Origin: Arcobacter sp. CECT 8985
GTDB lineage: Bacteria > Campylobacterota > Campylobacteria > Campylobacterales > Arcobacteraceae
Reading direction: 5' to 3'
Assembly: GCF_004116495.1 (NCBI RefSeq)
Contig: NZ_PDKC01000025.1
Span: 1 to 43,567 of the forward strand
DNA length: 43,567 nucleotides
The position numbers and the translations under genes were made by a program. The notes under the pieces are model-generated. The model had not been told where the DNA came from and did not search any database. It was given only the letters and a program-made list of their open reading frames with translations. Shown one piece after another: positions 1 through 43,567 of this stretch; the stretch's first letter is position 1; each line of letters starts with the position of its first letter.

Positions 1-633
1 CAATTAAATAGTGATTACAATAAGTTTTATAAAGATATTGATTCAGATTATATGAAAAATAAAGATAACATAACACGAGGTATAGAATTGACATTTGAAA
101 AAGATTTTTTTGAATCTTATTTAATAAGTACGACTTTTTTTATAGCAAATAATGATTACGATTACATTTATAAAAAACATACTTCAAATAAAAAACACAG
201 AATTAATAGCTTGTCTAAGGGGTTAAACTTTTCTATAGATAAAAGTATTTCTGATAATTTCAAAGTTGTAACAGCAGCAAAAATAAGCCAAAATAAAATA
301 AAAGATAGTAATGAAAAATATTTAATTGGGAACAATGTTAAAAACAAAGCTAATACTCAATTAGCTTTAAATTTAGAATATAAAATAAACAAGATTAAAT
401 TATTTAGTAGATTTACTCATATGTCAAGTAGATATGCAAATGATAAAAATAGTAAAAAATTAGATCCTTATACTATAGGTACAATTGGAAGTTCTTTTTA
501 TACAAAAGTAAAAAATAGAGATATTAAATTTGATTTTAATATAAAAAATATATTTAATAAGAAATATTATATTGATTCAGATACGCAAGGAGATTTGAGG
601 AATTATTTTTTCAATATGATTATGAGTTTTTGA
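1..633 (+). CDS. TonB-dependent outer-membrane receptor, C-terminal part (cut by window edge)
   Basis: The frame is open from the first base, so the gene begins upstream of the window; the methionine at base 52 is internal. The visible part has alternating polar and hydrophobic stretches typical of beta-barrel strands. Near its end is a segment around NIKNIFNKKYYID, which is the usual late motif of TonB-dependent receptors (N-L-F-dK-Y), and the protein ends in an aromatic residue (NMIMSF), the expected signal for outer-membrane insertion. It would take up an iron chelate, cobalamin or similar ligand with energy from TonB. The plug domain is not visible, so the ligand cannot be guessed. A second receptor follows at base 818 on the same strand, which suggests a metal-uptake locus. 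Confidence 0.75.
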   Translation, partial: QLNSDYNKFYKDIDSDYMKNKDNITRGIELTFEKDFFESYLISTTFFIANNDYDYIYKKHTSNKKHRINSLSKGLNFSIDKSISDNFKVVTAAKISQNKIKDSNEKYLIGNNVKNKANTQLALNLEYKINKIKLFSRFTHMSSRYANDKNSKKLDPYTIGTIGSSFYTKVKNRDIKFDFNIKNIFNKKYYIDSDTQGDLRNYFFNMIMSF

Positions 634-711
634 ATTTAAAACTCTAATTTTTTTTGTTTTTTTACTTATATATAACTACTTTTATAAAAAAATAACTGAC
701 TAAAATCATTT

Positions 712-742
712 AAAATTATTAATAATAATAATTATCAAAATT
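712..742. promoter_or_regulatory. Possible Fur box upstream of the siderophore receptor
   Basis: The stretch is rich in AATAATAATAATTATC-like sequence, resembling the A/T-rich repeats of Fur operators (GATAATGATAATCATTATC type). It lies just upstream of an extended -10 element (TGCTATTAT, 764-772), where a repressor would block transcription. Low sequence complexity in this AT-rich genome makes the match weak by itself; the receptor downstream makes it plausible. Confidence 0.4.
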
Positions 743-763
743 AAGTATTTGCTAAGAAAAATT

Positions 764-772
764 TGCTATTAT
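764..772 (+). promoter_or_regulatory. Extended -10 promoter element of the siderophore receptor gene
   Basis: TGCTATTAT fits the extended -10 form TGnTATnAT. It would start transcription near base 779, leaving a leader of about 40 bases before the AAGGAAA ribosome site (808-814) and the ATG at 818. It also argues for the later start codon, because the ATG-like start at 749 would lie upstream of the promoter. Confidence 0.45.
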
Positions 773-817
773 TTTGCCTTTGCAACAAGTTTGCAATATT
801 CAAATACAAGGAAAATA

Positions 818-2965
818 ATGCAAAAAAAAGTTTTTTCTATGGTAGCAGCATCTTTTATATTACTTCCTAATATAATGTTTTCATCTGAGATAAAAACTAA
901 TAAAAGTGTTTCTTTATCTGATGTAACTATTGTTAGTGATTCGGATGAGAAAAAGCAATCATACTATAAAACTGAAGCTACTTCAGTTACTCGTACAGAT
1001 ACACCTCTTTTAGAAACAGCTCAATCTGTTCAAATAGTTACAAACAAAATTTTGGATGACATGGGTATAGTTAGTCTTGATGAGTCATTAGATTATGTAA
1101 GTGGAATCTCAAGACAAAATGATTTTGGTGGAGTGTGGGATAACTTCGCTATTAGAGGTTTTTCAGGACATGAAAATACAGGAATAAGTATGCTTAAAAA
1201 TGGGTTTGCTGATAACAGAGGATACAATGCTCCTAGAGATGCAGCAAACATTGAGAGTATAGAAGTTTTAAAAGGACCATCAGGATCTCTTTATGGTAAT
1301 ACTGAACCTGGTGGAACAATAAATATTGTTACAAAACAACCAAAATTTACAAGAAACAACTCAATCACAACTATGCTTGGTAGTAATGATTTTTATAGAG
1401 TATCAGCAGATTTAACTGGACCATTAAGTGAATCTTTCGCCTATCGGTTGAATGTAGCTGCTGAAAAGAAAAAAAGTTTCCGTGATTATATTCAAAGTGA
1501 AAGATATATTATTGCACCTTCTTTTCTTTGGTTAATCAATGATAATACATATTTGACATATATGGGTGAGTATATCAAACAAGAAGCTCCTTTTGATAGA
1601 GGGATTGTTGCATTTAATGGTGATTTTGATGTTATTGATCGTAAAACATTTTTTGGGAATCCAAAAGATGATAATATGGTACTTGAAAACTATACTCATC
1701 AGTTAAAATTAGAACATGATTTTTCAGATAGTTGGAGTACAAAAGTTGGATTAGCTTATAAAACAGGAGATTTTAAGGGAACAGGAGCAGAAGTAAAACC
1801 TTTTGTTAATGTTACAACCGATTCTTTGATGCTTCGTTCTAGGTATAAAGATTTTGAGTCCAAAGATTTTTCTTTTCAAGCAGATGTAAAAAATGTTTCA
1901 ACAATAAAAGATTTTAAAAACACTCTTTTATTTGGAATGGAATCTTATCGTTATGAGTTAGATTTTGCTTTATATAATTTAAATAACTCTGTAAGAATGG
2001 ATAATATTAGGGGCAATCCAACTTATACAACTTTAGCTACAGGAAAAGGAACTATAATTAAAGATGAACACCAAGTACAAAAGGGAATAGCATTTTTTGC
2101 ACAAGATGAATTAGCTTTCTCTGATTCATGGAGATTACTTGTTGGTTTAAGATATGATGATATTGATACACAATTGGAAAAACATAAAAAAGGAATCTCC
2201 TATTCTCAAAATGATTATGCGTTGTCCCCTAGAATAGGTCTAACTTATCTTATAAATCCTAATTGGTCTTGGTATGCTACTTCTGGAAAGTCATTTAGAC
2301 CAAACTCTGGTGTAGATAAAGATGGAAATACTTTTGAAGCAGAAGAAGGAATATCTATAGAAACAGGTTTGAAGTTTGAATCTGACAATAAAGATATGGG
2401 AGGAAGCCTTGCTTTATACAGAATTGATAAAAAGAATGTTTTAACAGGGACAGATCCTAATGGTGTTTACTCTATTGCAGCTGGTAAAGTAAGAAGTCAA
2501 GGTATAGAGTTTGATATAGGAGGAAGTCTTACTTCTAATATAAGAATTAATGCAAACTATACATATACTGATACAGAAGTTATTAAAGATACTGGTGGTG
2601 CTATTGATTGGTCAATTGGAAGAGTTGTTAATTTGGAAGGTAAAGCCTTGACAAATGTAGCCAAACATAGTGGATCAGTTCTTTTTATGTGGGAAGAAAA
2701 ATTATCAAATAACTCTTCTTATGGTATTGGAAGTAATCTTATTTATGTAGGAAAAAGAGAAGGAAATTATATTAATAGTTTTACATTACCTGATTATATT
2801 ACGATGGGATTAACATCTTATTGGCAAGTAAATAAGAGTTTAAAATTTAAATTAAATGTTAATAATCTATTTGATGAAAAATATATTGCAAGTAGTTATG
2901 ATCGTTCATGGGCTGTACCTGGTTCACCAAGACGTTTTACATTAAGTATGAATTACAAATTTTAA
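818..2965 (+). CDS. TonB-dependent siderophore receptor
   Basis: This outer-membrane receptor of about 715 residues is of the ferrichrome/ferripyoverdine class. I chose the start at 818 rather than the upstream in-frame start at 749, because AAGGAAA lies just before it and the protein then opens with a signal peptide (MQKKVFSMVAASFILLPNIM). A TonB-box-like stretch (SLSDVTIVS) follows. The plug domain holds the family motifs around IESIEVLKGPSGSLYG and GGTINIVTK. The barrel ends in NNLFDEKYIA and a terminal phenylalanine (RRFTLSMNYKF). The length is typical for this class. The ligand cannot be read from sequence; TonB-ExbB-ExbD is not in the window. A possible Fur operator and an extended -10 lie upstream, suggesting iron repression. 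Confidence 0.92.
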   Translation: MQKKVFSMVAASFILLPNIMFSSEIKTNKSVSLSDVTIVSDSDEKKQSYYKTEATSVTRTDTPLLETAQSVQIVTNKILDDMGIVSLDESLDYVSGISRQNDFGGVWDNFAIRGFSGHENTGISMLKNGFADNRGYNAPRDAANIESIEVLKGPSGSLYGNTEPGGTINIVTKQPKFTRNNSITTMLGSNDFYRVSADLTGPLSESFAYRLNVAAEKKKSFRDYIQSERYIIAPSFLWLINDNTYLTYMGEYIKQEAPFDRGIVAFNGDFDVIDRKTFFGNPKDDNMVLENYTHQLKLEHDFSDSWSTKVGLAYKTGDFKGTGAEVKPFVNVTTDSLMLRSRYKDFESKDFSFQADVKNVSTIKDFKNTLLFGMESYRYELDFALYNLNNSVRMDNIRGNPTYTTLATGKGTIIKDEHQVQKGIAFFAQDELAFSDSWRLLVGLRYDDIDTQLEKHKKGISYSQNDYALSPRIGLTYLINPNWSWYATSGKSFRPNSGVDKDGNTFEAEEGISIETGLKFESDNKDMGGSLALYRIDKKNVLTGTDPNGVYSIAAGKVRSQGIEFDIGGSLTSNIRINANYTYTDTEVIKDTGGAIDWSIGRVVNLEGKALTNVAKHSGSVLFMWEEKLSNNSSYGIGSNLIYVGKREGNYINSFTLPDYITMGLTSYWQVNKSLKFKLNVNNLFDEKYIASSYDRSWAVPGSPRRFTLSMNYKF

Positions 2966-2999
2966 AATTTGACATAGTTTCAAAGTAGAAAAAAGTGTG

Positions 3000-3033
3000 T
3001 GAATAGGAGTTTATTTAAATATACTCCTATTCA
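3000..3033. terminator. Hairpin between converging receptor and lepA genes
   Basis: TGAATAGGAGT and ACTCCTATTCA form an 11-bp stem with a 12-base loop between two converging genes. On the minus strand it is followed after six bases by TTTTTT (2989-2994), which would end lepA transcription. On the plus strand no T-run follows directly. Confidence 0.55.
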
Positions 3034-3094
3034 AAAACTAAAGTTGTTTTGTGTTTTAAAAAAACATTTAATAATGCAGTAGATATGTTAAATA

Positions 3095-4882
3095 TTAGAT
3101 TTTTAAAACTGCCATAAAAGCTTCTTGTGGTACATTTACTTTTCCAATAGCTTTCATTCTTTTTTTACCTGCTTTTTGTTTTTCTAAAAGTTTTCTTTTT
3201 CTTGTAATATCTCCACCATAACATTTTGCAGTAACATTTTTACCTGTAGATTTTACAGTTTCTCTTGCTATAATATTACTTCCAATTGAAGCTTGTATTG
3301 CTACTTCAAAAAGCTGTCTAGGAATTAATTCTTTTAATGCTTTTATAAATTCTCTTCCTTTTGAAAGTGCTTTATTTTCTGGAACAATAATTGATAATGC
3401 ATCTACTACATCTCCAGCAACTTTAATATCAAGTTTTTGTAAAATCCCTGGTCTAAATCCAATTGGTTCATAATCAAATGATGCATAACCTTTTGTAGTA
3501 GATTTTAATTTATCATAAAAGTCCATTACAATTTCATTCATTGGAATGTCATATTCTAGTAAAACTCTTTTTCCAAGATAATCCATTTTATTTTGGATAC
3601 CTCTTTTATCATTTAGAAGTTTTATAACATTTCCTAAAAATTCATCAGGAACCAAAATTGTAGCTTTTACATATGGCTCATAGATTGTTTCTATATAGTT
3701 TGGTTCAGGTAATTCAGATGGGTTTTGAATTTCGATTTTTTCTCCATCTTTTTTTTCAATTTGATATACAACAGTTGGTGCAGTTGCAATTAAATCTAAA
3801 TCAAATTCTCTTTCAAGTCTTTCTTTTATAACTTCCATATGAAGCATTCCAAGAAAACCTGTTCTAAATCCACTTCCAAGTGCAGCTGAACTTTCAGGTT
3901 CAAAAGATATTGATGAATCATTTAATTGAAGTTTTATTAAAGCTTCTCGTAAATCTTCAAATTTATCTGTTTCTATTGGATATAATCCAGCAAATACAAA
4001 TGGTTTAGCTGGTTCAAATCCACCAATTGCTTTTTGTGTTGGATTTTTTGCATCTGTCATTGTATCACCAACGGCAATTCCATCTAAAGTTTTAAGACCA
4101 AGTACAACAATACCAATTTCTCCTGTTTTAATTTCAAGAGTTTTTTCCCTATTTAATGGGTGAGGGTACATTAAGTCAAGTACAGGATGTTCAACTTTTG
4201 TATTCATCATTTTTAATACTTGACCTTTCTTAATACTTCCATCATAAACTCTTACAAGTGCTAAAGCTCCAAGATAATTATCAAACCAAGAATCATAAAT
4301 AAGAGCTTTAGTAGAAGCATCTTTATCTCCATTTGGTGCTGGCACTCTATCTACAATTGAGTCAATTAAATCTTTAACTCCAAGACCAGTTTTTGCACTA
4401 ACTAGATTATGTTCTGTACAATCAAGTCCAATTGCCTCTTCAGTTTCTTCAAGTACTCTCATAGGGTCAGCACTTGGTAAATCAATTTTATTTACAACTG
4501 GAAGTAATTCTAAGTCATTATCCAATGCAATATAAACATTTGCAATAGTTTGTGCTTCTACACCTTGTGTTGAATCAACAATTAATAATGCACCTTCAGA
4601 TGAAGCTAAACTTCTACTAACTTCATAAGAAAAATCAACGTGACCTGGAGTGTCAATTAGATTAAGGATATACTCTTGTCCATCCTTTATATATTTTAAT
4701 CTAACACTTTGAGCCTTGATTGTGATTCCTCTTTCTTGCTCAATATCCATAGTGTCCATCATTTGTGCTGACAACTCTCTATCTGTTACAGCTCCGCACT
4801 CTTGAATAATTCTATCTGCAAGTGTAGACTTTCCATGGTCAATGTGTGCAATAATACTAAAATTCCTAATATTTTGTTGCAA
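3095..4882 (-). CDS. lepA: Elongation factor 4 (LepA) GTPase
   Basis: This is a ribosome-bound translational GTPase that acts on stalled or mis-translocated ribosomes at the membrane or in the cytosol. It has 595 residues, the normal length. The GTPase motifs are [10 protein letters not shown] (G1), the switch region around [15 protein letters not shown] (G3) and NKIDLP (G4). The LepA-specific C-terminal domain ends in the basic stretch with [16 protein letters not shown]. The start is TTG, not ATG: the codon at 4880-4882 reads TTG followed by CAACAAAAT, with AGGAA a suitable distance upstream. A TATAAT -10 lies at 4914-4919 on the minus strand. It is not part of an obvious operon. Confidence 0.97.
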
Positions 4883-4913
4883 AGTAAGTTCCTATTGATT
4901 TATATTTTACGCG

Positions 4914-4919
4914 ATTATA
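4914..4919 (-). promoter_or_regulatory. -10 element of lepA
   Basis: The minus strand reads GATATAATCGCG, a perfect TATAAT, about 32 bases before the lepA start codon. No clear -35 box is seen, as is usual for housekeeping promoters in Campylobacterota. Confidence 0.5.
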
Positions 4920-4960
4920 TCTAATTTAATGTTATGTAGTGTTTAAGTTTTTAAGTAGTT

Positions 4961-4985
4961 AAAAGATAGGTTTTACCTATCTTTT
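4961..4985 (-). terminator. Intrinsic terminator of the OmpA-family gene
   Basis: AAAAGATAGGT, a three-base loop and ACCTATCTTTT form an 11-bp stem right after the stop codon of the OmpA-family gene, ending in TTTT on the minus strand. Confidence 0.7.
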
Positions 4986-4988
4986 AAA

Positions 4989-6017
4989 TTATTTTATAAT
5001 AGTTGCTTCAACTCTTCTGTTTTTAGCTCTACCTTCTTTTGTTTCATTTGTAGCAATTGGTCTTGATTCACCATAACCAAACCATTTTAATCTTTTTGTG
5101 TCAATTTTATATGCTTTAAGTGCATTTACAGTTGAAAGTGCTCTTCTTTTAGATAATTTATCATTATATTCTTTAGTTCCTATTGAATCTGTATGTGCTT
5201 CAATTTTAGCTTTTGTAGTTGGGAAAGCTTTCATAAATTCAGCAAATCTTTTGATTTTTGATTCATAAGAATTATTGATTTTTGCACTATCAAATTTAAA
5301 ATTAATATTTAAATCTGTTTTTAACGAACATCCAACTTTATCTACAAAGTCACCTTTTGGAGTATTTGGACATTGGTCAATTGAATCAACTACACCATCT
5401 CCATCGCTATCCATTTCAACTTTTTTTGGTTCTTCTTTTTTAACTGGAGCCATTTTTTTAACTGGTTCTTCTTTAACAGGAGCTACATTAGTTGCTTTTT
5501 TACCAAATGAAATTGCAAGACCAACAGTATATAAAAGTGTATTATCACCATGATTTGCATTGATTAAATGTCTAACATCTGTTTTTAAAGCTATATCATC
5601 TGTAAATTTATATTTATAACCAATACCATAGTTTCCAAATAATCCAGAGTCGTTTCTGTGGTCTTCATTACTAAATAATTCAACACCAGCACCAACTAAT
5701 CCATAAATTGAAGAGTTATTAGTGATTTCAAAATCTTTAATTACGTTAGTGAAAAGTCTTGTAATTTGAGTATCTCCACCTTTATCATAATCAACTTCAC
5801 CAAGGCTATTTAAAAAACCTAGTTCAACTTGATTAAAAAAACTTTTGTCGTCAAGATTAAAACCTAAACTTAGTCCACCTACGCCATAGTGATCATCAAG
5901 GTTTGTATTCCCTTCTGTAATAGCACCACCAATAATTGGAGTAACTTCATATTTATATTCACTTGCAGCAAACATTAAGCTACTACATAAAATAGTCGAT
6001 AATAAAACCTTCTTCAT
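4989..6017 (-). CDS. OmpA-family outer-membrane protein with peptidoglycan-binding domain
   Basis: A 342-residue OprF/OmpA-like protein that ties the outer membrane to the cell wall. Residues 1-18 are a signal peptide (MKKVLLSTILCSSLMFAA). Residues about 20-170 form a small beta-barrel. A lysine/proline-rich linker (PVKEEPVKKMAPVKKEEPKK) follows, then one thrombospondin type 3 calcium repeat (DSDGDGVVDSIDQCPNTPKG) at about residues 203-222. The C-terminal OmpA domain carries the peptidoglycan contacts: HTDSIG, the KLSKRRA helix and NRRVE. AAGGA lies just before the ATG, and a terminator follows the gene, so it is probably a single, strongly expressed unit. Confidence 0.93.
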   Translation of the reverse strand: MKKVLLSTILCSSLMFAASEYKYEVTPIIGGAITEGNTNLDDHYGVGGLSLGFNLDDKSFFNQVELGFLNSLGEVDYDKGGDTQITRLFTNVIKDFEITNNSSIYGLVGAGVELFSNEDHRNDSGLFGNYGIGYKYKFTDDIALKTDVRHLINANHGDNTLLYTVGLAISFGKKATNVAPVKEEPVKKMAPVKKEEPKKVEMDSDGDGVVDSIDQCPNTPKGDFVDKVGCSLKTDLNINFKFDSAKINNSYESKIKRFAEFMKAFPTTKAKIEAHTDSIGTKEYNDKLSKRRALSTVNALKAYKIDTKRLKWFGYGESRPIATNETKEGRAKNRRVEATIIK

Positions 6018-6089
6018 AAAAAATCCTTGTTTTTTTTATTTCAATATACTAAATTATAGGTTTAAATAAATTAAATCCTACTTATTAGT

Positions 6090-7022
6090 TTAACTTTTAA
6101 AAATTGAATTAACCGATTCATTATTATGAATTCTTTTTATAGTCTCTCCAATAATCTCAGCAGCAGTTAAAACTGTAATTTTATCACACTCTTTTTTAGC
6201 AGGGATTGTATCAGAAATTACAAGTTCGTCTAAAACGCCATTTTCAATTCTTTCATATGCAGGACCTGAAAGAACTCCATGTGTACAACATGCCATTACT
6301 GAAGTTGCACCTTTTTTCTTAAGTACTTCAGCAGCTTTAACTAAAGTTCCAGCAGTATCAACCATATCATCAACTAATATAACATCTTTTCCTGCAACAT
6401 CGCCAATAATATTCATAACTTCAGCTACATTTGCTTTTTCTCTTCTTTTATCAACAATTACTAAATCATAACCTAACTTATTTGCATAAGATCTTGCTCT
6501 TGCAACACCACCAATATCAGGACTTGCAATAATTGGATTTTTTAATTTTTTAGATTTAATATAATCAACGAACATAATTGAACCAAATAAGTTATCAACA
6601 GGAACATTAAAGAAACCTTGAATTTGAGCAGCGTGTAAATCAATTGTAATAACTCTATGGATACCAGCTTTTTCTAATAAGTCAGCAACTAATTTTGCAG
6701 AAATTGGAACTCTTGGAGCAGCTTTTCTATCTTGTCTTGCATATCCATAATATGGAATAACTGCAGAAATCGATTTTGCACTTGATCTTTTAAGTGCATC
6801 AATCATAATTAAAAGTTCCATAAGATTATCATTTGTTGGAGCACAAGTAGGTTGAATGATAAATACATCTTGACCTCTTACACTTTCTGTAACTTGTACA
6901 GAGATTTCTCCATCACTAAATTTATTAAGTGTAGCCTCTCCAATAGGCTCTTTTAAATATTCCCCGACTTTTTTTGCAAAATCAGGATTTGCAGAACCAC
7001 TAAAAAGTTTGAAACATGACAT
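6090..7022 (-). CDS. prs: Ribose-phosphate pyrophosphokinase
   Basis: This cytosolic enzyme makes PRPP from ribose 5-phosphate and ATP for purine, pyrimidine, histidine and NAD synthesis. It has 310 residues, the normal class I length. Visible motifs include the flexible catalytic stretch around YYGYARQDRK, the metal-binding IDLHAAQIQGFF, DIGGVARAR, and the PRPP-binding loop VDDMVDTAGT near residue 218. The start is ATG at 7022 with AAGG upstream. A TATAAT -10 lies at 7046-7051 on the minus strand, so it has its own promoter, divergent from the candidate small RNA. Confidence 0.97.
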   Translation of the reverse strand: MSCFKLFSGSANPDFAKKVGEYLKEPIGEATLNKFSDGEISVQVTESVRGQDVFIIQPTCAPTNDNLMELLIMIDALKRSSAKSISAVIPYYGYARQDRKAAPRVPISAKLVADLLEKAGIHRVITIDLHAAQIQGFFNVPVDNLFGSIMFVDYIKSKKLKNPIIASPDIGGVARARSYANKLGYDLVIVDKRREKANVAEVMNIIGDVAGKDVILVDDMVDTAGTLVKAAEVLKKKGATSVMACCTHGVLSGPAYERIENGVLDELVISDTIPAKKECDKITVLTAAEIIGETIKRIHNNESVNSIFKS

Positions 7023-7045
7023 TATTTTTTTTCCTTGTAATTTTT

Positions 7046-7051
7046 ATTATA
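7046..7051 (-). promoter_or_regulatory. -10 element of prs
   Basis: The minus strand reads ACTATAATAAA, a perfect TATAAT, 24 bases before the prs start. No -35 match is evident. Confidence 0.45.
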
Positions 7052-7173
7052 GTATTTATAATGCGATTTTATCTAAATACTTCTTATATTGAATTTATAT
7101 GTTATTAATAAAAAATATATAGTCTAAAAGTATAAAAAATATACATGCAAAATATTGAATAGGATTTATTAAA

Positions 7174-7182
7174 TGTTATACT
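7174..7182 (+). promoter_or_regulatory. Extended -10 promoter of the candidate small RNA
   Basis: TGTTATACT is a textbook extended -10 (TGnTATAcT). There is no open reading frame of useful length downstream for 250 bases, so it most likely drives an untranslated RNA starting near 7189. Confidence 0.5.
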
Positions 7183-7188
7183 TTAATT

Positions 7189-7430
7189 GTTCTTCTAAAG
7201 GAAAGAAGACTAAAGGGAAATTTTTTAAGCGCGAGTCCGTTATTTTTATTACATACCTTGTAATTTTATGAGTTATTGGATAAAAAAGTTTTAGATATTT
7301 TTCGCTCATTTTTCTAAAACTTTTTAATATCCTTTATGTAACTCTTTGTGATGACAGTCATGTTTGACTTCATATATACTTTCTAGTGTAAAAATCTAAG
7401 AGAGATTCCTCCTCCTCTCTTAGTATTTTT
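7189..7430 (+). ncRNA. Candidate structured small RNA with C/U-rich terminator loop
   Basis: This fills the 412-base gap between prs and mnmA. It follows an extended -10 and ends in a strong hairpin plus TATTTTT. The 5' end can form a small hairpin, TCTTCT/AGAAGA (7191-7209), with an AAAGGAA loop. The centre forms a long rod: GAGTTA (7269-7274) pairs with TAACTC (7339-7344), GGATA with TATCC, and AAAAAGTTTTAGA (7282-7294) with TCTAAAACTTTTT (7312-7324). A perfect dyad ATGAC-A-GTCAT lies at 7351-7361. The terminator loop is ATTCCTCCTC. I do not recognise it as tmRNA, SRP RNA or RNase P RNA; a divergent 6S RNA is possible. It could also be only a bidirectional terminator plus spacer. Confidence 0.45.
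7396..7423. terminator. Bidirectional terminator between candidate small RNA and mnmA
   Basis: CTAAGAGAG (7396-7404) and CTCTCTTAG (7415-7423) form a perfect 9-bp stem with a ten-base C/U-rich loop. On the minus strand it is followed by ATTTTT, ending the mnmA gene whose stop is at 7435. On the plus strand it is followed by TATTTTT, ending the candidate small RNA. Confidence 0.8.
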
Positions 7431-7434
7431 ATAA

Positions 7435-8469
7435 TTATTTAGATGTATTCTCTATCCAACCACTTCCAATAACTTTTTGTTTATCATAAAATACAGCAAG
7501 TTGACCAGCTGCTACACCAAATGCTGGCTCTTTTAATTTTATTATTGCTTTGTTATTTTTAATATTCACTTCGCAAGGTGTTGTTACACTTCTATATCTT
7601 AGTTTTACTCCACAATTAAAAGTAGTTTCATCAATATACATATTTAAATTATTTGCTATTACATTATTAACTTCAAGTGCTTGTTTTTTCCCAACTACAA
7701 TTGTATTATCTTTAGGGTTTAATTTTGTAACAAAGTGAGGTTCATGTGCTCCATTTACTGTAAATCCTCTTCTTTTACCAATTGTGTAGTGCATATAACC
7801 TTTATGTTTACCAACTATATTTCCATTTTCATCAAGAACATTTCCAGGAATATCAATATTTGCATGACGTTTCACAACATCAGTATAAACTGTTTCAACA
7901 AAGCAAATTTCTTGTGACTCACTTTTTTCTGTAATTTTTTTATATGCAACATCAAGTTTAGCACCAAATTTGATGATATCTTCTTTTTTGTAAGTACTTA
8001 AAGGGAACATCATATATGGTAATGCTTCTTTTTCTACTTGAGATAAGAAATAACTTTGATCTTTTGTTTTGTCATCAGCTTCATAGAAAAATTTTCCATC
8101 TGTTTTGGCATAATGACCTGTTGCCAAATATGAAGCTCCATGCTCTTTTGCAAATTTAAGCATTGCACCAAATTTTATTTGTCTATTACATTTAACACAT
8201 GGATTTGGAGTTGTTCCTTGTAAGTATGAATCTACAAAATAATCATAAACTTCTTGTGTAAACTTATCAGCTAAATCTAGAATGTGATATTTTATTCCAA
8301 GATATTTTGCAACATCTTCAATATATCCTAAATTTTTCTCGTGATAACCATCTGTTCTATTATGAAGTTTTAAGTAAACACCTTCTACTTCATATCCTTC
8401 TTTTTGTAGCATATATGCAGTAACTGATGAATCAATTCCGCCACTCATTCCAACCATTACTTTTTTCAT
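7435..8469 (-). CDS. mnmA: tRNA-specific 2-thiouridylase, paralog 1
   Basis: The enzyme adds sulfur to U34 of the tRNAs for Lys, Glu and Gln, using ATP and a persulfide. It has 344 residues. The PP-loop SGGIDSS is at residues 9-15. The catalytic cysteines are C94 in TPNPCVKCNRQIKF and C189 in SQEICF, and an extra cysteine (C91) makes a CxxC, as I recall from Campylobacter MnmA proteins. ATGHYAKTDG and DQSYFLSQV are also family motifs. It is clearly diverged from paralog 2 at 8672-9769. The start ATG has AAAGGT upstream. Two of its substrate tRNAs (Lys and Glu) are encoded twice at 30380-31069. Confidence 0.93.
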   Translation of the reverse strand: MKKVMVGMSGGIDSSVTAYMLQKEGYEVEGVYLKLHNRTDGYHEKNLGYIEDVAKYLGIKYHILDLADKFTQEVYDYFVDSYLQGTTPNPCVKCNRQIKFGAMLKFAKEHGASYLATGHYAKTDGKFFYEADDKTKDQSYFLSQVEKEALPYMMFPLSTYKKEDIIKFGAKLDVAYKKITEKSESQEICFVETVYTDVVKRHANIDIPGNVLDENGNIVGKHKGYMHYTIGKRRGFTVNGAHEPHFVTKLNPKDNTIVVGKKQALEVNNVIANNLNMYIDETTFNCGVKLRYRSVTTPCEVNIKNNKAIIKLKEPAFGVAAGQLAVFYDKQKVIGSGWIENTSK

Positions 8470-8512
8470 ATTTTACCTTTAAAAGTCTCTTTATAGAAAC
8501 TATAAATTTAAT

Positions 8513-8617
8513 AAAGGAATAATCACTGATTCTCTATTGCCCAATTTAATAAGATATTTAATTTTTGGTTTTAGACGTATCTTGAAAGGATCGCTTTCTT
8601 CCATATTTTAGTTTTAA
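8513..8617 (-). pseudogene. Decayed fragment of a second folK
   Basis: Two blocks match the intact folK at 9803-10318 in the same order and strand. Block 1 (8513-8545) matches 9855-9888 at 33 of 34 positions with one base missing; it covers the WANRESVI region. Block 2 (8579-8602) matches 9971-9994 at 24 of 24; it covers GRKRSFQD. Between them the fragment has 33 bases where folK has 82, and those bases do not align well. The missing base and the internal loss break the frame, so no protein is made. It lies directly upstream of mnmA paralog 1, as folK lies directly upstream of paralog 2. Confidence 0.8.
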
Positions 8618-8649
8618 TCTCTACAATTATTTAAATAGTTGTAGAGATT
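8616..8649. repeat. Near-perfect 34-base inverted repeat
   Basis: AATCTCTACAATTATTT and AAATAGTTGTAGAGATT are complementary apart from one position that still allows a G-U pair, giving up to 17 bp. It lies just past the stop of mnmA paralog 2 and may stop or stabilise its mRNA, but no T-run follows on either strand. Confidence 0.6.
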
Positions 8650-8671
8650 ATAAAAGCGCGATTATAGCATA

Positions 8672-9769
8672 TTAATTGTAATTACTAATAAATCCACCAC
8701 CTAAGCAATAATTACCATCATATAAAACTAGACTTTGTCCTAAAGTTACAGCTCTTTGAGGTTTATCAAATTCTACTATTACTTTATCTTCATTTATTTC
8801 AACTACTGTACAAGCTTGCTTTTGTTGACGATAACGAATTTGTGCCATTAGTTTATCTCCAACTTTAGCAGGCTCTTCAAGTACCCAGTGCATATGACTA
8901 GCTTCTACATTTTTACTCATAAGTAAAGGATGGTTTGTATCTTGAACAACTGTTAAAGTATTATCTTCAATATTCTTTTTAGCAGCATACCATGATTTGT
9001 GAGTGTTATTTTCACCTTCAAGCCCTTTGATCCCACCAAGACCAATACCTTTTCTTTGCCCTAATGTGTAGCAAATAAGTCCTTTGTGTTTTCCTAAAAC
9101 TTTTCCATTTTCATCTATAATATCACCAGGAATCGCTTTTAAATGCTGTGTAATAAATTCATCAAATCTTTGGTTGCCAATAAAACAAATTCCAGTACTA
9201 TCTTTTTTATCACTTACTGGTAGATTATGTTTTCTTGCTATTTCTCTTACTTCTTTTTTAGTTAAATCACCAAGAGGAAACATAGATTGAGATAATTGTT
9301 CACTTGATAATGCATGTAAAAAATAACTTTGGTCTTTTGTATTATCTTTTGGAGTATCTAAAACATAATGGTCGTGATATTTAGCTATTTTTGCATAGTG
9401 TCCAGTAGCAATGAAATCTGCACCCATTTTTTTAGCTTCATTTAAAAATACATTAAATTTAATTTCACGATTACATAAAATATCTGGATTTGGAGTAAGT
9501 CCTTTTTTTAAACCTTCTAAGAATACATCAAATACTTTAGTTCTATACTCTTCAACAAAGTCTTTACCTTTTACTTCAATTCCAATTAATTCACCTACTT
9601 TTTTAGCATCTTCAAATTCTATACGATTAGGGCATTGGCTACCTTTAATTCCATATTCCCAATTTCTCATAAATAGGCCTTGTACTTCATAGCCTTGTTC
9701 TTTTAATAATAATGCAGTAACTGAAGAATCAACACCCCCAGACATACCTACAACTACTTTTTTTTTCAT
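8672..9769 (-). CDS. mnmA: tRNA-specific 2-thiouridylase, paralog 2
   Basis: A second MnmA with 365 residues, of the enterobacterial type in its motifs. The PP-loop SGGVDSS is at residues 10-16. The catalytic cysteines are C99 in TPNPDILCNREIKF and C195 in STGICFIG. GLGGIKGLEG and the C-terminal beta-barrel stretch with PQRAVTLGQSLVLYDG are present. All active-site residues are kept, so both paralogs look functional. Paralog 1 has TPNPCxxC where this one has TPNPDxxC, which suggests different origins rather than a recent duplication. It follows folK by 33 bases and is probably co-transcribed with it. AGAAGGT precedes the ATG. Confidence 0.95.
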   Translation of the reverse strand: MKKKVVVGMSGGVDSSVTALLLKEQGYEVQGLFMRNWEYGIKGSQCPNRIEFEDAKKVGELIGIEVKGKDFVEEYRTKVFDVFLEGLKKGLTPNPDILCNREIKFNVFLNEAKKMGADFIATGHYAKIAKYHDHYVLDTPKDNTKDQSYFLHALSSEQLSQSMFPLGDLTKKEVREIARKHNLPVSDKKDSTGICFIGNQRFDEFITQHLKAIPGDIIDENGKVLGKHKGLICYTLGQRKGIGLGGIKGLEGENNTHKSWYAAKKNIEDNTLTVVQDTNHPLLMSKNVEASHMHWVLEEPAKVGDKLMAQIRYRQQKQACTVVEINEDKVIVEFDKPQRAVTLGQSLVLYDGNYCLGGGFISNYN

Positions 9770-9802
9770 TATGTACCTTCTTTAAAATAATTGAACATTA
9801 TT

Positions 9803-10318
9803 TTATTTATTTATAACTATGTTCTTTTTTGTTTTGTAATTTTTTATATATTTTAAAGGAATAATCACTGATTCTCTATTTGCCCAATCTTTGTGAGGAA
9901 TAATAAGTTTTTGGGTATTAATTTTTTTATTATCAAAGAAAATAATATCAATATCCAAGGTTCTAGGCGCATCTTGAAAGGATCGCTTTCTTCCCAATCT
10001 ATTTTCTAATCTTTGCATATTTTTCAAAAAATCATTTGGCGATAGATTAGATTTAATCACAATTATACCATTTAAAAAGTCATTTTGATTTAAAAAACCA
10101 AATGGAGGATTTAAAAGTAGGGGAGATGTCATAAGTATATCAAATCTTAGATCTTCTTTTAAATATAAGAATAACTTATCAAATCTGCTTTTAACATTTC
10201 CTATATTTCCCCCAATACCAATAGTAACAAGATATTTTTTGTTTGAATTAATTTTTGAAGTGTATGGAAAATTACTTGTAAAAAAAAGTGTTAATTTATC
10301 ATCTAATTTTTTTAGCAT
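9803..10318 (-). CDS. folK: 2-amino-4-hydroxy-6-hydroxymethyldihydropteridine pyrophosphokinase (HPPK)
   Basis: This enzyme transfers pyrophosphate from ATP to the pterin in folate synthesis. An ORF is open to 10354, but I place the start at 10318, where AGGAG lies four bases before the ATG; this gives 171 residues. Motifs are the N-terminal GIGGNIGN, NPPFGFLNQNDFLNGI, LGRKRSFQDAPRTLDIDI with the metal-binding DID pair, and IPHKDWANRESVIIPL. The first 30 residues before the HPPK core are an extension of unknown role. In C. jejuni and H. pylori, as I recall, folK lies beside flhF and near aroQ; here the flagellar genes are absent and mnmA follows. Confidence 0.92.
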   Translation of the reverse strand: MLKKLDDKLTLFFTSNFPYTSKINSNKKYLVTIGIGGNIGNVKSRFDKLFLYLKEDLRFDILMTSPLLLNPPFGFLNQNDFLNGIIVIKSNLSPNDFLKNMQRLENRLGRKRSFQDAPRTLDIDIIFFDNKKINTQKLIIPHKDWANRESVIIPLKYIKNYKTKKNIVINK

Positions 10319-10374
10319 TTTGCTCCTAAATATAAAATTGAGTAAAAAAGTCAAGTTTAAAAAAAACTTAACTT

Positions 10375-11400
10375 TTATAAAATTACTGCTTTTCCATTTA
10401 TCATTGCAACTGTATCTTCAATTCTAATTCCAAATTCATTTGGAAGATAAATACCTGGTTCAATTGTAAAAACCATATTATCTTCAATTATTACATCAGA
10501 TTTAGCACTTATAAAAGGAAATTCATGGATATCCAACCCAACCCCATGACCTGTACTATGCACAAAATATTTGCCATAACCTGCTTTTGTAATAATATCT
10601 CTTGTAAGAGCATCAATTTGTGATGCTTTCATTCCTGAACGTGCATTATTAATCGCATTAAGTTGAGCTTTATAAACTAAATCATAAATTTTTTGATGTT
10701 TTTTGTTTTTAAATTTTTGCTCTCTTTTAAAAGAGAATTTTTCAAAGTTTACATTAGAAGTACAAGTTCTATCAGAACAATATCTTTTATATTTTATTCC
10801 CGCATCAACTAAAAGTAAATCATTTAATTTTAGTTTTTTCTTTGTTGGTAAAGCATGAGGCTTTGCAGCATTTTCATTTATTGCCACAATTGGTTCAAAA
10901 CTTAAGTTATATTTTCCCACTTGACTCATCTTTTCAACTGCTTTAAAATATAAAAGTTGTTCTTTTTGATTAAATCCATTTTTTCTTATATATTTGGCTA
11001 AAGATTTAAAACCATCTCTTCCTAATTTTGCAGCTTTACTTAATATTGCAATTTCATCATCTGTTTTGATAATTCTTTTTTGTTTTGAAAAATTTAGTTT
11101 TTCAATAAAATCAATATCTAAGTCTTCGATTAGTTTTTTATATGCATGGTATGTAAAATCACTTGGATCAAAAGTTAGTTTTTTTATTTTACTATCTTTT
11201 AAAAGTTCTTTTGTAGTTTTTATCAAATCACTTGATTCTATGATAGAACAACTCTTTGCATACTCTTTTGCTTCTAAAACATATCTAGCATCCGTAAGAA
11301 AAAAGTTCTCACTTCCTAACTTGATAAATATCACATTATCACAAGAAAATCCACATTCATAATAGATTGCATTTTCATTTTGTAGTATATAGTTTTCCAT
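10375..11400 (-). CDS. M24-family aminopeptidase (Xaa-Pro peptidase type)
   Basis: A cytosolic two-metal peptidase of 341 residues that probably cleaves N-terminal residues before proline. The creatinase-like N-terminal domain covers about residues 1-115, and the pita-bread catalytic domain follows. All metal ligands are visible: Asp in LLVDAGIKY, Asp in CSDRTCT, His in [12 protein letters not shown], Glu in FTIEPGIYL and Glu in IRIEDTV. It stops 57 bases before the folK start, so the two may share an mRNA. H. pylori has a similar gene between folK and aroQ, as I recall, which supports orthology. It could also be called pepP or pepQ; substrate preference is not readable. Confidence 0.88.
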
Positions 11401-11429
11401 AACTCATCTTTCATTAACAAAAATTTTAA

Positions 11430-11435
11430 TATAAT
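11430..11435 (+). promoter_or_regulatory. -10 element of the aroQ operon
   Basis: TATAAT lies 31 bases before the aroQ start, in the 66-base gap between divergent genes. AAAAGGAAA serves as the ribosome site. Confidence 0.5.
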
Positions 11436-11466
11436 CTTATCAAAAATTTATAAAAGGAAATATAAT

Positions 11467-11940
11467 ATGAAAATTGCAGTTATCCAAGGTCCAAATTTAA
11501 ATATGTTAGGTATTAGAGAAAAACATATTTATGGTCCTATGTCATTAGAACAAATTCATGAACAAATGAAAGCTAGTGCAGAGCAAAATAATGTAGAATT
11601 AGAATTTTTTCAATCAAATTTAGAAGGTGAAATAGTAGATAGAATTCAAGAATGTTTAGGTGAAGTTGAAGGTATTATTATAAACCCAGCAGCATATTCT
11701 CATACATCAATTGCAATTAAAGATGCACTAAGTGCAGTAAATCTTCCTGTAGTTGAAGTTCATATCTCAAATATCTATAAAAGAGAAGAATTTAGACAAA
11801 AATCAATTACTGCAAGTGCAAGTACTGGTGTAATTTCTGGATTTGGTCCATTTGGATATCATTTAGGATTAATTTCATTAATGCAAATGATTACAGAAAT
11901 TAAAGCTGTACAAGAAGCAAATGATTCAAAAGAACAATAA
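11467..11940 (+). CDS. aroQ: Type II 3-dehydroquinate dehydratase
   Basis: This shikimate-pathway enzyme removes water from 3-dehydroquinate, acting as a dodecamer in the cytosol. It has 157 residues, the usual length. Motifs include the [11 protein letters not shown] start with the flexible active-site loop (IREKHIYG, catalytic Tyr), [12 protein letters not shown], and [14 protein letters not shown] with the catalytic His. It begins a three-gene operon with the amidohydrolase (5 bases on) and sppA, an order that also occurs in C. jejuni as I recall. Confidence 0.97.
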
Positions 11941-11945
11941 TTGTA

Positions 11946-13169
11946 ATGAAATCAATTAGTGCAAAGTGGGTTTTTACCTGCGATGAAAACAATAGTATCA
12001 TTGAAAATGGTGCTATTGTTTACGATAAAAAAATTATAGATATAGATACTTTAGAAAATATTCAAAAAAAATATCCAAATTTAGAAACTACTATTCTTGA
12101 AGATAATTCAGTTTTGATGCCTGGTCTTATAAATACTCATGTTCACTTAGAGTTTAGTTCAAACTCTACAACTTTAAAGTATGGAAATTTTATGTTATGG
12201 CTTAATTCAGTAATTGCTTCAAGAGATGAACTTATAAATAAAGCTACTAAAAAATTAATTTTAAAAAAATTAGATAAAATGAAAAAAAGTGGTACTACAA
12301 CAATTGGTGCAATATCATCATATGGTTTTGATATGGAAGCTTGTTTAGAATCACCAATAAATACAGTATTTTTTAATGAAGTAATAGGAAGTCGTCCTGA
12401 TATGATAGATACTTTATTTACTGATTTTAAATCAAGATTAGAAAAATCAAAAAAAAATAAAAATGAGAGTTTTTATCCTGCGATTGCAATACATTCTCCA
12501 TATTCAGTTCATCCTATTTTAATAAAAGAGACATTAATCATTGCAAAAGAAGAAAATTTACCTGTTAGTGCACACTTTTTAGAATCAGTTGAAGAGTATG
12601 ACTGGTTACATAAAGATGAGGGTGGATTTACCGAGTTTTTCAAAAACTTTTTAGGTCAAGAGAAAGCTGTTACAAAACCTATGAATTTTTTAAATCAATT
12701 TGATGGAATTTCAAATCTTTCATTCACTCACTGTGTGGAAGCAAGTGATGATGATTTATCAAAAATTAAAAGTTTAAATGCAGTAATAAATCATTGTGTT
12801 ACTTCAAATAGACTTTTAAATAATACAAAATTAGATTTATCTAGAATAAATGAAGCTGATTTTGCAATAGGAACTGATGGTTTGAGTTCAAATAATTCTT
12901 TATCAATGTTTGATGAAATGAGAAATGTTTTGATGATGCATAGTGATTTTGAAATAAATAGTTTTGCAAAGAAAATCTTAAAAGCTTCAACTGTAAATGC
13001 AGCTAGAGCATTGGGCTTAAATAAAGGAATTTTAGCAAAACAAAAAGATTCAGATATTATAGCAATTAATCTACCTGATGAGTTAGCTCACAAACAAGAT
13101 TTGGCAACACATATTATCTTACATACTAAGTATGTGAAAAAAACAATAATAGGAGGGAAAGATGTTTAA
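11946..13169 (+). CDS. Metal-dependent amidohydrolase, likely 6-aminodeoxyfutalosine deaminase type
   Basis: A 407-residue member of the cytosine/adenosine deaminase-like amidohydrolases. The metal site is visible: HxH in INTHVHLEF, His in AIHSPYSVHP, HFLES with the Glu, THCVEASDDD and the Asp in GTDGLSSNN. The LPDELA and THIILH C-terminal stretch belongs to the small beta domain. The related Nitratiruptor enzyme is, to my knowledge, a 6-aminodeoxyfutalosine deaminase in the futalosine route to menaquinone, and Campylobacterota use that route, so the same role is likely here. No other menaquinone gene is nearby. It overlaps sppA by eight bases. Confidence 0.75.
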   Translation: MKSISAKWVFTCDENNSIIENGAIVYDKKIIDIDTLENIQKKYPNLETTILEDNSVLMPGLINTHVHLEFSSNSTTLKYGNFMLWLNSVIASRDELINKATKKLILKKLDKMKKSGTTTIGAISSYGFDMEACLESPINTVFFNEVIGSRPDMIDTLFTDFKSRLEKSKKNKNESFYPAIAIHSPYSVHPILIKETLIIAKEENLPVSAHFLESVEEYDWLHKDEGGFTEFFKNFLGQEKAVTKPMNFLNQFDGISNLSFTHCVEASDDDLSKIKSLNAVINHCVTSNRLLNNTKLDLSRINEADFAIGTDGLSSNNSLSMFDEMRNVLMMHSDFEINSFAKKILKASTVNAARALGLNKGILAKQKDSDIIAINLPDELAHKQDLATHIILHTKYVKKTIIGGKDV

Positions 13170-14052
13170 TTTCCTTAAGACTTTATTTTCACCAATCATT
13201 GCAATTTTAGATTTTATAACTAAATATTTTAAAACAATTGTATTTTTAACAATTATGTATTTTGTAATAGTTAGTGGTTCAAATAATGAAATTTCTACTT
13301 TTGAACAAAATCATGCAAATTTACAAAAAATCGAGTTAACAGGACCAATTGTTAGTTCACAAACAATATTAGAACAGATAGATAAAGCTAGAAAAGATCC
13401 AAATATTAAAGGTGTTTTGCTTGAAGTAAATTCACCAGGTGGTGCAGTTGCTCCTTCAGTTGAGATTGCATATGCAATAAAAAGATTAAGAGATACTAAG
13501 CCAGTTGTAGCTTATGCAAGTGGAATAATGGCTAGTGGAAGTTATTACTCTTCTATTTGGGCAAATAAGATTATTGCAAATCCAGGAAGTATGGTTGGTT
13601 CAATTGGTGTTATTTTTCAAGGTGCTAATGTTGAAGAGTTAATGAATAAAATTGGAATAAAAGCACAAACCATAAAAGTAGGGAAATATAAAGAAGTAGG
13701 AACTCCTACAAGAAAATGGTCTACTTATGAAAAAGAAGAATTAGAAAAAGTAATAAATGATACTTATGATATGTTTGTATCAGATGTTGCAAAAGCAAGA
13801 AATCTTAAAAAATCTAATTCAAAAGATTTTGCCGATGCACATATTTTCACTGCAAGACAGGCAAAAGATGTAAAATTGATTGATGAGGTAGGTACTATTT
13901 ATACTGCAAAAGCACAATTAATTAAATTATCAAAAGTTATTGTTCCTGTTTGGAAAAAAGAAGATAAGATTAATAAATTTATAGATAAATTTATTAATGA
14001 AGCAGTAACTCATTTTTCAATGAGATTTATGGATGGATTAAAAGCTTATTAA
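13162..14052 (+). CDS. sppA: Signal peptide peptidase SppA
   Basis: A membrane serine protease that degrades leftover signal peptides. It has 296 residues, the short single-domain form. An N-terminal membrane anchor covers about residues 22-38. The S49 motifs are EVNSPGGAVAPS and SGIMASGSYY, with the likely nucleophile Ser125, and GKYKEVGTPTRKW with the likely base Lys177. It overlaps the amidohydrolase gene by eight bases, so translation is probably coupled. A clear terminator follows. Confidence 0.93.
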   Translation: MFNFLKTLFSPIIAILDFITKYFKTIVFLTIMYFVIVSGSNNEISTFEQNHANLQKIELTGPIVSSQTILEQIDKARKDPNIKGVLLEVNSPGGAVAPSVEIAYAIKRLRDTKPVVAYASGIMASGSYYSSIWANKIIANPGSMVGSIGVIFQGANVEELMNKIGIKAQTIKVGKYKEVGTPTRKWSTYEKEELEKVINDTYDMFVSDVAKARNLKKSNSKDFADAHIFTARQAKDVKLIDEVGTIYTAKAQLIKLSKVIVPVWKKEDKINKFIDKFINEAVTHFSMRFMDGLKAY

Positions 14053-14082
14053 AAGTTATAATCTTTAATTTTACTGTAATTT

Positions 14083-14115
14083 AAAAGAGTACTTAAAAAA
14101 AAGTACTCTTTTTTT
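14083..14115 (+). terminator. Intrinsic terminator of the aroQ-sppA operon
   Basis: AAAAGAGTACTT, a six-base A loop and AAGTACTCTTTT form a 12-bp stem followed by a run of T. Confidence 0.88.
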
Positions 14116-14247
14116 ATATATTATGATATACTTCTTCAATCAATAAGTAAATAATCTACGTTATTCTTCGTTTTAATTATAATTAATTTCTTAATTAGCC
14201 TAGCATATCAACATTTTAAATTACTGATACTTATTAAAAGGTAATTA

Positions 14248-15501
14248 ATGTCATTTTCACATTTAGGATTAAATCCTAATATTTTAAAAGCAATAAAAGA
14301 GCAAGGATATACAACTCCTACTGCTATTCAAAAACAAGCTATTCCGATCGTTTTAGAAAAAAACGATATATTAGCAGCAGCACAAACAGGTACTGGTAAA
14401 ACAGCCGCATTTACACTTCCATTATTAGAAATAATGAGTGTTAAAAAAAATAAAAAAGAGCAAAAGCCTTATATTAAAGCTCTTATTTTAACTCCAACAA
14501 GAGAATTAGCTTCTCAAGTTTGCGAAAACATACAATCATATTGTAAATATCTTCCTTTTAAATCTACGGTTATTTTCGGTGGAGTTGGAATTAATCCACA
14601 AAAAGCAGCTTTAAGAAAAGGTGTTGATATTGTAATAGCAACTCCAGGAAGATTGCTTGATCATATTTCTCAAAAAACTATAGATTTATCAAGAGTTGAC
14701 TTTTTAGTTCTTGATGAAGCTGATAGAATGCTTGATATGGGTTTTATCAATGATATAAAAAAAGTTATGAGTTATATTCCACAAAAAAGACAAACACTTC
14801 TTTTTTCTGCAACATTTTCACAAGAAATTAAAAAATTATCACAATCTTTTTTAACTAATCCAAAACTTGTAGAAGTTCAAAGAAGTAATACTTTAACAAA
14901 ACAAGTTTCACAATTTGTTTATTATGTAAAAAAAGATACAAAAAGAAATTTATTAGTTTCTTTGTTACATAAAGAGAAATGGAATCAAGTTTTAGTTTTT
15001 ACTAGAACTAAACATGGTGCAAATAAACTATGTGAATTTTTAAATAGAAATGGTATAACATCACTTGCAATTCATGGTGGCAAATCTCAAGGTGCAAGAA
15101 CAACAGCTTTAAAAGATTTTAAAGATAAAAAAATAAAAATTTTAGTTGCAACTGATATTGCTGCACGTGGATTAGATATCGAATTACTTCCCCATGTAAT
15201 AAACTTTGAATTGCCAAATGTTCCTGAGGATTATGTTCATAGAATAGGAAGAACAGGAAGAGCAGGGAATATTGGTGAAGCAATTTCTTTAGTTTGTGAT
15301 GAAGAATTTTTATTTTTAAAAGATATAGAAAAACTTACAAAAACAAATATTCCTGTCAAAACAGTTGAAGGTTTTACAATCGCTAAATTAAAACATGTAG
15401 GAAAAAAATCTACTTCAACTTCTAATTCAAGAAGAAAAAATAATAAAAGCGATTCAAATAATAGTAGAAGTAATTCTAGAAAAAGAACTCAAAGAGTTTA
15501 A
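14248..15501 (+). CDS. rhlE: DEAD-box RNA helicase, RhlE type
   Basis: An ATP-dependent RNA helicase of 417 residues that acts in RNA folding, decay or ribosome assembly. All motifs are present in order: the Q motif with [11 protein letters not shown], motif [30 protein letters not shown] in [16 protein letters not shown] in LFSATF, then [11 protein letters not shown] and [10 protein letters not shown] in the second domain. The tail from about residue 385 is rich in Ser, Asn, Arg and Lys, as in RhlE-type helicases, and would bind RNA. The 195-base upstream gap holds the previous terminator and an AT-rich leader that could fold, consistent with cold-shock control, but this is not shown. Confidence 0.93.
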
Positions 15502-15530
15502 AAGTATAAATTATTAGTCTATTAGAAGTC

Positions 15531-15559
15531 AAAAGATAAGAGTATAACTCTTATCTTTT
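15531..15559. terminator. Bidirectional terminator between rhlE and ackA
   Basis: AAAAGATAAGAGT, ATA loop, ACTCTTATCTTTT: a perfect 13-bp stem between converging genes, with T-runs on both strands. Confidence 0.9.
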
Positions 15560-15560
15560 T

Positions 15561-16763
15561 TTATTTTTCAAGTCCTGAAACAATTTTATATGTATCATTT
15601 GCAATAACGAACTCTTCATTTGTAGGAATAACAAAAATTCTAGCATTAGAACTATTTGTTGCAATATCTCTAGCTTCAGTTTTTCTTTTGTTATTTTTAG
15701 TAGGGTCAATTATTAATCCCATACCATCAAGACCAGCACATACGATTTCTCTAATTAAAGCTGAATTTTCTCCAATTCCACCTGTGAAACATAATGCATC
15801 AATTCCATCAAGTGCAGCAACATATGAACCAACATATTTTTTGATATTGTATGCAACCATTTCAACTGCTAATCTACATTTGTCATCACCTTCTTGCATT
15901 CCATCAAGTACTTCTCTTAAATCTGAAGATTTACCAGAAATTCCTAAAATACCAGATTTTTTATTCATAATATCTAAAGTTTCATTTATTGAAAGTCCTT
16001 CTTGACTCATCATAAATGAAATTGCACCTGCACCAACATCACCAGCTCTTGTTCCCATCATTAAACCTTGAACAGGAGTAAGACCCATAGATGTATCAAT
16101 ACATTTACCATTTAATACAGCACTTACAGAAGATCCATTACCTAAATGACAAACTATAATTCTTGTATTTCTTTTTTTATCAAGCATATTTCTAGCTTCA
16201 TTTGATACAAAAAAGTGAGAAGTTCCATGAAAACCATATTTTCTTATACCATGTTTTGTATATTGGTCAAATGGAAGTGCATACATATATGCATAATCAG
16301 GCATTGTTTGATGAAAAGCAGTATCAAATACAGCAACATTTGGTTTACCTGGCATAAGCTCTTGGCAAATTTCCATTCCCATAATATTTGCTGGATTATG
16401 TAAAGGTGCAAGGGGAATAAGTTTTTTCATAGTCTCAATTACTTTTTCTGTAACAATTACAGAAGAAGCAAATTCTTCACCTCCATGTACTGCTCTATGT
16501 CCAATAGCTTCAATATCATCAATAGAATCAATTACTTTACCTTCTCCATCTGTTAAAGTTCTAAGAACAAGTTCAATTGCTTCTTTATGTGTAGGCATTG
16601 AAACATCAATTTTTAATTTTTGTCCATCACCAAATTCATGTTTTAAAACACCATCAATTCCAATTCTTTCACAGATACCTACTGCTAATACTTTTTTTGT
16701 AACTGGATTCATTAATTGGTATTTTAATGAAGAACTCCCTGCATTTAATATAAAAATATTCAT
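15561..16763 (-). CDS. ackA: Acetate kinase, paralog 1 (in operon with pta)
   Basis: It interconverts acetyl phosphate plus ADP and acetate plus ATP. It has 400 residues. The catalytic motifs are NAGSSSLKYQLM, GHRAVHGGE, FDTAFHQTMP, HLGNGSS and the C-terminal NEEFVIA. One variant stands out: the arginine loop reads GTRAGDVGAGA where the usual form is GTRSGDLDPA, and the late motif is FTGGIGEN rather than FTAGxGEN. The key Arg and Asp remain, so activity is expected, but phosphate or substrate preference may differ from paralog 2. It follows pta by 22 bases in one operon, driven by the TGCTA-repeat promoter upstream of pta. Confidence 0.95.
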   Translation of the reverse strand: MNIFILNAGSSSLKYQLMNPVTKKVLAVGICERIGIDGVLKHEFGDGQKLKIDVSMPTHKEAIELVLRTLTDGEGKVIDSIDDIEAIGHRAVHGGEEFASSVIVTEKVIETMKKLIPLAPLHNPANIMGMEICQELMPGKPNVAVFDTAFHQTMPDYAYMYALPFDQYTKHGIRKYGFHGTSHFFVSNEARNMLDKKRNTRIIVCHLGNGSSVSAVLNGKCIDTSMGLTPVQGLMMGTRAGDVGAGAISFMMSQEGLSINETLDIMNKKSGILGISGKSSDLREVLDGMQEGDDKCRLAVEMVAYNIKKYVGSYVAALDGIDALCFTGGIGENSALIREIVCAGLDGMGLIIDPTKNNKRKTEARDIATNSSNARIFVIPTNEEFVIANDTYKIVSGLEK

Positions 16764-16785
16764 TATTATCTCCTCCCCTTATTTT

Positions 16786-17784
16786 TTAATCTTCTACTTG
16801 AGTTGCTGTAATAGCTACTAAATTTGCAATATCTTCTACTGAACACCCTCTTGAAAGGTCATTTACTGGTTTTGCAAGTCCTTGAACAATTGGTCCATGC
16901 GCATCTGCTTTTGCAAATCTTTGAACTAATTTATATCCAATATTTCCAGACTGTAGGTCAGGGAATACTAAAATATTTGCATTTCCTGCAACACTACTTT
17001 TTGGAGCTTTTTTCTCTCCAATTGAAGGAATAATTGCTGCATCTGCTTGCATTTCTCCATCAAATTTAAAATCTACATTTCTACTTTTTAATATTTCAAC
17101 TGCTTCTTGTACTTTTGAAACAAGTGGATGTTTAGCACTTCCCATTGTAGAAAAAGATAACATAGCAACTCTTGGATCAAGTCCAACTACATTTTTTGCA
17201 GTTGCAGCTGTACTTGATGCAATATCAGCTAATTGTTCAGATGTAGGATCTGGTAAAACCGCACAGTCTGCAAATAATATTAAACCATTATCCCCAAATT
17301 CTGTGTCTATTGTTTCCATAACAAAAGTTGATGAAACTGTATTAATTCCAGGTGCTGTTTTAATAACTTGTATAGCAGCTCTTAAAACATCTGCAGTTGG
17401 TGAATTTGAACCAGCAACTAATCCATCTGCATCTTTAAGTCTTACCATCATACAACCAAAGAATCTTGGTTCAGTTGTCATGATTTTTATAGCTTCCTCT
17501 TTTGATAAGCCCTTTGATTTTCTTAATTCAACTAATTCATCTACATATCTATCAATATTATTAAATTTTGTCGGGTCAATTATTCTTGCACCATCAATAT
17601 TTGCTTCGCACTTCAGTGCATCTTGTTTGATAGTATCTTCATTACCTATTAGGATAATATTTGCTGTTTTATCTTCTAAAACTTGTTGTGCTGCTTTTAA
17701 AACTCTTTCATCTTCCGATTCGGGAAGGACAATAGTTCTAAGCTTTTCTCTAGCATTATTTTTAATACTATTAATTAAACTCAT
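16786..17784 (-). CDS. pta: Phosphate acetyltransferase
   Basis: It converts acetyl-CoA and phosphate to acetyl phosphate and CoA, reversibly; with AckA it forms the acetate overflow or low-affinity acetate activation route. It has 332 residues, the short catalytic-only form without the N-terminal DRTGG and P-loop-like domains of the E. coli enzyme. Motifs are VLPESEDERVLKAA, GLVAGSNSPTADVLRAA, SSTFVME, FADCAVLPDPT and LVFPDLQSGNIGYKL. It is the first gene of pta-ackA. The promoter region contains TGCTA-N6-TGCTA and TATAAT (17815-17847). Confidence 0.96.
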   Translation of the reverse strand: MSLINSIKNNAREKLRTIVLPESEDERVLKAAQQVLEDKTANIILIGNEDTIKQDALKCEANIDGARIIDPTKFNNIDRYVDELVELRKSKGLSKEEAIKIMTTEPRFFGCMMVRLKDADGLVAGSNSPTADVLRAAIQVIKTAPGINTVSSTFVMETIDTEFGDNGLILFADCAVLPDPTSEQLADIASSTAATAKNVVGLDPRVAMLSFSTMGSAKHPLVSKVQEAVEILKSRNVDFKFDGEMQADAAIIPSIGEKKAPKSSVAGNANILVFPDLQSGNIGYKLVQRFAKADAHGPIVQGLAKPVNDLSRGCSVEDIANLVAITATQVED

Positions 17785-17814
17785 TTATATATCCTTTGTT
17801 TATATTCTTTAAAA

Positions 17815-17847
17815 ATTATAGAAGATTAGTATAGCATTTATGTAGCA
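17815..17847 (-). promoter_or_regulatory. Promoter of pta-ackA with 11-base-period direct repeat
   Basis: On the coding strand the order is TGCTA, six bases, TGCTA, eleven bases, TATAAT. The repeats (plus-strand TAGCA at 17832-17836 and 17843-17847) sit where a -35 box would be, the position of OmpR/PhoB-type activators. The same arrangement occurs before yjcH-actP and before the DUF4212-symporter operon. Confidence 0.7.
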
Positions 17848-17964
17848 ATAAGGGTAGATTTGGAAAAAAAATTTATACAAAATATAATAAAATGTATGAT
17901 TTATGTACAAATAGTAATAAATGTATAAAAGTTGTGTGGTTTTGAAACGATAAGAAAAAAATGG

Positions 17965-18001
17965 AATTTACTCAGCAAAAATTAAGTTTGCTGAGTAAAT
18001 T
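17965..18001 (-). terminator. Intrinsic terminator of ackA paralog 2
   Basis: AATTTACTCAGCAAA and TTTGCTGAGTAAATT form a perfect 15-bp stem with a seven-base loop; on the minus strand CCATTTTTTTC follows. It directly follows the ackA stop and separates it from pta. Confidence 0.9.
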
Positions 18002-19192
18002 TTATAAGTCTTTTACAAGGTTATATGTATCATTTGCAATAACATACTCTTCATTTGTAGGAATTACAAATACTTTTACTTTAGATTTGTTACTACTAAT
18101 TTCTCTTGTTCCTGATTTTTTAGCTTCATTTCTATCTTTATCTATCTCAATACCCATAAATTCTAAGTTTTCACAAACTTTTTCTCTTATTAAGCTAGCA
18201 TTTTCTCCTACACCAGCTGTGAAGCAAATAGCATCAACGCCACCTAGTACACCAGCATAAGAACAGATATATTTTTTAATTCTTGTTGTTTTTAAATTAA
18301 TTGCAAGGGTTGCTCTCTCATCACCATTATCACTTGCTTCAATAATTTCTCTTAAGTCTGAACTAACTCCAGATACTCCAAGTAATCCTGATTTTTTATT
18401 TAAGTAGTTAATTAGTTCTTCAGCACTCATTTGTTTTTTTTGCATTAAAAAAGATATAACAGCAGGATCTAAATCACCACTTCTTGTACCCATTACTAAG
18501 CCTTCTAAAGGAGTCAATCCCATAGAAGTATCACATGATTTCCCATCTTTAACTGCACAAATAGAAGAACCATTTCCTAAATGACATACGATAACCTTGG
18601 CATTTTTATCATTTAATAGTTTACATGCTTCTTTTGATACAAAATTATGGCTTGTTCCATGAAAACCATATTTTCTAACCCCATATTCTTTATAATCTTC
18701 GTAAGGAAGAGCATACATATAAGTGCTTGGATCCATTGTCTGATGAAATGCTGTGTCAAATACTGCAACATTTGGCTTGCCTGGCATTAGTTCTCTACAA
18801 ATTTTTATTCCCATTATATGAGCTGGATTATGTAAAGGAGCTAAAGGTACTAATCTTTCTAATTTTGAAATAACATCTTCATCTATTATTACAGATTTAG
18901 AGAAAAATTCTCCTCCATGTACAACTCTATGTCCAATTGCATCTATATCTCTTTCAACTGAGTCAATTACTTTATGCTCGCCCTTGACTAAAGATTTTAA
19001 AACTACTTCTATAGCTTCTTTATGAGTAGGCAAATCTACTTCTTGTTTTGTTTTAGTACGAGATTCAATAACTAGTTTACCATCAATTCCAATTCTTTCA
19101 GCTATTCCTGATGCAAATACATCGTGTGTGGCATGATTCATTAATTGAAATTTTAGTGATGAACTACCAGCATTTAAAATTAATACTAACAT
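18002..19192 (-). CDS. ackA: Acetate kinase, paralog 2
   Basis: A second acetate kinase of 396 residues with canonical motifs: NAGSSSLKFQLM, GHRVVHGGE, FDTAFHQTM, HLGNGSS, GTRSGDLDPA, FTAGVGEN and NEEYVIA. It is clearly homologous to paralog 1 along its whole length, yet is a separate unit: it has its own ribosome site (AGAGGAAG), its own likely -10 and its own terminator, and lacks the TGCTA repeat. I infer that the two kinases are used under different conditions, for example acetate production versus acetate uptake; propionate as a substrate is also possible. Confidence 0.95.
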   Translation of the reverse strand: MLVLILNAGSSSLKFQLMNHATHDVFASGIAERIGIDGKLVIESRTKTKQEVDLPTHKEAIEVVLKSLVKGEHKVIDSVERDIDAIGHRVVHGGEFFSKSVIIDEDVISKLERLVPLAPLHNPAHIMGIKICRELMPGKPNVAVFDTAFHQTMDPSTYMYALPYEDYKEYGVRKYGFHGTSHNFVSKEACKLLNDKNAKVIVCHLGNGSSICAVKDGKSCDTSMGLTPLEGLVMGTRSGDLDPAVISFLMQKKQMSAEELINYLNKKSGLLGVSGVSSDLREIIEASDNGDERATLAINLKTTRIKKYICSYAGVLGGVDAICFTAGVGENASLIREKVCENLEFMGIEIDKDRNEAKKSGTREISSNKSKVKVFVIPTNEEYVIANDTYNLVKDL

Positions 19193-19471
19193 ATATTACT
19201 TCCTCTTTGTTCTAAATTGTGAAAATTATACCCAAAGCAACTATAAGAGTAATTAAAAATTTTTTTTGAAGTTTTTTCATATATTGTTTTATCTTTTTAG
19301 GTATATATTTTATATAAATATTCGTTAATTACCATGAAATAGTAACTTTTAGTTCTTAAATCATAATAAAAAATAAATGTTTTAACAAGTTTAAAATAAT
19401 TATTTGTTTAATATCGTAATACTTTTTTAAAATAATTATAATATGTTGTAATATTGTAATACTTATAAATG
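19193..19471. promoter_or_regulatory. AT-rich intergenic region upstream of ackA paralog 2
   Basis: No gene is seen in these 279 bases. The minus strand holds a likely -10 (TATAAT, 19225-19230) for ackA paralog 2. The motif AGTAACTTTTAGT (19341-19353) occurs identically at 23111-23123 upstream of the yjcH-actP operon. No clear terminator for the DUF294 gene ending at 19472 is visible. Confidence 0.4.
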
Positions 19472-20899
19472 TTATATGAAGTTTAGCTTGTAGTGGTATT
19501 CTATTTTCTCTTTTAGCTTATTTACTATTTTAAAACTATCTTTTAAAAGATCTCTTTGCATACTATTTAAATCTTCTAAAGTTATAAAATTATCAACTTT
19601 TTTCCCTTCTTTTATTTTTCTTAGATTTGTTTTTAGTTTAATAGAACAAAGAAAATTAAAAGCCTCTTGTATCTCTTTTGAAAACTCTTCATCTAAAACA
19701 TTTAGTTTTGTTAGTTCTTGCACTCTTTTTATTGTATTTGTTCTATAAAGTTTGTTTTCCAAACTTAAAGTTCTAATACATTGAACAACTATAAAAATTG
19801 CACCTCTTTTAATATCTATTTGATTATGATTTTTGCTATCTAAAATAAATCTATTGAAAAATCCAAGTGGTACTTCAAAGCTTTCAATAACTTTTGCAAA
19901 ATTCATATAAAAACTTTGAGAATCAGTTGTAACTTTTAGTAAATACTTTTTTAAATCTAGTAATAGTTGTCTATCTCCACTTGCACATATAGAGTCATAA
20001 AATATTGCCAAATTCATAAAATCATCAGGTTTGTTTCCTAAAACCCAATCAAAAATTACATTTTTAAATTCTGTGAATTTTCTACACCAATAAGGATTTG
20101 AAACCATTATATTACCTTCACATTTAGGGAAACCAAACTCAATTAATGTATTTGTAAATGTATTTGTAAATATATTTATTTGTTCTTTTGAAAGTTTACA
20201 ATCATCTGAAATAATCAATGCATTGTCTTGATCTGTTTTTATTGTTTGTTCACATCTTCCTTCACTACCCATGACAATTAATGTTGATTTATTTATTAAT
20301 TCTTTTGGAGCTAATAGATTAAAAATTTTATTAAGTAATTTTATATTTAATTGGTTGATTAATTTTGTAATGAAAGTTATTTTTACACCTTTTGCTTCAA
20401 GTGATTTTATAATTTTTAGAAATAGAGTTGAAATATTTTTTAACTCTTCTAGTGTTTGAGCTGTATCAATTTCATTTGATACCCAAAAAGTATTAGTTGC
20501 AAAAAATGAACTTAAAGATATTTGATCAACTATTCCTATTATCTTTTCATCATTATTTTTAACAACTAATCTTTTTAAAGAGTGTTTAGACATAATTAAT
20601 TGTGCATTGAATAAAAAATCATTTTCATTTACATAAACTAAATTTGTACTTGAAATTTTTCCAACTTCTTCATCAAAATCCATTTTGTTTAATATTACTT
20701 TCTCCCTAAAATCAGAATCAGTGACTATATGTAGTTTATTTTTATTATCTTTTAATATAATAGTTGGAATTTTTTGTTCTTTTATTATTTTAGCAGCTTC
20801 ATAAATAGTAGTGTTGTAAGGTATAATTGTTACTTTATGAATTTTCGAATCTTTTACTTTTGCTAACATTATATCTGCTAATTCACTATTGTTTTTCAT
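19472..20899 (-). CDS. CBS-pair / DUF294 nucleotidyltransferase-like protein, short form
   Basis: A soluble protein of 475 residues. Two CBS domains (about residues 12-135) should bind an adenine nucleotide. A GlnD-like nucleotidyltransferase domain follows, with GSEGR at 211-215 and TDQDNAL at 222-228 as the catalytic Gly-Ser and Asp-x-Asp pair. A helical DUF294 C-terminal domain covers about 325-470. It lacks the N-terminal cyclic-nucleotide-like domain of its paralog at 23806-25620. It lies 53 bases after an ActP-type symporter, behind a hairpin, probably in the same operon. The target is unknown; by analogy with GlnD it could transfer a nucleotide to a protein. Function is inference. Confidence 0.85.
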   Translation of the reverse strand: MKNNSELADIMLAKVKDSKIHKVTIIPYNTTIYEAAKIIKEQKIPTIILKDNKNKLHIVTDSDFREKVILNKMDFDEEVGKISSTNLVYVNENDFLFNAQLIMSKHSLKRLVVKNNDEKIIGIVDQISLSSFFATNTFWVSNEIDTAQTLEELKNISTLFLKIIKSLEAKGVKITFITKLINQLNIKLLNKIFNLLAPKELINKSTLIVMGSEGRCEQTIKTDQDNALIISDDCKLSKEQINIFTNTFTNTLIEFGFPKCEGNIMVSNPYWCRKFTEFKNVIFDWVLGNKPDDFMNLAIFYDSICASGDRQLLLDLKKYLLKVTTDSQSFYMNFAKVIESFEVPLGFFNRFILDSKNHNQIDIKRGAIFIVVQCIRTLSLENKLYRTNTIKRVQELTKLNVLDEEFSKEIQEAFNFLCSIKLKTNLRKIKEGKKVDNFITLEDLNSMQRDLLKDSFKIVNKLKEKIEYHYKLNFI

Positions 20900-20926
20900 A
20901 AAAACTCCAAGTATTATATTTATTAT

Positions 20927-20951
20927 TTCAAAGAGGAAAGTCCTCTTTGAA
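20927..20951 (-). terminator. Hairpin between actP and the DUF294 gene
   Basis: TTCAAAGAGGA, AAG loop, TCCTCTTTGAA: an 11-bp stem right after the actP stop. No good T-run follows on the minus strand, so it may only reduce or stabilise read-through into the DUF294 gene. Confidence 0.55.
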
Positions 20952-20952
20952 T

Positions 20953-22602
20953 TTAATGATCAACTGCTCCAGATGCTCCAATACCAGTCTCTGCTCTTAT
21001 GCTTTGAGCTTCAAATGCTTTTTGTTCATCTTTTGCTCTTTGAGAATTATCTGTAATAGAGAAAAACCAAATAGCAATAAATGCAGTTGTTACTGAAAAT
21101 AGTGCAGGGTGTTTATAAGGGAAAATTGCCTCTTCATTACCTAAGACTTGTACCCAAACAATTGGTCCTATTATTACTAAAATAACTGCTGTTAGAAGTC
21201 CTATAAAACCACCAATAACTGCACCTCTTGTTGTTAATTTTCTCCAATAAATAGATAAAAATAAAATTGGGAAATTTGCAGATGCAGCAATTGCAAATGC
21301 AAGACCTACCATAAATGCAATATTTTGTTGTTCAAATGCAATTCCTAATATAACCCCTACAATCCCAATAACAATAACAGAAATTTTTGAAATTCTAATT
21401 TCTTGTTCTTCAGTTGCATTTGTATTTATAACTGATGCATAAATATCATGAGATATTGCAGAAGCACCTGCTAAAGTTAAACCTGAAACAACTGCAAGAA
21501 TTGTTGCAAATGCAACTGCTGAAATAAATCCTAAAAATACATTTCCTCCAACAACATGAGATAAATGAATTGCTGCCATATTATTTCCACCAAATAATTT
21601 TCCATCTACAAAATATTGTGCTCCAGCATCTGAATTTAAAAATACAATTGCTCCAAGGCCAATAACTGCAATTACTAAATAGAAATATCCAATAAAACCT
21701 GTTGCATAAACTACTGATTTTCTTGCTTCTTTAGCATTTCCAACTGTAAAAAATCTCATAAGTACATGAGGAAGACCTGCTGTTCCAAGCATCAATGCTA
21801 AACCAAGTGAAATTGCAGAAATAGGATCAGAAATAAAGCCTCCAGGAGCCATAATTGCTTGCCCTTTTGAGTGAGATTCAACTGCTTTAGTTGCTAATGC
21901 TTCAAAGCTAAATCCAAAATGGCTTAATACCATGAATCCCATAAATGAAACACCAGAAAGTAATAAAATTGCTTTTATAATTTGAACCCATGTAGTTGCA
22001 AGCATACCACCAAATGTTACATAAATAATCATCATCACACCAACAAGTATAACTGCATATTCATAGTCTAAACCAAATAGAACCTGAATTAATTTACCAG
22101 AACCAACCATTTGTGCAATTAAGTATAAAGTTACAACTGACAATGAACCAAAAGCAGCTAATGTTCTAATCTCTTTTTGTCCAAGTCTATAAGCAGCAAT
22201 ATCAGCAAATGTAAATTTACCTAAATTTCTTAGTTTTTCTGCCATTAAAAATAAAATTACTGGCCATCCAACTAAAAATCCAACAGCATAAATAAGTCCA
22301 TCATATCCACTTAAATATACAAGTCCAGAAATACCTAGAAAAGAAGCAGCAGACATATAATCACCTGCAATAGCCATACCATTTTGAAATCCACTGATTC
22401 CACCACCTGCTGTATAAAAATCGCTTGCAGATTTTGTTTTTTTTGCTGCCCAATATGTAATTACTAAAGTACCTGCTACAAAAATAAAAAACATAATAAT
22501 TGCAGGAACATTCAATTCTCTTTTTGTTGCTTCAAAATTTGCATCACCCGCTGCAAATAAAGATACAGCAAAAATAGTTAATATTAATAATATTCTACTC
22601 AT
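20953..22602 (-). CDS. actP: Acetate/cation symporter, ActP type
   Basis: A sodium:solute symporter of 549 residues that imports acetate or related short carboxylates. The N-terminus is a signal-like membrane helix ([17 protein letters not shown]), as in ActP, followed by some 13 membrane helices. Family motifs include [44 protein letters not shown] and [10 protein letters not shown]. It overlaps the yjcH-like gene by one base, the usual pairing for ActP. The promoter upstream of yjcH holds the TGCTA repeat shared with pta. ActP paralog 2 at 25710-27605 belongs to a different subfamily. Confidence 0.92.
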
Positions 22603-22916
22603 TATAACTTATCCTTTATCTCTTCTTTTACTTGATTATTTAAATCTTCAAACTCAGTGTTTGCTCTTCTTACATATATTAGTGTAGTTATAAAACTAAT
22701 TACTATAATAGCTGCTGCTATTGGAAATGCAATTGTCATCACCCCATCACCTGTTTTAGTTGCCATAACACTTGGATCAAATGCAATAGTTAAAATATAT
22801 GCATAAAACATAACTAAAACAAAAATTCCTAATTTAAGAGCAAAACCAGTTCTTTTTTTTACTAATTCTTGATATTTAGGATTAGCTTTTATTTGCTGAA
22901 CTAATTCATCATTCAT
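22602..22916 (-). CDS. DUF485 small membrane protein, YjcH type
   Basis: A 104-residue inner-membrane protein with two membrane helices (about residues 24-45 and 60-82) and a charged C-terminus. The start [22 protein letters not shown] is typical of DUF485 proteins encoded directly before actP. In that family it is thought to assist the symporter, but its mechanism is not established. It is the first gene of the operon; AGAGGAGTGAGAG upstream gives a strong ribosome site. Its stop overlaps the actP start. Confidence 0.88.
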
Positions 22917-22986
22917 ACTCTCACTCCTCTTTTTTTTGTGAATTTTATAGTACTTCTAACCAATATATAAAATCAATCAAAGCCCC

Positions 22987-23017
22987 TTTATATAGACTCC
23001 GTAGCATTAAAATAGCA
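22987..23017 (-). promoter_or_regulatory. Promoter of yjcH-actP with 11-base-period direct repeat
   Basis: On the coding strand: TGCTA, six bases, TGCTA, nine bases, TATAAA. Plus-strand TAGCA copies are at 23002-23006 and 23013-23017. Compared with the two sister sites, only the gap to the -10 is two bases shorter. Confidence 0.65.
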
Positions 23018-23110
23018 TTGGTTAAATACTATTTCATTATACAAATTATTGATTTTTATTTCTACAGAAATATGCTTTTTAAGTAGAGTTTTATTTTGTA
23101 AAAAAAGCTA

Positions 23111-23152
23111 AGTAACTTTTAGTAACTAAAAATGTATAAATTGTGTACAAAG
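23111..23152. promoter_or_regulatory. Motif cluster upstream of yjcH-actP
   Basis: AGTAACTTTTAGT (23111-23123) is identical to 19341-19353 upstream of ackA paralog 2. ATGTATAAATTGTGT (23132-23146) resembles ATGTATAAAAGTTGTGT (17921-17937) upstream of pta. Both are about 100-240 bases upstream of start codons. They could be sites for a second regulator of the acetate genes. Confidence 0.35.
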
Positions 23153-23173
23153 TGCATTTTTATTTTGAGTAAT

Positions 23174-23806
23174 TTAATTTGAATAAAAAGTTGTCTTTGC
23201 TGGAGTTTTATCTTTTAATTTTAAAAACATCATTGAGGTCATAATTGCATCATTTAGTGCATCATGTTTTCCAAGTTCAGGAATATTTAGTTCTTTCATA
23301 ATTGTATCAAATTTTAAATCAACAAATTCATACTCACTAGAACGTTTTTTTGTTTTATAATACATAGATGAAACTTCAATTGTTTCATTTGGCAGTTTTA
23401 TTCCTATAAGATTTTTTGTATATTTAGAAATTATTGAAATATCAAATTTTATGTAATATCCAATAATTGGTCTAGAACCAATAAACTCTAAAAGTTTAAA
23501 AATTGCATCTTTAGGATCTTGTGCATTTTTTAAATCAATTGGTCTTATTTGATGAATTTTTATTGATTCTTCATTTACATTTGATGAAGGTTTTAAAAAG
23601 ATATTAAAATTATTCTTTATAATTACTTTATTATCTTTTATCATAACTGCACCAATTGATAATATTTCATCTTTTTTGGGATTTAATCCAGTAGTCTCAC
23701 AATCTAAACAAATATATTCACCTTTAGGTGCTTCATCAAATAGATACATAAATTCTTTATTTTTTAATTTCTTTTTTTGAAAGTTTCTAATTATATTTTT
23801 TAACAT
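23174..23806 (-). CDS. DnaQ-like 3'-5' exonuclease
   Basis: A 210-residue DEDDh exonuclease. The acidic residues are visible: DCETTG (DxE), the Asp in YYIKFDISII and HDALNDA with the final His and Asp. It resembles the epsilon subunit of DNA polymerase III in fold, but its setting is not replication: it overlaps the DUF294 gene by one base. I recall the same pairing of an exonuclease with a DUF294 protein and an acetate symporter in Vibrio, Shewanella and Pseudomonas relatives. Its substrate here might be a nucleotide or RNA rather than DNA; this is inference. Confidence 0.85.
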   Translation of the reverse strand: MLKNIIRNFQKKKLKNKEFMYLFDEAPKGEYICLDCETTGLNPKKDEILSIGAVMIKDNKVIIKNNFNIFLKPSSNVNEESIKIHQIRPIDLKNAQDPKDAIFKLLEFIGSRPIIGYYIKFDISIISKYTKNLIGIKLPNETIEVSSMYYKTKKRSSEYEFVDLKFDTIMKELNIPELGKHDALNDAIMTSMMFLKLKDKTPAKTTFYSN

Positions 23807-25620
23807 TATAATATCTTATCAATTTTAAATGTAAAAGTAATAAACTTTTTAAAAGCAACAACAATTTTAAAACTATCTTTTAATAAATCCCTTTCTATTT
23901 TGCTTAATGTATGAGTGTCAATTTCATTATCAATTTTGCCTTTGTCATTAACTTGGGCTAATTGTGATTTTAATCTTAGTGTACTTAACACTTCAAATGC
24001 TTCGATTAACTCATTTGCTAATTCATTATCAATTTCTTTTCTATTTTGTAATATTTTAATTCTTTTTATTGTAGTTGTTTCTCTAATTTTTTCTCTTAAT
24101 GCAAGACTTCTAACACCTTGAACAATAGGAAAAACACCAGTCTTTTTTATATCTATAAAATGTGTTTTTGTCATAAAATTTGCAATTGTATTTGGTGTAT
24201 CGAAAGTTAATGTTGCTTTTGCAAAATATGCTAAGAATACATCTTTATCATGTAGTTTATTAAATAAATTATCTTTTAATTTAATTAATAAGTTTTTATC
24301 TCCTGCAACTGCAAAAGAATCAAAGAAAATTGCTAAATCCATATAATTTTGCATATCAGGAGCTTCAATCCATCTTGATGTTTCTGTTTCATAATCTTTT
24401 ACATTTTTACACCAAAATGGATTTGATACCATAATATTACCTTCACAAGGTGGATAACCAAAATCTATAAGTGTATTTGTCATTTGATTCATATACTCTC
24501 TATATTGTTCTACATCAACTCCATTTTTTATTACAAGTGCATTATCTTGATCTGTTTTTATAATTTGTTCATTTCTTCCTTCACTTCCCATTACAATAAA
24601 ACAAGCATCATTTTGTAAGTTTTCTGGAACTATTAATTGATATAACTTTTTATATACTTTTGTATTTAATTGTCCAATTAAATTTGATATATGATTTACT
24701 TTTACACCTTTTGCTTGTAAAGCTCTAATAATATTAATTAAATCCTTACTTGCACTTTTTAAAGATTCTATATTTTTTGCTTTTTTTATTTGTGTATCTA
24801 CAACAAAAGTATGGTTTGCAAAGTGAGAAAGAACATCAAGTTGTTCAAGTATTCCTATTAATTCATTATTACTATTTATCACACCCACTCTTTTAATACC
24901 TTTTTTGATTAAAAGTGTTAAGGCTTCAAATAAATAATCATCATTAAAAACTGTAAGTAGTGGGAAAATAGCAATATCTTCTACAAAAGTTTCTAAATTT
25001 TTTTCAGTTAAAAGAACTTTCATTTTTAGCAAAGAATCAGTAATAATTCCATACTCTTTATCTTTTTTCACAATAATTGTAGATGTTTTATATTCAATAG
25101 ATTTAGCAATTGCATCTTTAAGTGTTGTTCCCTTTTTTACAATACAAGGGTCATGAATTAAAGTATCTTCAACTTTTGCAATCATAAAAGATGATAATTG
25201 TGATGTATATTCTTTTGTTTTTAATGTCTGTATTTTTTTTACTAAGTTATTTAAGAAAAATTCTTTAAATTCCGAATTTTGTTCAAGTAATTCTAAAAAT
25301 GTATTTTTATTTAGCTCATAACAGATTAAATCTTCATGTACCTTAAAAGTGCTTTTTGTCTTTGAATATATTAAAGAATTTGCATCAAATGAGTCCTGTT
25401 GATGATAGTCCATAACTAATTGTTCATCTCGATATTCGTGAACAATTCCTTTTATAATAATAAAATAATAATTAGGTATTGTTTCAGGAGTTATTAGTGT
25501 TGTATCTTTTGGATAATATGCGATATCCATATTGTTTATACATTTATTCATTTGTTGAGAAGATAAGACTTCAAAAGGGTGAATATTAGATAAAAAGGCT
25601 TCTTGATCTCGTAGACTCAT
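23806..25620 (-). CDS. cNMP-binding-like / CBS-pair / DUF294 nucleotidyltransferase-like protein, long form
   Basis: A 604-residue soluble protein. Residues about 15-130 look like a cyclic-nucleotide-binding domain; two CBS domains cover about 148-270; the GlnD-like nucleotidyltransferase domain has GSEGR at 345-349 and TDQDNAL at 356-362; the DUF294 helical domain covers about 455-600. The paralog at 19472 lacks the first domain. It lies 89 bases after the DUF4212-type symporter, behind a terminator-like hairpin, and overlaps the exonuclease gene by one base. The domain set suggests that energy or second-messenger status is sensed and passed on by nucleotide transfer to an unknown target. 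Confidence 0.87.
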   Translation of the reverse strand: MSLRDQEAFLSNIHPFEVLSSQQMNKCINNMDIAYYPKDTTLITPETIPNYYFIIIKGIVHEYRDEQLVMDYHQQDSFDANSLIYSKTKSTFKVHEDLICYELNKNTFLELLEQNSEFKEFFLNNLVKKIQTLKTKEYTSQLSSFMIAKVEDTLIHDPCIVKKGTTLKDAIAKSIEYKTSTIIVKKDKEYGIITDSLLKMKVLLTEKNLETFVEDIAIFPLLTVFNDDYLFEALTLLIKKGIKRVGVINSNNELIGILEQLDVLSHFANHTFVVDTQIKKAKNIESLKSASKDLINIIRALQAKGVKVNHISNLIGQLNTKVYKKLYQLIVPENLQNDACFIVMGSEGRNEQIIKTDQDNALVIKNGVDVEQYREYMNQMTNTLIDFGYPPCEGNIMVSNPFWCKNVKDYETETSRWIEAPDMQNYMDLAIFFDSFAVAGDKNLLIKLKDNLFNKLHDKDVFLAYFAKATLTFDTPNTIANFMTKTHFIDIKKTGVFPIVQGVRSLALREKIRETTTIKRIKILQNRKEIDNELANELIEAFEVLSTLRLKSQLAQVNDKGKIDNEIDTHTLSKIERDLLKDSFKIVVAFKKFITFTFKIDKIL

Positions 25621-25681
25621 TAAAAATCCTTTATAAAATCTTTTATATTAAATTTATCTAATTTAACATAAAACAGATTAT

Positions 25682-25707
25682 AAAAAGCCAACTTTCGTTG
25701 GCTTTTT
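25682..25707 (-). terminator. Terminator hairpin between symporter 2 and the long DUF294 gene
   Basis: AAAAAGCCAAC, TTTC loop, GTTGGCTTTTT: an 11-bp stem ending in TTTTTATAATC on the minus strand. It directly follows the symporter stop. The DUF294 gene may depend on read-through or on its own promoter within the next 60 bases. Confidence 0.8.
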
Positions 25708-25709
25708 AA

Positions 25710-27605
25710 TTAATGATCGTGTGCTGCACCAGCTCCTGAAGGGATTCTGATGTTTTCTACAATTTCTTGTACATGTGCAGGTGGTTCTGGTGTCATTCTT
25801 GAAACCACAAATGCAACAATTAAGTGAAGTATTGTACCAATTGTACCAATACCAGTTGGAGCAATTCCTAAGAAGTAATCTTCTTTTGCACCACCTAAGA
25901 ATACAAAGTAAACTATGTATCCGAAAGTAAATATTAAACCTGTTAAGATACCAGCAATTGCACCTTCTTTATTCATTCTTTTATCAAATATACCAAGAAT
26001 AATAGTAGGGAAGAATGCTGCTGCTGCTAAACCAAAGGCAAAAGCTACAACTTGTGCAACAAAACCAGGAGGGTTAATTCCTAGATAACCAGCAACACAA
26101 ATTGCTGCAACTGCTGCAATTCTAGCCCACATTAACTCAGATTTCTCTGTTAATTTAGATTTACCAGTATCTTTATCTTTAAAGATAACTTGACCCATTA
26201 AGTCATGCGAAATAGCTGATGCAATTACAAGTAATAAACCTGCTGCTGTTGATAAAGCTGCTGCAAGTCCCCCAGCTGCAATAAATGCGATAACCCAATT
26301 TGGTAAGTTAGCAATTTCTGGATTTGCTAGAACCATAATATCTCTATCTACATATAGTTCATTGTGCATTCCATTATTTTTAGCTAACTCTTCTTTTGTT
26401 GGCATACCTTTACCATTTATTGTAGCTCTATGTCCATCTGCATCTTTTTTCTCACCATCAAATACTGGCTTACCTTTTGGTCCGTTAAAAGCTGCACCTT
26501 TAGCATATTGGATTTTTCCATCACCGTTTCTATCTGTCCAAGCAAGTAGTCCACCTTGTTCCCAAGTTCTAAACCAATTACCATCATTTTTTGATCCATC
26601 TGCATGTGATAATTCACCGTTTACAAATGCTTTATATTCAACATTTTGAACATTTTTAATTAGATTTACTCTTGAAAATGCTGCAACAGCTGAAGCTGAT
26701 GTATACATAATCGCAATAAATACTAGTGCCCAACCTGCAGAAACTCTAGCATCTTTTACAGTTGGAACTGTAAAGAATCTTACAATAACGTGAGGTAACC
26801 CAGCAGTTCCTAACATTAATGCAGTTGTAAGCATAAACATATTCCATAAGTTCCCAGGTTCAGTATAAGCTCCAAATCCTAGATCTGTTATGGCTGAATC
26901 AAGGGCATGTAATAAGTATGTTCCTTCTGGAATAACTTTTACTCCATCATCAAATGCAAATGTTGTTTGTCCAAAAATACCTAATTGAGGTAAAAATGTA
27001 TCAGTAACTTGTAATGATAAGAAAATTGCAGGAATTGTATATGCAAAAATCATTACTACATATTGAGCAACTTGTGTATAAGTAATACCTTTCATACCTC
27101 CAAGAACAGAGTAGAAAAATACTATTACCATACCAATAATTACACCTGTATTTACATCAACTTGTAAAAATCTTGAAAATACGATACCAACCCCTCTCAT
27201 TTGACCAGCAACGTATGTAAAAGATACAAATATTACAGATATAACTGCAACTGTTCTTGCTACATCAGAGTAATATCTATCACCCACGAAATCAGGAACA
27301 GTAAATTTACCAAATTTTCTTAAATATGGTGCTAATAGCATTGCAAGTAGAACATATCCACCTGTCCAACCCATTAAATATGCACTTGCATCACTACCAA
27401 TAAATGCAATAATACCAGCCATAGATATAAATGATGCAGCACTCATCCAGTCTGCTGCAGTTGCCATACCATTTGCTACTGGGTGAACCCCTCCACCAGC
27501 AACATAGAAATCTTTAGTAGAACCTGCTTTTGCCCAAAGTGCAATACCAATATATATTGCAAATGAAATACCTACGAATAGATAAATTAATGATTGTAAT
27601 TCCAT
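25710..27605 (-). CDS. Sodium:solute symporter, DUF4212-partner subfamily
   Basis: A 631-residue inner-membrane symporter, longer than ActP paralog 1. Family motifs are [43 protein letters not shown] and ASAISHDLMG. The extra length is mainly a hydrophilic loop at about residues 312-435, probably in the periplasm. It contains an EF-hand-like calcium loop, DRNGDGKIQYAK, at 358-369. The pairing with a DUF4212 small subunit identifies the subfamily known from VC_2705 of Vibrio; acetate or another short carboxylate is the likely substrate. It begins 15 bases after the DUF4212 stop. Confidence 0.9.
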   Translation of the reverse strand: MELQSLIYLFVGISFAIYIGIALWAKAGSTKDFYVAGGGVHPVANGMATAADWMSAASFISMAGIIAFIGSDASAYLMGWTGGYVLLAMLLAPYLRKFGKFTVPDFVGDRYYSDVARTVAVISVIFVSFTYVAGQMRGVGIVFSRFLQVDVNTGVIIGMVIVFFYSVLGGMKGITYTQVAQYVVMIFAYTIPAIFLSLQVTDTFLPQLGIFGQTTFAFDDGVKVIPEGTYLLHALDSAITDLGFGAYTEPGNLWNMFMLTTALMLGTAGLPHVIVRFFTVPTVKDARVSAGWALVFIAIMYTSASAVAAFSRVNLIKNVQNVEYKAFVNGELSHADGSKNDGNWFRTWEQGGLLAWTDRNGDGKIQYAKGAAFNGPKGKPVFDGEKKDADGHRATINGKGMPTKEELAKNNGMHNELYVDRDIMVLANPEIANLPNWVIAFIAAGGLAAALSTAAGLLLVIASAISHDLMGQVIFKDKDTGKSKLTEKSELMWARIAAVAAICVAGYLGINPPGFVAQVVAFAFGLAAAAFFPTIILGIFDKRMNKEGAIAGILTGLIFTFGYIVYFVFLGGAKEDYFLGIAPTGIGTIGTILHLIVAFVVSRMTPEPPAHVQEIVENIRIPSGAGAAHDH

Positions 27606-27620
27606 TTCTCTCTCCCCTTA

Positions 27621-27875
27621 CTATTCGTTTACACCGTATTTTTCATCAATTTTTGTCATTAATCTAACATAAACAAAAATTAAAATCACAAATACATATA
27701 TTGCACCTTGTTGTGCGAACCAGAATCCTAACTTAACACCTTTTATTTCAATTGCATTAAGTTCATTAATGAAAATGATTCCACAACCAAAAGAAACGAT
27801 AAACCAAACTACTAATAGTTTTATAATAGTAGATATATTTTCTTTCCAATAAGCTTGAGCTTTTTCAGGACTCAT
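27621..27875 (-). CDS. DUF4212 small subunit of sodium:solute symporter
   Basis: An 84-residue protein with two membrane helices. An ORF is open to 27911, but AAGGAGAG lies directly before the ATG at 27875, giving MSPEKAQAYWKENISTI, the common DUF4212 start. Helices span about residues 14-37 and 51-71. It is the first gene of the operon and is known in the family as the partner of the large symporter subunit. The promoter with the TGCTA repeat lies 60-93 bases upstream. Confidence 0.9.
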   Translation of the reverse strand: MSPEKAQAYWKENISTIIKLLVVWFIVSFGCGIIFINELNAIEIKGVKLGFWFAQQGAIYVFVILIFVYVRLMTKIDEKYGVNE

Positions 27876-27935
27876 ATTCTCTCCTTTTAAGAATTTGATT
27901 AAACAAATCATCTTGTTTAGTTATCCAACACTGAA

Positions 27936-27968
27936 AGTATATATTCTATCTATAGCAAAAGGGTAGCA
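27936..27968 (-). promoter_or_regulatory. Promoter of DUF4212-symporter operon with 11-base-period direct repeat
   Basis: On the coding strand: TGCTA, six bases, TGCTA, eleven bases, TATACT. Plus-strand TAGCA copies are at 27953-27957 and 27964-27968. The spacing equals that of the pta site exactly. Confidence 0.7.
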
Positions 27969-28011
27969 ATTGATAAAAAAATTAAATTAAATTTTATTTT
28001 TAGATTGAAAG

Positions 28012-28028
28012 AGGGCATCAAATGCCCT
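28012..28028 (-). terminator. Hairpin after the response-regulator gene
   Basis: AGGGCAT, CAA loop, ATGCCCT: a 7-bp GC-rich stem shortly after the stop at 28042. Only a weak T-rich stretch follows on the minus strand. Confidence 0.5.
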
Positions 28029-28041
28029 AAAAACGGTAGTT

Positions 28042-28704
28042 TTAAACAGAGTAATATCTATCTATTTTATATCCAAGGCCTCTTATATTTTTTATAAAAT
28101 CTTCTTTTAAAGCTTTCTTTAACCTAGAAATTTCTGCTCTAATGGTAGGATTATCTATGTTTTCTCCCTTCCAAATGTCCATTCTAAAGCTTTCAAAATC
28201 AACAATCATATTGATATTTAAAGCTAAAATATGAATAATTTCAGACTGTTTTTTTGTTAAAGTTTGAGGTTCACCATTAAAATATAGTGTTTGAGTATCT
28301 TTTGCATATGAGTAATGTTCACTAAATTTCATATGAGAAGTGTTTTTTTGATCTTTTTTAAGTATTTGATTTATTTTTATTCCTAATTCACCTAAATGAA
28401 ATGGCTTTTTGATATACTCTCTTGCACCTAAATCATATGCTTTTGTAATATCTTCAATATCAACTAAAGCACTAATAAATATAGTTGGAACATAGATTTT
28501 TTTCTGGTTAAGTTCTTGTATTATTTCAAAACCATCTTTTTTGGGTACATTAATATCAAGTATTAATAAATCAAAAGAGCTATCCACATTATCAATAACT
28601 TGTTGACCATCAGTAAAACTTTCAGCCATATGACCAATATCTTTTAGATATTCTGAAATTGCATTATTTAGCATTAATTCGTCTTCAAGAAGTAGTATTT
28701 TCAT
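28042..28704 (-). CDS. Response regulator, OmpR/PhoB family
   Basis: A 220-residue DNA-binding regulator. The receiver domain has the acidic pair in LLEDE, the phosphoacceptor Asp50 in LILDINVP, Ser78 in FISAL and Lys100 in KKPF. The C-terminal winged helix contains the recognition region around RAEISRLKKAL and ends in IRGLGYKID. It overlaps its kinase gene by 20 bases. Factors of this family bind direct repeats with a 10-11 base period, matching TGCTA-N6-TGCTA before three acetate operons. That link is inference. Confidence 0.92.
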   Translation of the reverse strand: MKILLLEDELMLNNAISEYLKDIGHMAESFTDGQQVIDNVDSSFDLLILDINVPKKDGFEIIQELNQKKIYVPTIFISALVDIEDITKAYDLGAREYIKKPFHLGELGIKINQILKKDQKNTSHMKFSEHYSYAKDTQTLYFNGEPQTLTKKQSEIIHILALNINMIVDFESFRMDIWKGENIDNPTIRAEISRLKKALKEDFIKNIRGLGYKIDRYYSV

Positions 28705-30268
28705 TTATATTAAACCTATAAGTAAATTTTGTTTCTTGTTCATTTGAATCTAACTTGATTATAACTAAGTTCTTATCACAAATTTCTTTTACTATTCTCA
28801 AGCCTAGTCCAAATCCTCCTCTAGCATTATTTTCCCTATAAAAATCATTGAATATTTTATCTTTGTTTTCTATTTTTTCTGATGCAGTTTTTACTTGAAA
28901 TTCTATTTTTTCATCATTAAGATATTTTAATTTAATGTAAATAGGTGATTTGGCATATGAATATTTTATTGCATTTGATATATTATTATCAATAACTCTT
29001 TGTAATTGAGTTTTATTAAATTTTATATATATATCTTCTTGTACATTAGCGATGAAAAATAGACTATTTGATTTTGCTACTTCTGCAAAAAATTCAATTC
29101 TTGAGTTTAATATTTCTGAAAAGTTTAAGTACTCTTTTTTATATTCTACTCTATCTTTTTTTATCATAAAAGATAAATCATTATAAATATTTTGAATTAT
29201 TTTACAACCAGATTCAATATTTGTAATATATTTGTTTTTTGGAGTATCTCTTTTTAATAAATCAATATTTGTTTGAATAATTGCAAGAGGGGTATTTATT
29301 TCATGAACTGAATTTTTTAAAAATTGTTTTTGAGACTCAATAAGATTTGTAAGCTCTTTTGTTTTTTCTTTTACACTATTTTCAAGATTTTTGTTTAAGT
29401 CTTCTACTAAATGTTTTTTGTATTTGATACTTGTTAAAGCTTCATTTGCATAATTTACAATTGTTCTGAATTCATTTAATACAAGATTATCATTATTTAT
29501 TGGATGATGATGTTCATCAATCTGGCTTTTTTTAAAATAATTTCCTATCTCTTTTACTTCATTTGCAATTAATAATGTTGCATTTTTAAAAATAAATATA
29601 GAGTATAAAACTAGCATAATTGTTAAAGAAGTTATTTGCAACGTTGAATTTGAAATCTTTTCATCATACTCATTTTCTTTTTCCCTAACTAGTTTTTTAA
29701 TATTATCTAAATATACACCTTTACCTACTGTCCAGTTCCATGGCTTATAAGACATTGCAAATGAGATTTTATTTGTTTCTTTTTTTATTTCAGGTTTGTA
29801 CCAAGTATATTTTACAAATCCACCTGCAGGTTTTTTTGATACATTAATCAAATCTTTAATTACACTTGTTCCATTTTTATCCATATATTCTAATAGGTTT
29901 CTTCCTGTTTTACCTATTGGATAATAAATTGAAGTTCCTTTAAAATCATAAATAAAAGTATAATCATCAACATCATTATAATTTTTCATTTTTTCTATGG
30001 CATGAATTACATCTTTTTTTATTTGTTCTTCACTTTTTTTACCTTTATTTATATTATGGTAAAACTCAATGAATTTAATAGTATTTGTTATATCTTGTTT
30101 TATAATCTCTTTTTGTTTACTAATATAGTTTGTTTTTATAATTTTAATTTTTTCTTGAAATTCATCGAAAGTATTGTCAATAATAATAACGGTAAAAAAA
30201 GATATTAGAATAATTATAAAGATAATACTATAGACAATTAATTGATATAGAGACTTTGCTTTAAACAA
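28685..30268 (-). CDS. Sensor histidine kinase with periplasmic Cache domain
   Basis: A 527-residue inner-membrane sensor. Helix 1 is at about residues 10-31, helix 2 at about 208-232. Between them is a single Cache_2-type domain, with the motifs FIYDFKGTSIYYPIGKTGRN, KYTWYKPE and PWNWTVGKGVYLD. Such domains commonly bind small carboxylates. A coiled coil leads to the dimerisation helix with the phosphoacceptor His322 in VHEINTPLAI. The ATPase domain has the N-box DNNISNAIKYS and the G2 box GGFGLGL, but the G1 box (usually DxGxG) reads VKTASEKI at 459-466, so the adenine-contacting Asp appears to be missing. This could lower kinase activity or favour phosphatase activity. Confidence 0.9.
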   Translation of the reverse strand: MFKAKSLYQLIVYSIIFIIILISFFTVIIIDNTFDEFQEKIKIIKTNYISKQKEIIKQDITNTIKFIEFYHNINKGKKSEEQIKKDVIHAIEKMKNYNDVDDYTFIYDFKGTSIYYPIGKTGRNLLEYMDKNGTSVIKDLINVSKKPAGGFVKYTWYKPEIKKETNKISFAMSYKPWNWTVGKGVYLDNIKKLVREKENEYDEKISNSTLQITSLTIMLVLYSIFIFKNATLLIANEVKEIGNYFKKSQIDEHHHPINNDNLVLNEFRTIVNYANEALTSIKYKKHLVEDLNKNLENSVKEKTKELTNLIESQKQFLKNSVHEINTPLAIIQTNIDLLKRDTPKNKYITNIESGCKIIQNIYNDLSFMIKKDRVEYKKEYLNFSEILNSRIEFFAEVAKSNSLFFIANVQEDIYIKFNKTQLQRVIDNNISNAIKYSYAKSPIYIKLKYLNDEKIEFQVKTASEKIENKDKIFNDFYRENNARGGFGLGLRIVKEICDKNLVIIKLDSNEQETKFTYRFNINENTTS

Positions 30269-30379
30269 GAAATAACCTTTGTGTAAATTATATGTAATAT
30301 AAAAATATTATCTTATTTTTGATTAAAGTAAACAAAGTATTAAAAAAATGATTTATTAAATTTTTGAAGTGTTTCCAAG

Positions 30380-30456
30380 TGGCGCGGTTGACGAGACTCG
30401 AACTCGCGACCTCCTGCGTGACAGGCAGGCATTCTAACCAACTAAACTACAACCGC
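30380..30456 (-). tRNA. tRNA-Asp (GTC), copy 1
   Basis: The acceptor stem GCGGTTG/CAACCGC is intact, the discriminator is G and CCA is encoded. The anticodon loop CTGTCAC gives GTC. Last gene of the second tRNA block in transcription order. The gene body is identical to the copy 354 bases away. Confidence 0.97.
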
Positions 30457-30462
30457 ACATAA

Positions 30463-30538
30463 TGGTGGTCGATAGTGGACTCGAACCACTGGCATCTACC
30501 TTGTAAGGGTAGCGCTCTACCAACTGAGCTAATCGACC
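30463..30538 (-). tRNA. tRNA-Val (TAC), copy 1
   Basis: Acceptor stem GGTCGAT/ATCGACC, discriminator A, encoded CCA. Stem CTACC/GGTAG closes the loop CTTACAA with anticodon TAC. Confidence 0.97.
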
Positions 30539-30555
30539 GAAATAAGAATTAAAAT

Positions 30556-30630
30556 TGGTGACCCCTAGGAGACTCGAACTCCTGTGATTGGGATGAAAAT
30601 CCATGATCCTAACCGCTAGATGAAGGGGCC
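30556..30630 (-). tRNA. tRNA-Glu (TTC), copy 1, with altered anticodon stem
   Basis: Acceptor stem GGCCCCT/AGGGGTC and encoded CCA are intact, with anticodon TTC in loop TTTTCAT. Relative to copy 2, two stem bases differ: the anticodon stem is ATGGA/CCCAA instead of TTGGA/TCCAA. Positions 27-43 become A-A and 31-39 become A-C, leaving three pairs. It may be a decaying copy or work poorly. Confidence 0.9.
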
Positions 30631-30639
30631 AAAAAAAAA

Positions 30640-30715
30640 TGGTGACCCGTGAAGGATTCGAACCTTCGGCCACCTCCTTAAAAGGGAGATGCTCTACCAG
30701 CTGAGCTAACGGGTC
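30640..30715 (-). tRNA. tRNA-Lys (TTT), copy 1
   Basis: Acceptor stem GACCCGT/ACGGGTC, discriminator A, encoded CCA. Stem TCTCC/GGAGG and loop CTTTTAA give anticodon TTT. First gene of the second block. Confidence 0.97.
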
Positions 30716-30733
30716 AAACAATAATAAAAATAG

Positions 30734-30810
30734 TGGCGCGGTTGACGAGACTCGAACTCGCGACCTCCTGCGTGACAGGCAGGCATTCTAACCAACTAAA
30801 CTACAACCGC
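30734..30810 (-). tRNA. tRNA-Asp (GTC), copy 2
   Basis: Same sequence as copy 1, offset by exactly 354 bases. Last gene of the first block in transcription order. Confidence 0.97.
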
Positions 30811-30816
30811 ACATAA

Positions 30817-30892
30817 TGGTGGTCGATAGTGGACTCGAACCACTGGCATCTACCTTGTAAGGGTAGCGCTCTACCAACTGAGCTAATCGACC
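30817..30892 (-). tRNA. tRNA-Val (TAC), copy 2
   Basis: Same sequence as copy 1, offset by 354 bases. Confidence 0.97.
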
Positions 30893-30909
30893 GAAATAAT
30901 AATTAAAAA

Positions 30910-30984
30910 TGGTGACCCCTAGGAGACTCGAACTCCTGTGATTGGAATGAAAATCCAAGATCCTAACCGCTAGATGAAGGGGCC
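30910..30984 (-). tRNA. tRNA-Glu (TTC), copy 2 (canonical)
   Basis: The anticodon stem TTGGA/TCCAA is fully paired around loop TTTTCAT. This is the normal form; copy 1 differs from it at two bases. Confidence 0.97.
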
Positions 30985-30993
30985 AAAAAAAAA

Positions 30994-31069
30994 TGGTGAC
31001 CCGTGAAGGATTCGAACCTTCGGCCACCTCCTTAAAAGGGAGATGCTCTACCAGCTGAGCTAACGGGTC
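30994..31069 (-). tRNA. tRNA-Lys (TTT), copy 2
   Basis: Same sequence as copy 1. It is the first gene of the whole tRNA operon, starting about 23 bases after the -10 of a consensus promoter. Confidence 0.97.
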
Positions 31070-31091
31070 ATCTTTCTCAAAATGGAGTGGA

Positions 31092-31120
31092 ATTATATAA
31101 AAAAATTTTTTATTTGTCAA
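31092..31120 (-). promoter_or_regulatory. Consensus promoter of the tRNA operon
   Basis: On the minus strand TTGACA (31115-31120), a 17-base spacer and TATAAT (31092-31097) give a perfect sigma-70 consensus. The -35 overlaps the last codons of the cinA-type gene (stop at 31110). A full -35 box is unusual for Campylobacterota, whose housekeeping promoters mostly lack one. Confidence 0.85.
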
Positions 31121-31616
31121 GAGTTTTTTGGAAAAAATTCGAAAATTTTTCAAAACTTGTTTTTGCAGCTTGAAATTGTACGGATTTTCTATCTCCATCA
31201 AAGTGGTAAATATCAATTTCTGTGCCATTTACTTTAGATGTAACTCCAATTACAACTGTACCAACTGGCTTTGTTTCTGTTGCTCCTGTTGGACCTGCAA
31301 TTCCACTTGTTGCTATTGCATAATCTGCATTAAATTTATTTATTGCTCCCCTTAACATATCTTTTACTACTTCAATGCTAACTGCACCATGATTTATTAA
31401 ATTACTTTCACTTACATTTAATTCTTGCATTTTTATTTCATTTGAATATGATACTATTGAACCATTAAAAATATTAGATGAACCAGAAATCTCTGTTATC
31501 ATCGATGCGATTAAACCTCCAGTACAACTCTCCGCACAAGTAACTGTTTTATTATTAGCTTTTAATAAGTCTTGTAAATTTTGCATCTTTTTTTCATCAA
31601 AAATATTATCAAACAT
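31110..31616 (-). CDS. pncC: CinA C-terminal domain protein, nicotinamide-nucleotide amidase
   Basis: A 168-residue stand-alone CinA C-terminal domain. Members of this family release ammonia from NMN to recycle NAD by-products. Motifs are CAESCTGGLIASMIT with the catalytic Ser, SNEIKMQEL, ATSGIAGPTGATETKPVGTV and the FDGDRKSVQ end. The N-terminal MoeA-like domain of full CinA is absent, as in many PncC proteins. AAGGAT lies upstream of the ATG. The tRNA operon promoter overlaps its 3' end. Confidence 0.9.
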   Translation of the reverse strand: MFDNIFDEKKMQNLQDLLKANNKTVTCAESCTGGLIASMITEISGSSNIFNGSIVSYSNEIKMQELNVSESNLINHGAVSIEVVKDMLRGAINKFNADYAIATSGIAGPTGATETKPVGTVVIGVTSKVNGTEIDIYHFDGDRKSVQFQAAKTSFEKFSNFFQKTLDK

Positions 31617-31686
31617 AATATATGATCCTTTAATATATAAATATATTAATACTATTATAATTTAAATGAAAGTTTAATTTGAAGGG

Positions 31687-31719
31687 ATATATATAGTATG
31701 AATTTCATACTATATATAT
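31687..31719. repeat. AT-rich perfect inverted repeat after mqo
   Basis: ATATATATAGTATGAA and its complement flank a single T. It lies ten bases beyond the mqo stop and could act as a terminator hairpin without a T-run, or extrude as a cruciform. Confidence 0.6.
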
Positions 31720-31728
31720 ATGAGTAGT

Positions 31729-33075
31729 TTACTCTTTGTCAGTTAAGTCTTCTAAGAATTGTTTTTCATCGAATTCTAAATTTAAGAAGTCAGTAACAGT
31801 TTTTACATCTCTTTGTGCATTTCCTAAACATGAAGTAGCACCTGGGCTTGGAGTCATATTAAATATTATTCCATCTCCAGTATTTATTGAAGCTTCACCT
31901 AGCATTAGTCTTTGTTCTTCTTTATTTAAAACTTGAGGTCTAACTCCTCCAAATCCTTTTGCATATTCTATATCCTCTTCTTTTAAAGAAGGAACGATTT
32001 TTCTAGCATCTTTTACAAATAGTTTTTTATTTAAAAATGGCACTTCAAATAAGAAGTTTTTAAATACATAGTTTCTAATTTCACTATCTTTTAATAAGTC
32101 CCAGAAAATTTTAATGATGTTTCCATCTAAATTTAAAGTTTTAAAGAAGTCTAAATATGTTCCTGGTTTATATCTTTCTAATTTTGGAAGCATTAATGCA
32201 GTTGGACCAAATCTTGTTTTCCCATCACATAAAATATCTGGATCACCATGTAATGCAGCAAATGGTAATTTATCATTTTGAACCATATATACTTTACCGT
32301 TTAGGAATTCTCCATTTGTAATATAAAAGCTTCCTGCCATTGGAAGACAACCCATATGTTTACCGTAACCCATTTTATGAGCTAAGTATAATGAATGTGC
32401 ACCCGCATCAACAACAACAAAATCAGCTGTAAATACTGTTCCAGAAGTAGTAGTTAATTTATAAACATCTCCAACTTTTTCAATTTCATCTACTTGAGAA
32501 TTAAAGAAAATATCTGTTACAACATCTTCACAGTCTTGGGCAGCTTTAGCTAGCTCTTTAGTCATTTGACCATATTCAACAGTAGTATATTGGTCTTTTG
32601 TACCCATAGCTAAAATTGGTTCAGGTCTTTCTGTTCCATCATCTAAATAAACAAGTTTTGGTTCTAACTCTTTAAGTTTTTCTTTATCCCATAGCTCTAA
32701 ATAAGGGAAAACAGTTTTGAACTCTTCATATCTATTTCTAATAAAGTCAACTTCTTCTTGACCTACACCTAATGCCATTTTTTGATGTTTAAACATAACT
32801 TTGTCTTGCAGATTATGTTGCAGACAAAATTTTTCAACCATTTTTGCAGTTCTTTTTGTGATTTTTGCTTTTTCTAAAGTATAGTTTGTCTCAATATCTC
32901 CAACATGGATTGTTTGAGAGTTACTTGTACCTTTAGTATTTAGTGTAGCTAAGTCTTCATATTTTTCCAGCATACAAAGGCTTTTTACATTTGTATATTT
33001 TGCCAGCTCGTAAAATAAAGCCGCGCCAGAAATCCCTCCACCGACAATAACTACTTCATAATGTTTTTCATTCAT
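31729..33075 (-). CDS. mqo: Malate:quinone oxidoreductase, FAD-dependent
   Basis: A membrane-associated flavoenzyme that oxidises malate to oxaloacetate and passes electrons to quinone, in place of malate dehydrogenase. I place the start at 33075 (MNEKHYEVVIVGGGISGAAL), 448 residues, as in H. pylori and C. jejuni, rather than the upstream in-frame start at 33123. GGGGA precedes this ATG, and the upstream start would fall inside the promoter. The FAD-binding GGGISG is at the N-terminus; NSQTIHVGDIETNYT, DAGAHSLYLAHKMGYG and NMTPSPGATSCLGNA near the C-terminus are family features. An extended -10 lies at 33114-33122. Confidence 0.92.
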   Translation of the reverse strand: MNEKHYEVVIVGGGISGAALFYELAKYTNVKSLCMLEKYEDLATLNTKGTSNSQTIHVGDIETNYTLEKAKITKRTAKMVEKFCLQHNLQDKVMFKHQKMALGVGQEEVDFIRNRYEEFKTVFPYLELWDKEKLKELEPKLVYLDDGTERPEPILAMGTKDQYTTVEYGQMTKELAKAAQDCEDVVTDIFFNSQVDEIEKVGDVYKLTTTSGTVFTADFVVVDAGAHSLYLAHKMGYGKHMGCLPMAGSFYITNGEFLNGKVYMVQNDKLPFAALHGDPDILCDGKTRFGPTALMLPKLERYKPGTYLDFFKTLNLDGNIIKIFWDLLKDSEIRNYVFKNFLFEVPFLNKKLFVKDARKIVPSLKEEDIEYAKGFGGVRPQVLNKEEQRLMLGEASINTGDGIIFNMTPSPGATSCLGNAQRDVKTVTDFLNLEFDEKQFLEDLTDKE

Positions 33076-33113
33076 ATTAATAATCCCCATAGTTTTTGTA
33101 AAAAATCTTATCG

Positions 33114-33122
33114 ATATTATCA
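33114..33122 (-). promoter_or_regulatory. Extended -10 promoter of mqo
   Basis: TGATAATAT on the minus strand fits TGnTAnnAT, about 40 bases before the mqo start codon. Confidence 0.45.
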
Positions 33123-33123
33123 T

Positions 33124-33427
33124 AAATAAGTTATTTTATAAATAAAAATAAATTAATTCATACATTATTAAGATTTACTATCCATTTTGGTAACATATGA
33201 GCATATGCTCATGCAATTTAGTTGTACAATTATTGTACAAAGGCATTAAAAAATGGTTACTCATATGGTAAGTTTTATTTTAGCTTAAATTTTAAAGTAA
33301 TATAAAAAATTAAAGTAATAATATTTGCCAAGTAAATAATGATTAAATCTAAATTTACTAAAACTTAGATATAATCAATGATTTTAATAAATATAGATAA
33401 ATACTAATAACTGAAGGTAGTACAAAT
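33124..33427. promoter_or_regulatory. Divergent mqo-ileS intergenic region with dyad symmetries
   Basis: No gene is seen in 304 bases. It holds ATGAGCATATGCTCAT (33197-33212), a perfect 16-base palindrome; TTGTACAA twice with three bases between (33222-33240); and CATATGAG at 33194-33201 mirrored by CTCATATG at 33260-33267. The ileS -10 is TATAAT at 33370-33375. The dyads lie 70-150 bases upstream of the mqo -10 and look like operators. Confidence 0.55.
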
Positions 33428-36154
33428 ATGGATTATAAAGATAGTTTATTACTTCCAAACACTAAATTTCCAATGAGAGGGAATTTACCACAAAATGAGC
33501 CTAAGAGATATAAATCTTGGGAAGAGAAAAAAGTTTATGACAGAATGAAAAAGAATAGAGAAGGTAAACCTAGTTTTACGCTTCATGATGGACCTCCATA
33601 TGCAAATGGGCACATTCATATTGGTCATGCATTAAACAAAATACTAAAAGATATTATTGTTAAGTATCATTATTTTAATGGAGAATCTGTTCGATATGTT
33701 CCAGGATGGGATTGTCATGGTTTACCAATTGAACAAAAAGTTGAAGAAAAAATTGGTTCAACTAAGAAAAAAGAGTTAGATAAATCTAAAATTAGAGAGT
33801 TGTGTAGAGAACATGCAAGAAGATTTGTTGATATTCAAAGAGATGAATTTAAAAAGCTTGGTGTTTTAGCTGATTGGGATAATCCATACTTAACAATGGA
33901 TTTTAAATTTGAAGCAAATATATACAGAGAGTTATGTGCAATTGCACAAAAAGGTTTATTAGTTCAAAGAAGTAAGCCAGTTTATTGGTCATGGGCAGCT
34001 CAAACAGCACTAGCTGAAGCAGAAGTTGAATATGAAGATAAAACATCTCCTTCAATTTTTGTAGCATTTAAACATCAAGATTTAGATGCAAGTTTAGTTA
34101 TTTGGACAACAACACCTTGGACTCTTCCTGCAAATACAGCAATTTCATTAAATCCTGAAGAAGAGTATGTTATTACAACAGATAAATATATTGTTGCTAA
34201 AAAACTTTATAACTCTTTAATAGAAGATGAAGTTATCAAAGGTGAAATTGATAAAACTCTTCCTGCAATAGAACTAGAAAATACAGTTGCAATAAACCCA
34301 TTAAATGGTAGAACATCAAAAATTGTATTAGGTGATCACGTAGAGATGGAATCTGGTACAGGTTGTGTTCATACTGCACCTGGGCATGGTGAAGATGACT
34401 ACAAAGTTGGTCTTATGTATGGTCTTGATGTAATTATGCCAGTAGATGATTATGGTAAATATGATGAGACAATAGTTCGAGAAAAATTATTTAAAGATAC
34501 TGATAAATATCTTGGTGTTCATGTATTTAAAGCAAATGAGTTAATTTTAGAAGAATTAGGTGATGCGTTATTAAAACATACAGATATAAGACACTCTTAT
34601 CCTCATTGTTGGAGAACTCATAAACCAATTATATTTAGAGCTACTAAACAATGGTTTATTTCAATTGATGATGAGTATGGAGAAAAAAATAATACATTAA
34701 GGCAAAATGCTTTAGATGTAGTTGAAAATATCAAATTCTACCCAGAATGGGGAAGAAATAGATTAAAATCTATGTTAGAAGGAAGACCTGATTGGTGTAT
34801 TTCAAGACAAAGAGATTGGGGTGTTCCAATTGCATTTTTTAGAAATAAAAAAACTGATGAAATAGTTTTTGATGAAAAAGTATTGAATTATACTGCTATG
34901 ATTTTTGAACAAAAAGGTTGTGATGCTTGGTATGATTTATCAATAGAAGAGTTATTATATCCAGGAAGTGGACTAAATCCTGAAGATTTAGAAAAAACAA
35001 TGGATATTTTAGATGTATGGTTTGATTCAGGTTCTACTCAAAATGCAGTATTAAGAAGTAGAAATTATGATGCTGGAACATTCCCTGCAGATATGTATTT
35101 AGAAGGAAGTGATCAACATAGAGGTTGGTTCCAATCTTCTTTATTGACAACTTTAGCATCAAATGAAGTTGCACCTTATAAAGCTTTAGTAACTCATGGT
35201 TTTACTATGGATGAAAAAGGTGAAAAAATGTCTAAGTCTAAGGGAAATGTAATAGACCCTGCAAAAATAATGAAACAGTATGGTTCAGAAATACTTAGAC
35301 TTTGGGTAGCAATGAGTGATTATCAAAATGATCAAAAAATCTCAGATAATATTTTAAAACAAAATGCAGAGCTTTATAGAAAAATAAGAAATACTGCAAG
35401 ATTTTTACTTGCAAATATTAATGATTTAGATGAAGTTGTTTCTATTGATAAAATGGGAGTTTTAGATAAATGGATATTAGCAAAAGCTAAAAGGGTATTT
35501 ACAGAAATTGAAGACTCTTTTGCAATTTATGAATTTTCTAAAGGATTAAATAAATTAAACAACTTTTTAGTAGTTGATTTATCAGGAATTTATTTAGATG
35601 TTTGTAAAGATAGATTATATTGTGATAATAAAGATGATATTCATAGAAGAAGTTCACAAAGTGCAATGGCTATAATTGCCAAAAAATTAATTTCAACATT
35701 GGCTTGTATCTTAACATATACAATGGATGAATTACTAGAAAATGCACCTGAATTTATTAAAGATGATGCAGAAGATATTTTTGATATTTTAGATGTAAAA
35801 TTAGAAGAAGTTGAAACAAATCTTAATGAAGAAATTGTATTAAAAGCTAAAGAAAAATTTTCTGAAGCAATTGATACACTAAAAAAAGAAAAAGTTATTA
35901 AATCAACTTTAGAGTTAGGTCTTGCTACAGATTGTGAAGATATTATATCTTTACCTCAAATTGAAGCAGAAGATTTATTTTTAGTAAGTAGTGTTAAAAA
36001 AGAGCATAACAGTGAAACTTTAGTATCGTTTGAAATAGAATCTTTTAAATTTGAAGTATTTAAAGTAAAAGAACATAAATGTCCAAGATGTTGGAAATTT
36101 AAATCACATGATGAAGATACACTATGCCAAAGATGTGAAAGTGTGATTGGTTAA
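33428..36154 (+). CDS. ileS: Isoleucyl-tRNA synthetase
   Basis: It charges tRNA-Ile and edits valine. It has 908 residues, normal for the bacterial type. The class I signatures are PYANGHIHIGHALNK (HIGH) and KMSKSKGN (KMSKS). The editing domain has WTTTPWTLPANTAI and GTGCVHTAPGHGEDDY. The C-terminal zinc site is CPRCW with CQRC near the end. GAAGG is the ribosome site. Its stop is directly followed by the start of a 34-codon ORF, and then by the Nfu-like gene, so ileS probably leads an operon through murE. Confidence 0.98.
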   Translation: MDYKDSLLLPNTKFPMRGNLPQNEPKRYKSWEEKKVYDRMKKNREGKPSFTLHDGPPYANGHIHIGHALNKILKDIIVKYHYFNGESVRYVPGWDCHGLPIEQKVEEKIGSTKKKELDKSKIRELCREHARRFVDIQRDEFKKLGVLADWDNPYLTMDFKFEANIYRELCAIAQKGLLVQRSKPVYWSWAAQTALAEAEVEYEDKTSPSIFVAFKHQDLDASLVIWTTTPWTLPANTAISLNPEEEYVITTDKYIVAKKLYNSLIEDEVIKGEIDKTLPAIELENTVAINPLNGRTSKIVLGDHVEMESGTGCVHTAPGHGEDDYKVGLMYGLDVIMPVDDYGKYDETIVREKLFKDTDKYLGVHVFKANELILEELGDALLKHTDIRHSYPHCWRTHKPIIFRATKQWFISIDDEYGEKNNTLRQNALDVVENIKFYPEWGRNRLKSMLEGRPDWCISRQRDWGVPIAFFRNKKTDEIVFDEKVLNYTAMIFEQKGCDAWYDLSIEELLYPGSGLNPEDLEKTMDILDVWFDSGSTQNAVLRSRNYDAGTFPADMYLEGSDQHRGWFQSSLLTTLASNEVAPYKALVTHGFTMDEKGEKMSKSKGNVIDPAKIMKQYGSEILRLWVAMSDYQNDQKISDNILKQNAELYRKIRNTARFLLANINDLDEVVSIDKMGVLDKWILAKAKRVFTEIEDSFAIYEFSKGLNKLNNFLVVDLSGIYLDVCKDRLYCDNKDDIHRRSSQSAMAIIAKKLISTLACILTYTMDELLENAPEFIKDDAEDIFDILDVKLEEVETNLNEEIVLKAKEKFSEAIDTLKKEKVIKSTLELGLATDCEDIISLPQIEAEDLFLVSSVKKEHNSETLVSFEIESFKFEVFKVKEHKCPRCWKFKSHDEDTLCQRCESVIG

Positions 36155-36259
36155 ATGTTTACAGAACCAGTTAGCTTATCTTTTATATTTGAGACAATAG
36201 CAGTAATTTTAGTATTTATTGCTATTGCAATATTTTTTATAAACAAAAAGAAGAGGTAA
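36155..36259 (+). CDS. 34-residue single-pass membrane microprotein (hypothetical)
   Basis: The ATG immediately follows the ileS stop (TAA-ATG). The peptide begins MFTEPVSLSFIFE, has one strongly hydrophobic helix (TIAVILVFIAIAIFFI) and ends in NKKKR, so it should insert with its C-terminus in the cytosol. The last codons AAGAGG also serve as the ribosome site of the Nfu-like gene five bases on. The composition is that of a real membrane peptide rather than chance, but I do not recognise it. Confidence 0.6.
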   Translation: MFTEPVSLSFIFETIAVILVFIAIAIFFINKKKR

Positions 36260-36264
36260 TAATT

Positions 36265-36543
36265 ATGATGCCATTTTCAGATGAAGATTTACAACTTCCA
36301 GTAAGCACTATAATAAAAAATAAAGTTGCTCCAATGTTAGCACAAGATGGCGGTGCCATCTCTTTATTAGCAATTAAAAATGCAAAAGTATATGTACAAT
36401 TACAAGGTGCTTGTGTTGGTTGTGGTTCAAGTGGGACTACACTTAAATATGTAGTAGAAAAAGAGTTGAAATCAGCAATACATCCTGATTTAGAGATAAT
36501 AAATGTACCACATGGTATGGAAAATAGTTTAGAGGAACTTTAA
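36265..36543 (+). CDS. Nfu-type iron-sulfur scaffold protein (NifU C-terminal domain)
   Basis: A 92-residue protein of a single Nfu domain. The cluster-binding pair is in GACVGCGSS (CxxC), preceded by the APMLAQDGGAISLL motif of the family. It would carry a [4Fe-4S] cluster between subunits and deliver it to target enzymes. The start may be either of two adjacent ATG codons. The order Nfu - small protein - murE is the same as I recall for C. jejuni. Its stop overlaps the next start by one base. Confidence 0.9.
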   Translation: MMPFSDEDLQLPVSTIIKNKVAPMLAQDGGAISLLAIKNAKVYVQLQGACVGCGSSGTTLKYVVEKELKSAIHPDLEIINVPHGMENSLEEL

Positions 36544-37136
36544 TGGTAAATGAAAGAAGATTATTGAATGAAGCAAATTCATATTTTATAAATAAAGATT
36601 ACGATAAAGCAATATTTATTTATTCTCAACTTTCTTCTTTATTTCCAAAAAAAGAAGAGTATAAAATCTATGCTCTTTTTTGTGATATTGCATCAGAAGA
36701 TGAATCAAAAGCACTATCACTATATGATTATTTCACTGTTGCAGTTGATGATGATAAAGATGCGGCAATTTCATATGTAAAACAAGCAATTGATGCATAT
36801 GATGGAGATATAGATAAGATGATGAGCCTACTTAAAGATATTACAGATTCAAATGTAGATAATTTAGACGCAATAAAATATGAAGATTTTATTAACTTAG
36901 TTGATTCTAGAGGTTCATTTAGAGTAGCTTTTGAAGATATTATGTTTTCTACAAAAGTTGCAATTGAAACTAAAGAAGATTTTTTTGATTTTGTTTCAAA
37001 ATTAATTGATAATGGATTTAATACTACAGCTTATAGCTATTTAGATGGTTTTAATGACTATTTTAGTTATGACAAAAAGATAGAAGAACTTTATAAAAAA
37101 CTAGAAGAGAAACAAATTGCTAATAACCATAAATAA
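36543..37136 (+). CDS. Hypothetical acidic helical protein (TPR-like)
   Basis: A 197-residue cytosolic protein, almost all helical and rich in Asp and Glu. The first 45 residues (LLNEANSYFINKDYDKAIFIYSQLS) resemble one TPR repeat, which suggests protein binding. It has no signal peptide or membrane helix. It overlaps the Nfu-like gene by one base and murE by 20 bases. A gene in the same position is found in Campylobacter, as I recall, but its function is not known to me. Confidence 0.75.
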   Translation: MVNERRLLNEANSYFINKDYDKAIFIYSQLSSLFPKKEEYKIYALFCDIASEDESKALSLYDYFTVAVDDDKDAAISYVKQAIDAYDGDIDKMMSLLKDITDSNVDNLDAIKYEDFINLVDSRGSFRVAFEDIMFSTKVAIETKEDFFDFVSKLIDNGFNTTAYSYLDGFNDYFSYDKKIEELYKKLEEKQIANNHK

Positions 37137-38400
37137 TAATAAATTTACAGATAATTCAAAAGAAGCAAACAGTGAAATTGCCTTTGTTTATTCTTCACAA
37201 AATGAAAAATTTTGTGAAGATGCAAAAAATAATGGCTGCACACAATTAATAGCTTCAGAAAAATTAAAAGATTATGTTGATTTTTCATCTATTAAAGTAA
37301 TTGGAATAACAGGAACAAATGGAAAAACAACAACAGCAGCTGCAATATACTCTATTTTATTAGATTTAGGATATAAAGTTGCATTACAAGGAACAAGAGG
37401 GTTTTTTATTAATGATGAAAAAATAGAAGATTATACTTTAACAACTCCTGTTCAACTTGCAAACTTTGCACATATTCAAAAAGCAATTGATAATGGTTGT
37501 GATTTTTTTGTAACAGAAGTTAGTTCTCATGCAATTGAACAAAAAAGAGTTGAAGGTATTGAGTTTGAATTAAAAGTTCATACAAATATTACAAGAGATC
37601 ATCTTGATTATCATAAAACGATAGAAGAGTATATAAATGTTAAAAACTCATTTTTTAATGATGAAACAAAAAAATTAATTAATAAAGATGATAAAGTAGT
37701 AAAATTTAATACAAAAAATGCATATACATACTCTTTAGAAAATCCTTCAACTTATAAAGTTGGAGCATATTCTTTTAAAAATGGAATGCATGTAATGTTT
37801 TCAAACATTGAAAAAATGCACTCTTTCTCATCTATGATGATGGGTATTTTTAATATCTATAATTTAATGGCTGCAATTGGTTCTGTACATTTAACTACAA
37901 ATAAAACTCTTGATGAAATTTGTCAAGCAGTAGAAAACTTTGCAGGTGTAAGTGGTAGAATGGAAGTTATTAGCACAAAGCCACTTATTATAATAGATTT
38001 TGCTCATACACCAGATGGTATGAAAGAGGTTTATGAAAGCTTCAATCATAAAGATATAATTACTGTATTTGGTGCAGGTGGAGACAGAGATAAAGATAAA
38101 AGACCACTTATGGGACAAATTGCAGGAAAATATGCAAATCAAATTATTGTTACTTCTGATAACCCAAGATTTGAAGATCCAGATTTAATAATAGAAGATA
38201 TCTGTGAAGGAATCAAAGATAAATCAAATTTAGTTGTTGAAGTTAATAGAAAAGAAGCAATTAAAAAAGGTATTGATTTAGCAAAACAGAATGAAAATAG
38301 TGTTTTATTAATATTGGGTAAAGGTGATGAACCATATCAAATAATATATGATAAAAAATTTCCTTTAGTTGATAAAGATGAGGTATTAAAGCATATCTAA
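37117..38400 (+). CDS. murE: UDP-MurNAc-L-Ala-D-Glu:meso-diaminopimelate ligase
   Basis: It adds meso-diaminopimelate to the peptidoglycan precursor in the cytosol. It has 427 residues, shorter than in E. coli, with a reduced N-terminal domain. The ATP loop is GITGTNGKTTTAAA, followed by TTPVQLANF, EVSSHAIEQKR, the central domain, and the C-terminal DNPR motif (TSDNPRFEDPD) that selects diaminopimelate over lysine. The likely start is TTG at 37117, within the end of the previous gene, with AGAAGAG before it. It converges on the next gene with a four-base overlap and no room for a terminator. Confidence 0.95.
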   Translation: MLITINNNKFTDNSKEANSEIAFVYSSQNEKFCEDAKNNGCTQLIASEKLKDYVDFSSIKVIGITGTNGKTTTAAAIYSILLDLGYKVALQGTRGFFINDEKIEDYTLTTPVQLANFAHIQKAIDNGCDFFVTEVSSHAIEQKRVEGIEFELKVHTNITRDHLDYHKTIEEYINVKNSFFNDETKKLINKDDKVVKFNTKNAYTYSLENPSTYKVGAYSFKNGMHVMFSNIEKMHSFSSMMMGIFNIYNLMAAIGSVHLTTNKTLDEICQAVENFAGVSGRMEVISTKPLIIIDFAHTPDGMKEVYESFNHKDIITVFGAGGDRDKDKRPLMGQIAGKYANQIIVTSDNPRFEDPDLIIEDICEGIKDKSNLVVEVNRKEAIKKGIDLAKQNENSVLLILGKGDEPYQIIYDKKFPLVDKDEVLKHI

Positions 38401-39146
38401 TTGTGATATGCTCTAATAATTATTCCTTTATTATCATCTTTAGATATTATATTATAATTTACTGGTGTTAATATAATCTTTTTATTACCAATAATCTCTT
38501 TTACTGTCCAAAATGATTGAATTACTCTATCTCTTGAAATACCATTTATAATGTATTTTTGAATTTGTTTATTCTCTGACATCTTATTTGCTTTTTTAAT
38601 ATCAGACTCTCCAACTATTCCTATTACTTCAAATCTTACTGCATTACTATTTTTTTCAACGAATGTTTTTATTTTTTCCTTGCACTTTAAAGGAGGTTTC
38701 TTTTGAAAAGTATTATAGTTATAACATTTTATAAGTGTAAATTTTTTAGTATTAAATAAATTTCTTAAATCTTCTTTTGAAGATATAGTGTCATTTTTTT
38801 TAATTAAAACTTCTTCTTTTTTTATTGTCTTTTTTACTTCTTCAATGGGACTGCTTTCTATCTTTTTTACTTCTTTAGAGACTTCTTTTATTGGATTAGT
38901 ATTAGTATTTTCTTTTTTTATTTCATTATTTAATTTATTTGAAACAAGTAGATATGTAATAAATGAAATAATTATTAAAGTAAAGATTGTTGCTAAAAGA
39001 TAGAAGAGTTTTTTTTGTTTTTCTAATTTCTGATTTTTTATTGTATCTTGTTTTAGTTTCTCTTCTTTTAACTTTTCTTCAATTGCTTCTTTACTTAAAT
39101 TTTGTGTTAAAGCCTCTTTTAACTGCTCTTTTTTTTCATCATACAT
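38397..39146 (-). CDS. Hypothetical bitopic membrane protein with OmpA-like C-terminal region
   Basis: A 249-residue protein, last of the MoxR operon. Residues 1-45 are charged and coiled-coil-like, one membrane helix follows (about 46-68), then a Lys/Glu-rich linker and a periplasmic domain from about 120. That domain has two cysteines (IKCYNY and LKCKEK) that could pair. Its middle (VRFEVIGIVGESD, then KANKMSENKQIQKYI and GISRDRVI) follows the order of an OmpA peptidoglycan-binding domain, but the key NDxLSxxRA residues are weak. I do not recognise a family. It begins ten bases after the VWA gene stop. Confidence 0.75.
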   Translation of the reverse strand: MYDEKKEQLKEALTQNLSKEAIEEKLKEEKLKQDTIKNQKLEKQKKLFYLLATIFTLIIISFITYLLVSNKLNNEIKKENTNTNPIKEVSKEVKKIESSPIEEVKKTIKKEEVLIKKNDTISSKEDLRNLFNTKKFTLIKCYNYNTFQKKPPLKCKEKIKTFVEKNSNAVRFEVIGIVGESDIKKANKMSENKQIQKYIINGISRDRVIQSFWTVKEIIGNKKIILTPVNYNIISKDDNKGIIIRAYHN

Positions 39147-39156
39147 ATATTCGCCT

Positions 39157-40059
39157 TTACTCTTTATTTTTTAGATATATAACTATAATCAAAAGAATTA
39201 TAGATAAAAAAAGTGGATAGAAGTAATAATAATCTTTTAATACAACTTTGTTTTGTTTTATTTTTGATTTTTCTAATTTATCTATTTGTGAATATATTTG
39301 TGCCAAATCCCTTTTGTTATTTGCAACAAAATATTTTCCACCAGTTTGGTTTGCAATTTCATTTAAAACATATTCATTTTGGCTTTGTATTCCAATTGTA
39401 TAAACTTTTATTTCATATTTTTTAAGAAGTTTTAATGCAATAGAAAAAGGTATTTGACTTGAAGTATCTTCTCCATCAGTTAATAAAATTACAATTTTTG
39501 ATTTTGCAGTTGAGTTTTTTAATATTTTTACACTACTTGCAAGGGAATCAAAAAGTGCAGTTCTTGGACCAACAATACCAATATCTAAATAGTCTAAAAT
39601 CTCTTTTTGAGCTTGTTTATCAAAACTTAATGTAGAAGCAATAAGTGAATTATTACCAAATATAACAAGTGCAATATTATCATTTACTCTTTTTGTTATA
39701 AAATCACCAACAAGTTCTTTTACAACATCAAATCTATTTTCATTTGGATTAATTTCATTAAAACCTCTAGCTCTCATAGAATCACTTGTATCTAAGCTTA
39801 ATACAATATCAATTCCATCACTATTTATATACTGTGTATTTTTTATTTTTACAGGTGAAGCAAGTGCTGTTATGGCTAATACAATTGCAAGATATTTTAG
39901 TATTTCAATTAAAATAGAACTTTTATGTGAACTTTTTTGCAATAAAAAAAGATGAGGCATAAATATAGTTGATTCTTTAGGTTTACAATATTTAAAGCAC
40001 AAAAAGAAAATGATTAGCAGTAAAAAAACATATGGGTATTCAAAAGTAAAATTAAACAT
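39157..40059 (-). CDS. VWA-domain membrane protein, BatA type
   Basis: A 300-residue protein with N-terminal membrane helices (about 8-22 and 51-66), a von Willebrand A domain and a final helix (about 277-296). The MIDAS metal site is complete: DTSDS in LSLDTSDSM, the Thr in GPRTALFDS and the Asp in LLTDGEDTSS. Such proteins, encoded after moxR and DUF58 genes, are thought to act as metal-dependent adhesion partners in chaperone-like assemblies at the inner membrane. It overlaps the preceding gene by eight bases. BatB, BatC and BatD are not present. Confidence 0.88.
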   Translation of the reverse strand: MFNFTFEYPYVFLLLIIFFLCFKYCKPKESTIFMPHLFLLQKSSHKSSILIEILKYLAIVLAITALASPVKIKNTQYINSDGIDIVLSLDTSDSMRARGFNEINPNENRFDVVKELVGDFITKRVNDNIALVIFGNNSLIASTLSFDKQAQKEILDYLDIGIVGPRTALFDSLASSVKILKNSTAKSKIVILLTDGEDTSSQIPFSIALKLLKKYEIKVYTIGIQSQNEYVLNEIANQTGGKYFVANNKRDLAQIYSQIDKLEKSKIKQNKVVLKDYYYFYPLFLSIILLIIVIYLKNKE

Positions 40060-40438
40060 CTATTGCATCCATAAATCTATGAAATTGATTTATTGTTGAT
40101 TGATCAAACTCATAGACTTCTTTTTTATATTTGTATTTTTCTAACTCTTCTTTTAACTCTTCATATAATTTTTTACTTCTTTTATCTTTTGCTACAATTT
40201 TCCCATATTTAGTAATATTATATGCATCTTCTTTACTGTTTTTTAAACAAAGATTTTGTAGTTTTTCAAAGGCTATCTTTTCATCACTTTTTTTTCTATT
40301 TAAAAATGATTTTATAATAAAATATATAACCAATAATAAAACTAAAGCAGCAAGTATTATCAATAGTATATAGATATAAAATGAGTAATCAGGAATTGTA
40401 ACAAGCTGTTTTATATCATTTATTTTTAAATTATTCAT
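40052..40438 (-). CDS. Single-pass membrane protein, DUF4381-like
   Basis: A 128-residue protein with one membrane helix (about residues 20-46) and a charged cytosolic helical tail. The start LKINDIKQLVTIPDYSF is like DUF4381 proteins, which occur in the same place in MoxR-DUF58-VWA operons. It overlaps both neighbours (one base and eight bases), so it is surely translated with them. Function is unknown beyond this association. Confidence 0.75.
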   Translation of the reverse strand: MNNLKINDIKQLVTIPDYSFYIYILLIILAALVLLLVIYFIIKSFLNRKKSDEKIAFEKLQNLCLKNSKEDAYNITKYGKIVAKDKRSKKLYEELKEELEKYKYKKEVYEFDQSTINQFHRFMDAIDV

Positions 40439-41271
40439 TATCTCATTAACCTTATAAGTTTTGAAAATGGATTTTCATTTGTATATATTTTTGTAAAATT
40501 AATATTGCATTTTCTTAAGTGTTCATATAAAACTCGGTCATTTTGTTTAAGTATTTGTTTATACTGATTTATTGATTCTTTATTAATCACACCTTTATAT
40601 TCATTACCACTTTCTAAATCTCTTAATTGAACATTACCTAATGTTGATAAATTCTCTTCAAATTTATCTCTTATTATAATAACTATAACTTCGTGTTTTT
40701 TACTTAATAGTTTTAAGTCAACTTTTGAACTATCAAAAAAATCTCCAATTAGAAATATCAGTGATCTTCTTTTTATATTAGAAAAGAGTTGATTGAAAAT
40801 AGTTTTATAATTACATTTTTTACCAATACTTTTGTATTCTAAAATATTTTCAGCCATTTTATTTACACTGAAGTTCTTTTTACTTTTTTTTGTACATAAA
40901 GAAAGTTGTTCATTTGCAATAAAAGAGCTAAAAGTATCTGCTTGTTTTATTGCGCTATAAGCAAGAATTGTTGAAATCTCACAAATTAAATCTTGTTTAA
41001 AAGTATCTGTTCCAAAAAAAACACTACCATTTAAAATTGGAACAATATTTACATTTAATTCTTTTTGTGCATGAAAAACTTTTACATATGGCTTTTGTAA
41101 TTTTGCACTAATTACCCAATCAATATTTTTAACATCTTCCCCATATTCGTACTCTTTAAGTTCTAAAAAGTCATAACCTTCTCCTTTTATTTTAGAACTA
41201 TTGTTTCCTACAATTTCACTAAAGACTTCTTTTTTACTTTTTATTAAAATCTTTTTTAGTTTTGAATTCAT
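40438..41271 (-). CDS. DUF58 domain protein
   Basis: A 277-residue protein without membrane segments. The DUF58 motif is clear: GEGYDFLELKEYEYGEDVKNIDWVISAKLQKPYVK, here shown only in part as YEYGEDVKNIDW, at about residues 36-55. The domain has a VWA-like fold without a full metal site (FLIGDFFDSS). In this family it works with the MoxR ATPase. It overlaps moxR and the next gene by one base each. Confidence 0.9.
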   Translation of the reverse strand: MNSKLKKILIKSKKEVFSEIVGNNSSKIKGEGYDFLELKEYEYGEDVKNIDWVISAKLQKPYVKVFHAQKELNVNIVPILNGSVFFGTDTFKQDLICEISTILAYSAIKQADTFSSFIANEQLSLCTKKSKKNFSVNKMAENILEYKSIGKKCNYKTIFNQLFSNIKRRSLIFLIGDFFDSSKVDLKLLSKKHEVIVIIIRDKFEENLSTLGNVQLRDLESGNEYKGVINKESINQYKQILKQNDRVLYEHLRKCNINFTKIYTNENPFSKLIRLMR

Positions 41272-42224
41272 TAGGGTACATCAATACTTTCTATAATTTT
41301 TTGGATAACATCATCAACATTAACATCTTGAGCTTGAGCTTCATAACTTAAAATCACTCTATGTCTTAAAACATTTTTAACAACAAGTGCAATATCAATA
41401 GGACTTACATAATCGTTTCCTCTAATATATGCTTGTGCTTTTACTGCTTTGAACATATCAATTGTAGCTCTTGGACTGGCACCAAACTCTATTTGTTCAG
41501 CAACTTCTTCAATTGCATATTTTTTAGGATCTCTTGTTGCACAAATTATATCTACAATATATTCTTCTAGCTCTTTATCTATATGAACTTCAAAAATCTC
41601 TTGTTTTATCTCATCAAGCTTTTGTTTGTTAATAATCTTTTCTAAATTTATTTCTTGTTTGCTTGATGCCATTTTTGCAATTTCATATTCTTGTTCTTTT
41701 GTATTATAAGAAACAACAATTTTAAACATAAATCTATCAAGTTGTGCTTCAGGTAAAGAGTAAGCTCCCTCTTGTTCTATTGGGTTTTGTGTTGCAAGAA
41801 CTAAAAATGGCTTATCAATTATAAAGCTATTATCCCCAATTGTTACTTGTCTTTCTTGCATAACTTCTAGTAGTGCAGATTGTACTTTTGCAGGAGCTCT
41901 ATTTATTTCATCTGCAAGAAGTAAATTTGTAAAAATTGGTCCTTTTTTGATTTTGAATTCACCCGTTTTCATATCATAAATTTGTGCACCAATGATATCA
42001 CTTGGTAGTAAATCAGGAGTAAATTGAACTCTTTTAAAATCTAAATCTATTGTTTTTGCTAATGCATTAACTGTTGTTGTTTTTGCAAGACCAGGAACAC
42101 CTTCAAGTAAGATGTGACCATTTGTCAATAGCCCTATTAACAATGCATCAATCATCTCATTTTGACCTATGATTTTTTTTGATAACTCTTTTTTTATTTG
42201 TAAAATAATTTCATAACTATTCAT
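41271..42224 (-). CDS. MoxR-family AAA+ ATPase
   Basis: A 317-residue AAA+ ATPase, first gene of a five-gene operon. Walker A is GVPGLAKT, Walker B is LLADEINRAP, sensor and arginine regions follow in QERQVTIG, ATQNPIEQEGAYSLPEAQLDRFMFK and GASPRA. MoxR proteins act as chaperone-like remodellers on metal-enzyme or envelope complexes, usually through DUF58 and VWA partners, both encoded next. The ATG is preceded by AGGTAATAGA, a usable ribosome site. Confidence 0.93.
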   Translation of the reverse strand: MNSYEIILQIKKELSKKIIGQNEMIDALLIGLLTNGHILLEGVPGLAKTTTVNALAKTIDLDFKRVQFTPDLLPSDIIGAQIYDMKTGEFKIKKGPIFTNLLLADEINRAPAKVQSALLEVMQERQVTIGDNSFIIDKPFLVLATQNPIEQEGAYSLPEAQLDRFMFKIVVSYNTKEQEYEIAKMASSKQEINLEKIINKQKLDEIKQEIFEVHIDKELEEYIVDIICATRDPKKYAIEEVAEQIEFGASPRATIDMFKAVKAQAYIRGNDYVSPIDIALVVKNVLRHRVILSYEAQAQDVNVDDVIQKIIESIDVP

Positions 42225-42341
42225 ATATATTCTATTACCTTTTTTTGATTAAATATTTTATCAAAATAGAAATAAAGGCAGTTTAAAGTAAAAAATTACC
42301 AATTCAAGCTTAATGTATAAATTTTTTGATAAAATAATTTT

Positions 42342-43520
42342 ATGAAAAGAATCATACTTATTTTATTTATCATACTTTTTTTAGTTGGTTGTAGTAGTAA
42401 CGATATATATAATTTAACAAAGGCTGCAGTTAGTCAAAATCCATCTTTAGCATTTAAAAGTTTAGCAAAATCCAAAACTATAGCATATGCAACAAATCCT
42501 AAAAGTTTAAAAAATGATATTAAATCTCTTGATAAAAATTTTAAAAAAATAATTGAAGGTTTTATAAGAGCTATTAGTGGAGAATGGGGAAAAGATAATG
42601 TTGAACTACCTAAGCAAAAAGAGTATGTTAAATATATGCAAAACTATAAAAGTAGGGCATTAATTGATTTTGATAAAGGTTTAGTTACTATTGAAACGAT
42701 TGATGAAAAAAATACGAAAAAAAGTCTACATAATGCAATAGTGGCAACACTTCTACTTCCAGATGATCCTCAATCAGCTGATTTATTCAATGCTTCGAAA
42801 ATAAAACTAGGTAAAACACCATATTTACTAGGTGAAATAAAAGATGATCAAAATAAAAATATTAGATACTCTTGGCGAGCAAATAGGTTTGCAAAAATAT
42901 TGACAAAAAAAATAAAACATAAAAATATTAAAAAAGCAAATAAAAGTCTAAAAGTTTCTTATGTAGAAATTCCAATGATAAAAGATCATGCATCTGTAAG
43001 AGTTGCAAAATTTAAAAATATTGTTGAGAAATACTCTAAAAAATATAATATAAGTAAAAATTTAATTTATGCAATAATTAAAACAGAGAGTAATTTTAAT
43101 CAATTTGCAATTAGTAATGCAGGTGCAATTGGTTTAATGCAAATAGTTCCATCTACAGCAGGAAAAGATGCATATAAATATTTGACAAATAAAACTTATA
43201 CACCAAGTAAATCTTATTTATTTAATGCAAACAATAACATAAAAATAGGAACTGTATATTTAAAAATTTTAAATGACAGATATTTAAATGGAATATACAA
43301 TAAAATTTCAAAAGAGTATTGTGTTATTAGTGCATATAATACAGGAAGTGGAAATGTATTAAAAACTTTTAGTTCAAATATGCAAAGAGCAAAAAGAATA
43401 ATTAATAACAGTAGTACTTCTAAAGTATACAACAAATTAATAACTAATCTACCTTATAAAGAGACAAGAAGATATCTTCAAAAAGTAATATCTAATAAAA
43501 AAGAGTTTGTAGCATTATAA
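42342..43520 (+). CDS. mltC: Membrane-bound lytic murein transglycosylase, MltC type
   Basis: A 392-residue lipoprotein that cleaves peptidoglycan glycan strands to anhydro ends. The lipobox is LVGC at residues 14-17. The N-terminal DUF3393-like domain covers about 30-200. The SLT domain follows, with the catalytic Glu in IIKTESNFNQ, then NAGAIGLMQIVPSTAG and AYNTGSGNV. It diverges from the MoxR operon. A short hairpin overlapping the stop acts as terminator. Confidence 0.93.
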   Translation: MKRIILILFIILFLVGCSSNDIYNLTKAAVSQNPSLAFKSLAKSKTIAYATNPKSLKNDIKSLDKNFKKIIEGFIRAISGEWGKDNVELPKQKEYVKYMQNYKSRALIDFDKGLVTIETIDEKNTKKSLHNAIVATLLLPDDPQSADLFNASKIKLGKTPYLLGEIKDDQNKNIRYSWRANRFAKILTKKIKHKNIKKANKSLKVSYVEIPMIKDHASVRVAKFKNIVEKYSKKYNISKNLIYAIIKTESNFNQFAISNAGAIGLMQIVPSTAGKDAYKYLTNKTYTPSKSYLFNANNNIKIGTVYLKILNDRYLNGIYNKISKEYCVISAYNTGSGNVLKTFSSNMQRAKRIINNSSTSKVYNKLITNLPYKETRRYLQKVISNKKEFVAL

Positions 43521-43529
43521 ACTCTTTTT
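43501..43529 (+). terminator. Terminator overlapping the mltC stop codon
   Basis: AAGAGTTT and AAACTCTT form an 8-bp stem around the last codons, followed by TTTTC. Confidence 0.7.
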
Positions 43530-43567
43530 CTATTTAAAATAATTTATAATTTAACTCTATATAATAT

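Follow-up and report, generated by a model that had tools for sequence, protein, structure and literature searches.

A folK remnant between two mnmA genes of Arcobacteraceae probably preserves the promoter and a control element, likely RNA, of the native mnmA

The operator of Escherichia coli thrS is an autoregulatory element of the mRNA that mimics an anticodon. Mimics of this kind have been described in the mRNAs of aminoacyl-tRNA synthetases, as in that of yeast HisRS (PMC6542539). In Campylobacter jejuni and Helicobacter pylori, the -10 box reads gnTAnaAT and internal promoters are common, while the 5' leaders of C. jejuni average 30.6 nt (PMC3847290). We describe here a locus of Arcobacter sp. 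CECT 8985 that resembles each of these systems in part; throughout, the window denotes the whole stretch of DNA analysed, 43,567 nucleotides in length.

As with the internal sigma-70 promoters of Campylobacterota (PMC3847290), a gnTAnaAT box lies inside the upstream gene; in this case, however, promoter and conserved leader outlast the decay of the host copy to a remnant, and the predicted mnmA leader greatly exceeds the C. jejuni average in length. With riboswitches and other cis-regulatory 5' leaders the locus has in common a long leader, a conserved core, a supported 5' hairpin and complementarity to the ribosome-binding site, but it differs from them in having no Rfam covariance-model match (positions 7000 to 11000 of the window, E up to 1), no intrinsic terminator (positions 8400 to 10400), no known ligand and a core that shows no convincing fold. 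The likeness to the thrS operator and to the yeast HisRS mRNA (PMC6542539) consists of a location within, or ahead of, the mRNA of an enzyme that acts on tRNA and of an anticodon-like loop, whereas here the hairpin probability is low, covariation is slight, and promoter and leader lie within the coding sequence of another gene. A literature search for an mnmA leader returned nothing relevant.

Our favored reading, to which we assign a probability of about 0.75, is that insertion of a foreign mnmA gene (mnmA_A) left behind a remnant of folK, and that this remnant still supplies the native gene (mnmA_B) with a promoter and with a control element that probably acts as RNA. The locus would then constitute a natural experiment, in which the decay of a non-coding gene copy reveals the bases that have a second, regulatory role, the same bases being frozen at synonymous sites of the intact folK. 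It would also suggest that a central tRNA-modification enzyme has a control element not previously described, and would show how recombination in a neighboring gene can bring in a foreign paralog with the control region of the native gene left intact.

Gene order and origin of the remnant

The genes of the locus are all encoded on the minus strand: folK comes first, followed by mnmA_A, a 202-base spacer that contains the folK remnant, and mnmA_B. The features, in window coordinates, are as follows:

9803 to 10354, minus strand: functional folK (HPPK; TIGR01498, E 1.4e-33; PF01288)
10062 to 10070, minus strand: predicted extended -10 promoter TGGTATAAT in folK, for mnmA_A (motif conservation)
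9964 to 9994, minus strand: block 1 in functional folK (near-invariant, synonymous sites included)
9854 to 9888, minus strand: block 2 in functional folK (conservation in folK)
8672 to 9769, minus strand: mnmA_A, proteobacterial type, horizontally acquired (NF001138/TIGR00420 above cut-off; tree)
8661 to 8669, minus strand: predicted retained promoter TGCTATAAT of mnmA_B, directly behind mnmA_A (motif in 17 of 19 remnants)
8615 to 8650, minus strand: leader hairpin P0, TAATCTCTACAA...TTGTAGAGATTA (covariation across 14 remnants)
8572 to 8602, minus strand: block 1 of the folK remnant (93% mean pairwise identity, 18 non-coding remnants)
8512 to 8545, minus strand: block 2 of the folK remnant (84% mean pairwise identity, 18 non-coding remnants)
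8476 to 8480, minus strand: AAAGG, ribosome-binding site of mnmA_B (block 2 ends in the complementary CCUUU)
7435 to 8469, minus strand: mnmA_B, native campylobacterotal copy (NF001138/TIGR00420 above cut-off; tree)

Both mnmA products are full-length and score above the NF001138 cut-off of 284 bits (376 and 437), identifying each as MnmA (tRNA 2-thiouridine synthase). The original prediction had called the paralogs very different, and their identity is indeed only 36%. Its description of the remnant was likewise borne out on re-measurement: positions 8513 to 8545 match 9855 to 9888 of folK at 33/34 with one deleted base, positions 8579 to 8602 equal 9971 to 9994 exactly (24/24), and the stretch between the two matches has 33 bases in the remnant as against 82 in folK. 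Local alignment of the whole spacer to the window's own folK gave a score of 127, compared with a maximum of 58 in 60 shuffles (z 14.8). The feature spans approximately 8467 to 8669, longer than the 8513 to 8617 originally noted, with promoter and hairpin upstream of the blocks. Remnants range in size from 345 nt of recognizable folK (genomes G088 and G089) down to that of the window, which is reduced to two short blocks. Behind mnmA_B, at 7140 to 7420, lies a long intergenic stretch with a strong inverted repeat (AAAAAGTTTTAGA ... TCTAAAACTTTTT), for which Rfam gave no match at E up to 1.

One explanation originally offered for the locus was the entry of a foreign folK-mnmA segment by recombination within folK, a proposal now supported by the MnmA phylogeny, by the patchy distribution of mnmA_A and by a mosaic folK. 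In a tree of 67 MnmA proteins, MnmA_A (together with that of G110, one further Campylobacterota genome) falls inside the proteobacterial set and MnmA_B inside Campylobacterota, the two standing on opposite sides of strongly supported branches; the paralogs are not an in-genus duplication. The nearest relatives of MnmA_A outside Campylobacterota, at about 50% identity, are mostly gamma- and betaproteobacterial proteins, and a search of 299 genomes of the order found, besides the main set, only G110 (63%) and G050 (49%) reaching E 1e-70. Presence of mnmA_A requires 14 changes on the MnmA_B tree. In genome G006 (L027), the 5' part of folK is nearest to its own genus (0.912), the 3' part to another genus (G072, 0.959), and the remnant again to its own genus (0.957), which is the trace expected if a donor segment comprising a folK 3' end and mnmA_A recombined within the folK of the recipient, whose native 3' end remained. 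The junction marks where the mnmA_A segment entered. Insertion is seen directly in G006 only. For the window we infer a like event, in which a folK 3' end together with an mnmA_A of proteobacterial type recombined into folK and the native folK 3' end came to stand before the native mnmA_B.

Conservation of the blocks and of the promoter

Conservation within the remnants is concentrated in two places. Across 18 remnants, mean pairwise identity (gaps counted) is 0.93 in block 1 and 0.84 in block 2, as opposed to 0.41 upstream, 0.36 in the middle and 0.31 downstream; for the five remnants of the window's genus, block 1 stands at 0.94 against 0.47 upstream and 0.56 in the middle. The functional folK genes of 71 genomes exhibit the same pattern at synonymous sites, where degeneracy-scaled entropy drops from 0.41 outside the blocks to 0.20 within them (Mann-Whitney p 1.9e-4, a value that is only indicative because the genomes are related), and codons such as AAG, TCC and GCG, which are unusual in a genome of such high AT content, hardly vary in the folK blocks. 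Exchange of folK 3' ends between genera could account for part of the conservation in folK, yet the stretch between the blocks varies freely. By these alignments, the blocks are under selection as DNA or RNA. A conserved leader peptide in the remnant was considered and rejected on inspection of the sequences: block spacing differs by non-multiples of three, and the remnants have no start codon in common.

The near-perfect blocks had originally been taken to hint at either gene conversion or a retained function. The latter gains support from the conservation of non-coding copies and from the synonymous sites of folK; the former, in which exchange between folK and remnant would hold the blocks identical, accounts for their high identity within the window but is refuted as the general cause, since a remnant resembles the folK of its own genome no more than that of others (for block 1, a median fraction of 0.73 of the other genomes' folK genes are as close or closer, and for block 2 the median is 0.61). 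Remnants moreover share changes never seen in folK, such as an A at position 25 in 12/19 remnants and 0/71 folK genes. Nor do we give much more than a nominal chance to a recent partial duplication whose remnant is too young to have decayed. One remnant, that of G035, is 98% identical to its own folK, as a young copy would be, but such a copy should diverge equally inside and outside the blocks, which is contradicted by the values for the window's genus (upstream and middle 47% and 56%, block 1 94%, five remnants). A recent origin is also opposed by the 19% difference between the MnmA_B proteins of G000 and G001. The patchiness of mnmA_A, the direct repeats on both of its sides and the crossover inside the folK of G006 could also be accommodated if the blocks were recombination or attachment sites, and mnmA_A a cassette that comes and goes. 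We judge this very unlikely: homologous recombination explains the repeats with no special site, no integrase gene was noticed among the open reading frames between 4000 and 14000, the blocks are conserved in folK-mnmA_B genomes that lack mnmA_A, and they always precede an mnmA gene, none having been found elsewhere.

Upstream of block 1, the motif TGnTATAAT occurs in 17 of 19 remnants (it is absent from those of G035 and G099). Of the 71 folK genes that bear the element, 70 have it too, at exactly -76 from the block. The folK codons within it are invariant (GGT in 62/62, ATA in 63/63). Its n base is G in folK and any base in the remnants, a freedom that fits a promoter and not codons, and the motif agrees with the gnTAnaAT -10 box of Campylobacterota sigma-70. 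The case for a promoter rests on this conservation, because a general promoter scan yielded nothing that stood out against shuffles.

These observations can be assembled into an account in which the promoter and long 5' leader of mnmA evolved inside folK, so that the 3' half of folK in Arcobacteraceae would double as the promoter and leader of the gene that follows. In the window, the 3' half of folK would overlap the promoter and leader element of mnmA_A; more generally, the functional folK would carry the control region for mnmA_A, or for mnmA_B where mnmA_A is absent. Freed from coding, the remnant would have decayed except for what mnmA_B needs, namely the TGnTATAAT promoter, usually the 5' hairpin, and the two invariant blocks, of about 31 and 34 nt, that closely precede the ribosome-binding site. 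The region is presumably transcribed as a leader, the blocks likely act as RNA, and they may tune mnmA translation, with the CCUUU of block 2 perhaps pairing alternately with the ribosome-binding site and with GGAA in block 1.

Structure of the predicted leader and possible ligands

Hairpin P0, which lies between promoter and block 1, can form in most remnants, with z at or below -1.9 in 13 of the 17 measured and a lowest value of -7.0, and is weak or absent in several (e.g. G003, G035, G088). Among 14 remnants chosen for an alignable P0 region, a result that concerns the hairpin and not the core, covariation was 0.163 compared with 0.091 in shuffles (0/500 as high), and four pairs had changed on both sides. 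The core is not unusually stable (mean z -0.8), its blocks are too invariant for covariation, and a long duplex between block 1 and block 2 did not clearly exceed shuffles. In many remnants two pairings are the most probable, one of GCC in block 1 with GGC in block 2, the other of CCUUU in block 2 with the ribosome-binding site. The probability of the second reaches 0.5 or more in 13 of the 19 remnants, but the motif is short and would be complementary to any ribosome-binding site of this kind.

The lack of a clear RNA fold in the core, together with a short palindrome, AATCA-G-TGATT, in block 2 of the window, would suit a double-stranded DNA site instead, such as a transcription factor operator downstream of the promoter. 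We regard an operator as unlikely, however, given two long non-palindromic blocks whose spacing varies from about 18 to 76 nt within the predicted transcript, a palindrome that is broken in several remnants, and an adjoining hairpin, P0, that covaries as RNA.

If the blocks do act as RNA, as we favor, one specific version is that the core mimics an anticodon arm (loop CUUUCAA) and is bound by MnmA, thereby autoregulating tRNA thiolation, with native and foreign MnmA reading the same folK-borne regulatory fossil. It is possible to draw block 1 as a hairpin with the loop CUUUCAA; this loop corresponds to a U33-U34-U35-C36-A37 anticodon loop and resembles loops modified by MnmA (CUUUUAA in tRNA-Lys of the window; anticodon UUC in tRNA-Glu). 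All 19 remnants and 69 of the 71 folK copies have loop bases 33 to 37, UUUCA, intact; the pairing probability of the hairpin is mostly below 0.2, and its covariation is not clearly above shuffles. We consider the mimic a long shot. Elsewhere in the window, at 30380 to 31069, a cluster of four tRNA genes (Asp, Val, Glu, Lys) lies in tandem repeat, of which Glu and Lys are MnmA substrates.

Distribution of the element

Comparison of the locus in 104 genomes of the family Arcobacteraceae revealed three main arrangements: folK-mnmA_B; folK-mnmA_A-folK remnant-mnmA_B; and folK-mnmA_A-mnmA_B with a short spacer, mostly of 1 to 22 bases. The spacers of relatives do carry folK similarity, in keeping with the original reading of the window. 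A covariance model built from 18 remnants found full-strength matches in these 104 genomes only at folK and remnant sites, with weaker matches in folK genes that lack the element. Across 299 genomes of the order, an exact 20-base pattern is present only in Arcobacteraceae and only at folK or remnant positions, its reversed control matching nowhere; no element was found before proteobacterial mnmA genes or before those of other families in the order. Two weak matches outside the family (L206, L193) were set aside as folK protein homology.

Five fairly close genomes (G004, G046, G047, G059, G085) have folK directly before mnmA_B with the promoter motif present and the blocks absent, so mnmA_B does not need the element in every genome; in seven more distant genomes, folK has neither promoter motif nor blocks. 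In three of the five, G004 (L016), G059 (L075) and G085 (L074), folK retains an internal TGGTATAAT and both blocks are missing, and congeners possess the blocks. A further observation concerns genomes G082 (L047), G087 (L068), G086 (L067), G092 (L035) and G097 (L054), in which mnmA_A is present and mnmA_B is either not found or a fragment, suggesting that the foreign MnmA_A can replace the native enzyme.
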